From a virus, in the IMG/VR virus record IMGVR_UViG_3300031759_000047, positions 1 through 45,183 of that record: 45,183 nucleotides of DNA. One strand, 5' to 3'. This document shows, piece after piece, positions 1 through 45,183 of this stretch. The translations under genes were made by a program, and so were the position numbers. The notes beneath the pieces are model-generated. The model did not search any database. It was not told the DNA's origin and saw only the letters and a program-made list of their open reading frames with translations. Position 1 is the first letter of the stretch; each line of letters starts with the position of its first letter.

Positions 1-1398
1 GCCCTCGGGCTGGGGCTGGAAGTCCGGGGCCTCCTGCTTGACCAGGCCCTCCTCCAGGTTGAGCTCCAGGTCGTGGCCGCCGAACAGCAGCTTCATCTCG
101 TTGATGTTCTGCTGGACGAACTGGAGGAGCTCCCTCTGGTTCTCCTCGCCGAACTTGTCCAGCAGCACCTCGAGCAGGGCGATGAGCGCGCGCAGCCGGA
201 CGTCGTCCACCTTGACCAGCTCGCTCGGGGGCTCGCTGAGGTAGTTGGGCCAGGAGCACTCGAAGCTGTTCTTCCACTCGTAGAAGGCCTCCTCGTAGGG
301 CACGCCGCCGTACTCGGCCGGGAACATCTTCTGCACCAGCTTGTAGAACTCCGGGTTGACCGCCCGGTGGAAGCAGATGTTCTCCATGAACGTGTAGAGA
401 GGGTTGAGGTCCTCCCGGATGCCGTCGATGTAGCGGGCCACCATCTTGGCGTCCTCGCTACCCTCGCCGAAGCCCTTCGCGAAGGTCTCGTCGTTGAGCA
501 GGATGGCGGGCATAGGGACCGCCGAGGCGGTGTTCTGGAGGCAGTTCTTGCGGGCCAGCTCGTAGGGGCCCTGCAGGTTCTGGAAGTTGAGGGTCTCGAT
601 CTCCTCGTCGGGGGAGATGCTCAGCACGTCGGAGGTGCGGGCCTCGCCGATCAGGCTCCGCTTGAGGCCATACATCCACTGCATCGCGTTGTCGATCACG
701 GAGCCGGGCTGCTGCAGCTTGGCCACGATCACGCCGGACTTAACGATGATCAGGTCGTCCGTCCGCATGCTCTGCAGGAAGGTCTTCATCGGGTAGATCG
801 CGCGCTGGAACACGCTGCGGCCCGTGAACCCGAAGGTCGAGGACTGGTAGTCGATGTAGATGGGGGCCTCGTTCATCACGATGCACACCCGGTTGCGGTT
901 GAACAGCTTGCCCGAGACCCGGATGGTCACCGGGTGCTGGAAGTCCATGCTGAGCGGGTCCTGGTTGAGAACCAGGCTGCCCGCCGTGTTCAGGGGGTCC
1001 ATCGTGTTGAAGCTGATCTGCTTCTTCCACAGGTCCCTCAGGTTGAGGGGCTCCCTGGGCTCCTCGTCCTGGATCATGGTGGCCAGCGCGCCGATGCCGT
1101 AGATGCGGGCGTGACGCGCGGCGTTGCGGATGACCTTGTCGGACCCCATCTTCTTCCACTCGCGGAGGTAGGCCGCCTTGACCATGTCCGGCGCGGTGGG
1201 GATGGCGACCTCGCGCGGCTGGCTCTGGGCCATCTCGAGAGGCTTGTCGACGATCTTGCGCCCCCAGGGGTGCTGGAGGTAGAGGGTCTTGCAGAGCTGG
1301 TAGGAGGGCCCGTAGCCCGGGCGGATGCCCTCGTTGTCCCCGAGCAGGGTCATCAGCTCGGAGCTCATAGCAGAGCCGTTGAGGGAGACCACGCTCAC
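1..1398 (-). CDS. Phage portal protein (DUF1073-like), 3' end beyond window
   Basis: The portal forms the dodecameric ring at the capsid vertex through which DNA is packaged. An uninterrupted minus-strand frame of 466 codons runs off the left edge, so the C-terminus is missing. The frame opens directly after a TAA, and GTG at 1398 is its first start; ATG at 1368 is an alternative. GTG is favoured because it overlaps the upstream stop as GTGA. Visible family-like segments are an N-terminal part ending in YQLCKTLYLQHPWGRKIVDKP, a central NRNRV-CIVMNEAPIYIDY segment, and RSVFQRAIYPMKTFLQ. These resemble DUF1073-type portals. Position soon after the terminase genes on the same strand supports the call. 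A long open frame on the opposite strand is a GC-driven shadow. Confidence 0.78.
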   Translation of the reverse strand, partial: MSVVSLNGSAMSSELMTLLGDNEGIRPGYGPSYQLCKTLYLQHPWGRKIVDKPLEMAQSQPREVAIPTAPDMVKAAYLREWKKMGSDKVIRNAARHARIYGIGALATMIQDEEPREPLNLRDLWKKQISFNTMDPLNTAGSLVLNQDPLSMDFQHPVTIRVSGKLFNRNRVCIVMNEAPIYIDYQSSTFGFTGRSVFQRAIYPMKTFLQSMRTDDLIIVKSGVIVAKLQQPGSVIDNAMQWMYGLKRSLIGEARTSDVLSISPDEEIETLNFQNLQGPYELARKNCLQNTASAVPMPAILLNDETFAKGFGEGSEDAKMVARYIDGIREDLNPLYTFMENICFHRAVNPEFYKLVQKMFPAEYGGVPYEEAFYEWKNSFECSWPNYLSEPPSELVKVDDVRLRALIALLEVLLDKFGEENQRELLQFVQQNINEMKLLFGGHDLELNLEEGLVKQEAPDFQPQPEG

Positions 1399-1487
1399 TT
1401 AGGGCGCCCCGAGTAGTGGCAGAGGAAGGCCAGGGCTGCCATAACGCAGGACCCCGAGAAGACGATGAACCACCAGTACTCGTCCAC
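1395..1487 (-). CDS. 30-residue single-span membrane protein upstream of portal
   Basis: A very short frame starting GTG at 1487, with GGGGAGG just upstream as ribosome-binding site. Residues 5-22 (WWFIVFSGSCVMAALAFL) form one hydrophobic segment, preceded by acidic DE and followed by a basic GRPK tail, so a one-pass membrane peptide is likely. The stop overlaps the portal start as GTGA and the start lies two bases after the preceding stop, so it sits in a coupled operon. Function unknown. It could be a spurious frame, but the RBS, both junctions and the clear hydrophobic segment argue for a real gene. Confidence 0.5.
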   Translation of the reverse strand: MDEYWWFIVFSGSCVMAALAFLCHYSGRPK

Positions 1488-1488
1488 T

Positions 1489-1683
1489 TCAGGCCTCCCC
1501 GGCCGGCGGCGCGCGGCGGAGGTCTTGGATCATGCGGTCGGTGGCCACCGCGTGGGCCCAGGGGTAGAGCATGGCGCGCGGGGCCCGGGCCACCTCTGCG
1601 GCGACCTGGCTCTCCCGGGCGGCGAACACCGTGCCACAGGAGAAGCCGACGAGGGTCATCTTGTCGAACAGGCTCGGGGGCAT
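1489..1683 (-). CDS. Hypothetical protein, 64 aa
   Basis: ATG at 1683 is preceded by a strong AGGAGG site six bases upstream. The product begins MPPSLFDKMTLVGFSCGTVFAARESQ and has a short hydrophobic stretch (residues 10-21) followed by an amphipathic, Arg-rich C-terminus. No family recognised. It is the first gene after a 362-base non-coding leader and is followed at once by the 30-residue membrane peptide and the portal, so it heads that translational unit. Confidence 0.6.
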   Translation of the reverse strand: MPPSLFDKMTLVGFSCGTVFAARESQVAAEVARAPRAMLYPWAHAVATDRMIQDLRRAPPAGEA

Positions 1684-2045
1684 GGGTGCCTCCTGTGATG
1701 GGGTCCGGGGGTGTTACCCGCGAGGAGAGCTCGCACCAGGATGGCCCCGTGAGGCGTTGGCGGTCCTGCGTGCAGGCCGTGCGCGACGGTTGGGGCTCGG
1801 GTTGGGATGCGGTCTTCTAGCGCCCGTTAGGGCCCGGATTTTGTGCAGGCCGGAGGGTCTCTTAGCTCGATAGTCCGAGCCGCCGCTCGCGCGGGTCCAG
1901 TGGCCCTCCGGCCGACGTGCGCCCAGGGTCTCCCCCGGGTGCCTGGCTACCTCTGAACACGATGACGGCGGGGAGCATCCCTTTTAGTGAGAACCCTCTC
2001 CACCGCCGCTTGACCCGGACTCCGCGTTGGCGGCCGGGCTCGTTC
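1684..2045 (-). other. Non-coding leader upstream of the portal unit
   Basis: 362 bases without a convincing gene on either strand. The stretch holds a compact multi-helix element at 1848-1913 (listed separately) and otherwise GC-rich sequence. No clear -10/-35 pair or uridine-tract terminator was seen. Transcription probably enters from the HTH gene upstream or from the terminase unit. Confidence 0.55.
1848..1913 (-). ncRNA. Candidate structured RNA element (three-way junction) in portal leader
   Basis: A perfect 10-bp outer stem pairs 1848-1857 with 1904-1913 (GGCCGGAGGG/CCCTCCGGCC). Inside are two perfect hairpins: GCTCG/CGAGC (1865-1869 with 1876-1880, 6-base loop) and CCGC/GCGG (1883-1886 with 1891-1894). 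The latter's minus-strand loop reads GCGA, a GNRA tetraloop, which favours the minus-strand transcript as the functional RNA. Part of the inner sequence (1880-1903) recurs in the leader of the NusG-like gene (5887-5909). It is too short for a tRNA and shows no hammerhead core. Function unknown; cis-regulation of the downstream unit is inference. Confidence 0.4.
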
Positions 2046-2567
2046 CTATTCAGCCTTCCCCAGCAGGGGTGGGAAGCCCTTCAGGCTGATCGGCATGCGC
2101 CCAGAGCCGCCGCGGCCGGCCATCAGCAGCGCCTTGGGCGGCTCGGGGACCATGCGGGTGACCACGTGCCGGCGCGCCATGACGGGCTCGGGCAGGGCCG
2201 CCCCCGGCGGCGGAGGGGGCGGGACCGGCGCGGGGGCGGCCATCCGGCGGCCCGGACGCCTGATCCGCACCCGCATCCTCTTGAGGACCGCCAGGACCGC
2301 CTGTCGCGAGCAGCCGATGATCGGGGCGATGGCCTCGTGGCTCTTGAACTCCTGGGTGTAGAGCCTGACGATCTGGGCCTTCTCCTCGTCGGTGAAGTTC
2401 TTGCGGCGACGGCTGGGGGCCACGTATCCCTGGAGCTTGAGCACCCGGTCGATCGCCGGGCGCGTGCATCCGTAGGTCCGCGCGATGGTGCTGGTCTCCT
2501 CGCCGGCCAGTCGGCGGCGCAGCACCTCGGGGTAGTCCGCGCGGGGTATCTTGACGTTGCCGATCAT
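2046..2567 (-). CDS. Double helix-turn-helix DNA-binding protein
   Basis: 173 aa, ATG at 2567 with AGGA upstream. Two HTH-like units are visible. Residues ~10-45 contain AGEETSTIARTYGCTRPAID and residues ~58-98 contain FKSHEAIAPIIGCSRQAVLA; both have the helix-turn-helix pattern of resolvase/transposase-type and homeodomain-like HTHs. An Arg-rich linker, a Pro/Ala-rich segment (~110-125) and a basic C-terminus follow. It probably binds DNA as a regulator or packaging accessory. It lies between the terminase and portal genes in its own interval, with a promoter-like sequence at 2748-2776 upstream. Exact role unknown. Confidence 0.65.
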   Translation of the reverse strand: MIGNVKIPRADYPEVLRRRLAGEETSTIARTYGCTRPAIDRVLKLQGYVAPSRRRKNFTDEEKAQIVRLYTQEFKSHEAIAPIIGCSRQAVLAVLKRMRVRIRRPGRRMAAPAPVPPPPPPGAALPEPVMARRHVVTRMVPEPPKALLMAGRGGSGRMPISLKGFPPLLGKAE

Positions 2568-2747
2568 CTACGTTCCTGAATTCTCAAGCGGTCCAACAGG
2601 GCCCGGGCACGCCCGCCGCTAGCGGAGCGGGCTCATCCCGAGTCCTGAGCGACTGGTTAGCCGGTAAGGCCGCTTCATAACCCGGCGCGTCGCTTTTCCG
2701 CGCCCCTCTCGGGAGCTAGCAGTTCCCTGCCCAGGCGCGGCCGGGCC

Positions 2748-2776
2748 CCTATAGCGCGTCAGATGCCTTGCGTCAA
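2748..2776 (-). promoter_or_regulatory. Sigma70-like promoter upstream of HTH gene
   Basis: On the minus strand TTGACG (2776-2771) is followed after 17 bases by TATAGG (2753-2748), a good sigma70-type match. It begins just past the stop of the 2778-3020 gene and precedes a 180-base leader to the HTH gene. That leader contains nested inverted repeats (for example GCGAC/GTCGC around 2649-2693). Confidence 0.45.
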
Positions 2777-2777
2777 G

Positions 2778-3020
2778 CTAGAAACCCCACTTGGACAACT
2801 CTGGGCACTGCGAGGTGTCGTACACGAGCCACTCTCCGGGCCGGAGGGCCTCCCCGTCGCAGGGGCGGACGTCGTAGCCGCCGGCCGGGTCCCTCACCAG
2901 GTCGCAGGAGCGGGCAGTGACCGGGTCGGGCGGCACCTGGGGCTCGGTCAGGACCACTTCCTGACGCTCCGTGATGGGGTGGGGGAAGAACTCGTCCGGA
3001 GTCTTCGTGAACTGCAGCAT
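2778..3020 (-). CDS. Hypothetical protein downstream of large terminase, 80 aa
   Basis: ATG at 3020 overlaps the terminase stop as TGATG, so translation is probably coupled to the terminase. The product is acidic and Pro-rich in its first half (EPQVPPDPV). It has a compact second half with YDVRPCDGEALRPGEWLVYD that looks like a small beta fold. Two of its three cysteines lie in this half. No family recognised. Confidence 0.65.
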   Translation of the reverse strand: MLQFTKTPDEFFPHPITERQEVVLTEPQVPPDPVTARSCDLVRDPAGGYDVRPCDGEALRPGEWLVYDTSQCPELSKWGF

Positions 3021-4672
3021 CAGAACCCCTTGGTGTTGCCGAACGCCAGCGCCACGCCGTAGCACATGCAGTCGAACATCTCGTCCTCGTCCTCCGGCGT
3101 GCCCTTCTTCATGCGGTAGTTGGTCGCCTGGTAGAAGAAGTGGTTGCGCACCCGGCCGTTGAACGCGCAGGTGTGGTCGAAGGCCGGCTGGCTGACCTTG
3201 AACAACCCCTGGCTGATGTAGCCGGACACCGACAGTGCGCGGCCGTCCTTGCCCAGGGCCGTGAGCTCGCTGGGGACGGGCTTGACCCGCCAGCCCTTGC
3301 GCTGGGCGTGCTGGATGAGCGCGACGCCGGAGTCCTTGTCCTCCACGTAGCAGTAGGTCCAGCCCCCGCGGGGCTTGACGATCTTCGCCAGCTCCTCGCC
3401 GCGGCGCAGGATGCCCGGCATCCACGCGGTCAGCAGGTCGGCCGATATCTTGTCGTAGGCCCACTCCAGGGCCACCAGCGAGGGCTTGGGGTAGCGGGTG
3501 TAGGCATAGTAAACCACGCCGGTGCCGTCGTGCTTCTTCTCCGTCTTGGAGGCGGTGTCCGCCACCGCGTAGACCGCGTCGCACACCCGGGGCCACTCGG
3601 CCGGCCGGTGCTCTACGCGGGGGACCAGGTCGCCCTTGCCGTCCGGCACCAGCTCGTTGGTGGGGCGCGGTACGAGGAACTTCTCCTCCGCGAAGTAGTA
3701 CGAGCCCGCGCGGGCCTTGGCCCGCTGGTTGTACTGGGTGTCCCAGGCGAAGTCGGACGTGATCTTGAGCGCCGCGCACTTGGCGGCGTCCCAACGCTGG
3801 GGGAACAGCAGCTCGCCGTCCTCGCGGCGGGGGTCCTCGTAGTAGGGCGTCTTGACGACCAGGGAGCGCGTGTACTCCATGGGGAGGACCAGCTTGACCC
3901 ACTTGTCGCCGCCCTGGGCCTCGATCTCCTCGGCCACGCCGCACAGGTCGTCGGTGGCCAGCCGGTGCATCATCAGGACCATGAGGTCCTTCATCGGGTC
4001 GTTGAGGCGGCTCTGGGCCGACTCCTTGAAGATGCGGGTGGTGGTCTCTTTCTCCGCGGCGGACTCGGCCTGCTCCGTGGAGTGCGGGTCGTCGATCAGC
4101 AGCCGGTTGCCGCGGCCCGCGGTCAGTCGCGAGATGGGGACCGCCTTGCGGCCGCCCTTGTAGGTGTTCTCGAACTCCTCCTCGGCGAAGGAGGTCAGCT
4201 CCACCTGGGGCCAGTGCTCCTGGTACCAGTCGCTGAGCACCAGGTCGCGGTGCTTGCGGGAGTCGCGCCGGGCGTAGCCGGCCTCGTAGGAAGTGGTGAA
4301 GTAGCGCAGGCCTGGGCTGAGCATGGGCCCCCACTCCCAGGCGGGGAACATCACGGAGACGCTCAGGCTCTTCATCGTGCCCGGCGGCTGGTTGATCATC
4401 AGCCGAGTGATCTCTCCTCGGTGGGCCGCCTCCAGGTGCTCTGCGATGGCGTCGATGTGCCAGTTGTGAAAGTACTTGGCGGAGGGCTCCGGCACGTGCC
4501 AGGCCCTGCGGACGAAGGTGGAGAACCGCTTGCAGGACTCCATGACCTCGAGGCGCTTGTCCTCAATGTAGGCCCGGTTTTGCTCCCTTATCTTCTTCAG
4601 CCTCATCATCCCGTCGCGCAGCAGAGTTAGCTTCTGCTCCCGCGACAGCGAGCTCAAGTCGCTTGAGGGCAA
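3020..4672 (-). CDS. terL: Terminase large subunit
   Basis: ATPase-nuclease motor that packages DNA into the prohead and cuts concatemers. 550 aa from the TTG at 4672; ATG at 4609 is an alternative start, and neither has a strong ribosome site. The N-terminal ATPase has a Walker A variant NQPPGTMKS (residues 94-102) and Walker B RLLIDDPHS (190-198), with an E-T-T-T stretch downstream typical of the family. The C-terminal RNase H-like nuclease begins near YAVADTASKTEKKHD (~365-380), where the first metal-binding Asp is expected; later acidic positions include EDKDSG and DEDEMFD. Length is normal for the family. It overlaps the small terminase gene by up to 110 bases. Confidence 0.93.
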   Translation of the reverse strand: MPSSDLSSLSREQKLTLLRDGMMRLKKIREQNRAYIEDKRLEVMESCKRFSTFVRRAWHVPEPSAKYFHNWHIDAIAEHLEAAHRGEITRLMINQPPGTMKSLSVSVMFPAWEWGPMLSPGLRYFTTSYEAGYARRDSRKHRDLVLSDWYQEHWPQVELTSFAEEEFENTYKGGRKAVPISRLTAGRGNRLLIDDPHSTEQAESAAEKETTTRIFKESAQSRLNDPMKDLMVLMMHRLATDDLCGVAEEIEAQGGDKWVKLVLPMEYTRSLVVKTPYYEDPRREDGELLFPQRWDAAKCAALKITSDFAWDTQYNQRAKARAGSYYFAEEKFLVPRPTNELVPDGKGDLVPRVEHRPAEWPRVCDAVYAVADTASKTEKKHDGTGVVYYAYTRYPKPSLVALEWAYDKISADLLTAWMPGILRRGEELAKIVKPRGGWTYCYVEDKDSGVALIQHAQRKGWRVKPVPSELTALGKDGRALSVSGYISQGLFKVSQPAFDHTCAFNGRVRNHFFYQATNYRMKKGTPEDEDEMFDCMCYGVALAFGNTKGF

Positions 4673-5138
4673 GGTCCAGCTTGTCAGTGTTCATCTCCTC
4701 GAACACCAGCGCCTCGCCGTTGGCGTTGCCGTGGTGAAGGGGCTGGGCCGCCTTGCCGATGCCGCGGTCCAGGATCTGGTTGGCGGCGTAGGCCCTGCTG
4801 GCCATCGGCTGCTCCACGTCCATGAGGACCGCGGCGAAGAACTGGATGGCGTCCCCGCCGTACTTGCGCGCTATGGCGCGGATCTCCTCTGGCGTGAGGC
4901 CAGGCAGGGTGGGGTCCAGGGTGATGACCCGTCCGACCTGGCCCTCTGGGGTGCGGGCAGGCTTGGTGGTGACGCCCTTGGCGACCTGCCGTGCGCCCTT
5001 CTCGGGAGCCGTGGTCTTGATGATGAGGTTCTTGGAGCCCTGGGCGCCCTTGGGTCGGCCGGCGCCGGGGCGCTTGCCCCCTCGCCCCTTGCCGCCGCTG
5101 TGAACCATGTTGGCCGCCTGGGCCGGGGTCTTGATCAT
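4563..5138 (-). CDS. terS: Terminase small subunit (probable)
   Basis: 191 aa, ATG at 5138. The N-terminus is basic and Gly-rich (GGKGRGGKRPGAGRPKG), a common start of phage small terminases and related DNA-binding proteins. A helical core follows with LTPEEIRAIARKYGGDAIQFFAAVL and SRAYAANQILDRGIGKAAQP, the pattern of terminase small subunits whose helices recognise packaging sites. The C-terminus is acidic/charged. Position directly upstream of and overlapping terL supports the call. It binds viral DNA and delivers it to the large subunit. Confidence 0.8.
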   Translation of the reverse strand: MIKTPAQAANMVHSGGKGRGGKRPGAGRPKGAQGSKNLIIKTTAPEKGARQVAKGVTTKPARTPEGQVGRVITLDPTLPGLTPEEIRAIARKYGGDAIQFFAAVLMDVEQPMASRAYAANQILDRGIGKAAQPLHHGNANGEALVFEEMNTDKLDLALKRLELAVAGAEANSAARRDDEAEEDKGAKPGLH

Positions 5139-5148
5139 CTTTGATTAC

Positions 5149-5178
5149 GATTTCAAACTGAAATCAAACTTTGATTTC
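5149..5178 (-). promoter_or_regulatory. Overlapping inverted repeats between NusG-like gene and terS
   Basis: The 43-base AT-rich gap holds two overlapping palindromes. One is GATTTCA-AAC-TGAAATC (5149-5165); the other is GAAATCAAA-C-TTTGATTTC (5160-5178). They share TGAAATC/GAAATC, so in RNA only one hairpin can form at a time. No U-tract follows, so a simple terminator is unlikely. An operator or a switching hairpin controlling terS/terL translation are both possible. Confidence 0.45.
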
Positions 5179-5181
5179 GCG

Positions 5182-5700
5182 TCAGCCGACCAGCTCCACG
5201 TCCGACCTCTGCACCTGGACCGGCCGGCGGCCCCCCAGCATGCTCAGCAGGACGGTGACGCGCTCGTCGTTGGACCACTCCACGGGGGCCTCGAAGCCCT
5301 CGAACGCCCCCTGGGTGATCTTCACCGTGCCCCCCACTGGGATGAGTTTGGAGACGGCCGCGTCCACGTGGCGCGCCTCCATGAGCCCGGAGCCCGAGCA
5401 CTTCCCGATGAGCACGTCCATCATGCGCTGGTCCACGGGGGAGGGCACCTCGCTGGTCTCGGGCAGGAGGCGCCGCACGCCGCGGGTGTTGTTGACCCGC
5501 TGCCAGCCCTCTCGCTCGGTGTCCAGGTTGACGAATATGTAGCCCCGGATGTAGGGCACCTCCGTGGTGACTCGCCGGCCCTGCTGGACCCGGGACACCG
5601 CGCAGCGCGGGTTGAATGCCTGGAACCCCTGCCGGGACAGCTGGTCCTCGGCGGTGAACTCGGCGAGCGGCTTGACCGCCGCGACGCGCCATGCGTACAT
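5182..5700 (-). CDS. Phage NusG/RfaH-family transcription antitermination factor
   Basis: 172 aa. The N-terminal NGN domain (1-~95) starts MYAWRVAAVKPLAEFTAEDQL and has the hallmark PYIRGYIFV at 49-57. A C-terminal KOW domain covers ~120-172, with VGGTVKITQGAFEGFEAPV at 122-140. NusG/RfaH proteins bind the RNA polymerase clamp and suppress pausing or termination. It is the first gene of the minus-strand terminase unit, behind a ~300-base leader with its own promoter, so it may act on this late operon. ATG at 5700 is preceded by GGGAG. Good match to the family in length and domain order. Confidence 0.88.
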   Translation of the reverse strand: MYAWRVAAVKPLAEFTAEDQLSRQGFQAFNPRCAVSRVQQGRRVTTEVPYIRGYIFVNLDTEREGWQRVNNTRGVRRLLPETSEVPSPVDQRMMDVLIGKCSGSGLMEARHVDAAVSKLIPVGGTVKITQGAFEGFEAPVEWSNDERVTVLLSMLGGRRPVQVQRSDVELVG

Positions 5701-5989
5701 CCGTGTGTGGTCTCCCCCGAGTCCTGGGCAGGACTACCGTCTCTAGCTGGAGCTAGATTTCTCTCCCGCGAGTCGTAGAGGCCCGTGCCATCCGCGCTCC
5801 GCTCCCCCTGGTAGGGCCCCCCACCCGCCACGTGCTCGGCTGGTGGGGAGGCCCTGAGGCGGGGGGAAGTCTGCCCTGTGGATCCACCTCCGCTCGCCTG
5901 GGTCCGTGGGCACCGAGTCCTAGTCCCCGAGGGGATTAGACCGCTTGCGTCAGGTTCCCAAGGGCTGAGGGAGGCTTCACCGAGCCCCC
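5701..5989 (-). other. Long 5' leader of the NusG-terminase transcript
   Basis: About 290 bases without a gene, downstream of the promoter motif at 5991-6030. It contains small perfect hairpins: AGTCCT/AGGACT with a 4-base loop around 5720-5737, and TCTAGC/GCTAGA near 5742-5757. It also has GTGGATCCAC at 5879-5888, two copies of CCGAGTCCT (5717-5725, 5913-5921; a third lies at 2638-2646), and a ~24-base motif shared with the portal leader (5887-5909). It could carry an antitermination or processing element; this is inference. Confidence 0.45.
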
Positions 5990-5990
5990 T

Positions 5991-6030
5991 CTCTAGCGCG
6001 GCCCGAACGGGAAGTCAAGCGCGAAGTTTC
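5991..6030 (-). promoter_or_regulatory. Phage promoter, shared upstream motif (copy 4)
   Basis: Minus strand reads GAAACTT (6030-6024), two bases, CGCTTGACTTC (6021-6011). The -35 is TTGACT at 6018-6013. The -10 expected 16-17 bases on reads CTAGAG/TAGAGA and is weak. The block matches the three plus-strand copies at 12470, 14948 and 31162. It lies just past the stop of the nuclease gene and drives the NusG-like/terminase unit. Confidence 0.65.
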
Positions 6031-6048
6031 CCCCGCCGTAAAAATTCT

Positions 6049-6549
6049 CTACGGACCCATCCACTGGCCCTCGTACCAGGCCGAAAGCGCGCGGTACAGC
6101 GCCTGCGGCTCGGCCGGGAGCTCCGCCACCTCCGAGAGCTCCCGCACCGTGGCCCCGTGGGCGTAGCGCATCACGAACGGCCTCCAGGACCGCGCCCCAG
6201 TCCTCACCCCGGCCACGAACGCCGTGATGACTTGCCGGTGGGCCGCGCGGGCGTGCCACTCCCTCTGGCTGTCCTCTATGCCGCTGAGCGCCAGCCGGGT
6301 GCCCCCGGCCCCCAGGGTGGCCACCTTGAGCTCGCAGGGTAGGAGCACCCTCAGACTCCTCCGGGAAGAAGGGTTCATACCCGTCATCTCGGACACTGAT
6401 AGCACCACTCCTAGCGTCAGGTCCGGGGCCCCCGAGCCCGACCCCCAGCCCCGCCGCCGGGCCGACCCTCGACCCACCGGCTCCCGCCCGTCCACCCAGC
6501 CGGGCCAGCCGCCCCGCAGCCAGTCCCTGAAGTCCGACTCCTCGCTCAC
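6049..6549 (-). CDS. PD-(D/E)XK nuclease (resolvase/VRR-NUC-like)
   Basis: 166 aa from GTG at 6549, which overlaps the upstream stop as GTGA. The nuclease core is readable: early E4 in SEESDF, GAPDL with D43, then CELKV with E73 and K75, and a Q95-x-x-W98 element (SQREW). This order is that of PD-(D/E)XK enzymes such as VRR-NUC and phage Holliday-junction or recombination nucleases. It would cut or resolve DNA during replication or packaging. The segment between D43 and E73 is long, with a Ser/Arg-rich insert. Exact substrate not determinable. Confidence 0.7.
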   Translation of the reverse strand: MSEESDFRDWLRGGWPGWVDGREPVGRGSARRRGWGSGSGAPDLTLGVVLSVSEMTGMNPSSRRSLRVLLPCELKVATLGAGGTRLALSGIEDSQREWHARAAHRQVITAFVAGVRTGARSWRPFVMRYAHGATVRELSEVAELPAEPQALYRALSAWYEGQWMGP

Positions 6550-6899
6550 GACTCCACCGTCCCGCTCATGACGATGCCGAGGGCCTGCCAGAGCTCCGTG
6601 GTGGTCAGCTCTGGGAACAGGACCCACTCGTCCTTGAACGAGCCGCCAAACGCCCGGCAGAGCACGAGCTTGACCGCCCTGCGCTCGTCCCTGGTCCAAG
6701 AGTTTTCTCCGTACAGTCCGGTGAGCGAGAACCTCACCCATCCCTTGGGCATCTTGCGGTTTCTCGCCGACGCCCTGCTCATCCTCACGCGGCTGTCCGG
6801 ACACTTCCGCATCAACTCCGTCAGTGCCACCGCTGCTTGGACGCAGCGCAGCCTGTGCAGGGTCCTGTTACCCACCCTCGTCATCGTGCCGTCAGTCAT
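6546..6899 (-). CDS. Hypothetical basic protein, 117 aa
   Basis: ATG at 6899 with GAGGAG upstream; GTGA overlap with the following nuclease gene. The first 50 residues are Arg-rich and helical (LHRLRCVQAAVALTELMRK). The second half contains SWTRDERRAVKLVLCRAFGG and ELTTTELWQALGIVM. No family recognised. It is the first gene to the left of the repeat array and may be a partner of the nuclease. Confidence 0.6.
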   Translation of the reverse strand: MTDGTMTRVGNRTLHRLRCVQAAVALTELMRKCPDSRVRMSRASARNRKMPKGWVRFSLTGLYGENSWTRDERRAVKLVLCRAFGGSFKDEWVLFPELTTTELWQALGIVMSGTVES

Positions 6900-6941
6900 C
6901 CATCGTCTCCTCGGTAGAAAGCCTAGAAAATTAGCCCGGAC

Positions 6942-7327
6942 GTATCCGCCCCTCGAGCCCCCTTAAGGGGGAGGCTCGCTAGGGGCGGAAACATCCTCCT
7001 GTCCGGCCGTATCCGCCCCGCCATACGAAAGGGATACGGGGCGGATACTTTTAATTTGATTACTGCGCCCCGTAAGGTATTGCAGAACCAGTTCAATTTG
7101 ATTTAAAGTATCCGCCCCTTTCCCGCGGGGCGGATACGCCTCTGGGTTTTTACGGGCAACCCACGTTTTCTGACCGATTCCGTAGAAGCCACGTTTTGCT
7201 GGCGGGGCGGATACCCGCGAATAAGGCGCAATCCGGGCGAGGTACGTTCTTGGCTCGTTTTGCAGCATTATCCAACAGCGTGCTCCGGGCTCGCAAAAGT
7301 ATCCGCCCCCGAATGAGGGGCGGATAC
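6942..7327. repeat. Nine-copy inverted/direct repeat array, candidate replication origin
   Basis: The 11-mer GTATCCGCCCC or its complement GGGGCGGATAC occurs nine times. Plus copies are at 6942, 7009, 7108 and 7299. Minus copies are at 6982 (one mismatch), 7038, 7127, 7204 and 7317. Eight form four inverted pairs with spacers of 29, 18, 8 and 7 bases; one is unpaired. The second and fourth pairs extend to 12 bp. Between pairs 2 and 3 lies an AT-rich stretch (7049-7107) with two TTTGATT motifs, unusual in this GC-rich genome. Iterons plus an AT-rich unwinding segment near replication genes fit an origin. An operator array or centromere-like site are alternatives. Bases 6900-7149 hold no convincing gene. 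Confidence 0.7.
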
Positions 7328-7425
7328 TCCTCGGCCGCCCCGGACAGGGTGTAGAGCAGGCCGACGAGCAGCCCCAGGACCACCCCTGCGGCCGCCCAGC
7401 ACCACAGCGTGCGGGCGGGGTTCAC
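7150..7425 (-). CDS. Small membrane protein, C-terminus encoded in repeat array
   Basis: GTG at 7425 overlaps the upstream stop as GTGA and has GGGAGA upstream. One strong transmembrane helix covers residues ~6-27 (TLWCWAAAGVVLGLLVGLLY), followed by an Arg-rich tail. The last ~60 codons run through three copies of the 11-bp repeat, so the tail sequence is partly dictated by the repeats. It is the last gene of the minus-strand small-gene unit. Function unknown; the tail might not be under protein-level selection. Confidence 0.5.
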   Translation of the reverse strand: MNPARTLWCWAAAGVVLGLLVGLLYTLSGAAEEYPPLIRGRILLRARSTLLDNAAKRAKNVPRPDCALFAGIRPASKTWLLRNRSENVGCP

Positions 7426-7589
7426 GAGGGGTCTCCCGGCGGGGCTGGGGCCCTGCCTTCGCTCTCCAGGAGGGCGCGCAGGGCCGCCCTCGTGAGGGTT
7501 ATCGAGACGGCCTGGTCGCCCTCCTTCTCGCACCTCTCCAGAGCCCTGCGGAGGTACCCCCACGCCCGGTCGGCGACGTCCCGGGTCAC
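7422..7589 (-). CDS. Hypothetical protein, 55 aa
   Basis: GTG at 7589 overlaps the preceding stop (GTGA) and its own stop overlaps the next start (GTGA). The product is a charged helical peptide, DRAWGYLRRALERCEKEGDQ then SITLTRAALRALLESE. The start falls in a tandem triplicate of GTGACCC (about 7584-7605), so repeat number affects the upstream C-terminus and this start. Function unknown. Confidence 0.55.
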   Translation of the reverse strand: MTRDVADRAWGYLRRALERCEKEGDQAVSITLTRAALRALLESEGRAPAPPGDPS

Positions 7590-7849
7590 GGGTCACGGGT
7601 CACGGGGTCCTCGGGCCGGTGCTCCACGGCCCAGGGCGTGACTAGGGAGTCCGGGCAGAGCTCGTCCGGTCCGTGATGAGGCCGCTCCTCCGGCCAGTAC
7701 CGCGCCTCGGTACGGAGGTGCTCCCCGGTGGCGAGGAGGTAGGTTCCCTCGTGCCGCGTCTTGTAGTACAGGACGCCCCTGTACTCGAACAGCCCGTGGC
7801 CGCGGGGGAGCCGGTCGAACCGGCAGGCCGCGCCCTTCAGGAGCCTCAT
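7586..7849 (-). CDS. Hypothetical protein, 87 aa
   Basis: ATG at 7849 overlaps the upstream stop as ATGA. The N-terminal half is basic and beta-rich (GLFEYRGVLYYKTRHEGTYL) and the C-terminal half is acidic/Pro-rich. It ends inside the GTGACCC tandem repeat with the residues VTRDP. No family recognised. Confidence 0.6.
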   Translation of the reverse strand: MRLLKGAACRFDRLPRGHGLFEYRGVLYYKTRHEGTYLLATGEHLRTEARYWPEERPHHGPDELCPDSLVTPWAVEHRPEDPVTRDP

Positions 7850-8895
7850 CGGTCGGTCCCTCCCAGTGGGTCGAAGGCCTCGCCCAGGAGCTCCTCCAGC
7901 TCCCTGATCGAGGCCTTGCCGCGGAACAGCGCCAGGGTGTCGCGTCCCGAGCGCCGTCCCACGGAGGGGTCCAGCAGGTGGTCCGTCCACATGTCTCGGA
8001 GCACCCTGAGGAGCCGCTCCCGGACCGCCGCGCCGGGCTCCCCCGGGCTCGCGCTCCGCGACTCCTCGATGCCCTTGAGAACTCCCCTCAGCGCGTCGGC
8101 GGCCTCCAGGACGTCGTCCGGGTGGACGAAGTGAGAGGCCGGGCTCAGGTTGGGGCGCCCCTCCACGAAGCAGGGCTTGTGGAGGTCGAGCAGCCACTGG
8201 CACACCCGTGAGAGGCGCTCCCTCCGCACGGGCTGGTCGGCCACTGGGTCCTTCCCCCTCGGCCGAGTGTTGGACCAGGCCTCGGTTATGATGGCGCCGG
8301 CTTCCTCTGCCGAGCAATCCAGAAGGCTCCTCGGCTTCGCGCGATCCTGGGCGCCGTCCTTGGTCCTCAGACCCTTGCCGGCCGTGCCGCGCCAGCGTCC
8401 CCACCAGTCGGCCCAGGCCTCCCCCTCGGTCCGCCAGCCCTCCGTCCTGTGGTCGCAGTTCGGGCAGCGGACGAAGAAGATGCACCCCACCGTGCCGAGC
8501 GTCACGCCCCTCTGGAGCTCCGGACGGCTCTCCGGGCAGCAGGAGAGCGGGAGGTCGCGGGCGAACCTGACCCCTTCCTCGGAGACGAGCTTGACCTCGG
8601 GCTGGTCTGCCGCTCGGGCCTGTGTGCCGTCCGGCGTAGGGGTCCCGCGCCTGCGCGGCTGCCAGACCTCCCGGCTGAACCGCGCCATGTCGGCCGCGCA
8701 CGAGAAGGCCTCGTTGACCATCTCGCCGTCTTCCTTGGGCCGGAGACCAGCCTCTATGTCGGAGCGTCGACTCCGGGCCCAGGCCCTCACGAGGTCGGCG
8801 GCGCGGGGGTCCCGGCCCAGCAGGACGAACATCGGCTCGTCGGGCTCGGCATTGCGGTGGCAGTCGAACTGCCCGGGGTTGTTCTTCGTGCCCAT
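7846..8895 (-). CDS. Lar-like zinc-ribbon protein (hypothetical, 349 aa)
   Basis: ATG at 8895 shares one base with the upstream stop. Around residues 118-165 there is a cysteine cluster, LSCCPE then a Cys ~20 residues on, VRCPNCDHRTEGW and EAWADWWGRW. CPxC followed by an aromatic-rich A-x-x-x-W-x-x-R end resembles the zinc ribbon of Lar-type restriction-alleviation proteins and many small phage zinc-ribbon proteins. The rest is charged and helical and not recognised. A modulator of host restriction is a guess from that resemblance only. Confidence 0.5.
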   Translation of the reverse strand: MGTKNNPGQFDCHRNAEPDEPMFVLLGRDPRAADLVRAWARSRRSDIEAGLRPKEDGEMVNEAFSCAADMARFSREVWQPRRRGTPTPDGTQARAADQPEVKLVSEEGVRFARDLPLSCCPESRPELQRGVTLGTVGCIFFVRCPNCDHRTEGWRTEGEAWADWWGRWRGTAGKGLRTKDGAQDRAKPRSLLDCSAEEAGAIITEAWSNTRPRGKDPVADQPVRRERLSRVCQWLLDLHKPCFVEGRPNLSPASHFVHPDDVLEAADALRGVLKGIEESRSASPGEPGAAVRERLLRVLRDMWTDHLLDPSVGRRSGRDTLALFRGKASIRELEELLGEAFDPLGGTDR

Positions 8896-9164
8896 CAGGC
8901 GTCCTCCTCCACGTGCAGGGTGGCGCGCAGCCTCTTCGTGAGGCGGTCCAGGTTCATGCTGACCAAGGCCCCGTCCTTGACCCGGATGACCGTCGAGGTA
9001 GTCCCGTCGGCGACCGCGCGGGTCTTCAGGTAGACCGTGCGAGGATCCAGGTAGATCGTGCGATTGGGGTCCGTGTCGAGGGGCAGCCTGAAGCACGCCC
9101 CCGGCTCCAGTTCCTTGAGGGTGACGGCCCCCTCCTCGTCGTTCTTGCTCCACTCCACGTCCAT
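8895..9164 (-). CDS. Hypothetical protein, 89 aa
   Basis: ATG at 9164 follows an AAGGAG site. The product is beta-rich: KELEPGACFRLPLDTDPNRT, then IYLDPRTVYLKT and STVIRVKDGALVSMNLDRL, ending with an acidic EEDA. The pattern resembles small phage all-beta proteins of unknown function. Its stop overlaps the next start by one base. Confidence 0.6.
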   Translation of the reverse strand: MDVEWSKNDEEGAVTLKELEPGACFRLPLDTDPNRTIYLDPRTVYLKTRAVADGTTSTVIRVKDGALVSMNLDRLTKRLRATLHVEEDA

Positions 9165-9217
9165 CTTCTTCTCCTTCTTCTCTGATAATCAAACGACGTG
9201 TTTTGAATTCTTTGAAA

Positions 9218-9520
9218 TCAGCGGTAGAGCCGGCGGTCGCGTTCCCTGCGACGGCGCTCGGCGCGGTTGCGCGGGGGTGGCTCGGGCTCCGGGAGCGCCT
9301 CGATCATCTGCCGAGCGACCTCCTCCATGTTCGGCACCGGCGTGGCATCCAGCGGCTCGGGGACCCCGGGCAGCGCGACGGGCGTGATCCCGAGCAGCGT
9401 GTAGGCCTCCCGCAGCAGCCTGATGGAGTGGCCCGCGACGCCGACCACCACCACGACGCTGTCCTCGGCGGGGTCGTCCCAGGTGACCGGCTCGTCCGCG
9501 ATGATGAATGTCTTGGTCAC
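9218..9520 (-). CDS. Hypothetical protein, 100 aa
   Basis: GTG at 9520 with AGAGGA upstream. The first 60 residues form a compact domain with a Val-rich strand (EDSVVVVVGVAG) and LLREAYTLLGITP. The C-terminus is Pro/Glu then strongly basic (NRAERRRRERDRRLYR), as in nucleic-acid-binding tails. The stop lies in an AT-rich gap with AATCAAA and TTTGAAATC motifs similar to those at 5149-5178. Confidence 0.55.
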   Translation of the reverse strand: MTKTFIIADEPVTWDDPAEDSVVVVVGVAGHSIRLLREAYTLLGITPVALPGVPEPLDATPVPNMEEVARQMIEALPEPEPPPRNRAERRRRERDRRLYR

Positions 9521-9534
9521 GTGAGTCCTCTATG

Positions 9535-9864
9535 CTATGCGCTATCGATCGGGGCAATCGGTGGTCTACATGACGGCCTCCCGGGCTGCGACTCAGTCAA
9601 CTCTGTCGCCGAGTATGTAGTCAACCCTATAGCGCGGATCGGCCCGCGGGTCAAGGGTCTTACGGGACGAAGCACCACCCGGGCGCTGTACGGCGTGTTC
9701 CACGACCGATCCTTCTCCTCCACGCGGAACTCGCCTCTCAATTCCGGCACGCCCGTGAAGGTCAGCCGCTGGCCTACTTCGACATCGTGGTAGCCGATCT
9801 CTATGACGGGCCAGTCGCGCCGACGCCTGCGCGCCCTCTGCTTCCTGCGACGCGCCTTGTTCAC
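9535..9864 (-). CDS. Hypothetical basic protein, 109 aa
   Basis: GTG at 9864 is chosen because it overlaps the upstream stop (GTGA) with GGAGG nearby; an in-frame GTG at 9876 is also open. It begins with an Arg/Lys-rich segment (NKARRRKQRARRRRRDW), followed by a beta-rich part with VEVGQRLTFTGVPELRGEFR. The last ~25 residues are low-complexity. No family recognised. Confidence 0.55.
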   Translation of the reverse strand: MNKARRRKQRARRRRRDWPVIEIGYHDVEVGQRLTFTGVPELRGEFRVEEKDRSWNTPYSARVVLRPVRPLTRGPIRAIGLTTYSATELTESQPGRPSCRPPIAPIDSA

Positions 9865-10169
9865 TCGCTCCTCCACTGCTCGGGGTCGAGTCCGTCCAGC
9901 ACACCTAGCTCTAGGAACATCCTCTCGTAGTTCTTCGCCTGAGTTCGGATCATGTTCCTGCCGACCTCGTTATCGGGGATGCTATAGGTTGTATCGATCC
10001 GGAGTATCCTCTCCTTAACGAGCGCTTCCAGGACCGGGCGGCGCAGGTGGGGAGGTAGCCTGTGAAGAACGCAGACGTCCCTCATCAACTGTTCGTCCAG
10101 GAAACGCGCCTTCTCGTCTACCTCGAGGTGGGCTGTCATGATGGCACGGTGTCTGTCCAGAAAATTCAT
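9861..10169 (-). CDS. Hypothetical protein, 102 aa
   Basis: ATG at 10169 overlaps the helicase stop (ATGA). The product is all-helical with acidic and basic patches: MNFLDRHRAIMTAHLEVDEK, LHRLPPHLRRPVLEALVKER, and QAKNYERMFLELGVLDG. Coupling to the primase-helicase gene suggests a replication accessory role, but no family was recognised. Confidence 0.6.
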   Translation of the reverse strand: MNFLDRHRAIMTAHLEVDEKARFLDEQLMRDVCVLHRLPPHLRRPVLEALVKERILRIDTTYSIPDNEVGRNMIRTQAKNYERMFLELGVLDGLDPEQWRSE

Positions 10170-12196
10170 TTCTTCCCCATCCCAAATGTAGGTTTCTTGA
10201 AGAGGTAGAAGTGCTCCTCCTCGGCCGGGCGGTAGGCCTCCACCAGCGCGGCCACCAGCTCGCCGCGCACCTCGGAGCTCCTCTTGCCCATCATCACGTC
10301 CTCCAGGGACCAGCGCGCGTAGCCCGGGGGCGGCTGGGCGCGGCCGGCGGTGCGCGCCACCGCCAGGCCCTCGCCCTCGCAGGACTCCAGCGCGCGCTTG
10401 GCGCGGGTCATCATCACCATCATCCGTGCCCGGAGGTCGTCCTCCTGGCGGGCAGAGCGCGCCCTCTGCCTCTGCTCGCGGCGCTCCTCCGGCGTGACGG
10501 CCTGCATCAGGCTGACCGTCCGGTACAGGGCCGTCTGGCGCTGCCCCCAGGGCGTGTCTATCGCCTCCTCGCTGACCTGCGTGTGGACCTCGTACAGAGA
10601 CGTGGTGGGCTCGAAGCGTCGCTTGCCCAGCGAGACGAAGCGCGTGGTGGGCGGGGGGTCATCGGGGTCCTGCTTGGGCGGCAGCGCCACGAATATCTCT
10701 CCCGTGGTGTCGGCGGCCCAGGCCCCCGCGCCGCGGGCCGACAGGTCCTCGCCCTCGGAGAACTTGAGGGCCTTGGCCACGTGCATGGTGGCCCAGAGGC
10801 TGGCGTCGCCTATGCCCGCCCGCAGCGCGGCAACCGCGGCGGACACCTCGCTGTTGGCGTTCTCGTCGGAGAGGGCCACGGTGGCCGGGACGGTGTCCAG
10901 GACCACCAGCGGCGTGGGGGAGTACCCGTCCGCCTCCTGGCGGTAGCCCTCGGCCTCGTCCGCCCTCATCAGGTCGAGCAGGGTCTTGCGCCAGACCGCG
11001 GCCTCCGCGCGCTTGGCGGGGATCAGCTTGAACCAGCGGTCGAACTCGGAGTGGGCGGCCCCGATCTGCCCCGCCAGCTTCATGCCGCGGATGATGCGCT
11101 GGCACTGGTGGACGTCCTCGGTCACGAAGTAGACGCGGCGCCTCAGGTAGGGCCGGGCCAGCCCCTCCACCTCCGCCAGGTGGGCCACCACCAGCGTCAG
11201 CGCCACCAGGATGGAGGACTTGCCCACGCCGGCGGACCCCGCGACCACCACCATGCCCGTGGCCACGAAGCCGTCCAGCACGAACTCCACGGGCTGCCCG
11301 CGGCCGAAGTCCACCGGGATCGCGGTGGCCAGCAGGTCCATCCCCTGGCGCTCGCGGGGGTCCCAGCCGGCGGCCTTGGCCCAGGCGAACACCGAGCGCC
11401 AGGGCGCGTAGGGGAGGCCCGTGTTGGCGAACTTGCGCCGGTTCTCGGCCTCGTCGAACTTGGGGCTGCGCCGCGCCCACTCCAGGAACAGGTCCTCCCC
11501 GCCCTCCACCTTCTGGAGTGCCAGCGCCACGGACACCCAGGTGTGGTAGGGCGAGGGGTCCAGGTAGGTCAGCGCGTGGCGCAGGTCGCGCAGCTGGGCC
11601 TCCTCCAGCGCCTCCATCGGGCGGGCGAGCAGCGCGGCCTGGTCCGCCGGGGGGCCGGAGCCCGCGCGGTCGTACAGGTCGGCGGGCTCGCCGTCCCTGA
11701 TCTCGTCCAGGGTGACGCCGAAGTAGCGGCCCAGCGAGTACCACTCGTGGCCCCGCTCGTGGTCCACCCGGGCGGCGAAGGGGCGGCCGTAGGAGATGCA
11801 GTGCCACCCGCCGCCCGACACGCTGCGCTCGATGTAGCCAGGCATGTTCCCGACCTCCGAGGCCGTGGGGTCTGCATCATGGTCGAAGCCCTGCCACGCC
11901 CCGCCCATGCCGTCCGACCCCAGGGCGAATCCCAGGTGCAGCGTACCGCCGGACTCCTTGACCGCCCTGTGGGCCTGCTCGAAGGTGGCCAGCTGGGCCA
12001 GGTCCTCGGGGGTGTCGGTCTTCTCGCGGGGGCCGCCGCTGAGGTAGAAGGGGTTCTTGGGGGGCTTCTTGCCCGGCATCGTGATGGGGCCGTAGCGCCA
12101 GACCAGCCAGCGGCGGGCCAGCTTCATCAGCTGGAGCGTCGTGAGGCCCTGGCGCGGGTCGTCCCGCCGGACCGTGTAGGCGCTGATGTCCACCAT
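10166..12196 (-). CDS. Primase-helicase (prim-pol-like N-terminus, PriCT-2, RecA-like ATPase)
   Basis: 676 aa. The N-terminal ~200 residues resemble phage bifunctional primase-polymerase domains: GTLHLGFALGSD, GFDHDAD as a possible metal site, and SGGGWHCISYG. Residues ~205-265 match a primase C-terminal type 2 helical domain (LRHALTYLDPSPYHTWVSVA). A RecA-fold ATPase follows with Walker A GSAGVGKSS (~317-325) and Walker B PLVVLDTVPAT (~425). Such proteins unwind and prime phage DNA at the fork. It opens the minus-strand replication unit from the divergent control region, and the repeat array lies ~3 kb downstream. ATG at 12196 has only a weak ribosome site, so a start slightly downstream is possible. 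Confidence 0.78.
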   Translation of the reverse strand: MVDISAYTVRRDDPRQGLTTLQLMKLARRWLVWRYGPITMPGKKPPKNPFYLSGGPREKTDTPEDLAQLATFEQAHRAVKESGGTLHLGFALGSDGMGGAWQGFDHDADPTASEVGNMPGYIERSVSGGGWHCISYGRPFAARVDHERGHEWYSLGRYFGVTLDEIRDGEPADLYDRAGSGPPADQAALLARPMEALEEAQLRDLRHALTYLDPSPYHTWVSVALALQKVEGGEDLFLEWARRSPKFDEAENRRKFANTGLPYAPWRSVFAWAKAAGWDPRERQGMDLLATAIPVDFGRGQPVEFVLDGFVATGMVVVAGSAGVGKSSILVALTLVVAHLAEVEGLARPYLRRRVYFVTEDVHQCQRIIRGMKLAGQIGAAHSEFDRWFKLIPAKRAEAAVWRKTLLDLMRADEAEGYRQEADGYSPTPLVVLDTVPATVALSDENANSEVSAAVAALRAGIGDASLWATMHVAKALKFSEGEDLSARGAGAWAADTTGEIFVALPPKQDPDDPPPTTRFVSLGKRRFEPTTSLYEVHTQVSEEAIDTPWGQRQTALYRTVSLMQAVTPEERREQRQRARSARQEDDLRARMMVMMTRAKRALESCEGEGLAVARTAGRAQPPPGYARWSLEDVMMGKRSSEVRGELVAALVEAYRPAEEEHFYLFKKPTFGMGKK

Positions 12197-12539
12197 CAGC
12201 GAGAGCCTGCTTTTACTGTCAAGACGCTTCCCCCGCTCCTAGCCGGAAGAAGGTGGTGCTGTGCACGGGTCTCCGAGCGTGGGGGCTAGGGAGGGTACCT
12301 GGGCGCTTCCACTATCGCACCGGGAGCGACCCGGTTCGCTTGGCGATCGTCTTCTTCCTGCCCCTGATCATCGGGCCGCCGATCCCAAAAGGCAACCAGG
12401 AAAACGCCGCGCAACGCCCTCAGTGGCGTCCGGTTTCGCCGAGACGAGTAAAATAAATTTTGCCGGTGGGTAACTTTCCGCTTTACTTCTGACGCGGCGA
12501 GGTTATAATGGGGGCATAGCAACTAGCAAGGAGGCTCTC
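12197..12539. promoter_or_regulatory. Divergent control region
   Basis: 343 bases separate the leftward primase-helicase unit from the rightward early unit. The right part carries a strong plus-strand promoter (12470-12509) preceded by an A/T-rich run (about 12450-12461). On the minus strand a perfect TTGACA lies at 12222-12217, but the -10 at consensus spacing would fall on the annotated start codon, so leftward initiation is unresolved. Short open frames on both strands here lack ribosome sites and are not called. Confidence 0.6.
12470..12509 (+). promoter_or_regulatory. Early promoter, shared upstream motif (copy 1)
   Basis: GTAACTT (12470-12476), two bases, CGCTTTACTTC (12479-12489), then TATAAT at 12504-12509. 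The -35 TTTACT is 16 bases from the perfect -10. It drives the first rightward gene 31 bases on. Confidence 0.8.
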
Positions 12540-12755
12540 ATGAGCGACGTCGACACCACCCTCACCTCGGCCCAGGCCGAGCTCTTCAAGGACCCCGCGA
12601 TCGAGGCCGCGTTCCAGGCCTGGGTGGCGGAGGCCCGCAAGGGGGCCACGGCCGCGGATCGGCTCAGGGGTGCCCTGACCCGCAAGCAGTTCCTGATGCG
12701 CATCCGCGCGCTCATTCAGAGCGGTGCCATCGAGGCGGCCCGCGGGGAGGGCTGA
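12540..12755 (+). CDS. First early protein, 71 aa
   Basis: ATG at 12540 follows AAGGAGG. The product is a small charged helical protein: LTSAQAELFKDPAIEAAFQA, then RLRGALTRKQFLMRIRALIQ. It is the first product of the strong divergent promoter, the usual place for host-takeover or regulatory proteins, but nothing in the sequence identifies a function. Confidence 0.7.
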   Translation: MSDVDTTLTSAQAELFKDPAIEAAFQAWVAEARKGATAADRLRGALTRKQFLMRIRALIQSGAIEAARGEG

Positions 12756-12758
12756 GCG

Positions 12759-12941
12759 ATGGGCACCTCCTTCCCCTGGGTGTACGACGACGGCGGCCGC
12801 CCGGCCGCGCCTTCCCCACCCCGCTCCTCTTCAAGGGCGACCGGCAGGTGGGGTACGTCTCCTACAACGGTCGCGTCTGGGCCGGCACGCCGCAGGACTG
12901 CAAGCCCGACGCCACCCTTCCCCCTCTACGACAACCGCTGA
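12759..12941 (+). CDS. Small protein with disrupted frame
   Basis: ATG at 12759 begins MGTSFPWVYDDGGRPA. In this frame the middle turns into Ser/Arg-rich low-complexity sequence. A sensible protein continues in another frame (about 12809-12915: FPTPLLFKGDRQVGYVSYNG, then RVWAGTPQDCKPDAT), and the last residues FPLYDNR return to the first frame. Two compensating single-base changes, near the GC run at ~12805 and the CCC run at ~12918, would give one coherent ~60-residue protein. The changes are sequence errors or recent mutation. Function unknown. Confidence 0.4.
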   Translation: MGTSFPWVYDDGGRPAAPSPPRSSSRATGRWGTSPTTVASGPARRRTASPTPPFPLYDNR

Positions 12942-12947
12942 GACGAG

Positions 12948-13607
12948 ATGTCTGGATTTTCTTTCATCGACCTGTTCGCCGGCATCGGGAGCCTCCGCAG
13001 GGGCTTCGAGGGTGCCGGCGGCCGCTGCGTCTACACCTCGGAGTGGAACCCCAAGTCCCAGCAGACCTACAGGGCTAACTTCCCGCACGACGGGCACGGC
13101 ATCGACGGCGACATCACCAAGGTGGACGCCGCTGCCGTGCCCGACCACGACGTGCTCCTGGCGGGCTTCTTCTGCCAGCCGTTCTCCATCGCGGGGGTCT
13201 CCGCCCGGAACAGCCTGGGCAGGGCCCACGGCTTCGCCTGCGAGGCGCAGGGCACCCTCTTCTTCGACGTGGCCCGCATTCTCAGGGAGAAGAGGCCCGC
13301 CGCGTTCCTGCTCGAGAACGTCCGCAACCTTGTGTCCCACGACGGGGGTAACACGTTCCGCGTCATCCGCGGCGTCCTCGAGGAGGAGCTCGGCTACCGC
13401 GTCAGCTGGCGCGTCATCAACTCGCGGTCGTGGGTCCCCCAGAGCCGCAACCGGGTCTTCATCGCGGGCTTCAGGGACCACGGCCACTTCTCCCTAGGCA
13501 CCCTGCTGGCGCCGCGTCCCGCACGCCGACCGCCGGGCGTTCTACAAGGCCGCCCGGGAGGGCACCAATGCCGAGTATCGGGCCGCGATGGAGAACGTCC
13601 TGACTAA
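12948..13607 (+). CDS. C5-cytosine DNA methyltransferase, C-terminally truncated
   Basis: 219 aa against a usual 300-400. Motif [16 protein letters not shown] (6-20), motif [10 protein letters not shown] with catalytic Cys76, motif [10 protein letters not shown] (Glu123) and motif [15 protein letters not shown] (165-175) are present. The Pro normally before the catalytic Cys is Phe. The target-recognition domain and motifs IX-X are absent. After ~residue 182 the frame turns Arg/Pro-rich, while another frame encodes [20 protein letters not shown] (then further sensible residues) up to 13624. This suggests a frameshift or a deletion fusion. It transfers methyl groups to cytosine C5 if active; lack of a recognition domain makes sequence-specific activity doubtful. 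Confidence 0.8.
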
Positions 13608-13625
13608 GTCGTTCGAGGCCCGCTG

Positions 13626-13748
13626 ATGGACTCGTACGACGAAGGCTGGGAGGACTGGTTTGACGGCCTGCAGCCTCAGTCTGACGATCCCGAGTACCTG
13701 CGCGGCTGGAACGACGCCGACAACTCCTGCGAGGAGTGGCCCGGCTAA
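13626..13748 (+). CDS. Acidic 40-residue protein
   Basis: ATG at 13626 follows the stop of the displaced frame described for the methyltransferase, and the TAA shares its last base with the HNH start (TAATG). The product is very acidic and Trp-rich (SYDEGWEDWFDGLQPQSDD, WNDADNSCEEW). Small acidic early phage proteins are often DNA mimics or inhibitors, but there is no direct evidence here. Confidence 0.5.
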   Translation: MDSYDEGWEDWFDGLQPQSDDPEYLRGWNDADNSCEEWPG

Positions 13749-14179
13749 TGGACTTCCTCCTAAACGAGACCCCCGTGCCCTGGCTGCCGCTCTACCTGGA
13801 CGAGCACGGTACCTTCGCCCTGGTCAGCGCCGAGGACTACCCCTGGGCCAGTCGGTTCTCCTGGAGGCCCAAGCCCGACAAGACCGGCCGCAAGCTGTAC
13901 GCCGTGCGCAGCATGGACGTCGGGCGCCCTGTCGGAAAGGACAGGGCCGGACGCAGGCAGGTCAGCATCCACCTCCACAAGGAGGTCTGCCTGAGGGCAT
14001 TCGGGCCGCCACCCACTCCCCGCCACGTCATCGGGGACCACCTGGACGGCAACAGCCTGGACTGCCGCCGGAGCAACCTCCGCTGGGCGACGAGGAGCGA
14101 GAACAACATGAACCTCAACGGTTGGTACGCCCGGCAGATGAGGCTGCCGTTGGAGGCCAGGGATGCGCGCTTACGATAA
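13748..14179 (+). CDS. HNH endonuclease (homing-type)
   Basis: 143 aa. The HNH core is at residues ~76-120: HLHKEVCLRAFG, then HVIGDHLDGNSLDCRRSNLR and WATRSENNMN. It has the His-Asp-x-Asn and N-x-x-N spacing typical of free-standing phage HNH enzymes that cut one DNA strand or spread themselves. The N-terminal ~60 residues (LPLYLDEHGTFALVSAEDY) are the usual lead-in of this family. It lies right after a truncated methyltransferase, consistent with gene-conversion activity there. Confidence 0.85.
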   Translation: MDFLLNETPVPWLPLYLDEHGTFALVSAEDYPWASRFSWRPKPDKTGRKLYAVRSMDVGRPVGKDRAGRRQVSIHLHKEVCLRAFGPPPTPRHVIGDHLDGNSLDCRRSNLRWATRSENNMNLNGWYARQMRLPLEARDARLR

Positions 14180-14366
14180 GGCGTTCCTCTGCCTGGTGCT
14201 CGCGACCGCGGCGGCCATGCTACTGGGATTCGGCGTCCGCTCGTGCGTCATGGGCGGGCTGGAAGAGATCCGCAGGAGCACCGAGTGCGCCCTGCGTGGC
14301 GGGGTGATGGTCAGGGAGGCGAGGAATAGCTCTCGCCTGGCCTGCGCAAGACTGATGGAGGAGTAG
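14163..14366 (+). CDS. Small membrane protein, 67 aa
   Basis: ATG at 14163 overlaps the end of the HNH gene by 17 bases. A hydrophobic helix at residues ~6-24 (KAFLCLVLATAAAMLLGFGV) is followed by a Cys-containing charged segment (EEIRRSTECALRGG). One-pass inner-membrane topology is likely. No family recognised. Confidence 0.6.
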   Translation: MRAYDKAFLCLVLATAAAMLLGFGVRSCVMGGLEEIRRSTECALRGGVMVREARNSSRLACARLMEE

Positions 14367-14636
14367 GTGACCAAGAGGGTGTGGCCCGGCCTGGGTCGGG
14401 CGGCTGTGACTATCAAAGGCGCGAACCCCACGGAGGCTTGGCTCCAGGACGTGGAGGACTGGCTGGTCAGCAGCCGGTTCTCCCTGGGCGACCTGGCGGT
14501 GTGCGACCGCGTGCTGTCGGGCCTGGACAACGAGAGGATGGCCGAGCACTGCCGGCGCGGGGCCCGGCCCATCCCGGGGGCCCCGCCCTCCATGCGGGAC
14601 ATCCTGGAGGCCCTCAGGGCGGAGCCCTCCCTGTGA
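14367..14636 (+). CDS. Hypothetical protein, 89 aa
   Basis: GTG at 14367 directly follows the upstream TAG, with GGAGGAG overlapping the end of that gene. Helical, with AWLQDVEDWLVSSRFSLGDL, ERMAEHCRRG and PSMRDILEALRAEPSL. The stop overlaps the next start as GTGA. No family recognised. Confidence 0.6.
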   Translation: MTKRVWPGLGRAAVTIKGANPTEAWLQDVEDWLVSSRFSLGDLAVCDRVLSGLDNERMAEHCRRGARPIPGAPPSMRDILEALRAEPSL

Positions 14637-14956
14637 GCCTGCTCGACCTGACCGAGTACGACCACCACGTCCTGGCTGCGCTCGTCCACTACAGGAGTGT
14701 GCAGTCCCGGGAGGAGATGGAGAGGACTGATCCCCAGTCGCCGCTGGTGCGCTGGATGATCAACTACATGCCGGCCCCAGAGGGCGAGGAGATACTAAAC
14801 GGCCGCATGAACGGCTACGGCGTGGGGGTGGAGAAGAACCCCAGGACGAGGGAGTGGTGCGTGGTGTTCTACCACCCGCTCACGAGGCAGCCGGCGGCCC
14901 AAGTGGTGGTCCCGGGCAGCGCGCCACCTCCTCCCATACCGCCGTGGGTAACTTAG
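14633..14956 (+). CDS. Hypothetical protein, 107 aa
   Basis: GTG at 14633 overlaps the upstream stop. It begins with a helical stretch (LLDLTEYDHHVLAALVHYRS) and then a beta-rich half containing NGYGVGVEKNP and REWCVVFYHPLTRQPAAQVV. It ends inside the next promoter motif: its TAG is part of the GTAACTTAG sequence. No family recognised. Confidence 0.6.
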   Translation: MSLLDLTEYDHHVLAALVHYRSVQSREEMERTDPQSPLVRWMINYMPAPEGEEILNGRMNGYGVGVEKNPRTREWCVVFYHPLTRQPAAQVVVPGSAPPPPIPPWVT

Positions 14957-14987
14957 CGCTTGCCTTCTCTTTGAACCCCGCTATAAT
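14948..14987 (+). promoter_or_regulatory. Promoter with shared upstream motif (copy 2)
   Basis: GTAACTT (14948-14954), two bases, CGCTTGCCTTC (14957-14967), TATAAT at 14982-14987; the -35 TTGCCT is 16 bases from the -10. It lies 48 bases before the AAA ATPase gene, which has AGGAG upstream. Confidence 0.8.
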
Positions 14988-15035
14988 CGTGCGACCGGTC
15001 AAGGGACCGCGATAGCACATAACAGGAGAACTGCC

Positions 15036-16747
15036 TTGGAAATCCAGCTAAAGAAAGACTTCGTGGCCTCCCTGGCGCAGGCCGTGAACGCCACCCACCC
15101 AGTCCTCTGCAAGCACCTGCTCAGCAGGATCAACCGCTACGGCGAGGAGAGCCTGACGCTCGACACCAACCGTCTGGAGGAGCTCGACGAGGGCCTGACC
15201 CCGGCGGCCCTGGAAGACCTGGTGTACGAGCACGCTCGGGCCGTCAAGGCCCAGGGCGTCATGATGTACATCGGCTCCATCCGACTGGTGCTCAAGGACG
15301 TCAAGAGGTCCAAGCCGGGCAGCCTGGCGGCCCTGCAGGCCGCGCTCCGTGTCTACTTCCTGGAGGACGCGCTGGACGGCTGGCTGTACAAGGAGTGCGG
15401 CGACAAGTTTCTCCCCTTCGTGATCAACGGCGTCTACCTCAAGCTGCACACCACGAGGGAGAAGAGCGAGGGGGCCAAGGACTACGTGCGCCTCAGTTTC
15501 GTGGCGCACTCCACTGCGGGCACCGCCAGGAGCTACCGCAACACGTGCAGCCGGCGGGACGACTACGGCTCAGAGTACGACAGCGTCTCCTGGGAGTGGG
15601 GCGACTTCAACAAGAAGACGGTCCCCGACCTGCTGGCCGAGAAGGGCCTCTTCCACGAGAGGCCCGAGCTCAAGGCGGACTACCTCCGCCAGCTGGCCCT
15701 GTTCGACGCCTATCGCCCCAGGTTCGGCGAGCAGTTCGTGGGCGTGTCGGGCTCCCTGGAGATGGAGTTCGACCCCGATGACAACTCCGAGTACAGGAGT
15801 CGGCGCAACCGAGAGCTCGTGTCGGAGGCCTGCTACATCAACGACGACGGCAGCGTCGAGCGCGCCGAGATGGCCGAGGAGCGCGAGAACACCCACTGGG
15901 TAGAGACCACCGGGCTCGCCGAGGACAGCCCTCTGTTCCGGCGCATCCCGGTCCACCCCTACCTGCGCATGTTCAACCTGGGCACCCACGCGTTCGCCTT
16001 CAAGCACGTGGACGACGTGAGGCCCTACGTCTACCGCGAGGACATGGCCGACAAGATCGTACTACCGGAGGCCCACCGCGACCTCATCGAAGTGCTGACC
16101 ACCGACTTCGACGCGGTCCTCGGGGGCGATGTAGTAGAGGGCAAGGGCACTGGGGCCTGCATCCTCTGCAAGGGCCAGGCGGGCCTAGGCAAGACCCTGA
16201 CCGCCGAGATCTCCTCCGAGGTCAGCAGGAAGCCCCTCTACAAGGTGCACTCCGGTCAGCTGGGCACCGACGCCCAGGAGGTCGAGAAGACGCTCAAGGT
16301 CATCTTCGGCCGGGCCGAGCGGTGGGGGTGCATCCTCCTGCTCGACGAGGCGGACGTGTACATCCGCCGCCGGGGCGACGACCTGGACCACAACGCCGTG
16401 GTGGCAGCCTTCCTGCGCACCATGGAGTACTTCGGCGGCACGTTCTTCATGACCACTAACCGGGCCGACGACGTCGACGACGCGATCGAGAGCCGCTGCG
16501 TGGCCATCATCCTCTACGAAATGCCGAGCGCCAGGGAGCTCCGCCGCATCTTCGAGATCCAGTCCGAGAGCTGGGGGGCCGAGCTGTCCGAGAGCGACCT
16601 CGAAAAGCTGGTCAGCTACTACGACGGCAGCTGTCGGGACGCGACGTCGGCCAGCTGGTCAAGCTGGCAACTCGCTACGCCGCGGCGCGGAAGATCCGAG
16701 TGGACAGCGAGGTCATCCGCAAGCTGGCCCAGTTCAAGGGGTTCTGA
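15036..16747 (+). CDS. AAA+ ATPase, with frameshift near 16632
   Basis: TTG at 15036 follows AGGAGAA. A long N-terminal region (~370 aa) of unknown fold precedes an AAA+ module: Walker A CKGQAGLGKTLTAE (~377), Walker B CILLLDEADVYIRRRG (~433), sensor FFMTTNRADDVDD and a likely arginine finger in ESRC. After SYYDGS the frame becomes Ser/Trp-rich and stays open to 16868. A sensible end continues in the -1 frame (SGRDVGQLVKLATRYAAARK, then to KLAQFKGF) and stops at 16747, three bases before the next gene. SGRD followed by KLA is the normal AAA+ lid sequence, so one base is missing or two are extra near 16632-16640. Likely a protein remodelling or DNA-associated motor. Confidence 0.75.
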
Positions 16748-16750
16748 GGC

Positions 16751-17074
16751 ATGGACATCAAGACCCTCCCCGAGCTCATCGCCTGCGTCCGGCAGGCCGT
16801 CGACGACATGCCCTCCCGGGTCGGGGAGGCCGTCCTCATGGTCTGCGACGCCGTCGAGAACACCATGAAGAAAGAGGTCCCCACCCAGGGGCCTCCTCCT
16901 TTCGAGACGGGGGACGTCGTCCGCGTCAGGGGCATACCCACCGCCCCGCTCATGTCGGTCTCTTCCTGCCAGCTGCACTCCCAGCACGGCTGGCTAGTGC
17001 CGGTCTGCTGGTTCGTGGAGGACCACGAGGCCACTTCCACATTCCTGGCGGGGCAGCTGGAGAAGGTCAGGTGA
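16751..17074 (+). CDS. Hypothetical protein, 107 aa
   Basis: ATG at 16751. An N-terminal helix pair (LPELIACVRQAVDDMPSRVG) is followed by a small beta domain with FETGDVVRVRGIPTAP and HGWLVPVCWFVEDHEATSTF. The second part resembles SH3-like phage proteins of unknown function. Stop overlaps next start (GTGA). Confidence 0.6.
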   Translation: MDIKTLPELIACVRQAVDDMPSRVGEAVLMVCDAVENTMKKEVPTQGPPPFETGDVVRVRGIPTAPLMSVSSCQLHSQHGWLVPVCWFVEDHEATSTFLAGQLEKVR

Positions 17075-17352
17075 CCCCCAACGAGATCGACCGAGAGGGC
17101 GACCTCCGCCATGCCCTGCGCGAGCTCCGCGTGGTCATAAGCGCGGAGTTCACCTACGCGGTCGCCCAGGTGAGGGCCCGCAACGCCGGGCTGCCCTGCC
17201 CGTCCCGCGAGCACTTTGCGGGGCAGGACGCCTTCCGCAGGGTGGTGAGGGACAACCTCTCCATGGACCTGGCGGGCACGATCCTGTTCCTGACCGTGCT
17301 GGCCCTGCGCGGCAGCCACCCCAGAGAGCTTCAGAGGAGCACGCTGAATTGA
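17071..17352 (+). CDS. Hypothetical protein, 93 aa
   Basis: GTG at 17071 overlaps the upstream stop. All-helical: REGDLRHALRELRVVISAEF, YAVAQVRARN, and MDLAGTILFLTVLALRG near the end. The stop overlaps the exonuclease start. No family recognised. Confidence 0.6.
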   Translation: MTPNEIDREGDLRHALRELRVVISAEFTYAVAQVRARNAGLPCPSREHFAGQDAFRRVVRDNLSMDLAGTILFLTVLALRGSHPRELQRSTLN

Positions 17353-17993
17353 CCCACATTATGATCGACATCGAGACCTGGGGCACCCGGCCGGGGAGCG
17401 CCATCCGCAGCATCGGGGCCTGCGTGTTCAGGCCCCGGGGCCCCGTCTGCGAGGAGCACATCCTGGCCGAGTTCTACGTCAACGTCAGCACCGAGTCCTG
17501 CCTGGCCTTCGGCCTCACGCAGGACGAGTCGACGATCAAGTTCTGGGCCGAGCAGGGCGAGGCCGCGCGGGCGGCGCTGGAGGCAGACCAGGCCAGCATC
17601 GACGTGGCGCTGGGCCGACTGGGCACCTTCTTCGTCGAGCACCGCTGCGAGCACTACTGGGGCCACGGGGCCAACTTCGACGGCGTGCTGCTGGAGGCCG
17701 CCTACCACGCCTGTGGGATGATCCCGCCCTGGAAGTTCTGGGGCAGTCGCTGCACGCGGACCCTCTACGACATGGCGGGGGTGGACCTCAAGTCGCTGCC
17801 CCGCCAGGGCACCCACCACAACGCGCTCGACGACGCCAAGCACCAGGCCTGGGTGGCCATGCTGGCGTGCGAGAGACTCTTCCCGCCAGCCCCGGCAGCC
17901 GAGCCCCCGGAGAAGCAGATCTGTCAGTACTGCCTGGACCCGGCGGCCTGCGTGGCGGCGGGGGCCTGCGGCCACCACGGGGCGGACCTGTGA
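17349..17993 (+). CDS. DEDDh 3'-5' exonuclease (Rv2179c/ExoVIII-like) with Cys-rich tail
   Basis: 214 aa from TTG at 17349 (TTGA overlap with the upstream stop). The catalytic residues are readable: MIDIETWG with Asp7 and Glu9, then GHGANFDGVLLEAA with the second Asp, then HHNALDDAKHQAW with the His and last Asp. The AIRSIGACVF segment after ExoI is typical of phage and bacterial enzymes of the Rv2179c-like group. It degrades or trims nucleic acid from the 3' end. The C-terminal ~25 residues add CQYCLDPAACVAAGACGHH, a possible extra metal site not usual for the family. Confidence 0.82.
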   Translation: MTHIMIDIETWGTRPGSAIRSIGACVFRPRGPVCEEHILAEFYVNVSTESCLAFGLTQDESTIKFWAEQGEAARAALEADQASIDVALGRLGTFFVEHRCEHYWGHGANFDGVLLEAAYHACGMIPPWKFWGSRCTRTLYDMAGVDLKSLPRQGTHHNALDDAKHQAWVAMLACERLFPPAPAAEPPEKQICQYCLDPAACVAAGACGHHGADL

Positions 17994-18214
17994 CCCACGG
18001 CTTCAAGACGCGCCGGGGGGTCAAGACCTGCGACCCCTGCGGCCGGGACGAGGAGGGCCGCTGCGCGTCCTCCGGGACGACCCAGCCGGCCTGCTCGGAC
18101 GCGCGCTGCCCCTGGAAAGACCCGGACGGCACGCCCGAGGCCATGAGTGCCCGCGTCGCGGAGCTCGAGAGCAGGTTCAACGTCTTCGGCTACGGTCCGG
18201 GGATCTGGCGATGA
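17990..18214 (+). CDS. Cys-rich small protein, 74 aa
   Basis: GTG at 17990 overlaps the exonuclease stop; its own stop overlaps the PLP-enzyme start. It contains CDPCGRDEEGRC and CSDARCPW, four to five cysteines suited to bind zinc, then a helical segment ARVAELESRFNVFGYG. Function unknown. Confidence 0.6.
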   Translation: MTHGFKTRRGVKTCDPCGRDEEGRCASSGTTQPACSDARCPWKDPDGTPEAMSARVAELESRFNVFGYGPGIWR

Positions 18215-19173
18215 CCTGGGAGGAAGAGGCCAAGAGGCTGACCCCCTGGGAGGAGCGCGGGGGCGTGCTGTTCAAGCGCGAGGACCTGTTCGCGCCGCTG
18301 TGCAAGAACGGCCCCAACGGGGCCAAGTTCCGCCAGCTGCTGCACCTGTTCGCGCGCCACCGGGGCAACGCCACCCACGTGATGACCGCGGCCAGCGTGC
18401 TCTCGCCGCAGCACAGCATGACAGCGGCGGTGGCCCACCACTACGGGCTGCCGAGTCTCCACATCATCGGGGCCACCACGCCCGAGAAGGCGGTGGCCAA
18501 CCACGTCAACGTCCGGGTGGCCTCCCGCTTCGGGGCCAAGTTCGAGGCGATCAAGGTGGCGTACAACCCGGAGCTCCAGAGGGCACTGGAGCGCCGCCGC
18601 CGGCCCGACAGCTTCGTGGTGCCCTACGGCATCACCACCGCCCCTGACTGCTCGGAGGAGGACCTGAGGGCCTTCCACGAGGTGGGCGGGGTCCAGGTCA
18701 AGAACCTGCCCGAGCAGGTGGAGACACTGATCGTCCCGGCGGGCAGCTGCAACACTCTCACCAGCGTGATCTACGGACTGGTCCGGCACGGCCACGGGAA
18801 CCTCCGGGAGCTCGTATCCGTCGGCATCGGGCCCGACAAGGTGGCCTGGGTCCAGGAGCGCCTGACCCGGCTGGGCGTGCGGCCACCGCTGCCCTTCAAG
18901 TGGAACCGCCGAGTGTCCCTGCACGAGAGTGGGTTCGCGGCCTACGGGGACCGGATGCCGGAAGAGTACTACGGCCTGCAAGGGCACCCTACTTATGAGG
19001 GAAAAATCCTTCGCTGGATGAAGAGGCACGGCGTCCTCCCTCCCCGCGACAAGGGCCTGGGCTTCTGGATCGTGGCCGGCGAGATGAGCGAGAAGGCCGT
19101 GGAGAAGAAGTACCCGGTCGAGGGCCTCAACGACAGCATCAAGGACCTGTTCAGCGTGCAGTTAGCACCATAA
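18211..19173 (+). CDS. Fold-type II PLP-dependent enzyme (D-Cys desulfhydrase/ACC deaminase-like)
   Basis: 320 aa. It begins with the substrate-channel segment FKREDLFAP and then NGAKFRQL, where Lys39 is the expected PLP Schiff-base lysine. SPQHSMTAAVAHHYGL corresponds to the stretch facing the cofactor. PAGSCNTLTSVIYGL corresponds to the phosphate-binding loop. Enzymes of this fold catalyse beta-elimination, replacement or deamination of amino acids. It sits just before the thymidine-modification genes, where other phages carry PLP enzymes that reshape an amino acid attached to 5-hmdU. That role is inferred. The Asn usual in the S-x-N motif is His here, so the substrate may be unusual. Confidence 0.75.
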   Translation: MTWEEEAKRLTPWEERGGVLFKREDLFAPLCKNGPNGAKFRQLLHLFARHRGNATHVMTAASVLSPQHSMTAAVAHHYGLPSLHIIGATTPEKAVANHVNVRVASRFGAKFEAIKVAYNPELQRALERRRRPDSFVVPYGITTAPDCSEEDLRAFHEVGGVQVKNLPEQVETLIVPAGSCNTLTSVIYGLVRHGHGNLRELVSVGIGPDKVAWVQERLTRLGVRPPLPFKWNRRVSLHESGFAAYGDRMPEEYYGLQGHPTYEGKILRWMKRHGVLPPRDKGLGFWIVAGEMSEKAVEKKYPVEGLNDSIKDLFSVQLAP

Positions 19174-19183
19174 GGAGAGAACT

Positions 19184-19561
19184 ATGAAGAAGAAACTCTT
19201 GATCGGTCTCGCGCTCCTCGCCCTAGTGGGGTGCGACCGCGATGCCGACGTGGCCCAGAAGAACCTAGCCCAGGACGCAGACAACTTCAAGATCCCCAGG
19301 CGCATCGCCTTCATCAACGGGATCACGGACAAGTACCTCCTGGAGATCACGGGCTTCTGCGCGTTCAAGGCCTCCGATGAGACCAAGAACGTGCTCAACG
19401 TCATCTGCAAGGTCGACGGAGGCTACAAGAAGCACTCCATCGGCCTCTCGGACAACGTGACGTTCGTGAGCGAGCAGCTGGCCCCGCGGGACGTCAGCAC
19501 CTCGCTCTACCACGTGACGTTCAAGCCGGCCACGCTGGTCCCCGACGTCGAGCTGCGGTAG
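19184..19561 (+). CDS. Beta-sandwich lipoprotein
   Basis: 125 aa with a lipoprotein signal (MKKKLLIGLALLALVGC; lipobox LVGC, Cys17). It continues DRDADVAQKNLAQDADNFKI, RIAFINGITDKYLLEITGFC and HSIGLSDNVTFVSEQL. This is the pattern of the phage beta-sandwich lipoprotein family found in many siphoviruses. AGGAG precedes the ATG. It would be exported and lipidated in an infected Gram-negative cell. Some phage lipoproteins block superinfection, but the role of this family is not settled. Confidence 0.8.
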   Translation: MKKKLLIGLALLALVGCDRDADVAQKNLAQDADNFKIPRRIAFINGITDKYLLEITGFCAFKASDETKNVLNVICKVDGGYKKHSIGLSDNVTFVSEQLAPRDVSTSLYHVTFKPATLVPDVELR

Positions 19562-19569
19562 GCGCGCAG

Positions 19570-19845
19570 ATGAAGGCCGGTACGCACGTCCGCACGCCCG
19601 ACGGCCGCGAGTGGACGGTCGTCTACCACGGTCCCGACGGCTACGGGGTCGTGGAGGGACGCCGGACCCTGACCGAGGACGAGCTCAGGAACATACACCT
19701 GGGCGGCCCGTTCTCCAGGGAGGCACTGGCTGAGGCCGTCAAGGCTACCCACATGCTGCGGGACTCCGTCTCGCCGACCATGGACGAGCGCATGTGGCCC
19801 GGAATGACGCTGATCGGCGAAGAGTTCGAGAGGATCGCGGAATGA
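19570..19845 (+). CDS. Hypothetical protein, 91 aa
   Basis: ATG at 19570. An N-terminal small beta unit (GTHVRTPDGREWTVVYHGPD) is followed by a helical half with REALAEAVKATHMLRDSVS and TLIGEEFERIAE. The stop overlaps the next start as ATGA, tying it to the amino acid:DNA transferase-like gene. No family recognised. Confidence 0.6.
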   Translation: MKAGTHVRTPDGREWTVVYHGPDGYGVVEGRRTLTEDELRNIHLGGPFSREALAEAVKATHMLRDSVSPTMDERMWPGMTLIGEEFERIAE

Positions 19846-20861
19846 AGGACTACCGCACCCCCGAGCACCGCGGCGAGTACTTCGCCGCGCTCTACGAGAC
19901 CAACCTCCGGCACGGCACCATGCCGGGGCTCGTCTACCTCTACATGCCGGCGCTGGCGCACGCCCTGGGCTGGGACGAAAAGACCAAGCTGTGGTTCGCG
20001 TTCCTCAACGGGATGACGCAGAACCCGCTGACTAGCCTGCGCCTTCTCGAGCAGCTGCCCGAGCCGCCCGAGAACAAGATAGCCCTAGCGGTCTTCAAGC
20101 AGTGGTTCGACGCGGAGTGGCCCCGACTTCAATACGACACCGATCGGCGCTACGCCAAGAAGGAGACCTGCGAGGCCATCAAGAGCTACTGCTGGGCGGC
20201 GGCCGCTTTCGGAGACTCTCAGACGACTCCCCAGGTCGACATGCTGAGCCTTAGGTCTTGGGAGGCCATTTGGGGCTTCGTGACTTCCTCCTTCCGCAGC
20301 TTCGGCCGGCTCTCGGCCTTCAGCTACCTGGAGTACGTGCGAATCATGGGCCACGGCTGCGAGCCCGATACCCTACTATTCTCCGACAAGTCGGGCAGCA
20401 AGAGCCACCGCAACGGCATGCTGTTCCTGACAGGCCTGGACGAGCTGGTGAACGACAAGCGGACCGGCCGGGGCCCCGTGGCCTACGAGAACTTCGGCAA
20501 GATGTGTGTATGGCTCCAAGAACGCGCCGACATCTGGCAGGCCGCCTTCAACGAGATGGAGGCGCGGAAGGGCTCGACGCTGCGGGCCACCAACTTCACC
20601 TTCGAGAGCCAGCTGTGCCAGTTCAAAAACTCCTTCTTCGGCCGGCGCTACCCCGGGGTCTACGCAGACATGGCCTGGGAGCGCCTCCAGTGGTACAAGA
20701 CCAACGTGGGGCAGGACAGGAACTGCCGCCTGATCGCCGACATCTACCACTCCCTGCCCGACTGGCTCCAGTACGGAAATGACCGCTTGACCGTCAGGCA
20801 GAGAGCGGCTATATTCCCCCGCACGGGCGTGCCCTACCGAGCAGAGCACTTCCTAGAATAG
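19842..20861 (+). CDS. Amino acid:DNA transferase-like protein (thymidine hypermodification)
   Basis: 339 aa, ATG at 19842. The sequence resembles the amino acid:DNA transferase family of phages such as M6 and ViI: YFAALYETNLRHGTMPGLVY near the start, LWFAFLNGMTQNPLTSLRLL, RSWEAIWGFVTSSFRSFGRL, and WYKTNVGQDRNCRLIADIYH near the end. Known members attach Gly or Ser to phosphorylated 5-hydroxymethyluracil in DNA. In this window it lies with a 5-hmdU kinase candidate, a dUMP hydroxymethylase candidate and a PLP enzyme, which supports the role. Which amino acid is used cannot be told from the sequence. Confidence 0.75.
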   Translation: MKDYRTPEHRGEYFAALYETNLRHGTMPGLVYLYMPALAHALGWDEKTKLWFAFLNGMTQNPLTSLRLLEQLPEPPENKIALAVFKQWFDAEWPRLQYDTDRRYAKKETCEAIKSYCWAAAAFGDSQTTPQVDMLSLRSWEAIWGFVTSSFRSFGRLSAFSYLEYVRIMGHGCEPDTLLFSDKSGSKSHRNGMLFLTGLDELVNDKRTGRGPVAYENFGKMCVWLQERADIWQAAFNEMEARKGSTLRATNFTFESQLCQFKNSFFGRRYPGVYADMAWERLQWYKTNVGQDRNCRLIADIYHSLPDWLQYGNDRLTVRQRAAIFPRTGVPYRAEHFLE

Positions 20862-20874
20862 CGAGATAGCACTC

Positions 20875-21414
20875 ATGGAAATCTACACCCAGGCCCTCAT
20901 ATTCGCGGTCCGCGCCCACGGGGACCAGAAGCGCAAGTACACCAACGATCCCTACGTCGTCCACCCCATCCGCGTGGCCGAGATACTGCGGGAGGCGAAG
21001 GCCCCAGAGGTCATAGTCTCCGCCGCGCTCCTGCACGACACGGTGGAGGACACGAAGACGACTTACCAGGACCTCGTCATGGAGTTCGGTCCGGCCATGG
21101 CAGACCTCGTCATGGAGGTCACGGACCCCAGCCGGCCCGAGGACGGCAACCGCGCCGCGCGCAAGGCCATCGACAGGGAGCACCTGGCCCGGGCCAGCGT
21201 GTACGGGAAGACCATCAAGCTGGCGGACCTCATCGACAACACCGCCAGCATCGTGAGGTACGACCCCGACTTCGCCAGGGTCTACCTCGCCGAGAAGAGG
21301 CTACTCCTGCAGGAGGCGCTGAGGCCCGTCGGGGCGTTCCATGACTGGCAGAGTGTCCACGGCAGGCTCTACGCGAAGGCACTGGCCCAGATGGAGACTC
21401 TATGCCTAAGCTGA
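20875..21414 (+). CDS. MESH1/SpoT-type (p)ppGpp hydrolase (HD domain)
   Basis: 179 aa. It matches the hydrolase domain of RelA/SpoT and MESH1: FAVRAHGDQKRKYTNDPYVV, HPIRVAEIL, and the HD signature ALLHDTVEDT (His54-Asp55, Glu58-Asp59), then GKTIKLADLIDNTASI. These enzymes remove the 3' pyrophosphate from (p)ppGpp using Mn2+. No synthetase domain is present. It overlaps the P-loop kinase gene by 13 bases in the modification cluster. A role in reversing starvation signalling or small-alarmone-synthetase defence is plausible inference; an alternative is a modified-nucleotide pyrophosphohydrolase. Confidence 0.85.
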   Translation: MEIYTQALIFAVRAHGDQKRKYTNDPYVVHPIRVAEILREAKAPEVIVSAALLHDTVEDTKTTYQDLVMEFGPAMADLVMEVTDPSRPEDGNRAARKAIDREHLARASVYGKTIKLADLIDNTASIVRYDPDFARVYLAEKRLLLQEALRPVGAFHDWQSVHGRLYAKALAQMETLCLS

Positions 21415-21986
21415 TCATCAACCTGCGCGGCACGTCCGGCTCCGGCAAGACCACGGTGGTCCGCCGGCTCATGGGGCTGGGCGAGGTCGAGAATATGAGG
21501 ACAACCGACGGGAAGATCGCAGGGGTTCGCCTAGAGGTTCCACGCTGGAGCCACGCCGTGTTCTTCATCGGCAAGTACGACAGCGTCTGCGGCGGGATGG
21601 ACACCGTGCCCACGCAGGCCGACTGCTCCACCCTGATCCATCGGGCATACGATCATGGCCACGTAGTCTGCGAGGGCCTGCTAGCCTCCGGGGTCGGGCC
21701 CAAGGCTACCCTGCCCGCGGCGTGCATCGCGGCGGCCGGCCCCAACGCCTGGTTCCTCTGCCTGGACACGCCGCTAGAGGTTTGCATCGAGCGCGTCAAG
21801 CAGCGCCGGGCCGCCCGGGGCGACGACCGCCCGTTCAACCCGGCCAACACCCAGGCCAAGTGGGAGCAGACGCGCCGGGCCTACGAGCTCCTGGAGGAGG
21901 GCGGAGCCAACGTGCGCTGGCTGCCCTACGAGACGGCCTACGAGAAGGTCCGCGCCATTCTGGAGAAGGTTGATGCCGCGGACTGA
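21402..21986 (+). CDS. P-loop kinase, probable 5-hmdU DNA kinase
   Basis: 194 aa. Walker A is RGTSGSGKTTVVRRLM (GxxxxGKT at 10-17). WFLCLDTPLEVCIERVKQRR gives the strand and basic lid of a nucleotide-kinase-like fold, and ARGDDRPFNPANTQAKWEQT follows. In phages with hypermodified thymidine a P-loop kinase phosphorylates 5-hydroxymethyl-dU within DNA to prepare it for amino acid attachment. Close linkage with the helical-domain gene at 22254, the transferase-like gene and the TS homologue supports that call. A generic small-molecule or polynucleotide kinase remains possible. Confidence 0.72.
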   Translation: MPKLIINLRGTSGSGKTTVVRRLMGLGEVENMRTTDGKIAGVRLEVPRWSHAVFFIGKYDSVCGGMDTVPTQADCSTLIHRAYDHGHVVCEGLLASGVGPKATLPAACIAAAGPNAWFLCLDTPLEVCIERVKQRRAARGDDRPFNPANTQAKWEQTRRAYELLEEGGANVRWLPYETAYEKVRAILEKVDAAD

Positions 21987-22257
21987 ACCGAGCCTCTGGA
22001 AGGCCAAGCACAGGGTCTCTAAAGAGGACGACGGTCGGGCCTTGACCTACTTCTGCGACGACAAGCGCCACCTGGTGTGCCAGCCGTATAGCCTGGAGAA
22101 CCTCCACGTCATGGCCCAGCGCCTCGGCCTCAAGCGCCACTGGTTCCACAGGGACCACTACGACATCCCGGTCAAGCGCCGGGCTGAGATCGAGAACCTG
22201 TGCATCCACCTGACGGCGCGGGACATCGTGCGCATCTGCCGGGGAGGCAAGGAGTGA
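21973..22257 (+). CDS. DUF4031-like protein
   Basis: 94 aa, ATG at 21973 (an in-frame TTG lies one codon upstream). The hallmark is ENLHVMAQRLGLKRHWFHRD, then HYDIPVKRRAEI, as in small phage/bacterial DUF4031 proteins of unknown function. It overlaps both neighbours, and the downstream gene starts within its stop (GTGA). Presence between kinase and helical-domain genes may be operonic convenience or a link to modification. Confidence 0.75.
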   Translation: MPRTEPSLWKAKHRVSKEDDGRALTYFCDDKRHLVCQPYSLENLHVMAQRLGLKRHWFHRDHYDIPVKRRAEIENLCIHLTARDIVRICRGGKE

Positions 22258-23129
22258 GCAGCGACCTGCGCGGCCTGGTGGCGTTCGTCCGGGAACGGGA
22301 AACGATTCGCTTGAAGAGGCACCTCGGAGAGCTCGCGCCCTGGACGGACGACCCGATCCTGGCCAAGTACCGTTTCTGCAACGTGAGGCGCGGAGACGAC
22401 CGAGTCTCGCAATGGCTGCTGAAGAAGTACTACCCGAGGTTTGATCCTCGGGGAGACCTCTGGTTCGCGGCCGCCGTGGCACGCCTGATCAATTGGCCGC
22501 CGACCCTGGCGTGGCTCATGGAGAGGTCCGTGACCTGCGACATGGTCGACGCCTACGATGCCCATGACTTCTCCAGAGAACTCGAGAAGTACCACCATGA
22601 GAACCCCGGCAAGACTTACACCGGGGCATACATGCTCTACGCCGGGGGCAGGCAGGCGCGGTTCAAGGGGATGGCCAAGGCCGACTTCATCGCGCACCAC
22701 CTGCTCGCGGGGCTGACCGTCAGCCGCGACATAATCAGGCTGGCCGTCTCGAGCAGGAGCGTGGAGGCCACCGTGACGGCGCTCCAGCACTCCTTCGGTA
22801 TAAGCTCGTTCATGGCGGGTCAGGTCGCGGCTGACCTGACCTACCTTCCTCTCCAGCTGGGTCAGGCTCGAGATCTCTACACCTGGGCCCCCCGCGGCCC
22901 TGGGTCCTTGCGCGGCCTCAACCGCCTCCACGGTCGGCCGCTGAACAACCAGTGGGACCAGGACCACTTCAACGATGCGTTGAAAAAGGTTAACTGGGCA
23001 ATTGGCCCCGGCTTGGGCCTCACCCTGCACGACGTCCAGAACGTCCTGTGCGAGTGGGACAAGTACGAGAGGGTGCGGCTCGGGCAGGGCGTGCCCCGGT
23101 CGCAGTACAGGCCCGAGACGGCATATTAA
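22254..23129 (+). CDS. HhH protein of the 5-hmdU DNA kinase/aGPT-pyrophosphorylase family
   Basis: 291 aa from GTG at 22254. The family signature KYRFCNVRRGDDRVSQWLL is at 38-56, an all-helical core follows, and a DNA-glycosylase-like helix-hairpin-helix segment FGISSFMAGQVAADLTY covers 181-197, then PRGPGSLRGLNRL at 213-225. These features define the domain found with 5-hmdU DNA kinases and in alpha-glutamyl/putrescinyl-thymine pyrophosphorylases. Those enzymes activate or displace the phosphorylated base adduct in DNA. Here it is encoded separately from the P-loop kinase at 21402. It probably recognises 5-hmdU (or its phosphate) in DNA. Confidence 0.8.
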   Translation: MSSDLRGLVAFVRERETIRLKRHLGELAPWTDDPILAKYRFCNVRRGDDRVSQWLLKKYYPRFDPRGDLWFAAAVARLINWPPTLAWLMERSVTCDMVDAYDAHDFSRELEKYHHENPGKTYTGAYMLYAGGRQARFKGMAKADFIAHHLLAGLTVSRDIIRLAVSSRSVEATVTALQHSFGISSFMAGQVAADLTYLPLQLGQARDLYTWAPRGPGSLRGLNRLHGRPLNNQWDQDHFNDALKKVNWAIGPGLGLTLHDVQNVLCEWDKYERVRLGQGVPRSQYRPETAY

Positions 23130-23151
23130 GCAGCCAGGAGAGGAGAAGAAG

Positions 23152-24168
23152 ATGACCTACGCACTGACGGCCCGCAACCCCAACGAGGCGTTCCCCATGA
23201 CCGTGAGGATGCTGAGGGACCACGGGGTGCGGCTGCCGAGCCGCAACGGCGACTGCCTGGAGTTCCCGGACGTGGTCAGCGTGACCTTCACGCATCCCCT
23301 GGAGCGGGTGCTGACCAATCCGCTGCGCCGGATCAACCCGTTCCTGCACTTCTTCGAGCCTCTGTGGATCCTCGCCGGCCGGCGCGACGTCGGCTTCCTC
23401 GCGCAGTTTGCCAAGAACATGACGAACTACAGCGATGATGGCGAGAATTTTGCCGCGGCCTACGGTCACCGGATCAGGCACGTGCCCTCTTCTTATGAGG
23501 GAGACCCAGACATCGATCAGATTTACGAGGCCGTAGTTCGTCTGAAGGCGGACCCGGATGACCGCCGCGTGGTTCTCATGATCCGACAGCCTCTAGACAT
23601 CGGCTACACCGGCAAAGACGCGGCCTGCAACATCGCGGCCAGCCTGAAGATCCGCGGCGGCCGGCTCAACATGCACGTCATGAACCGCAGCAACGACGCG
23701 GTCTGGGGCGGCCCGGCCGGCGGAACCAACCACCCGCAGTTCACTGTCCTGCTGGAGTTCATGGCCGGGATGATCGGCTGCGAGGTGGGGCGCTACACGA
23801 TCACCACCGACAGCATGCACGCCTACGTCAACCCCCAGTGGGAGAAACTGAGGGACACGCCGGCCTACGCAGACCCCTACCAGTCGGCCTCCCACGACTA
23901 CCGACCGTTCCCCATGATGGAAGAGCCCGTCCTCTTCTGCACGGACCTGACGGCCTTCTTCGAGACGTACGACGACGGCCGTATGCGCCCCTACTCCAGC
24001 GTCTACTTCCGCCGGGTGGTCCTGCCCATGTGGGAGACCTTCCTCTCCTACAAGGCGCGCGACGGCCGGGAGCGCGAGCTCCTGGAGAGGGTGGCGGCCG
24101 CGGACTGGCAGGACGCCGTCAGCCAGTGGTTCGACGGCATCGAGCGCCTCCAGAGGCCCTTCTCGTGA
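23152..24168 (+). CDS. Thymidylate synthase family protein, probable dUMP hydroxymethylase
   Basis: 338 aa; GGAGAGGAGAAGAAG precedes ATG 23152. TS features: the folate/nucleotide region with RRINPFLHFFEPLWILAGR (57-75), GHRIRH, DRRVVLMIRQPLDI (137-150), the catalytic Cys159 in KDAACNIA, HVMNRSNDAVWGG, and TTDSMHAYV. The usual PCH around the nucleophile and the N of the LPFN motif differ (AACN, GGTNHPQF). This fits phage dUMP hydroxymethylases that add a hydroxymethyl instead of a methyl group, making 5-hm-dUMP. Location inside the modification cluster strengthens this over plain thymidylate synthase. Confidence 0.82.
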   Translation: MTYALTARNPNEAFPMTVRMLRDHGVRLPSRNGDCLEFPDVVSVTFTHPLERVLTNPLRRINPFLHFFEPLWILAGRRDVGFLAQFAKNMTNYSDDGENFAAAYGHRIRHVPSSYEGDPDIDQIYEAVVRLKADPDDRRVVLMIRQPLDIGYTGKDAACNIAASLKIRGGRLNMHVMNRSNDAVWGGPAGGTNHPQFTVLLEFMAGMIGCEVGRYTITTDSMHAYVNPQWEKLRDTPAYADPYQSASHDYRPFPMMEEPVLFCTDLTAFFETYDDGRMRPYSSVYFRRVVLPMWETFLSYKARDGRERELLERVAAADWQDAVSQWFDGIERLQRPFS

Positions 24169-24704
24169 GTGTCCTGCGGGCGGTGTCCTGGGCCTACCGC
24201 AAGGCCCGGACGCTGCGCTTTCACACTCACTTCTGCACCCGGCAGGAGACCATCGGCCACCACTCCCACGGCGTGGCGGTCATCGTGTCCCTGGTCTACC
24301 CGGACGCCAGCGCCGACCTGCTCAGGGCCGCGGTCCTGCACGACCTGGGAGAGGGCGAGTGGGGCGACATGCCGGGCCACACCAAGCGCGAGCTCGGCAT
24401 CCGGGAGGCCGTAGCCGTCCTGGAGGAGCGAGAGATGCGCAGGAACGGCGTGGAGATGCCGACGCTGAACGCCGAAGAGCACCGCAGGCTCAAGTTCGCC
24501 GACAACGCCCACGGCGCGCTCTTCTCCATGGAGGAGCTCTCTAGGGGCAACCGGGAGCTCCTGGGGCCCTTCCGCAACTACGTGGAGTGGATGGAGAAAG
24601 AGCCGATGCACCTGCTAGGCGAGCAGGAGCTCTTCGAGATGATCAGGCGACGGTTCTTCAGGCATTCTACCGAAGGTGTGAGAGATGAAGTCTTCGAGTT
24701 CTGA
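24165..24704 (+). CDS. HD-domain 5'-deoxynucleotidase (YfbR-like)
   Basis: 179 aa from GTG at 24165 (GTGA overlap with the hydroxymethylase stop). HD residues are in ETIGHHSHGVAVIVSLVYPD (His35 region) and RAAVLHDLGEGEWGDMPGHT (His59-Asp60, Glu63), with a later Asp in LKFADNAHG. YfbR-type enzymes remove the 5' phosphate from dNMPs. Coupled to the hydroxymethylase, it may hydrolyse dTMP and so keep thymine out of phage DNA, as dTMPases do in other 5-hmdU phages. Substrate is inferred. Confidence 0.8.
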   Translation: MSVLRAVSWAYRKARTLRFHTHFCTRQETIGHHSHGVAVIVSLVYPDASADLLRAAVLHDLGEGEWGDMPGHTKRELGIREAVAVLEEREMRRNGVEMPTLNAEEHRRLKFADNAHGALFSMEELSRGNRELLGPFRNYVEWMEKEPMHLLGEQELFEMIRRRFFRHSTEGVRDEVFEF

Positions 24705-24945
24705 GGCGGACAAGCGCCAGGTCGGCGGCGGCCATTACAAGGACGTCCCCGAGCACCTCCAGCACTGGAACGTGGTCGCGGCCCTGGGCTGGGATTATTT
24801 CATCGGCACGGCCACCAAGTACATCTGGCGGGCCGGCAAGAAGGACGACCCCGTCCAGGAGCTCGAGAAAGCGGTGCACTACCTCCAGAAGAAGATCGAG
24901 CTCCTCAGGGCCGAGCGCGCGGCCGCGGAGAAGCAAGTTGGCTGA
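24685..24945 (+). CDS. DUF3310 (SaV-like) protein
   Basis: 86 aa. The family pattern is clear: GGGHYKD, then HWNVVAALGWDYFIGTATKY (and IWRAGKKDDP), then ELEKAVHYLQKKIELL. DUF3310 proteins are common next to phage replication genes, with unknown function. It overlaps the HD gene by 20 bases and the polymerase by 8. Confidence 0.85.
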   Translation: MKSSSSEADKRQVGGGHYKDVPEHLQHWNVVAALGWDYFIGTATKYIWRAGKKDDPVQELEKAVHYLQKKIELLRAERAAAEKQVG

Positions 24946-26884
24946 CGGAGAGGTCGCCTTTTTAGACACGGAGAGCTACGCCAACGCGGCGCTCTTCATG
25001 TGCCAGACCGAGGGCGGCCGCCTGTTCAAGGCCTGGGTGGAGGGCCCGAACGGTCCGGCGGCGGACTACGTCCGGGCGGTCATGGCCTCGGGCTACACGT
25101 TCGTGACCTTCAACGGCATCAACTACGACATGCCGGTGGTCAGCGCCATGATCGACGGCCGGGGCCCGCACGAGATCAAGCACCTCTCCAACCGCATCAT
25201 CGAGGGCGGCCTGATGCCCTGGGAGGCCGCCGACGAGTTTCGCCTGCCGCCAAACCTGGCGGGCGTGGACCACATCGACCTCATCGGGGTCAGGCCGCCC
25301 AACGCCGGCCTCAAGATGGCCGCGGCCCGGATGGGCTCCCCGCACCTGGAGGAGAACCCTATCGACCACCGCTCGGAAATCGCCCCGGCGCAGTACCCCG
25401 GCGCCGAGCGGTACTGCATGAGCGACCTCCGCAACACCCGGATGCTGTTCGGCCGCTGCGAGCAGCCGCTCCTGCTGCGCTGCCAGATGAGCCGCGAGTA
25501 CGGCGTGGACCTGCGGAGCAAGAGCGACGCCCAGGTCGCCGAGCAGGTGTTCGTCAAGAAACTGGGCCTCAAGAGGAAGTGGGGCGAGAACGCCCGCATA
25601 CCTCCGGTGGTGCGCTACCGCGCGCCGGCCTGGGCCCAAAGTTTCCAGAGCCCGGGCCTGCGCGCGCTGGTGGCGCGGCTGGAGGACACGATCTTCCACG
25701 TCCACCAGGGCAGCGGCCACGTGGCCATGCCCTCCTGGCTGGAGGCGGCCTCCCCGGAGTCGCGCCTGACCTCCCGGACCGGCGTCTTCCAGATGGGCGT
25801 GGGCGGCCTGCACAGCACCCACGACAAGAAGGTCTGCCACGTCGCCGGGCCGGACTGGCGCGTCACGGACGTGGACTGGGACTCCTACTACCCCACGCTG
25901 ATCGTCAACGCCGACCCCGAGATACTGCCGCCCCACCTGGGCGAGGCGTTCATCACCGAGTACGACAACATTCGGCGCATCCGCCTGGAGGCCAAGCGGG
26001 TCAAGGACGTCTCCAAGGCCGACAGCCTGCGCATCGCGGTCAACGGCACCTTCGGCAAGCTGATGTCGCGCTGGTCGCCGCTGTACGCCCCGGGCCTGGG
26101 CCTGTACACTACCCTGACCGGGCAGCTGGGGCTGCTGGGCGCGGTCTACGAGGTCCTGGAGCCCGCCGGCTGCTCCATACTGAGCGCCAACACCGACGGC
26201 ATCGTCATCGGGCACCCGGCGGGGGTGGACGCCGCGGCGCTGATGGCGGAGTACGCCGCGGTCATGAGCGAGGGCGGCCGCGCGCCCTACGGCGTGGAGG
26301 CCACCTCCTACCGCACCATCGCGATGAAGGACGTCAACAACTACATCGCGGTCAAGGCCAAGGATCGCTCGGTCAAGGCCAAGGGGCTGTACGCCCCGCT
26401 GGACAAGATGATGAAGAACCCCACCCTGCCGGTCTGCTCGGAGGCGGTGGGCAAGTGGCTGGCCCACGGCGTCCCCTTCGAGAGGACGCTGGCCGAGGCC
26501 CACCAGCGGCGCTACCTGCCCGACTGGCTGGCCGCGCGGCGCGTCAACGGCGGGGGCGTCCAGGGAGAGAAGACGGTGGGCAGCCTGGTCCGCTGGTACT
26601 TATCAACCGACCCCGGACTTCCGCCCTTGACTTATGCGCTGAATGGCAATAGAGTACCCAAGACCGAGGGCGTCAGGGCCTGCATGATCTTCGATCCTGC
26701 GGCCCCGTTGCCGGCGGACCTAGACACTCTAGCATATAACAAGGAATGCATCAGGATAGCCAAGGACCTGGGCTGCTCCCAGTACCTGTCAGAGGAACAG
26801 CTGGTACTCGTCGCGCCGCCCCCGAAGGCCGGCCGCAAGAGGAAGGCCGTCACCGAGTCCCCAGAGAAGGAAGCGTCAGCATGA
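24938..26884 (+). CDS. B-family DNA polymerase with 3'-5' exonuclease
   Basis: 648 aa from TTG at 24938. Exonuclease motifs are AFLDTES (Asp and Glu near residues 9-11), FVTFNGINYDMPVV (~65-78) and YCMSDLRNT (~160). Polymerase motifs are A, DVDWDSYYPTLIVN (~310), B, RIAVNGTFGKL (~365), and C, SANTDGIVI with the DTD-type pair (~417). The order and spacing are those of a compact family B enzyme, shorter than cellular members. It replicates the phage genome, and its nucleotide pocket must accept 5-hm-dUTP if the modification model is right. The C-terminus is Lys/Glu-rich. Confidence 0.85.
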   Translation: MADGEVAFLDTESYANAALFMCQTEGGRLFKAWVEGPNGPAADYVRAVMASGYTFVTFNGINYDMPVVSAMIDGRGPHEIKHLSNRIIEGGLMPWEAADEFRLPPNLAGVDHIDLIGVRPPNAGLKMAAARMGSPHLEENPIDHRSEIAPAQYPGAERYCMSDLRNTRMLFGRCEQPLLLRCQMSREYGVDLRSKSDAQVAEQVFVKKLGLKRKWGENARIPPVVRYRAPAWAQSFQSPGLRALVARLEDTIFHVHQGSGHVAMPSWLEAASPESRLTSRTGVFQMGVGGLHSTHDKKVCHVAGPDWRVTDVDWDSYYPTLIVNADPEILPPHLGEAFITEYDNIRRIRLEAKRVKDVSKADSLRIAVNGTFGKLMSRWSPLYAPGLGLYTTLTGQLGLLGAVYEVLEPAGCSILSANTDGIVIGHPAGVDAAALMAEYAAVMSEGGRAPYGVEATSYRTIAMKDVNNYIAVKAKDRSVKAKGLYAPLDKMMKNPTLPVCSEAVGKWLAHGVPFERTLAEAHQRRYLPDWLAARRVNGGGVQGEKTVGSLVRWYLSTDPGLPPLTYALNGNRVPKTEGVRACMIFDPAAPLPADLDTLAYNKECIRIAKDLGCSQYLSEEQLVLVAPPPKAGRKRKAVTESPEKEASA

Positions 26885-27243
26885 AGGAATCAACGTCTCC
26901 CGCCCAGGCCGGCGCGAGCCTCGCCGAGGGACCCCGCGTGTGGGTGGTCTACGCCGACCGGCGCAAGGACATGACCACCGCCGAGAAGTACGGCCAGCTG
27001 ACAGACATGTTCACCGGCCGGGTGGACTACTCCCGCGCCGTGGAGCACGCCCGCAAGATGCTGGCGCGCTACAAGCAGGGCGACCACATCCTGATCGTCG
27101 GCGACCCCGCGCTGTGCGGCATCGCCATGACGGTGGCCCTGGAGTACGCCCCGGTGGACGAGCAGGTGCTCTCCATCCTGCGCTGGGATCGCGACGAGCT
27201 GGAGTACCGGCCCGAGGTGTTCGACTTCAGCGACGACAACTAG
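26881..27243 (+). CDS. Hypothetical alpha/beta protein, 120 aa
   Basis: ATG at 26881 overlaps the polymerase stop (ATGA). A strand PRVWVVYADRRKDM is followed by helices (YSRAVEHARKMLARYKQG), then DHILIVGDPALCGIAMTVAL and a strand LSILRWDRDELEY, ending in acidic DFSDDN. It reads as a small Rossmann-like fold, and homologues near phage replication genes are common. Function unknown. Confidence 0.65.
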   Translation: MKESTSPAQAGASLAEGPRVWVVYADRRKDMTTAEKYGQLTDMFTGRVDYSRAVEHARKMLARYKQGDHILIVGDPALCGIAMTVALEYAPVDEQVLSILRWDRDELEYRPEVFDFSDDN

Positions 27244-27254
27244 GAGCACATAGC

Positions 27255-28016
27255 ATGTCAGACTGGCAGGACAGTCTTACTCGCGGCAGGCAGAAGACGC
27301 CGCCGCGCATCGGCATCTACGGGGGCCATGGCATCGGCAAGAGCACGCTGGCCAACAGGTTCCCTAACCCCATCTTCATGAGCACCGAGGACGGCCTGGA
27401 CGCCATCGACCTCAACGCGGCCTTCCCCCGGGCGAGGACCTACGAGGACGTCCTCCAGAGCCTGGGCAAGCTGGCCAAGGAGCCACACGACTTCAAGACC
27501 GCGGTCCTGGACACCGCGGACTGGCTGGTGGAGCCCCTCATCACCCGCTATATCGAGGGTAAGCACGAGCCGAAGGACCTGGCCTACGGCAGGGGGGCGG
27601 TCCTGATCGCCGAGGAGTTCCGCAACGTGCTCACGGGCTTCGACGCCCTGCGCCGGAAGCGTGGGATGAACATCGTCATCATCGCCCACGCCGAGATCAG
27701 GCGGTTCGAGAACCCCATGACCGAGCCCTACGACACCTACCGCCCCAAGCTCCCGGTGCGCTGCAACGCGCTCCTCCAGGAGTGGCTCGACGTCCTGGCC
27801 TTCGCCTCGTTCAAGGTCATCGTCAAGAACACAGACGTGGGCTTCAACAACAAGGTCCGCCGCGGCGTGGGCACCGGAGACCGCCTCCTCCACCTGGTGG
27901 AGACGCCCGCCTACGTGGCCAAGAACCGCTACGATTTCGAGGACTCAGAGGTCGAGATGGCCTTCGAGAACCTCATCAAGTTCATCCCCATCGTGGGGCT
28001 GGAGAGCGCCCAGTAG
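27255..28016 (+). CDS. RecA-like ATPase (AAA_24/Sak4-like)
   Basis: 253 aa. Walker A GIYGGHGIGKSTLANRFP (G23-S30), Walker B-like FKTAVLDTADWL (~95-106), NIVIIAHAEIRRFENP (a sensor region), and a C-terminal ENLIKFIP. The architecture and size match phage AAA_24 ATPases including Sak4-type single-strand annealing/recombination proteins. It is followed by an SSB-like and a RecB-like nuclease gene, the usual recombination module. It would bind ssDNA with ATP. Confidence 0.8.
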   Translation: MSDWQDSLTRGRQKTPPRIGIYGGHGIGKSTLANRFPNPIFMSTEDGLDAIDLNAAFPRARTYEDVLQSLGKLAKEPHDFKTAVLDTADWLVEPLITRYIEGKHEPKDLAYGRGAVLIAEEFRNVLTGFDALRRKRGMNIVIIAHAEIRRFENPMTEPYDTYRPKLPVRCNALLQEWLDVLAFASFKVIVKNTDVGFNNKVRRGVGTGDRLLHLVETPAYVAKNRYDFEDSEVEMAFENLIKFIPIVGLESAQ

Positions 28017-28041
28017 GGCAGAGGCAAGGAGCATAGCAGAG

Positions 28042-28275
28042 ATGAAAACCGCAAGCACCATTAGCATCGACCTCGGGGGTCTCCAGCAGGACCACCGGAA
28101 GGCCAAGGCGGCCCTGGCGGCCGCCCAGGCGACCTGGACCGCGGCGGCCCGCAAGGTCGAGCTGGCCTGTGCGGCCGCCGACCGCGCTAGGGCGAAGGTC
28201 GACGAGCAGAAGAGCAACGTCGAGAAGGCGCGCGTCGCCATGCTCGAGGGCGCCCGCACCGCGGCCAACAACTAG
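28042..28275 (+). CDS. Small coiled-coil protein, 77 aa
   Basis: Almost entirely one Ala/Lys/Glu-rich helix: HRKAKAALAAAQATWTAAAR, KVELACAAADRARAK, KSNVEKARVAML, with heptad-like spacing. ATG at 28042; the spacer contains AAGGAG. It sits inside the recombination module and could be a structural or regulatory partner. Function unknown. Confidence 0.6.
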   Translation: MKTASTISIDLGGLQQDHRKAKAALAAAQATWTAAARKVELACAAADRARAKVDEQKSNVEKARVAMLEGARTAANN

Positions 28276-28328
28276 GGCCGCGGACAGCAGACTACCAACC
28301 CCAAACCGTCAAGTAGAGGAATAGGCAG

Positions 28329-28862
28329 ATGAGCAAGTTCGGCTTCGACCCGGCGGAGTACGCCGACCCGGTCAACAACTTCAATCCGGTGCCCCCGGGC
28401 GACTACATCCTCAAGGCCCTGGAGGCCGAGGAGATGAGCACCCGGGCCGGCGACGGCCAGTACATCAAGGTGAAGTTCGAGGTGTCGCGCGGCGAGCTCA
28501 AGGGCCGCAAGATCTTCATGAACTTCAACGTGGTCAACCCCAACGAGACCGCCCAGCGCATCGGCCGCGAGCAGCTGGCGGCCTGGGCCCGGGCCTGCGG
28601 CAAGCCCAAGGCTAACGACACCGACCAGCTCCTAGAGGTCGAGTTCCAGGCCAAGGTCGGCATCGAGAAAGGCAAGGGCGAGTACCTCGGACGGGACAAC
28701 AACCGCATTAACGAGTTCGTGCCCAAGGAGGGCGTCCAGGCTCCGGCGCAGACCACGGCCAAGGAGGGTACCCAGGCCCCCTCGACCAAGGCCGCTGACA
28801 AGACCCCGCCGGCCGGCAAGTCCCAGCAGGCCGCGGCCACCAAGAACCCCTGGGACGACTAG
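28329..28862 (+). CDS. DUF669-type single-strand DNA-binding protein (probable)
   Basis: 177 aa. The core has VPPGDYILKALEAEEMSTRA, GQYIKVKFEVSRGELKGRKI and FMNFNVVNPNETAQRIGREQ, as in DUF669 phage proteins considered SSB-like. After ~residue 135 comes a disordered Thr/Ala/Lys/Pro tail ending in PWDD, like the acidic tip by which SSBs recruit partners. Position between the Sak4-like ATPase and RecB-like nuclease supports an ssDNA-binding role in recombination. Confidence 0.75.
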   Translation: MSKFGFDPAEYADPVNNFNPVPPGDYILKALEAEEMSTRAGDGQYIKVKFEVSRGELKGRKIFMNFNVVNPNETAQRIGREQLAAWARACGKPKANDTDQLLEVEFQAKVGIEKGKGEYLGRDNNRINEFVPKEGVQAPAQTTAKEGTQAPSTKAADKTPPAGKSQQAAATKNPWDD

Positions 28863-28870
28863 GGCCGCCC

Positions 28871-29749
28871 GTGGCGACCATCCCCTACCGGGTGGAGGAC
28901 CAGCTGTCGGACCTCATCTACGAGGCCCGGCAGCGAGAGGAGGCGGCGAAGCGCAGCCGGCGGGGCATCAGCCTCGCCCGGCTGGGCTCCTCCACCATCG
29001 GCCACCCCTGCGTGAGGTACGTCTACCTGGACTGGCGGGCCCACGCCCGCGCGCCCCAGGTGGACGGCCGTGTCCAGGCCATCTTCGACACCGGCCACTT
29101 GCTGGAGGCCCGGACGCTGGACGACCTCGGCCGCGCCGGCCTGGAGGTCTGGGCAGTCGACGCCAAGATCGGCAAGCAGTTCGAGTGGTTGGACGAAACG
29201 GGGCACTTCGTCTGCAAGCCCGACGGCGTGGTCAAGGGCCTGCCCTGGGACCCCAAGACCCCGCACAGCCTCGAGATCAAGAGCCACAACCTGAAGAACT
29301 TCGGGGCCATCGCCAAGGAGCAGAGCCTGGCCAAGGCCAACCAGGGTCACTACGTCCAGTGCCAGTCTGGCATGTGGCTGAGCGGCCTGGGGAAGTGCCT
29401 CTACGTCGCGCGCTGCAAGAACGACGAGCGGTACTATTTCGAGACCGTGGTGCGCAACGACAAAGCCATCGCCTGGATCGCCGATCGAGTGGGGAGCCTC
29501 TACCGCACCGAGGTGACCCCGGCGGGCATCAGCGCGGACGCCAGCGCCTTCCTGTGCACGGCCTACGGCGGCTGCGACCAGCGCGGCCCCTGCCTGGGCG
29601 GCCAGCCGCTCAAGAATTGCCGCACCTGCCAGAAGTGCGAGCCGGGGCCCGAGGGCAGCTGGCTGTGCGGCCTCTGGGAGAAGAGCCTGACCTGGGACGA
29701 GCAGCGGGCGGCCTGCGAAGAGTACAGGCCGCACACAGTGGGGAAGTAG
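28871..29749 (+). CDS. RecB/Cas4-like PD-(D/E)XK exonuclease, possible Fe-S cluster
   Basis: 292 aa from GTG at 28871. An early Cys in STIGHPCVRYVYLDW (~42) is followed by FDTGHLLEARTLDDL, FVCKPDGVV with the core Asp (~116), SLEIKSH with Glu and Lys (~134-136), and QGHYVQCQSGMWLSG. The C-terminus has a cysteine cluster, YGGCDQRGPC and CRTCQKC, then WLCG. An early Cys plus three or more late Cys near a RecB nuclease core suggests a 4Fe-4S cluster, as in Cas4 and AddB. Expected role is end resection for recombination. Confidence 0.75.
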   Translation: MATIPYRVEDQLSDLIYEARQREEAAKRSRRGISLARLGSSTIGHPCVRYVYLDWRAHARAPQVDGRVQAIFDTGHLLEARTLDDLGRAGLEVWAVDAKIGKQFEWLDETGHFVCKPDGVVKGLPWDPKTPHSLEIKSHNLKNFGAIAKEQSLAKANQGHYVQCQSGMWLSGLGKCLYVARCKNDERYYFETVVRNDKAIAWIADRVGSLYRTEVTPAGISADASAFLCTAYGGCDQRGPCLGGQPLKNCRTCQKCEPGPEGSWLCGLWEKSLTWDEQRAACEEYRPHTVGK

Positions 29750-29750
29750 C

Positions 29751-30143
29751 ATGAAGGAATACTTGGATCAGTGGACCCTCGGGCAATTGATCGACGCCCT
29801 GGAGGCCGTCGGCGACAAGGCGAACGCCTGCCGCTTTGACTTCTGCCACGCCGTTCCCGGAAAGCTCGACAGCTATCGGGGATACTACGAGGACCTGGCG
29901 CTGGGCTGGGAACCGCAGACAAATTATCCAGAGCCGACCGTGGCGCACGTTCTGGACACTCTGAAGAAGCAGATCGGAACCACCGTTCACGGCTACAAGG
30001 GGGGTGACTACGTCGTCTCGCGCGATCAGACAGTCTATGTGGCCAACTACGGAGAGACTGGCTCCACCGGCATCGTCGGAGTCGACAGCACCTATACGAC
30101 CGTCATCCGAACGGTCTGCACAAACCCGGCACCCGACCGATGA
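29751..30143 (+). CDS. Hypothetical phage protein, 130 aa
   Basis: ATG at 29751 directly follows the nuclease stop. Starts EYLDQWTLGQLIDALEAVGD, then YRGYYEDLALGWEPQTNYPE, HVLDTLKKQIGTTVHGYKGG, and a final strand-rich part with DQTVYVANYGE. GC content is somewhat lower than in its neighbours. The stop overlaps the UDG-like gene start (ATGA). The type is common in phages, with unknown function. Confidence 0.65.
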   Translation: MKEYLDQWTLGQLIDALEAVGDKANACRFDFCHAVPGKLDSYRGYYEDLALGWEPQTNYPEPTVAHVLDTLKKQIGTTVHGYKGGDYVVSRDQTVYVANYGETGSTGIVGVDSTYTTVIRTVCTNPAPDR

Positions 30144-30628
30144 TACCGGACGGCCGCGCCGTGATCATCGGCATGAACAACGAGGACGGCGGGGAGGCGC
30201 TCGCGCTGCACCCCGCCACGCGCGCCGGGGCCCGATTGCTGAAGTTCTCCGGGATGACCCGCGACGAGATGATAGCGGGCTTCCAGCGAGTCAACCTCCT
30301 GTACGCCCAGTCCTGGGTCATGACGGAGGCCCGCCGCGCCGCCGACCGGCTGATGGAGCACCTGGGCGGCCGCACCTGCGTGGTGCTGGGCCGAGACGCG
30401 TGGCGCGCGCTGGGGCTCCCCCACCAGGCCAGGTTCTGGGAGCGGCACACGCACCGCTTTGTGGCCGGCTTCCCGCCGGCCGAGACCGAGGCGTGCTTCT
30501 ACTCCATCCCGCACCCCTCGGGGCTGAACCACTACTACAACCGCAGAGACAACCAGAAGAAGGCCGCAGAGGTGCTCTACGACGCCCTGCGCCGCAGCAA
30601 GGAGAAGTCAGTTGTCAGCCACGCCTAG
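30140..30628 (+). CDS. Uracil-DNA glycosylase superfamily protein (Mug-like)
   Basis: 162 aa. The N-terminus AVIIGMNNEDGG fits UDG motif A (GxN at 11-13), followed by LHPATRAGARLLKFSGMT, like the HPANRFWK segment of Mug. Near residues 124-131 HPSGLNHYYN fits UDG motif B. The middle has GGRTCVVLGRDAWRALGL. UDG enzymes remove uracil or other bases from DNA. In a phage suspected of making 5-hmdU DNA it may process an unusual base or degrade host DNA, but it may equally be an inactive homologue. Identification rests on these motifs only. Confidence 0.6.
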   Translation: MIPDGRAVIIGMNNEDGGEALALHPATRAGARLLKFSGMTRDEMIAGFQRVNLLYAQSWVMTEARRAADRLMEHLGGRTCVVLGRDAWRALGLPHQARFWERHTHRFVAGFPPAETEACFYSIPHPSGLNHYYNRRDNQKKAAEVLYDALRRSKEKSVVSHA

Positions 30629-31142
30629 AGAGAACCTGAACCCGGACGAGATCCGGGACTACGCCCGCGAGCAGCTTAAGAAGAACCCGGACGACATCCT
30701 GGCCTGGCTGCAGTACATGCTGGACATGACCCACGCCGACCGGGAGGAGGGCTTCCGGGTCGGGGACCACGTCGCGGCCAACCGGCACGACGCCCTGGTC
30801 CAGAAGTTCGCCGCAGCCGTCCAGGAGATGAGCCGCCTACGCCAGCACAACCAGGTGACCGTCCAGGCCCTAATGAACACGGTGGAAATCAGCCTGCGCA
30901 ACGCCAAGGCCCCGCCCTGGAGAGCCACGCACCTCCACTACAAGGGCACGGCCTACCGAGTCCTCTCCATGAAGGTCCTCAACGCCGAGGAGACCGAGGC
31001 CTTCCCAGCGGTGGTCTACGACAACGAGCAGGGCCAGGTTTACACGCTCTCTAAGGAGAAGTGGGAGAGCCGGCTGGAGAGTGGTCGGCTGCGCTACGAG
31101 CCCCTGATCCCGGAGCGAGACCTGACGACCCTGCCGCGCTAG
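30612..31142 (+). CDS. DUF1653-like domain protein, 176 aa
   Basis: TTG at 30612 overlaps the upstream gene by 17 bases. A helical N-terminal ~110 residues (EIRDYAREQLKKNPDDILAW, LVQKFAAAVQEMSRLRQHNQ) precedes a C-terminal beta domain, HLHYKGTAYRVLSMKVLNAE, then FPAVVYDNEQGQVYTLSKE. The second part resembles DUF1653, a small domain common in phages with unknown function. Last gene before the promoter at 31162. Confidence 0.6.
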   Translation: MSATPRENLNPDEIRDYAREQLKKNPDDILAWLQYMLDMTHADREEGFRVGDHVAANRHDALVQKFAAAVQEMSRLRQHNQVTVQALMNTVEISLRNAKAPPWRATHLHYKGTAYRVLSMKVLNAEETEAFPAVVYDNEQGQVYTLSKEKWESRLESGRLRYEPLIPERDLTTLPR

Positions 31143-31161
31143 AATTTATTTTGACCCCGAA

Positions 31162-31201
31162 GTAACTTCCCGCTTGACTTCCCCGGGGAGGGGGCCCAAG
31201 A
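31162..31201 (+). promoter_or_regulatory. Promoter with shared upstream motif (copy 3)
   Basis: GTAACTT (31162-31168), two bases, CGCTTGACTTC (31171-31181), with -35 TTGACT. The -10 expected at ~31196-31202 is poor (CCAAGA/CAAGAT). An A/T-rich run (31142-31153) lies upstream, as at copy 1. It drives the gene at 31236 and the UvrD-like helicase. Confidence 0.6.
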
Positions 31202-31235
31202 TGTCCCTCATAGCATCATAGCAGGAGACTTTCCG

Positions 31236-31427
31236 ATGTTCAATCAACTCCTCCACCTGATCGCCCTCGAGTACGCCTATCAGGGTCGCATGCGCGCCCA
31301 TGGCGGCAACGGCGCGGGCGCGACCTACAAGACCAGCCGCAGAGAGTTTCTGAAGCTGAAGTGGGTTCAGAAAGCTCCTTGGCTCCAGCTGGGTGGTCCG
31401 GCCCCGTACGCTTTTCAGGAGCGCTGA
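31236..31427 (+). CDS. Hypothetical protein, 63 aa
   Basis: ATG at 31236 with GCAGGAG upstream. Begins MFNQLLHLIALEYAYQGRMR, then a basic segment (KTSRREFLKLKWVQK). First gene after promoter copy 3. No family recognised. Confidence 0.6.
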   Translation: MFNQLLHLIALEYAYQGRMRAHGGNGAGATYKTSRREFLKLKWVQKAPWLQLGGPAPYAFQER

Positions 31428-31429
31428 GA

Positions 31430-33058
31430 ATGGCCTCCCTCTCCGGCATCACCAGCGGTCCCGCCAGGCAGCCCCGCCGCCCGCTCCCCGAGTTCGACTT
31501 CGGCCGCCGGCCCTCCGAGCTCCAGGCAGGCTTCTTCGACTACGTGTTCAACGGGGAGGGCAACGCGGTCCTCAAGGCCGTCGCGGGCTCGGGCAAGAGC
31601 ACCAGTCTGGTCTGGGCGCTGGCCTACATCCCAGAGAGCGCCTTCGTCACCATCCTCGCGTTCAGCGCCAAGATCGCGCCAGAGCTCAAGGAGAAGGTGG
31701 CCGAGCTCGGCCGGCGGATCGGCCGGCCCTTCAAGCGCGTCTCCGTCAAGACCTTCCACTCCCTCGGCTTCGGCGCGGTGCTGCGCAAGATCGGCAAGGG
31801 CTACGGCGAGTGCGAGCCCGACGACCGCAAACTGCGCAAGCTCTTCTTCGCCAAGTTCGGCCCCGAGGCGGACGCCCTCTACGGCTCGTTCGTGGCCGAC
31901 CTGGTGTCTCTCGGCAAGGGCCAGGGCATCGGCACCCACCTCTGCGAGGACACGCCCGCGGCCTGGGAGGCACTGGTGGACCACCACGCGCTGTTCCTGG
32001 ACAGCGAGGAGGCCGACGAGTGGACGGCCATCAAGTTCGCCCACCGCCTCCTGATGCTCTCCAACGAGGCCGCCCTGCGCGGAGAGCTGGACTTCGACGA
32101 CATGATCTATCTACCGGTCCTCTGGCGGCTGAGCATCTGGAAGAACGACTGGGTGTTCGTGGACGAGGCCCAGGACACCAACCCCTGCCGGCGCGAGCTT
32201 GCCCGCATGACCCTGCAGCCCTGGGGCCGCCTGGTGGCGGTGGGCGACGATGCCCAGGCCATCTTCGGCTTCACGGGGGCCTCGCACGACGCCCTGGACC
32301 AAATCAGGGAGGACTTCGGGGCCCGGGAGCTCCCGCTGACCGTGAGCTACCGCTGCCCGAAGATAGCCGAGACCCTGGTCCGGGCCATCCCGATGATCGA
32401 CAATGGGTTCACGGTCTGGGAGGGGGCCCCGGCCGGCGTCGTGGAGCACCTCTCGGAGAAGGAGGCCCTCGCCAAGCTGGGGCCTAGGGACGCGGTCCTC
32501 TGCCGCAACACCGCCCCCCTGGTCAACCTCGCGTTCAGGCTCATCTCGGCCGGGCGCGGGTGCGTGATCCTGGGCCGCGACATCGGCAAGAGCCTCCGGG
32601 AACTCGTGGAGAAGCAGAGCGTCGCCACCATCAAGGGTCTGGAGGGCAAGCTGGAGGCCTACCGCGCCCGGGAGGTCAAGCACCTTACCAAGAAGGGCAA
32701 GGAGGGCCGGCTAGTCAGCTGGGAGAAGAAGATCGCTGCCGTCCACGACCGCGTAGACAGCCTGATGAGCATCTGCCGCGGCCTGCCCGAGGGCGAGCGG
32801 ACTGTCCAGGGCCTGCTGCTCCGCCTAGACACTATGTTCCGGGACGACGGCCGGGGCGTGCTGACTCTCTGCACGATGCACAAGGCCAAGGGCCTGGAGT
32901 GGCCGCGCGTGGCCATCCTGCAGCCGGAGCTCATCCCCAGTCCGTTCGCCCGGCGCGAGCACCAGCTGCGCCAGGAGTACAACCTGCGCTACGTGGGGGA
33001 GACCCGCTTCCAGCAGGAGCTCTACTTCATCAAGGCCGAGGAGCAGGGCAATGGCTGA
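31430..33058 (+). CDS. UvrD/Rep-type superfamily 1 helicase
   Basis: 542 aa, ATG at 31430. Motifs in order: Walker A KAVAGSGKSTSLVW (49-62), Ia LAFSAKIAPEL, KTFHSLGF, motif II VFVDEAQDTN (~240), motif III VGDDAQAIFGFTGAS, motif IV LTVSYRCPK, and motif V/VI TLCTMHKAKGLEWPRV, then YVGETRFQQELYF. All are typical of UvrD-like 3'-5' helicases; the protein is shorter than cellular UvrD (~720). It unwinds DNA during replication or recombination. In motif VI VGETR replaces the usual VALTRA, a small divergence. Confidence 0.9.
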   Translation: MASLSGITSGPARQPRRPLPEFDFGRRPSELQAGFFDYVFNGEGNAVLKAVAGSGKSTSLVWALAYIPESAFVTILAFSAKIAPELKEKVAELGRRIGRPFKRVSVKTFHSLGFGAVLRKIGKGYGECEPDDRKLRKLFFAKFGPEADALYGSFVADLVSLGKGQGIGTHLCEDTPAAWEALVDHHALFLDSEEADEWTAIKFAHRLLMLSNEAALRGELDFDDMIYLPVLWRLSIWKNDWVFVDEAQDTNPCRRELARMTLQPWGRLVAVGDDAQAIFGFTGASHDALDQIREDFGARELPLTVSYRCPKIAETLVRAIPMIDNGFTVWEGAPAGVVEHLSEKEALAKLGPRDAVLCRNTAPLVNLAFRLISAGRGCVILGRDIGKSLRELVEKQSVATIKGLEGKLEAYRAREVKHLTKKGKEGRLVSWEKKIAAVHDRVDSLMSICRGLPEGERTVQGLLLRLDTMFRDDGRGVLTLCTMHKAKGLEWPRVAILQPELIPSPFARREHQLRQEYNLRYVGETRFQQELYFIKAEEQGNG

Positions 33059-33260
33059 CGCAGAGAACGAGATTGTCGAATTCGGCTGGGAGCCCGGCGC
33101 AAGCGGGCGTTTCTACATCCTGACCGGCCCTCGTCGCCGCAAGCACATCGTGCCCGATGAAATGCGCCTTAGCCTGAGCGCGCATCGCATCGACCTGGGC
33201 GCGGACTATCCTTTCATCGACGATGCCGAAGGCGTCGCCATCAAGCCCAAGGTGAACTGA
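33051..33260 (+). CDS. Hypothetical protein, 69 aa
   Basis: ATG at 33051 overlaps the helicase stop by 8 bases. Beta-rich: NEIVEFGWEPGASGRFYILT, then a basic GPRRRKHIVPDEM. Codon use is less GC-rich than in the helicase. No family recognised. Confidence 0.6.
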   Translation: MADAENEIVEFGWEPGASGRFYILTGPRRRKHIVPDEMRLSLSAHRIDLGADYPFIDDAEGVAIKPKVN

Positions 33261-33261
33261 C

Positions 33262-33612
33262 ATGACCGACACAGAGGGCGGGAAGATGCTGACGGATGAG
33301 CGCATCGCAGAAACAATTGAGATTGCTCGCCGTACAGCGGCCAACCCGAAAGCATCCGGCTTAGAAGAAAATCTCGCGCTTGCGGTAATTTTTCTCGCAA
33401 ACTGCCGCGCCCAGCCAGCACCAGAGGAGGTGCGTGCGCAAATAAAAGAGGAGTGCGCGAAGGTTTGCGATGCGTATGCCGAATGGGCACATGAAGAATT
33501 GAAGACATGCCCAGATTTCGTTCGTCAGTCCCGCATCAACTTCGCCTCCGCCGGAATCGCATTGGGGGCCCGCATCCGCGCCCTAGGAGCAAAGCCGGAG
33601 ATGAAGTTATGA
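33262..33612 (+). CDS. Hypothetical protein with atypical composition, 116 aa
   Basis: ATG at 33262; a second in-frame ATG at 33286. Helical throughout: DERIAETIEIARRTAANPKA, ENLALAVIFLANCRAQPAPE, EVRAQIKEECAKVCDAYAEW. The gene uses many A/T-ending codons (CTT, ATT, GAA, AAA, TTT) unlike its neighbours, suggesting recent acquisition. Similar short helical proteins are frequent cargo in phages. Stop overlaps the next start (ATGA). Confidence 0.65.
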   Translation: MTDTEGGKMLTDERIAETIEIARRTAANPKASGLEENLALAVIFLANCRAQPAPEEVRAQIKEECAKVCDAYAEWAHEELKTCPDFVRQSRINFASAGIALGARIRALGAKPEMKL

Positions 33613-34133
33613 GCCACGACCGAGGGTGCCCCTGCGGCCGGGAGCCGTACGAGTACGAGGACTGCACGAACGAAGTCTGCTGGAAGAGGCCCGGCGGCCC
33701 CCGTATCCACCAGGCACCGTCCCCGATCATGGACCCAGAGACGCCCGTGCAACCGGGCAGTGTGGGAGCGCCTGAATCAAGCGCCCCAGGGGGCGGCCTA
33801 GGCTGCGACCGAGCGCATCGGCAAAAAGGCGCGCAGGTGCCGAGGGCCACAGCCGCCCCCATTCCATCTCGGCCGATGCCGGACTACGCCACCGTCCCGG
33901 CCCGGCACATGATCCCGGGCATCTCGCTCTACCTGGAGAAGGGCGTCCCGCCGGGGAGCTTCCTCATGGCGCTTCTACAGAACGACCTGGCCGGCGCGGT
34001 GCGGACCGCAGACCACGTCAACCTAGTCTTGATGCGCGAGTGGGTCCTCTGGCTCCACAACAATCTGCCGGCCGAGTGCCACGGCTCTCCGGAGAGGGTG
34101 GAGGCCTGGTGCGACAAGCTGGAGGACACCTGA
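33609..34133 (+). CDS. Conserved phage protein, 174 aa, Cys-rich N-terminus
   Basis: ATG at 33609. N-terminal DRGCPCGREPYEYEDCTNEV, then a Trp-containing segment, provides Cys for a possible metal site. A Pro-rich linker (~40-95) follows. The C-terminal ~85 residues form a unit seen as a stand-alone domain in many phages: PARHMIPGISLYLEKGVPPG, SFLMALLQNDLAGAVRTAD, LHNNLPAECHGSPERV. The fusion of the two parts looks recent. Function unknown. Confidence 0.65.
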   Translation: MSHDRGCPCGREPYEYEDCTNEVCWKRPGGPRIHQAPSPIMDPETPVQPGSVGAPESSAPGGGLGCDRAHRQKGAQVPRATAAPIPSRPMPDYATVPARHMIPGISLYLEKGVPPGSFLMALLQNDLAGAVRTADHVNLVLMREWVLWLHNNLPAECHGSPERVEAWCDKLEDT

Positions 34134-34135
34134 GT

Positions 34136-34327
34136 ATGAACGCGCTCTCCTACACGCGGCCGCTCTGGTCGTTCACCAGCCCGGTGGCGGTCAGCCTGCC
34201 GGCCCACAACCTGTCCCTGATCAGGGAACGCCTCCTGCGTGACGAGCTGGGGCGCAGACTGGTCCTCCTGGACCCCGCGGAGGCCGAGCGCCGACTCAAG
34301 GCTCGGGGCAGGGAGGACGGACAGTGA
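34136..34327 (+). CDS. Hypothetical protein, 63 aa
   Basis: ATG at 34136. A short N-terminal segment (LSYTRPLWSFTSPVAVSLPA) precedes a charged helix (IRERLLRDELGRRLVLLDPA). Stop overlaps next start (GTGA). No family recognised. Confidence 0.5.
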   Translation: MNALSYTRPLWSFTSPVAVSLPAHNLSLIRERLLRDELGRRLVLLDPAEAERRLKARGREDGQ

Positions 34328-34584
34328 AGAACGAGGCGATGACCATCACCATCGAGGACCCCGCGCACCAGAGGCTCCGCCCTGGCGCGACGATCCGCGT
34401 CGGCAACAACGACGAGCTCAAGAGGGAGGGCCTGGGCACCATGCCGGGCCTCTGGGAAGTCACCTACGTCTACTCGGCCGAGCAGGGTAGGCAGAGGTAC
34501 GACGTCGTGCCGGCGGCCATCAATCGGCACCAGCTGAGGGCGAGGCTGAAGAAGATCGCCAAGGGCAACTTCAAGAGAGGATAG
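34324..34584 (+). CDS. Hypothetical protein, 86 aa
   Basis: GTG at 34324 overlaps the upstream stop. A small beta domain (GATIRVGNNDELKREG, then LWEVTYVYSAEQGRQRYDVV) ends in a basic helix (RHQLRARLKKIAKGNFKRG), suggestive of nucleic-acid binding. No family recognised. Confidence 0.6.
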   Translation: MKNEAMTITIEDPAHQRLRPGATIRVGNNDELKREGLGTMPGLWEVTYVYSAEQGRQRYDVVPAAINRHQLRARLKKIAKGNFKRG

Positions 34585-34588
34585 CAAC

Positions 34589-34843
34589 ATGGGACTCCTA
34601 GGAAGAGTAGTGATCGCGGCCGCGCTGTTCGGGCTGGGCTGGATGGCCGCCCGGGGAGACGTCAGCTGCAGGGTCTCCCCGGAGGCCCTCTCGCGGCTCA
34701 GGGACGCCGGGGCGGGCGTCCTGGACCAGGCGACGAGCTATGCTCACGGGCAGGACTGGGGACGCCGGGACGGCTCCCCCACGCCCCTGGGCCGGGACCT
34801 CGGCGGCTCGGCGGACCCCGCGAGCGGGAGGGCGCGTTGGTAG
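34589..34843 (+). CDS. Small membrane-anchored protein, 84 aa
   Basis: ATG at 34589. Residues 4-22 (LGRVVIAAALFGLGWMAARG) form a signal-anchor or signal peptide. The remainder is polar and probably periplasmic. It overlaps the next gene by 7 bases. No family recognised. Confidence 0.55.
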   Translation: MGLLGRVVIAAALFGLGWMAARGDVSCRVSPEALSRLRDAGAGVLDQATSYAHGQDWGRRDGSPTPLGRDLGGSADPASGRARW

Positions 34844-35037
34844 CCGTCATAGCCATGGCGATGTGCACGCACTTCGCCGGCTACTGGGACTGCCGCGCGA
34901 TGCCGCAGCCCTTCCCCACCGAGCAGATGTGTCTGGAGATGCTGGATGCGTATCGTTCTAGGACGAGTAACCCCAACATCTCCTACGTCTGCATGAAGCG
35001 CGAGAAGTGGGATGGCTGGGTCAGGGTGCCGGAGTAG
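34837..35037 (+). CDS. Small Cys-rich protein, 66 aa
   Basis: TTG at 34837 within the end of the upstream gene. A short hydrophobic start (VAVIAMAMCTHFAGYWDCRA) is followed by TEQMCLEMLDAYRSR and NISYVCMKREKWDGW, with four cysteines spaced as in small exported disulfide proteins. Possible periplasmic location. Function unknown. Confidence 0.5.
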   Translation: MVAVIAMAMCTHFAGYWDCRAMPQPFPTEQMCLEMLDAYRSRTSNPNISYVCMKREKWDGWVRVPE

Positions 35038-35046
35038 GAGGACGAC

Positions 35047-35439
35047 ATGACGCCGACGAGAGAAGAGCACGCCGAGGCAGAGATGCTGAGGCCGGCGCGA
35101 GCAGGCGAGCCCGGGGTCACCCTGAGTCCTCCCGTCGCCATCCCCTCTTGGGCCCGGAGCGGAGATCTCATCTACACGGATGGTCCCAAGGCCGGCGTTC
35201 TGATCGACCACCACGCGCGGCCCGTTGACTGGCATGGCCGCCGGGCCCGACCCTGCTGGTTCGGGAGCTACGCCACCATGGCCTGCGCCATCATGAGCGG
35301 GCAGATCAGCTGCCCGTCAGAGGTCTCGGTCAGGCCGATCCCGGGCCGGTTGGAGCCCAGGGCGGAGGTGGGCTGGCTGGGCTACGCCGTTTTCCTCGCC
35401 CTGCTCGCCGCAGCCGCCACCTGGCCTATCTGGAAATAG
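35047..35439 (+). CDS. C-terminal-anchored membrane protein, 130 aa
   Basis: ATG at 35047 with AGGAGG upstream. The first ~105 residues are polar with four Cys/Trp-rich spots (RARPCWFGSYATMACAIMSG). The last ~22 residues (WLGYAVFLALLAAAATWPIW) are a tail anchor. Last gene of the rightward unit; its stop touches the terminator. Confidence 0.6.
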   Translation: MTPTREEHAEAEMLRPARAGEPGVTLSPPVAIPSWARSGDLIYTDGPKAGVLIDHHARPVDWHGRRARPCWFGSYATMACAIMSGQISCPSEVSVRPIPGRLEPRAEVGWLGYAVFLALLAAAATWPIWK

Positions 35440-35440
35440 A

Positions 35441-35470
35441 AAAGGCCCCCGGAGCTATCCGGGGGCCTTT
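35441..35470. terminator. Bidirectional rho-independent terminator
   Basis: A perfect 12-bp stem, AAAGGCCCCCGG (35441-35452) with CCGGGGGCCTTT (35459-35470), has a 6-base loop AGCTAT and T-rich flanks on both strands. It separates the converging rightward early genes and leftward late genes. Confidence 0.93.
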
Positions 35471-35495
35471 CTTCTACCTGTCTTAGAGAGAACGG

Positions 35496-35996
35496 CTACT
35501 TGGCGGCGTACGCCCTCAGGCGGGCGTAGACGCGCGGCCCGGTCATGGAGGGCACCGCCGGCCGCGGCGCGGCGACGCCGAGCACGCCCAGGATGGCCGC
35601 GATCATCGGGACGATGGCCTGCAGGTCGGCCAGGACCGTCTGCAGAAGCGGCGGGAGGCCGCCGACGCCGCCCACCGCCGAGGCAATGGCGGTCACCGCC
35701 GAGGCGATCTGCTGGTAGATCGACCCGGTGGTACTCGAGGTCGCCGAGGCCAGCGCGTTCGCGGCGGCCTGGAGGGAGGCCGCAGCGGTCTGAACGGCCG
35801 TCACGACGGCCGGCCCTACGCCGAGGGCCGTCAGGTCCGGGACCAGGGCGAGGGCCGCCGCGGCCGCCGCCTGGGCATACTGTATCGCGGCCTGAGGAAC
35901 CAGGCTCCCGATGGAATTGGTCCCGCAGGCCGAGAGGCCCAGTGCGGCGGAGCCCATCAGGGCCCCAACGAATAAGCGACGATTCACCTGGATCAA
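35496..35996 (-). CDS. Ala-rich lipoprotein, 166 aa
   Basis: TTG at 35996 overlaps the upstream stop with GGGAG upstream; an in-frame GTG at 35987 is an alternative. Signal peptide VNRRLFVGALMGSAALGL with lipobox SAC (Cys ~24). The mature part is strikingly low-complexity Ala/Val/Thr/Ser helical sequence (YAQAAAAAALALVPDLTALG, IASAVTAIASAVGGVGG). Likely an outer- or inner-membrane lipoprotein made late in infection. Last gene before the terminator. Function unknown; superinfection exclusion is one possibility. Confidence 0.65.
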   Translation of the reverse strand: MIQVNRRLFVGALMGSAALGLSACGTNSIGSLVPQAAIQYAQAAAAAALALVPDLTALGVGPAVVTAVQTAAASLQAAANALASATSSTTGSIYQQIASAVTAIASAVGGVGGLPPLLQTVLADLQAIVPMIAAILGVLGVAAPRPAVPSMTGPRVYARLRAYAAK

Positions 35997-36181
35997 GACT
36001 GCTCTCCCTCGCTGACCGACACCACCGCGGTGCCGATGACGTCCACGAGGGCGTCCCCGTGGGCCTCTAGGTACGACTTGATCGCACCCCTCTCGAACAC
36101 GCTGGCCGCCGCGATCTGCGGGGTGGCCCAGTCGTTGAGGGCCTGCCGGGCGGCGGCCCTCTGTGCGTCTGTCAGTGCCAT
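35993..36181 (-). CDS. Hypothetical protein, 62 aa
   Basis: ATG at 36181, preceded by an A/G-rich stretch (GAAAGAGAAGAAGA). A helical small protein: LTDAQRAAARQALNDWATPQ, then FERGAIKSYLEAHGDALVDV. No family recognised. Coupled to the lipoprotein gene. Confidence 0.6.
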   Translation of the reverse strand: MALTDAQRAAARQALNDWATPQIAAASVFERGAIKSYLEAHGDALVDVIGTAVVSVSEGEQS

Positions 36182-36193
36182 TCTTCTTCTCTT

Positions 36194-36937
36194 TCAGTTG
36201 TCCATGAGGATGGTCCAGAAATCGGACCCGTGCTTCTCCAGGTAGCCGCGGGGGAGTTTGCAGTAGCCCCGGCGGCCCAGGGAGTCCCGGCAGCCCCACC
36301 GGCTGCCCCAGCTGTTGAGGACCACGTCGTGGTCCGGGGCGTAGCCCGCGAGCAGCATGCAGTGCATGCCCACCTTGGTCTCCAGCGCCCGGGGCATGGG
36401 GACCAGCCCGGTCTCGGAGACCTGGTCGGACTCGAAGGCGGCGAACACCGGCACGCCGATGACCACCGGCCGGCCCAGGAAGATCGTGCTGTTGATCGAC
36501 GCCCGGTCGGTCCCTACCCTGCAGTACTCCAGGGCGCGGTGGCGCAGGGCGTCCTGGTAGACCTCCGGGGGCGGGGGCTGGAGCAGGCGGTCGTAGCCCC
36601 AGGAGGACTCCAGCGCCGCCCCGCGGGTGGCCACGGCCTTGATGACGTCCCTGATCTGCCGTCCGCAGTCCCCGGTGTTGCCCTCCAGCACCCCGGCGTC
36701 CCAGTAGGGCTGGGAGCGGGAGAGGACCACGTCGGGCAGGTCGGAGTTGATCAGGTTGTAGCGGATGGCCGCAGTCACTCCGTGGGCCGTGCAGGTGCCG
36801 TAGGGGCCCTGGTCCATCGCGTCGGGCAGCCAGGGGGTCAGGTCGTGCGAGAGCGGCACTATGAGGGGGACCTGCCTCGGTGAGAAGAGGTGGTCCCTGG
36901 GGTCGTCCTGGTCTCGAACGCATCCGTATCCGCGCAT
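36194..36937 (-). CDS. Papain-family (C1A-like) cysteine peptidase
   Basis: 247 aa. The C1A catalytic set is visible: DQGPYGTCTAHGV with oxyanion Gln43 and nucleophile Cys49 (6-residue spacing as in papain), GMHCMLLAGY with the His, and VVLNSWGSRWG with the Asn. SGS/SSWGYD-like segments between also fit. No signal peptide is seen, so it acts in the cytoplasm or in the virion, or leaves at lysis. It lies among lysis and lipoprotein genes. Substrate unknown; it could process phage or host proteins. Confidence 0.85.
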   Translation of the reverse strand: MRGYGCVRDQDDPRDHLFSPRQVPLIVPLSHDLTPWLPDAMDQGPYGTCTAHGVTAAIRYNLINSDLPDVVLSRSQPYWDAGVLEGNTGDCGRQIRDVIKAVATRGAALESSWGYDRLLQPPPPEVYQDALRHRALEYCRVGTDRASINSTIFLGRPVVIGVPVFAAFESDQVSETGLVPMPRALETKVGMHCMLLAGYAPDHDVVLNSWGSRWGCRDSLGRRGYCKLPRGYLEKHGSDFWTILMDN

Positions 36938-37107
36938 CAGAACCTCTGTCTCCAGCCTATCAGGTAGTCCTCGCCGTTGAGGCCGGTGCGGGCCGGGTAG
37001 GCGCCCGTCAGCGGTCTCTCCCAGGCGGTCACGCAGCCGCCCAGGGGCAGCGTCAGGAGTGCCAGGAGTGCCAGGCTAAGGAGCCTTGCCGCCAGTGAGC
37101 GAGGCAA
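36937..37107 (-). CDS. Small lipoprotein, candidate outer-membrane spanin
   Basis: 56 aa from TTG at 37107. A classical lipoprotein signal MPRSLAARLLSLALLALLT, then LPLGGC (lipobox LGGC, Cys25), leaves a 31-residue mature peptide with four Pro/Gly turns (RPLTGAYPARTGLNGED). Size and signal fit Rz1-like o-spanins. It overlaps the holin-like gene by 32 bases out of frame, and its stop overlaps the peptidase start (TGATG). It was found by reading this frame directly. A coiled-coil membrane protein upstream could be its inner-membrane partner. Confidence 0.6.
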   Translation of the reverse strand: MPRSLAARLLSLALLALLTLPLGGCVTAWERPLTGAYPARTGLNGEDYLIGWRQRF

Positions 37108-37318
37108 TCTGCTTGTCCTTGGAGCTGGAGCCCGCGCTGGAGCCCAGCCAGTAGTTGACCACGAGCACGAACGCCCCGCCCAGGGTGCCCCCGGCCGTGT
37201 TGACCACGTCCTTCATGTCGGTGGGGACGGGGAAGAAGATGATCCCGATGAGGTAGGCCATGAAGGCCAGGATGACCAGGATGCTGATGGTCACTCGTCC
37301 GACGTTCTCCACGTTCAT
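37076..37318 (-). CDS. Holin-like protein, two TM segments
   Basis: 80 aa. Two hydrophobic segments, residues ~9-31 (VTISILVILAFMAYLIGIIF) and ~40-58 (VNTAGGTLGGAFVLVVNYWL), followed by a Ser/Lys-rich cytoplasmic tail. This is the topology of small phage holins, and it lies next to the lysozyme gene. Holins form membrane lesions that release endolysin. Confidence 0.72.
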   Translation of the reverse strand: MNVENVGRVTISILVILAFMAYLIGIIFFPVPTDMKDVVNTAGGTLGGAFVLVVNYWLGSSAGSSSKDKQIASLTGGKAP

Positions 37319-37328
37319 GCCATTCTCC

Positions 37329-37787
37329 CTACTCAGGCCAGCGGGCCACTAAGACGTCGCCGATGAACTGGTGCTTCTCCCCCATGCGGCGGCTAGTCAC
37401 CTCGGGCGGATTGCACCAGTTGTCGAAGGCTGCGGCCGCGCCCTCGTAGTCCCCGGCGTTGAGCGCGCGCAGGATCGAGCAGGGGCCGCCGTGGTCCCCG
37501 GCGCGGAGGGCCCACTCGCCGCAGTTGACGCTGAAGCTGACCAGGGCGTCGTACTGGTCCTGATTGAGCGGGACGGTCACGGACGCGTCCACGGCCGCCT
37601 CGAAGCGCCGGACGTCTTCCTCGAAGGAGGCGTCCACCTGGTCGTTGGTCCAGAAGAGACCCAGGTGGACCTCTGGGCCGGTGTGGCCCACGCCGATGGT
37701 GGGGCGGCCGCGGCTGTCGAGGTACGCCTCGTTCCGGCGGTCCTCCCTGAGCTCTATGAGGGTCCGGCCGCGCGGGCTGGTCCGCAT
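37329..37787 (-). CDS. Endolysin, GH24 lysozyme (T4-like muramidase)
   Basis: 152 aa. LIELREDRRNEAYLDSRGR, then PTIGVGHTG: catalytic Glu15, Asp24 and Thr30 with the exact T4-lysozyme spacing (E-x8-D-x5-T). Asp replaces the usual Gly after the catalytic Glu. LNQDQYDALVSFSVNCGEWA and DNWCNPPEVTSRRMGEKHQF complete the fold. No signal peptide, so a holin is needed for release. It cuts peptidoglycan glycan strands. Start overlaps upstream stop (TGATG). Confidence 0.9.
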   Translation of the reverse strand: MRTSPRGRTLIELREDRRNEAYLDSRGRPTIGVGHTGPEVHLGLFWTNDQVDASFEEDVRRFEAAVDASVTVPLNQDQYDALVSFSVNCGEWALRAGDHGGPCSILRALNAGDYEGAAAAFDNWCNPPEVTSRRMGEKHQFIGDVLVARWPE

Positions 37788-38212
37788 CAGTTGGCCCGGC
37801 CCGGGCTCAGCGGGTAGACCCGTTTCTTTATGTCATCCATGTCGTTCTCGAGGTGGTTGATGCGGTCGCCCTGCCCCGCGAAGCGGCCGGTGGCGGTGGC
37901 CGACAGGTTGTTGATCTGGAGCTGCAGGTTGTTGATGCTCCCCTCGGTCCGGCCCCGGAAGTCGATCAGGGTGCTGTTCATCAGGGCCACGCTGCTCTTG
38001 ATCTCCTGGAGAGCCTTGCCGTTGTCCTTGCGGTCCTCCTTGTAGGAGGCCCAGACCTCCTGCCCGGCCCAGCCCGCGACGCCAAGAAAGCATGCGCAGA
38101 CGATCATTGCACCGCTACCAGCAAGCTGGAAATAAGCGTTCTCGGCGGCCTCTTTGGCGAATTTGTAGAGGCGGCCCTCCTGCCTCTTCTCGACGACTTC
38201 GGCATCACTCAT
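37787..38212 (-). CDS. Membrane protein with periplasmic coiled coil (i-spanin-like)
   Basis: 141 aa from ATG at 38212, with AGGAGT 7 bases upstream. One transmembrane helix at ~30-50 (GSGAMIVCACFLGVAGWAG) follows a short charged N-terminus. The rest is a long hydrophilic, heptad-like region (ALQEIKSSVALMNSTLIDFR, SINNLQLQINNLSATATG, INHLENDMDDIKKRV). N-in topology with a coiled coil fits Rz-type i-spanins or XhlA-like lysis accessory proteins. It directly precedes the lysozyme. Confidence 0.6.
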   Translation of the reverse strand: MSDAEVVEKRQEGRLYKFAKEAAENAYFQLAGSGAMIVCACFLGVAGWAGQEVWASYKEDRKDNGKALQEIKSSVALMNSTLIDFRGRTEGSINNLQLQINNLSATATGRFAGQGDRINHLENDMDDIKKRVYPLSPGRAN

Positions 38213-38223
38213 AGAAAGTACTC

Positions 38224-38583
38224 CTACGGGATGTTGACTGCTTCGCTTGGCGCGACGAACGGCTGCCCTGTCGCGAGTGCCGTCGCGAGCGCGACCTGAC
38301 AGGCGTATCGGAACTGCCACGCGCCCTTCGCCATCGCGAGGAACTGCGCCTGCGTCCAGATTTTAGTAGAGCCTGGCGGGTACGAGAACGTGTCGGTGCC
38401 GGAGGGAAGCTCGTTGAAGATCGAGATCGCCGCGACCATGCGGCTCAGGGCGTCGGCCCCGATAGGATCGAGAGATATCGAACCATTGAGCGCGGGCGTA
38501 CCGGTCGAAGTCAATGTGATGCCTGTTGCGAGCACCTGATTGACTTGTGCGATGAGAACGGCAGCAGCGCTGGTGTCTGTCAT
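38224..38583 (-). CDS. Putative tail-fibre-associated protein, 119 aa
   Basis: ATG at 38583 directly after the fibre gene. N-terminal half DTSAAAVLIAQVNQVLATGI, then a C-terminal half with STKIWTQAQFLAMAKGAWQF and YACQVALATALATGQ. The W-F-A-Y pattern resembles DUF4376-type small proteins encoded after tail fibres, thought to be chaperones. GC content is lower than in the rest of the operon. Confidence 0.5.
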   Translation of the reverse strand: MTDTSAAAVLIAQVNQVLATGITLTSTGTPALNGSISLDPIGADALSRMVAAISIFNELPSGTDTFSYPPGSTKIWTQAQFLAMAKGAWQFRYACQVALATALATGQPFVAPSEAVNIP

Positions 38584-38584
38584 G

Positions 38585-40222
38585 TCAGCGCACTCCCATT
38601 ACGCTGACGCGGTTTGTGTCAACGCTACCCGTTGACCAGTTGTACACGAGGAACCGTACCGTGGTCGTGGTGACGGTGTTGGCAGCCCCCGTACTGACGA
38701 TCCCTGTGTAGTAAGACCCGGAGGTGCTGCCAACTGCAGAGCCGGCAATGGTGTAATTGGCGTCGGTGATTGCGCTGGTGAACGTGAACGTATAGTCCCC
38801 TGTGCCATTTTTCGTAATCGACGCGACATTGTAAGAGCCAGATAGACACGTAGGAGAGCCGGCCGTTCCGTCGAACACGCAGCGAAAAACAACCTTGCCG
38901 CCTGCTACAGCATTGCTGGAAGAAGTGTCGGCATAAGCCTGCGTTGAAACGTTCACACCACCTGCGCCCGGCGATCCAGTCGTCGCGGTCGTGCTAGGTG
39001 GCAGCGCCGCAGACGCGACGACGTGGCCCGAGCCATCGCCCGAGAGAACGCCGGTCGAAGTGCCACCTGAGAGGGCGGTCGTCCCGGAGACGATGGTACC
39101 GGCCGCTCCTATCGCCGTCCAGGTGGTCGAGCCGCTACTGTTGTAGTAGGGAACGCCGCCGCTGTTGTCGAGGTACAACGTGCCCTTGGCCGCACTGAAG
39201 GTGGGGGCTCCTATCCCCCAGCAGTAGCCGTAGACTGACGTGCTGGAGGCGAAGTAGCATTGCGAGGCAGAGCCGCCCGAGGTAGGAGCTGTGCCGCTGA
39301 ACGCCGTGTGGGCCCCGGTGCTCGTGAGGCTGGTGAATGCCCCCGTCCCAGGGGTCGTGCCGCCGATTGCGCCCGGGGAGGCGAACGTGGCCCCGTTCAG
39401 CTGGGCCGCGTTGACGTTGGTGATGTTGGAGCCGTTGCCGCTCGCCGGGGTTCCCAGGATGGGGGCCACGAAGGTCTGCTGACCGGTCCAGGTGTTGGCG
39501 TGACCCAGGGCCAGCGAGGCCGTCACCGCGCCGGTCGTCGGAGAGACGGTCAGCGTGCCGTCGCTGTTGGAGACGGACGTGACGTCGGAGGGGTCCGCGG
39601 TGAAGGTGTAGGTCCCCGCGCCGGTCCTCTTGATGAAGCCCGTGCCGCTGAAGCCCGTGATGTTGTCGAGCGCCGTGCCGCTGGGGGAGGCGCTGTTGGT
39701 GCCGCCGTTCGCCACGGGCAGGGTTCCCGAGACGTGCGTGGTGAGCCCGATCTTGCCCCAGGCTGGCGCGACGCCCACGCCTCCGGAGATTAGCGCGTTG
39801 CCCGTGGCCACGTCGGCCAGGCGCGACAGCGCGCTGGTCCCGCTGGCGTAGAGGAGGTCTCCGATGACGTAGGCGGGCAGGCCCGTCCCGCCGCTCGCCG
39901 CGGCGAGCGTGCCGCCCAGGACCACCGCTCCCGTCGTCGCGCTGCTCGGCGTCAAGCCGGTCGCGCCGCCCGAGAACGAGGCCACGGAGCCTCCGGTAGT
40001 CGGCACCGCCACGCCCTTGATGAACAGAGAGTCGAAATTGGCCGAGCCCGCGCCCTTGCACCCGCCCGTGACGCTGCCGGGCAGGGTCAGGCAATAGGCC
40101 GCGTCCTTGGGGTAGATGGCCGAGCCGTTGAGCAGCCAGGGGCCGGGCGGCGGGGAGGGCTGGGCGGCCGCGGTCAGCGGAGCCAGGGCGAGGAGGACGG
40201 CGAGGAGGAGCTTCTTGAGCAT
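38585..40222 (-). CDS. Tail fibre/spike-like protein with N-terminal signal-like segment
   Basis: 545 aa from ATG at 40222; a GTG at 40231 is also open. Residues 1-20 (MLKKLLLAVLLALAPLTAAA) look like a Sec signal peptide, odd for a virion protein. The rest is Gly/Ser/Thr-rich repeats typical of fibres (GGTGLPAYVIGDLLYASG, GHANTWTGQQTFVAPILGTP, GGTTPGTGAFTSLTSTGAHT) and a C-terminal beta domain (GTGDYTFTFTSAITDANYTI). The last ~200 codons are less GC-rich than the first, suggesting a swapped receptor-binding module. Confidence 0.75.
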   Translation of the reverse strand: MLKKLLLAVLLALAPLTAAAQPSPPPGPWLLNGSAIYPKDAAYCLTLPGSVTGGCKGAGSANFDSLFIKGVAVPTTGGSVASFSGGATGLTPSSATTGAVVLGGTLAAASGGTGLPAYVIGDLLYASGTSALSRLADVATGNALISGGVGVAPAWGKIGLTTHVSGTLPVANGGTNSASPSGTALDNITGFSGTGFIKRTGAGTYTFTADPSDVTSVSNSDGTLTVSPTTGAVTASLALGHANTWTGQQTFVAPILGTPASGNGSNITNVNAAQLNGATFASPGAIGGTTPGTGAFTSLTSTGAHTAFSGTAPTSGGSASQCYFASSTSVYGYCWGIGAPTFSAAKGTLYLDNSGGVPYYNSSGSTTWTAIGAAGTIVSGTTALSGGTSTGVLSGDGSGHVVASAALPPSTTATTGSPGAGGVNVSTQAYADTSSSNAVAGGKVVFRCVFDGTAGSPTCLSGSYNVASITKNGTGDYTFTFTSAITDANYTIAGSAVGSTSGSYYTGIVSTGAANTVTTTTVRFLVYNWSTGSVDTNRVSVMGVR

Positions 40223-40224
40223 GG

Positions 40225-40524
40225 CTACCACTGGACTGCGGTGAAGGGATGATTGAGGTCGGGCGCGACGACCTGGGTGACCGTGCCCTGCCCGGGGATG
40301 GCGACGTAGGTGCCGCCGGGCCAGATCGCGAAGGTGGTCCCGCCCTCTGCCAGCTGCGGCGCGGCCCCGGTAGGGTCTACGTACAGGGGCTCGGTGGCCG
40401 TGGAGGGGTTGGTGATCCAGCCCCCGTTGATGTCCTGGCCCAGGGCGACCACGGGCACGCTGATGGCCCCCGTGGTCAGGTTAGGCCCGGGCGTCGGGAT
40501 GACTTGGGGTGCCACGGTGGCCAT
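40225..40524 (-). CDS. Small tail-associated protein, 99 aa
   Basis: ATG at 40524. Beta-rich with no charged helices: NLTTGAISVPVVALGQDING, GGTTFAIWPGGTYVAIPGQG. Between two fibre genes; likely a minor tail or fibre adaptor. Stop lies 2 bases from the next ATG. Confidence 0.6.
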   Translation of the reverse strand: MATVAPQVIPTPGPNLTTGAISVPVVALGQDINGGWITNPSTATEPLYVDPTGAAPQLAEGGTTFAIWPGGTYVAIPGQGTVTQVVAPDLNHPFTAVQW

Positions 40525-40534
40525 GCGCGGCCTC

Positions 40535-41884
40535 CTAGAGCTTGATGATCAGGTTGAGGCCCAGGGAGGGCGGGATCGGCACGATGGTGGAGGTATGGGT
40601 GTGGCCCGAGCCGGCCACCGTGATGCCGCCGGCCCCCACGTTGCCGTAGTCGACGCTCTCGGTGCCGCTGACCACGCTGTAGGACTGGCTGCCGCCGCTG
40701 CTGCCGAGCACTGGCTCGAAGCCGATGACCGCCTGCGTGAGGCGCGAGGAGGGCGTCCCGCCCATGTAGTTGTTGCCGTAGACGAAGGCGCCCCGGCCGT
40801 CCGGGTACTGGAAGGTGTTGCTGCCGTCGCCGCAGCCGAAGGGGTTGTAGCGGCAGGTCTGGACGCCGCTCTGGCTGCCCGTGAAGGCGATGGGGGTGCC
40901 GTCCTGCGTGGCCGCCACCTGGAAGCTGTTGGTGGAGGGGTTCACCACGTAGTAGTTGGTGGCGGTGCTCAGCCCGGTGGGCAGCGTCCCGGTGGTCTCG
41001 AAGGAGACCTTGGAGCCGAGCGGAATGCCGTGGTTCGCCCAGTTGACCACGCCGGGGCTGGCGATGGTCAGCGTGACCGTGGCCGCTGCGGTGATGGCGT
41101 TGAACAGGGAGGCCTGGGACACCCGGTTGCCGGTCTGCCCGTAGGCGAAGGCCCAGCCGGCGGGGGCGGTGATGGCCGCGGTCCAGACCATGGAGCCCGA
41201 GGGAGAGAAGCTGGCGTTGGCCAGCTGCGCGGGGGTGATGGCGCTCTGCGTGTCGGTGCCGGCGGCGACGGCCGCGGAGGTGGCCGGGGCGGTCCCCTGG
41301 TACTCGAAGTGCGTGCCGTCCCAGATGGTGTCGGTGATGACGCCTGCCCCGACCTCGCCGCCGACGCAGGCCGAGCCGTCCCGGCGGACCAGCGGGGCCG
41401 CGCCCCAGCCGGCGTTGATGGTGGTGGCCCCGTTGTTGGCGTTGCCGGTGAGGAAGCGGATGGGCGTGCCGGCGGGCGGCGCGGTCCCGATGGCGGGGGT
41501 GAAGCCCACCACGTAGGCGTTGGCCACGCCGGTGTCCACGCCGTAGTTGGTCGACTGCGTCTGGAGCTGGGTCAGCTGGACCAGCGTCTCCAGCTGACCG
41601 GCCGTCATCAGGTTCCCGAAGAGGTCGTTGGCGCTCCAGTTGAGGGCGGTGGTGCCCTCCTGGGCGCGCTGCATGGTGATCTGGTCGCCCGTGACCGCGG
41701 TGACCCAGACGATCTCGTGCAGGAGGCCCGTGGCGGCGTCCGTGAAGGTTCCCACGAAGTACTGCCCCGCCGAGGGCGGGGCGAACAGGATGCCGCTGCC
41801 GGAGGCCAGGTTGGCCGTGGTGGCGGTGTTGGTGATGGACCCCGCGAGGGTGCTCTGGGCGTTGTTGGCGGCGATCAGCTGCAT
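40535..41884 (-). CDS. Tail collar-domain fibre protein
   Basis: 449 aa. Near residues 240-265 ITAPAGWAFAYGQTGNRVSQ, then LFNAI is the phage tail collar signature, with PDGRGAFVYGNNYMGG closing the domain around 372-387. Between these lies an inserted Ig-like unit (TNYYVVNPSTNSFQVAATQD). N-terminal AANNAQSTLAGSITNTATTA and a C-terminal His-Thr-His tip (SGHTHTS) are usual for short tail fibres that bind metal ions. Likely a receptor-binding or adaptor fibre. Confidence 0.85.
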   Translation of the reverse strand: MQLIAANNAQSTLAGSITNTATTANLASGSGILFAPPSAGQYFVGTFTDAATGLLHEIVWVTAVTGDQITMQRAQEGTTALNWSANDLFGNLMTAGQLETLVQLTQLQTQSTNYGVDTGVANAYVVGFTPAIGTAPPAGTPIRFLTGNANNGATTINAGWGAAPLVRRDGSACVGGEVGAGVITDTIWDGTHFEYQGTAPATSAAVAAGTDTQSAITPAQLANASFSPSGSMVWTAAITAPAGWAFAYGQTGNRVSQASLFNAITAAATVTLTIASPGVVNWANHGIPLGSKVSFETTGTLPTGLSTATNYYVVNPSTNSFQVAATQDGTPIAFTGSQSGVQTCRYNPFGCGDGSNTFQYPDGRGAFVYGNNYMGGTPSSRLTQAVIGFEPVLGSSGGSQSYSVVSGTESVDYGNVGAGGITVAGSGHTHTSTIVPIPPSLGLNLIIKL

Positions 41885-41894
41885 GGGGCTTGCC

Positions 41895-42980
41895 TCAATT
41901 CGTGTTCACGATGAACTGGTACTGGAAAGGGAGCTCGAGCGCGCCGGCCTCCACCGCCGCCTTGAAGATCGGGATGTAGGGCGACGTCGGCAGCGCGATG
42001 GACGTGGTGTTGAGCTCGTTGAAGGCCGAGGTGTTGAAGGCCCCCGTGTTGAAGGTGGCCCCCGACTGCGCGAAGCGGCGCGTCGTCTGCAGGTTGATGT
42101 CTATCTGATTGCCCGCGCCGAAGGTCACGGACACCTGGTAGGTCTGGTCCGTCTGGCCCGGGCCGCCGTCGGTGCCGGTGAGGAACCTCTGGACGCGGCG
42201 CTTGAGCCATCGGACGTCGAAGGTACGGCCGTCCCCGCGCCACAGGTGCCAGGTGAGGACGCGCTTGAACACGTCGTCCGAGGTGACGTAGAAGCTGGCC
42301 GGCCCGAGCAGCTTGAAGTCGTTGAACGGGATGGTGTTGAACGCGGCGGTGTTGAAGGGGCCCAGCATCTTGGACAGGCCGGCCGGCAGCACCGGGCGCT
42401 GGATGCCGTAGATGCCGGCCGCCACCCAGTCCAGCAGCTTGCCGGTGATCAGAGGACCTGTGTAGACGGGCAGGGAGATGTTGGCGAACCAGCCGATGTA
42501 CGACTGGGCCATCTGGTTGTAGGCGTCCACGAACGCCTGGAGGTCCTCGTCGTCGTTGTACTGCTGGTAGAGGTAGCTGGGCAGGCCGCCAGTGACCGTG
42601 GTGGGGCCGGAGGGCGGGAAGCTGCCCGCGGCCGGCGGGACGTACCCCGGCGGGGGCTGCACCACGACCCCCGCCACGCGGTGGCCGGCGGAGGCCGCGT
42701 TGATGGAAACGCCCAGACCCGCGTAGTTGTCCGGTATCCTGAAGCGACCGCCGGGCTGCACCATGACGCAGGTCCCGGTCTGCCCCAGGACCGCGGGGTT
42801 CACGCAGTCCACGTAGAGGGCCTCCGCCGCGGGCAGCCCCTGGGAGGCCGCCGTGGCCGGGTTGACCACGTAGCCTCCCAGGCAGGGGCCGTAGGCCACC
42901 GTTACCGGGCGACCCCCCGTGGTGACCACGGAGTTGACCAGGGGCCAGACCTTGGTCGGGGCGGTGACGAGCCTGACCAC
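41895..42980 (-). CDS. Baseplate/tail protein following J (gpI position)
   Basis: 361 aa from GTG at 42980, overlapping the J stop. An N-terminal beta part (VRLVTAPTKVWPLVNSVVTT) with Pro-rich linker (VQPPPGYVPPAAGSFPPSG) precedes a helical middle (EDLQAFVDAYNQMAQSYIGW) and a C-terminal beta region with AFNTIPFNDFKLLGPASFY. Location after the J protein matches P2 gpI-like proteins that join baseplate to fibres. Family-level recognition is weak. Confidence 0.65.
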   Translation of the reverse strand: MVRLVTAPTKVWPLVNSVVTTGGRPVTVAYGPCLGGYVVNPATAASQGLPAAEALYVDCVNPAVLGQTGTCVMVQPGGRFRIPDNYAGLGVSINAASAGHRVAGVVVQPPPGYVPPAAGSFPPSGPTTVTGGLPSYLYQQYNDDEDLQAFVDAYNQMAQSYIGWFANISLPVYTGPLITGKLLDWVAAGIYGIQRPVLPAGLSKMLGPFNTAAFNTIPFNDFKLLGPASFYVTSDDVFKRVLTWHLWRGDGRTFDVRWLKRRVQRFLTGTDGGPGQTDQTYQVSVTFGAGNQIDINLQTTRRFAQSGATFNTGAFNTSAFNELNTTSIALPTSPYIPIFKAAVEAGALELPFQYQFIVNTN

Positions 42981-44656
42981 TATCCCTGCACCACATTGAT
43001 GCCGGTCGCCGCCGCCGTGAAGTAGGACAGCGGGTCGCCCACGATGATCTCGGTGCCTGCGTCGGGCGGGGTGCCCACGCCGTCTATGGAGACCGAGAAC
43101 ACCAGCCTGGTCAGCAGGTAGGGAGCCAGGATGCTCTCTATGGAGGCCTGGAATACTGCGTTCATCTCCAGGAGGTTGAGCGGCTGGCCGGTCGGCACGC
43201 TGTTGACGTAGTCCGCCAGCGCGGGAGCCGCGGCCTGGGCCACCGCCGTGGTGCTGACGAAGTTCGGCGAGGAGGTGTTCCAGACCACCGTCATGGTAAC
43301 GTTCTGCGGCGGCGGGCTCACGTAGGGGATCTGGTAGGTGTCCGGGTAGTCCGTGATGGTGACCAGGACGTTGCGCAGGTTGGGGGTGATTACCCCGCCG
43401 CTGACCCAGTCCGAGAGGCCCGAGGTGTCGTAGTTGGCCGTTCCCGCCAGCACCTGTCCAAACGTCGCGGCGGGGGAGGTCAGGGTGGTGGTCTGGGCCG
43501 CCAAGATGGTGGTGCCGGAGGTGCCTGCGAGGGCCGTGTAGTTCCCGTTGTAGCCGGCGGGGGAGGCCCCCGAGACGGTGAAGGATGAGCCCGGCGTGAT
43601 GCCGTGCGGGGTCGCCGTGGTCCCCGTGATTCGACCGCCCGCGGTGCTGGCCCAGGTCAGGTTGGACAGGTTGATGGCGGGGAAGGCCGTGCCTAGGGAG
43701 AACGAGGTCTCCGTCGGCACCGCCAGGACCACGAAGTTTCCGCTGTACCCGCTGGGGGTGGCGCCCGTGATCTTGACCGCCTGCCCCGGGGAAAAGAGGT
43801 GGTTGATGTTGGTGGTCACCACGCCGGGGTTGGCCTTGGTGACGCCGATGACCTCCAGCGTGGAGCCCACCAGGTTGGCGATGTCGGGCACCGCCTGGTA
43901 GATGGCGTAGGCCACCTGGTAGGGGTCCCCACCACCGCACACGATCGTCCACTTGCCGGTGGACTGGTCCGCCACCGCCGAGACCAGGCGCGTCTGCACG
44001 TTGGGCACGTTGCCGAGCAGGGTCTTCAGGTAGGAGAGCATCCCCTGGGAGGCCGCCAGCTGGGCCTGGAGCACGCGGGCGCGGTAGGAGGTCTCTGTCT
44101 CGGCCCCGGTGCCGGGGGTGCCGGGCACGCGGTTGGTGAAGGTCAGCGGGAAGCCGCTGGGGACGGAGGTGACCCGCTGGCTGACCGTGCCGGCCGGGAC
44201 GGACCAGGTGCCCCCCTGAGTGGCCAGCGCGAACAGCTGCTGGCTCTCTCCGTCCGAGCCGATGACGCCGCCGTCCACCAGCGCGTACTGGAAGGTGCCG
44301 TCCGAGACCAGGAAGCCCTTGCCCAGGACGAAGCCAGGGTTGCCCGTGAAGGTCACCAGCACGCTGGTGTTGCTGCCCAGGCCGATAGGCACCCCCGTCT
44401 GCTGCCCCACCTGGGCCAGGACGAAGGCGTTGGCACCCACGGGGCTGATGCTGTTGATCAGCTCCACCAGGCCCTGGTTGAGCAGGATCAGCGCGCCGGT
44501 GTCCGTGGAGGCGATGTCCTCCGTCAGGGTGCCCGGCAGGTTGAGCGTGGCCTTGGGGTTGATCTTGGCGACCAGCGTGAGCAGCGCTTGCAGCAGGTCC
44601 GCCGGGGGCGTGGGGGCCAGGCCCGCGGGGCCCAGTACGACGGGGAGGTCGGTCAT
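42980..44656 (-). CDS. Baseplate J-like protein
   Basis: 558 aa. N-terminal TLTEDIASTDTGALILLNQG, then NAFVLAQVGQQTGVPIGLGS, TNRVPGTPGTGAETETSYRA and RVLQAQLAASQGMLSYLKTL are the standard J-protein core. The middle holds two Ig-like inserts of similar sequence (KITGATPSGYSGNFVVLA and TVSGASPAGYNGNYTALA), perhaps a duplication. Forms the baseplate rim of contractile tails. Overlaps the upstream gene by 4 bases. Confidence 0.9.
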   Translation of the reverse strand: MTDLPVVLGPAGLAPTPPADLLQALLTLVAKINPKATLNLPGTLTEDIASTDTGALILLNQGLVELINSISPVGANAFVLAQVGQQTGVPIGLGSNTSVLVTFTGNPGFVLGKGFLVSDGTFQYALVDGGVIGSDGESQQLFALATQGGTWSVPAGTVSQRVTSVPSGFPLTFTNRVPGTPGTGAETETSYRARVLQAQLAASQGMLSYLKTLLGNVPNVQTRLVSAVADQSTGKWTIVCGGGDPYQVAYAIYQAVPDIANLVGSTLEVIGVTKANPGVVTTNINHLFSPGQAVKITGATPSGYSGNFVVLAVPTETSFSLGTAFPAINLSNLTWASTAGGRITGTTATPHGITPGSSFTVSGASPAGYNGNYTALAGTSGTTILAAQTTTLTSPAATFGQVLAGTANYDTSGLSDWVSGGVITPNLRNVLVTITDYPDTYQIPYVSPPPQNVTMTVVWNTSSPNFVSTTAVAQAAAPALADYVNSVPTGQPLNLLEMNAVFQASIESILAPYLLTRLVFSVSIDGVGTPPDAGTEIIVGDPLSYFTAAATGINVVQG

Positions 44657-45027
44657 TGGAGGGGTGCCCGCACGTAGATGGGTGGGATCTTGGACCCGTT
44701 CTTGGTGATGATCGAGACGCCGTAGGTCGGCGTGGGATCCTGCGTCTTGGCGATGGTCAGCGCGGCGAAGTAGGGCGAGAACCGCTGGGCCGCGAGCGTG
44801 ACGTAGAGGTCTGGAGCGACCTGCTGCTGGACGCTGGTCTTGGCCGGGATGCCCCAGTCTCCGTAGAAGGGGGACTCGTTGAGGTTGAGCTTCAGGGCCT
44901 GCGCCAGCCAGGTGATGGTGAGCGCGTCGTTGTTGCCGAGCGCGTCCGTCTCCACCATCTCCCAGGGTCCGAACACCTGCCTCCCCGAGGCGTCGGTGCC
45001 GACCACGGGCCTGCCGTAGATCCTCAC
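44653..45027 (-). CDS. Baseplate protein upstream of J, 124 aa
   Basis: GTG at 45027 overlaps the preceding stop (GTGA). VRIYGRPVVGTDASGRQVFG, then LTITWLAQALKLNLNESPFY and GDWGIPAKTSVQQQVAPDLY. The Gly-Asp-Trp-Gly-Ile-Pro-Ala element appears in baseplate proteins at the gp25/gpW position. Expected in the baseplate wedge. Exact family not certain. Confidence 0.65.
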   Translation of the reverse strand: MRIYGRPVVGTDASGRQVFGPWEMVETDALGNNDALTITWLAQALKLNLNESPFYGDWGIPAKTSVQQQVAPDLYVTLAAQRFSPYFAALTIAKTQDPTPTYGVSIITKNGSKIPPIYVRAPLQ

Positions 45028-45183
45028 GAGGGCGGGTCCGGCAGCACGGGCGGATGGGGCGGATGATTGTTCACGGTCACCCCCTGCGTGTAGTCGTCTA
45101 TGACCCAGGCCCCCGGGCCGGTCTGCGTGATGCGCATGCCGCACCCGCCCACGTCGTAGCTGAAGGACTTCGCGCCGTAGATG
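45024..45183 (-). CDS. Partial CDS entering from the right edge
   Basis: The C-terminal ~52 residues of a protein whose start lies outside: FSYDVGGCGMRITQTGPGAW, then VIDDYTQGVTVNNHPPHPPV and a Pro-rich end. No stop in this frame up to the edge. The stop overlaps the next start (GTGA). Probably a further baseplate or tail gene; family not recognised from the fragment. Confidence 0.6.
   Translation of the reverse strand, partial: IYGAKSFSYDVGGCGMRITQTGPGAWVIDDYTQGVTVNNHPPHPPVLPDPPS

Follow-up and report, generated by a model that had tools for sequence, protein, structure and literature searches.

Inverted 11-bp iterons flanking an AT-rich segment form a candidate replication origin in a phage with a RepA-like primase-helicase

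The window analysed here is a 45,183-nt stretch of viral DNA (positions 1-45183), corresponding to 18483-63665 of a 63,733-bp sister record of the same virus, G002. The virus also occurs in several IMG/VR samples with 100% identical terminase large subunits (L017 and L022; IMGVR 3300013093_004951 and 3300032675_000068). Genes transcribed leftward run in the order primase-helicase, small genes, an array of short repeats, a 117-aa gene, a NusG-like gene, terminase large subunit (TerL) and portal. Rightward genes, at 12.5-35 kb, encode a DNA polymerase, a thymidylate synthase, a Sak4-like protein, a Cas4-type exonuclease, a helicase and a methyltransferase. The genes that matter for the array are listed below.

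10166-12196, minus strand: RepA-like primase-helicase (PriCT_2 + AAA_25), the proposed initiator
6546-6899, leftward: 117-aa gene of unknown function, left neighbour of the array
5182-5700, minus strand: NusG-like antiterminator, a syntenic marker
3020-4657, minus strand: TerL, a syntenic marker
1-1398, leftward: portal

An initial annotation, made from the sequence alone, had placed a nuclease unit on one side of the array and the end of the primase-helicase unit on the other. This setting did not hold. The left flank is the 117-aa gene, and on the right small genes intervene before the end of the primase-helicase gene at 10166, 2.8 kb from the array; PHROGs and Pfam revealed no nuclease unit in the array-adjacent proteins searched. 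The terminase gene lies 2.3 kb downstream of the array. A NusG paralog directly upstream of the terminase is seen both in the window (5182-5700) and in related contigs (L018 3704-4195, L026 8926-9558, L028 5094-5687), which suggests processive antitermination of the late genes.

The array consists of the 11-mer GTATCCGCCCC in eight exact copies and one copy with a single mismatch, all inside 386 bp (6942-7327); four are plus-strand and five minus-strand copies. Under an order-2 Markov model, chance would give 0.029 exact copies over the whole window and 0.0002 over the array. We found no exact copy outside the array, either in the window or in the sister record, and the 11-mer sought elsewhere gave matches from the same virus only. 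Conservation among the copies is limited to the 11 bp, and the 10 bases on each side vary freely. The nine-copy array described initially is therefore real and far above chance, except that the copy at 6982 on the minus strand is imperfect. Its arrangement in four inverted pairs with shrinking spacers plus one single copy was also described correctly: the pairs 6942/6982, 7009/7038, 7108/7127 and 7299/7317 have spacers of 29, 18, 8 and 7 bp, respectively, and the copy at 7204 stands alone.

6942-7327, no strand assigned: entire iteron array, the candidate replication origin
6942-6952, plus strand: iteron 1, GTATCCGCCCC, left-hand member of the inverted pair around the hairpin
6960-6973, no strand assigned: CT(W)WAG-apex hairpin CCCCCTTAAGGGGG
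6982-6992, minus strand: iteron 2, GTTTCCGCCCC, with one mismatch, right-hand member of the same pair as iteron 1
7009-7019, plus strand: iteron 3
7038-7048, minus strand: iteron 4
7049-7107, no strand assigned: AT-rich segment, candidate unwinding element, between iterons 4 and 5
7108-7118, plus strand: iteron 5
7127-7137, minus strand: iteron 6
7204-7214, minus strand: iteron 7, a single copy without a partner
7299-7309, plus strand: iteron 8
7317-7327, minus strand: iteron 9

Two features expected of an iteron origin are present here: a cluster, in non-coding DNA, of several copies of one specific short unit, and an AT-rich segment next to it that could unwind. The stretch at 7049-7107 has a GC content of 34% compared with about 67% genome-wide, in agreement with the earlier remark on an AT-rich stretch within a GC-rich genome. 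An 18-nt inverted repeat (7038-7055/7101-7118) spans the edges of this segment. A predicted small membrane-protein frame on the minus strand (7150-7424, GTG at 7424) extends into the array, and its C-terminal part would come from iterons 7-9.

The first iteron pair, 6942(+) and 6982(-), encloses a hairpin made of a C-tract, CTTAAG and a G-tract, and it does so at the far end of the array from the helicase gene, a placement shared by the relatives described below. Searching the 63.7-kb record for a CT(W)WAG apex on a stem of at least 4 pairs recovered this hairpin alone. Shuffling the array region produces such a hairpin in 0.4% of cases. An Rfam search gave no real match.

Viral-contig searches with the window primase-helicase and the 117-aa protein returned the same virus only, and the window helicase had no match in genome contigs. 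A TerL search of viral contigs identified L018, at 73% identity. The array is missing from L018, which is no test because the contig ends 5.3 kb upstream and carries an IS605/TnpB gene before NusG (2181-3377, an IS605-type OrfB/TnpB gene inserted immediately upstream of the NusG gene). We found no close relatives that could show the array kept or changed. L026 and L028 (TerL 53% identical) share the order primase-helicase, small genes, NusG, TerL and portal, and both carry mixed-orientation short-repeat arrays in the same interval, beginning at or near the primase-helicase stop codon. Their units, CCCGTGCGC in L026 and GGGACA in L028, both differ from that of the window. Judged from these sequences, position and architecture are conserved and the unit is not. 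The initial annotation had counted non-conservation of the 11-mer in relatives as refuting an origin, and the 11-mer is indeed not conserved; units that differ by lineage are, however, what would be expected of an initiator-specific origin.

Repeat arrays at RepA-like primase-helicase genes extend well beyond these contigs. Repeat density was scored in 350-bp windows across 20 such loci from isolated phages and contigs. The maximum fell at the 3' end of the helicase gene in 8 of them (0.9 expected, P about 1e-6); the loci are not fully independent, since they include two Roseobacter phages, CRP-821 and CRP-406. Some helicase families have no 3'-end array (GB2A, NTR1, LP31, Vibrio 1254, Phelemich and others). 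A second set, drawn from 80 viral-contig relatives of two of the helicases in the first set, yielded 64 loci with enough 3' DNA. Here, the DNA just past the helicase stop had the highest repeat density in 35 of the 64 and ranked among the top three in 47. Units across the class loci include TGGGACA, GGGGACA, CCGTAACA, GGTAACA, ACGATAC, AACGGAA, CGTAGCA and GGAACAA, among others, and typically the direct copies come first, with an inverted pair after them (+++--). In Dhillonvirus SM_S22 (L123 5350-5570), a GGGACA iteron block of ~120 bp is tandemly duplicated downstream of the primase-helicase. Many class members (L140, L158, L170 and others) also have a box, ACGATG(T/C)G, about 15 bp past the last iteron, which is absent from the window.

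The inverted iterons of the class enclose a hairpin of variable stem and CT(W)WAG apex, for example ACACACCTATAGGTGTGT, ACCCCTTTAGGGGT and ACTACCTTAAGGTAGT. It is found no more than 160 bp from the helicase stop in 33 of the 64 loci, against a background of 0.002 per 160 bp elsewhere in the loci and the same rate in shuffled regions. Grouping at 70% core identity gives 12 clusters, 6 of them with the hairpin; at 60%, 4 of 6 clusters have it. BcepGomr, CRP-821 and CRP-406 have it too, and near variants of the apex occur in CGphi29 (CTGTAG) and L026 (CTATTAG). The apex motif is partly post hoc, because it was spotted by eye in several loci, the window among them, and the pattern was fixed only afterwards; the 64-locus set is the better test.

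Hairpins between early and late genes could also act as intrinsic terminators, and two in the array precede short minus-strand T-runs (7299-7327, then TTTT; 7108-7137, then TTTAAAT). We consider this highly improbable for the array. Terminator-like hairpins are no commoner than chance predicts (3 found, 2.9 expected), and the copies of the 11-mer have kept their sequence as well as their pairing. In relatives, a T-run follows 1 of the 33 class hairpins, so these are not terminators.

The gene setting invites a different explanation, in which the array regulates the late NusG-terminase-portal operon, either as an operator bound by a phage regulator or as a leader forming RNA hairpins for the downstream NusG paralog. 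The array has a leftward gene on each side and precedes the NusG-like, TerL and portal genes, which would suit that role, as would a weak promoter-like site on the minus strand (7296-7267) and a transcript whose folding is strong whichever strand is read (z about -7). Strong folding, however, follows from inverted DNA repeats, and the unpaired copy keeps the 11-mer, which RNA hairpins would not need. Moreover, in phages whose genes are ordered differently (BcepGomr, CRP-821 and SM_S22), the arrays track the primase-helicase and not NusG or the terminase. We therefore think a regulatory leader unlikely. The same phages bear on whether the array is a packaging (pac/cos) site bound by terminase, as its short distance from the terminase gene, matched by arrays close to TerL in L026 and L028, might indicate. 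In all three, the array stays with the helicase gene and no terminase is annotated within the 8-11 kb examined, leaving a packaging site very doubtful. Clustered inverted repeats can also act as centromeres. A partition site of this kind is scarcely credible here, given that no ParA/ParB-type gene was found among the products searched near the array and that the array class travels with the primase-helicase.

We infer instead that the array is very probably a phage replication origin, of the kind whose initiator is the element's own helicase. The initial annotation had proposed an origin as well, for reasons other than those that now support it: conserved position, mixed-orientation iterons and a recurring hairpin beside primase-helicases. 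Cumulative GC skew, which had been suggested as a check, reaches its maximum and turns near 4-4.5 kb of the window. At four-fold degenerate sites, skew mirrors gene direction, being positive in minus-strand genes and negative in plus-strand genes. GC skew is thus uninformative about the origin, and we rejected it as a marker; it lends the array no support.

In the mechanism that we propose, the 11-bp iterons would be initiator binding sites. Cooperative binding of the initiator would melt the AT-rich DNA at 7049-7107, allowing a hexameric helicase to be loaded. The hairpin at 6960-6973, extruded or single-stranded, may then serve as the site of helicase loading or of primer start. The iteron binder is most likely the RepA-like primase-helicase itself, acting through a C-terminal DNA-binding domain, but it could be another phage protein. 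Within the 64-locus set, at a core identity of at least 60%, helicase C-termini resemble each other more when two loci share a unit than when their units differ (0.53 v 0.33, 0.63 v 0.45 and 0.79 v 0.54). This fits reading of the unit by the C-terminus, though the effect is absent at lower identity and the pairs compared are not independent. The window helicase is highly divergent, with 18% identity to that of L028, and a class C-terminal HMM gave no significant match to its C-terminus (E 1.3). A structure model of the C-terminal domain, which bears on whether it is a winged helix, was of low confidence (pLDDT 68) and had no significant fold match in the PDB.

Measured against the class, the phage encodes a RepA-like primase-helicase, in which PriCT_2 and AAA_25 both score above cut-off. 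It also has the CT(W)WAG-apex hairpin (6960-6973) between inverted iterons, in the pair farthest from the helicase gene. The array is downstream of the helicase gene in the same direction but is not directly 3' of it; the intervening gap is a clear departure from the class and counts against the origin reading. Such a displacement is tolerable in principle, since pRN1 requires a stem-loop 3' of its primase-helicase gene that remains functional when moved (PMC4234260).

The window array looks like a displaced member of a widespread phage origin design. On balance, we lean towards the view that many dsDNA phages, though unrelated, pair their RepA-like primase-helicases with one shared modular type of origin, in which lineage-specific iterons are read by the helicase C-terminus and a near-universal CT(W)WAG hairpin serves for primase start or helicase loading; the window would be a displaced, GC-rich instance. 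We found no description of the combined iteron and conserved-apex hairpin design in the open-access papers searched. Phage origins are seldom mapped, and because iterons change between lineages, they are not findable by sequence similarity. A layout independent of the unit, a conserved apex and a fixed relation to the initiator gene would make origins callable from sequence in many uncultivated phages. The recurring layout would also help to predict initiator-iteron specificities, and the hairpin would be a concrete candidate start site for the primase part of the fused enzymes.

Known systems share parts of this arrangement. The Rep/ori system of SaPIs (Ubeda et al. 2007, as summarised in PMC7581432) resembles the window in having multiple short iterons downstream of the gene for the initiator helicase. 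SaPI Rep helicases bind iterons directly downstream of their own gene by a C-terminal domain (PMC7581432). The window differs in its primase-fused RepA-like AAA_25 helicase, its 2.8-kb gap and its CT(W)WAG hairpin between inverted iterons. The alpha protein of satellite phage P4 is likewise a single primase-helicase initiator that reads short repeats, at ori and crr, which, unlike the array of the window, are two separated sites. Its primase is of the Toprim type, unlike that of the window (PMC4234260). pRN1 ORF904 is also a primase-helicase initiator with an origin 3' of its gene, but pRN1 has a large 100-nt stem-loop without iterons and an SF3 helicase. In RSF1010, RepC reads the iterons, the RepA helicase exposes short stem-loops and RepB' primes them (PMC4234260). 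Although RSF1010 divides these tasks among three separate proteins, RepA, RepB' and RepC, and leaves the iterons to the last, its oriV resembles the window in combining a RepA-family hexameric helicase with iterons and short stem-loops.

Follow-up and report, generated by a model that had tools for sequence, protein, structure and literature searches.

The gene cluster at 18211-24704 of the phage record IMGVR_UViG_3300031759_000047 raises the question of which modified thymidine this phage makes, and whether the pathway behind it is a new one. A first-pass annotation of the window (the whole stretch of 45,183 nucleotides analyzed here) had proposed thymidine hypermodification by six enzymes: a thymidylate synthase (TS) homologue, a P-loop kinase, a helical domain protein (HEL), an amino acid:DNA transferase (ADDT), a PLP enzyme and a YfbR-like nucleotidase. 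HMM, PHROG and homologue matches placed all six genes at or near the positions it had assigned them, on the + strand (Table 1). The cassette is a genuine phage gene set; its genes are co-directional and tightly packed, and the overlaps that had been described for most of them were found at 5 of 9 junctions, with lengths of 4 to 14 bases. Four open reading frames inside the interval (19184, 19570, 20875 and 21973) had been omitted. At the DNA level, the VG64-type gene among them is about 72% identical to genes of mycobacteriophages. Among 80 loci fetched with the PLP enzyme, the SpoT/MESH1-like HD gene and the DUF4031 gene were each seen only in this phage's own three, nearly identical contigs. 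Uncultivated viral contigs such as L025, L026, L028, L036 and L054, with 43 to 55% identity in the PLP enzyme, have the PLP-ADDT-kinase-HEL-TS-YfbR-DUF3310-DNA polymerase set in common with this phage but not these two insertions. The DUF3310-type gene was present in 55 of 64 surveyed loci, and a DNA polymerase gene lies downstream of the cassette in most relatives.

Table 1. Genes of the modification cassette and its downstream neighbors, with the match supporting each assignment.
Feature	Coordinates	Strand	Evidence or remark
Fold-type II PLP enzyme, predicted decarboxylase of DNA-linked amino acid	18211..19173	+	phrog_3650 E=1e-66
VG64-type lipobox protein (lipoprotein), between PLP and ADDT genes; not core	19184..19561	+	PF25682 E=4e-46
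Small orphan ORF	19570		inside 18211-24704
Amino acid:DNA transferase (aGPT-Pplase2/ADDT), ViI clade	19842..20861	+	PF18724 E=5e-13; phrog_3271
SpoT/MESH1-like HD hydrolase, cassette insertion; not core	20875..21414	+	PF13328 E=1e-15; RelA/SpoT TIGR00691 HD part
P-loop kinase (Walker A GTSGSGKTT), predicted catalytic subunit of the 5-hmdU DNA kinase	21402..21986	+	M6 gp54 30%, E=3e-13
DUF4031 protein, cassette insertion; not core	21973..22257	+	PF13223 E=4e-12
5-hmdU DNA kinase helical domain protein, HEL (aGPT-Pplase1)	22254..23129	+	HMUDK_hel PF18723 E=1.4e-41
Thymidylate synthase homologue, predicted dUMP 5-hydroxymethylase; Cys159, Asn193	23152..24168	+	Thymidylat_synt PF00303 E=6e-18
YfbR-like HD 5'-deoxynucleotidase, predicted nucleotide-pool accessory	24165..24704	+	PF12917 E=2.5e-7
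DUF3310-type protein, conserved backbone-operon member	24685..24945	+	M6 gp61 47%, E=4e-15
DNA polymerase, downstream anchor of conserved order	24938..26884	+	phrog_1252 E=3e-116

The TS homologue was 37% identical to M6 gp58 (E=6e-55), and its best solved relative was a CMP 5-hydroxymethylase (4e-19), with true TS behind at 4e-10; the protein is thus predicted to be a TS-type pyrimidine hydroxymethylase. Its active-site context had been called altered, but the nucleophilic cysteine and the substrate asparagine are kept as in the M6 and ViI homologues, and both residues were retained in 53 of 54 aligned sequences, the remaining one having a gap. The asparagine, Asn193, leads us to expect dUMP rather than dCMP as the substrate. 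The kinase matched ViI Vi01_061 (E=1e-9) and scored 23.9 bits against HMUDK (PF18748), under the cut-off of 27, while HEL matched M6 gp55 (34% over 313, E=1e-40). Sequence comparison indicates that these two proteins together form the predicted 5-hmdU DNA kinase. Their encoding by separate genes had been listed as unusual; the same arrangement is seen in M6, Pam3 and RHph_TM26. The nucleotidase matched Pam3_53 (E=2e-9) and M6 gp59 (E=5e-4), and its operon position is equivalent.

The order kinase-HEL-TS-YfbR-DUF3310-DNA polymerase is also that of Pseudomonas phage M6/YuA (Mesyanzhinovviridae), which makes 5-NedU and whose kinase, HEL and TS are 30 to 37% identical to those described here. M6, like this phage, has one kinase. 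M6 additionally has a radical SAM enzyme, an M6-type ADDT (phrog_6364), a PLP family of its own (phrog_7093) and Nmad5, none of which was found in the window phage. The two enzymes predicted to finish the base pointed to Salmonella phage ViI (Vi01), which makes 5-(2-aminoethoxy)methyl-dU (5-NeOmdU). ViI has homologues of the TS (Vi01_060c), the kinase (061c), HMUDK_hel (130c), the ADDT (199) and the PLP enzyme (182), at identities of about 24 to 32%. In ViI, however, these genes are scattered across a 157-kb genome together with a second kinase, HMUD2, whereas the operon order in the window is M6-like.

The PLP enzyme belongs to phrog_3650, which also contains ViI Vi01_182, and aligned with that protein over 355 columns (E=4e-48); the M6 family phrog_7093 matched weakly, at 2.6e-7 versus 1e-66. 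A profile built from the PLP enzymes of the window group matched ViI at 1e-75 and gave no match in phiW-14 or PaMx11. The protein scored under the Pfam PALP cut-off (18.1 versus 35 bits), as did ViI's own PLP protein (30.7 bits). Since PF00291 missed the window's own PLP gene at E<=1 in a near-identical 63.7-kb contig, negatives obtained with that model were not used. The predicted Schiff-base lysine, K39, was invariant in 52 relatives and retained in ViI, Vibrio 207E48.1, Montesquieu, M6 and Pam3. The AlphaFold model (pLDDT 89) matched D-cysteine desulfhydrase with Z 21.6 and 3.3 A over 267 residues. Judged by this fold match and the invariant K39, the protein is a fold-type II PLP enzyme. 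This fold had been considered unusual for such a cluster, a view that we reject, as M6 and ViI both carry fold-II PLP enzymes.

The transferase scored 49.8 bits against PF18724 (cut-off, 26.2) and is grouped with ViI Vi01_199 in phrog_3271; it did not match phrog_6364. The window-group ADDT profile matched the ViI transferase at 4e-41 and detected none of the M6, PaMx11, phiW-14, Pam3 and RHph transferases, and an M6-type profile showed the reverse pattern, matching M6-type transferases and not that of ViI. The best PDB match of the model (pLDDT 95) was the PaMx11 5-PmdU glycinyltransferase gp46 (PDB 8z2m/8z2n; Z 17.1, 3.8 A, 254 residues), with the next-best family at Z 9.3. PaMx11 gp46 sits in the M6-type ADDT clade, and the ViI-type PLP profile detected nothing in PaMx11. 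By sequence comparison, both finishing enzymes of the window belong to the ViI clade. A search of a genome collection for the ADDT family gave matches limited to two actinobacterial MAG contigs. Glutamicibacter phage Montesquieu also has a ViI-type ADDT adjoining a ViI-type PLP gene (34 to 36% identity), with HEL and TS nearby, but it carries two kinases of another type, like the Heath Ploopntkinase3 protein, and its gene order differs from that of the window.

We then considered whether this pairing of transferase and PLP enzyme holds across related loci. The five DNA-modification families were strictly linked, in 61 to 64 of 64 loci. In a set of loci ascertained in part through PLP, 50 of 64 non-redundant ViI-type ADDTs had a ViI-type PLP gene nearby, and none had a gene for a radical SAM enzyme, a flavin enzyme or an M6-type PLP enzyme nearby. 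Of 70 M6-type ADDTs, 56 had a gene from this second group in their vicinity and one had a ViI-type PLP gene. When loci were fetched with HEL only, 19 ViI-type ADDTs were paired with a ViI-type PLP gene and 0 with any of the other three. In some relatives with a ViI-type ADDT, no ViI-type PLP gene was detected. Clustering of the ORFs between PLP and TS across the 64 loci gave no recognisable further conserved tailoring gene.

As first noted, no radical SAM or flavin enzyme came to light in the window, nor did one in the near-identical 63.7-kb contig, in which PF04055 had no match at E<=10 and tblastn with M6 gp53 or its Pam3 homologue gave no significant match. The flavin-enzyme search comprised PF01266 and the RHph_TM26 FAD protein as queries, neither of which had a match there. 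As far as these searches of the 63.7-kb contig reach, we reject the idea that such an enzyme is hidden beyond the window. ViI's second kinase HMUD2 (Vi01_196) had no tblastn match in the window or the extra 18.5 kb, which counts against a ViI-type pathway, although HMUD2 is not known to be essential for one and M6 likewise has a single kinase. PLP chemistry requires a free primary amine, and a PLP enzyme without an isomerase therefore points to attachment of the amino acid through its side chain. Such attachment, as in ViI, would need neither a radical SAM nor a flavin enzyme, and their absence would then be expected.

Taken together, these comparisons suggest that the phage probably carries a ViI-type finishing module on an operon of M6 type and makes 5-NeOmdU or a close side-chain-linked analogue. 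From homology, within the enzyme families and operon context observed, we infer four steps. The TS homologue would hydroxymethylate dUMP, giving 5-hmdU that is incorporated in DNA, and the P-loop kinase and helical protein would jointly phosphorylate it there. The ADDT would then swap the phosphate for an amino acid side chain, most likely that of serine, linked by its hydroxyl group, so that the alpha-amine and the carboxylate stay free. Finally, the PLP enzyme would form an aldimine with the free amine and decarboxylate the adduct to 5-NeOmdU or a close analogue, while YfbR may adjust the nucleotide pool. Thymidine hypermodification as first annotated is thus well supported, whereas the parallels with M6 and ViI weaken the claims of an unusual enzyme set and a new final base.

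At 26% (ADDT) and 30% (PLP enzyme) identity, the two proteins are too distant from those of ViI for homology to fix the amino acid. The same logic could operate with another side-chain-linked amino acid (threonine, homoserine, cysteine or a diamino acid) and yield an undescribed decarboxylated base, a reading that we consider unlikely but worth weighing. The low ADDT identity is consistent with it, as is the finding that ViI shares 34/73 family-invariant ADDT residues in the alignment used, although local misalignment may explain some of the differences. However, the GRLS and D..GS.S.RNG blocks are common to the window-group and ViI ADDTs, and the window-group profiles recognise the ADDT and PLP enzyme of ViI and of no other characterised phage. 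In a doubtful, slightly bolder extension, the ADDT of the lineage would take a non-serine amino acid linked by its side chain, giving a new decarboxylated thymidine in hundreds of uncultivated phage contigs, with PLP-less relatives carrying the un-decarboxylated form.

It is improbable that the pathway halts early, at 5-hmdU or an un-decarboxylated adduct, with the PLP enzyme inactive or in another role. The contigs that share the backbone but have no detectable ViI-type PLP gene would fit this, as would the fact that the solved structures closest to the PLP fold are deaminases and desulfhydrases, which catalyse elimination, and not decarboxylases. Yet the PLP gene is intact, and both K39 and the motif Y-[ED]-x-K (Y262, E263, K265) remain conserved as far away as ViI and M6. 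M6/PaMx11 chemistry based on glycine, using a radical SAM or flavin enzyme that is encoded elsewhere or supplied by the host, is very improbable: the backbone genes do have their closest relatives in M6-type phages, but family membership and profile tests put the ADDT and PLP enzyme outside the M6 families, PF04055 and PF01266 had no match in the 63.7-kb contig, and none of the 64 ViI-type ADDTs occurred with such genes. A phiW-14-like route was also rejected, as phiW-14 has an M6-type ADDT and no PLP-profile match. Equally remote is an ordinary thymidylate synthase beside genes acting on nucleotides in a phage with unmodified DNA; the operon does contain a nucleotidase and an HD hydrolase, but the hydroxymethylase relative of the TS homologue, the glycinyltransferase match of the ADDT model and the linkage of the five families speak against it.

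Most likely, then, the cassette alters part of the phage's thymines by chemistry already known from phage ViI and is not a new kind of system; cassettes of this type are found in many uncultured phages, and the modification likely shields phage DNA from host nucleases. The comparison indicates that the transferase and its tailoring enzyme are swapped together, as one matched finishing module, while the hydroxymethylation and kinase operon that carries them is conserved: M6-type transferases go with radical SAM and PLP enzymes or with a flavin enzyme, and ViI-type transferases with a PLP enzyme only. If this is right, the transferase clade would predict the linkage between amino acid and DNA, and the sequences of many uncultivated phages would allow their base to be forecast.

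The interval 18211-24704 is soundly identified as a thymidine-hypermodification cassette. It was translated and scanned with Pfam, PHROGs and NCBIfam, and the co-directional, tightly packed set of six enzymes proposed in the first-pass annotation was recovered. All genes share one strand, overlapping or separated by little sequence, and are followed by those for DUF3310 and DNA polymerase. The lipobox protein belongs to the family Phage_VG64, labeled recombination directionality factor in PHROGs; its gene shares about 72% DNA identity with mycobacteriophage genes, a likeness that possibly hints at an actinobacterial link. Among 80 loci fetched with the PLP enzyme (PLP), the SpoT/MESH1-like HD hydrolase and the DUF4031 protein were found in the cassette of only three near-identical contigs, those of this phage.

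Genes of the cassette and their positions
Feature	Position	Strand	Family match
PLP enzyme (PLP)	18211-19173	+	
VG64-type lipobox protein	19184-19561	+	
Orphan ORF	19570-19845	+	
Amino acid:DNA transferase (ADDT)	19842-20861	+	PF18724
SpoT/MESH1-like HD protein	20875-21414	+	
P-loop kinase	21402-21986	+	
DUF4031 protein	21973-22257	+	
5-hmdU DNA kinase helical protein (HEL)	22254-23129	+	PF18723, E=1e-41
Thymidylate synthase (TS) homologue	23152-24168	+	
YfbR-like nucleotidase	24165-24704	+	

The backbone of the cassette is M6-like. In phages M6 and Pam3, the genes for kinase, helical protein, TS, HD nucleotidase and DNA polymerase follow the order seen here, and the order is similar in Rhizobium phage RHph_TM26; the kinase, HEL and TS of the window are 30-37% identical to those of M6. 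Since these phages share this gene order, separate genes for kinase and helical protein represent the usual M6-type layout and not the unusual feature for which they had been taken. Our M6 gene assignment is consistent with the gene list of the M6-like phage SN1, namely, hydroxymethylase, Nmad5, aGPT-Pplase1, kinase, rSAM, PLP enzyme and aGPT-Pplase2 (PMC9476957). The 5-hmdU kinase family, which includes the P-loop kinase of the cassette and M6 gp54, corresponds to phrog_800, which PHROGs names "terminase small subunit", and GenBank gives the same label to the M6 and ViI members; this looks like a propagated misannotation.

The TS homologue does carry a variant active-site motif (DAACN), but this is no peculiarity: such variation is typical of this phage family (DLPCN in M6, DMICN in ViI). 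Compared with solved structures, it matched CMP 5-hydroxymethylase first (4e-19), with true thymidylate synthases behind (4e-10). An alignment of 54 sequences showed Cys159 and Asn193 in 53 and a gap in the last. In work on TS and T4 dCMP hydroxymethylase, Asn at the place equivalent to Asn193 accompanies a uracil base, and Asp a cytosine base; dUMP is the substrate predicted from this residue.

By family membership, the finishing module of PLP and ADDT is ViI-like. The window PLP falls in phrog_3650 with Vi01_182 of ViI and the ADDT in phrog_3271 with Vi01_199, whereas the M6 counterparts fall in phrog_7093 and phrog_6364. A PLP profile of the window group found ViI at 1e-75 and nothing in phiW-14 or PaMx11. 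The corresponding ADDT profile found the ViI protein at 4e-41 and had no match among M6, PaMx11, phiW-14, Pam3 and RHph, all of which were matched by an M6-type ADDT profile that missed the ViI protein. The PLP model (pLDDT 89) superposed on D-cysteine desulfhydrase (Z 21.6, 3.3 Å, 267 residues), in agreement with the desulfhydrase/deaminase fold assigned earlier; K39 was invariant in 52 relatives and is also present in ViI and M6. Nor did the ADDT fall into an unrelated fold: its model (pLDDT 95) best fitted the PaMx11 5-phosphomethyl-dU glycinyltransferase (Z 17.1, 3.8 Å, 254 residues), the next family following at Z 9.3, with weaker matches to queuine salvage enzymes and HhH DNA glycosylases.

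The window is a phage fragment with genes for terminase large subunit, tail fibre, baseplate wedge, endolysin, primase and DNA polymerase. Three overlapping viral contigs were >99.97% identical to it, and the longest (63,733 bases) adds 18.5 kb of densely packed genes, all on one strand, on the terminase side. Across this contig, neither radical SAM (PF04055) nor FAD oxidoreductase (PF01266) was matched. No significant hit came from tblastn queries with radical SAM proteins (M6, Pam3), the FAD protein of the Rhizobium phage or the second kinase of ViI. The reported lack of a radical SAM or flavin enzyme thus held within these searches, though a flavin enzyme of some other, unusual family may still be encoded. 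Upstream of the cassette, a DNA methyltransferase gene (12948-13607; phrog_116, E=6e-60) possibly provides a second DNA modification.

PLP relatives turned up by profile search in at least 280 viral contigs, of which the best 80 were read. PLP and TS occurred together at 64 loci, every one of which also had the ADDT and kinase families; HEL was encoded at 61, DUF3310 at 55 and YfbR at 53. The family next in frequency (162 aa, 43/64) showed no match to any tailoring enzyme sought. Over all loci, a ViI-type PLP lay near 50 of 64 non-redundant ViI-type ADDTs, and a radical SAM, flavin or M6-type PLP gene near none. Such genes lay near 56 of 70 M6-type ADDTs, 13 having none nearby and one, at a locus carrying both ADDT types (L066), being near a ViI-type PLP. 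These counts partly reflect ascertainment, because many loci were fetched via PLP. Loci fetched via HEL alone included 19 ViI-type ADDT loci with a ViI-type PLP and 0 with any of the three other gene types; 32 more had no visible PLP, 25 of them with <5 kb of upstream sequence. The ViI-type PLP profile had no match across four contigs (L189, 54.8 kb; L236, 54.0 kb; L221, 43.3 kb; L240, 29.8 kb) with a window-type backbone and a ViI-type ADDT. A minority of ViI-type ADDT phages thus appears to lack a PLP gene, although the 54.8-, 54.0- and 43.3-kb contigs may be incomplete; these four phages may retain an un-decarboxylated amino acid adduct in their DNA. Another group of loci (L239, L241-L244, L249, L253-L256) paired an M6-type ADDT with two kinase copies and lacked every tailoring enzyme sought, which may reflect a different finishing chemistry. 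In mycobacteriophage Heath (L003:1768-3465), ADDT and P-loop kinase 3 adjoin a queuine tRNA-ribosyltransferase gene, and the annotation of the vicinity shows neither TS nor helical protein.

PLP requires a free primary amine. In M6, glycine is reportedly joined via its amine, and a radical SAM isomerase is needed ahead of PLP decarboxylation; ViI is said to use serine. A PLP enzyme without the isomerase therefore points to an amino acid that would be attached to DNA through its side chain in the window phage. Two reports describe 5-(2-aminoethoxy)methyl-dU (5-NeOmdU) in ViI DNA (PMC11721090; PMC6449724). The product here is most likely 5-NeOmdU or a close side-chain-linked analogue. The cassette is an M6-type operon recombined with a ViI-type finishing module, both parts being known; we do not rank it as a new kind, because combinatorial permutations of thymidine-hypermodification genes have reportedly been seen in viral metagenomes. 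The bearers of this combination are a widespread group of uncultivated phages.
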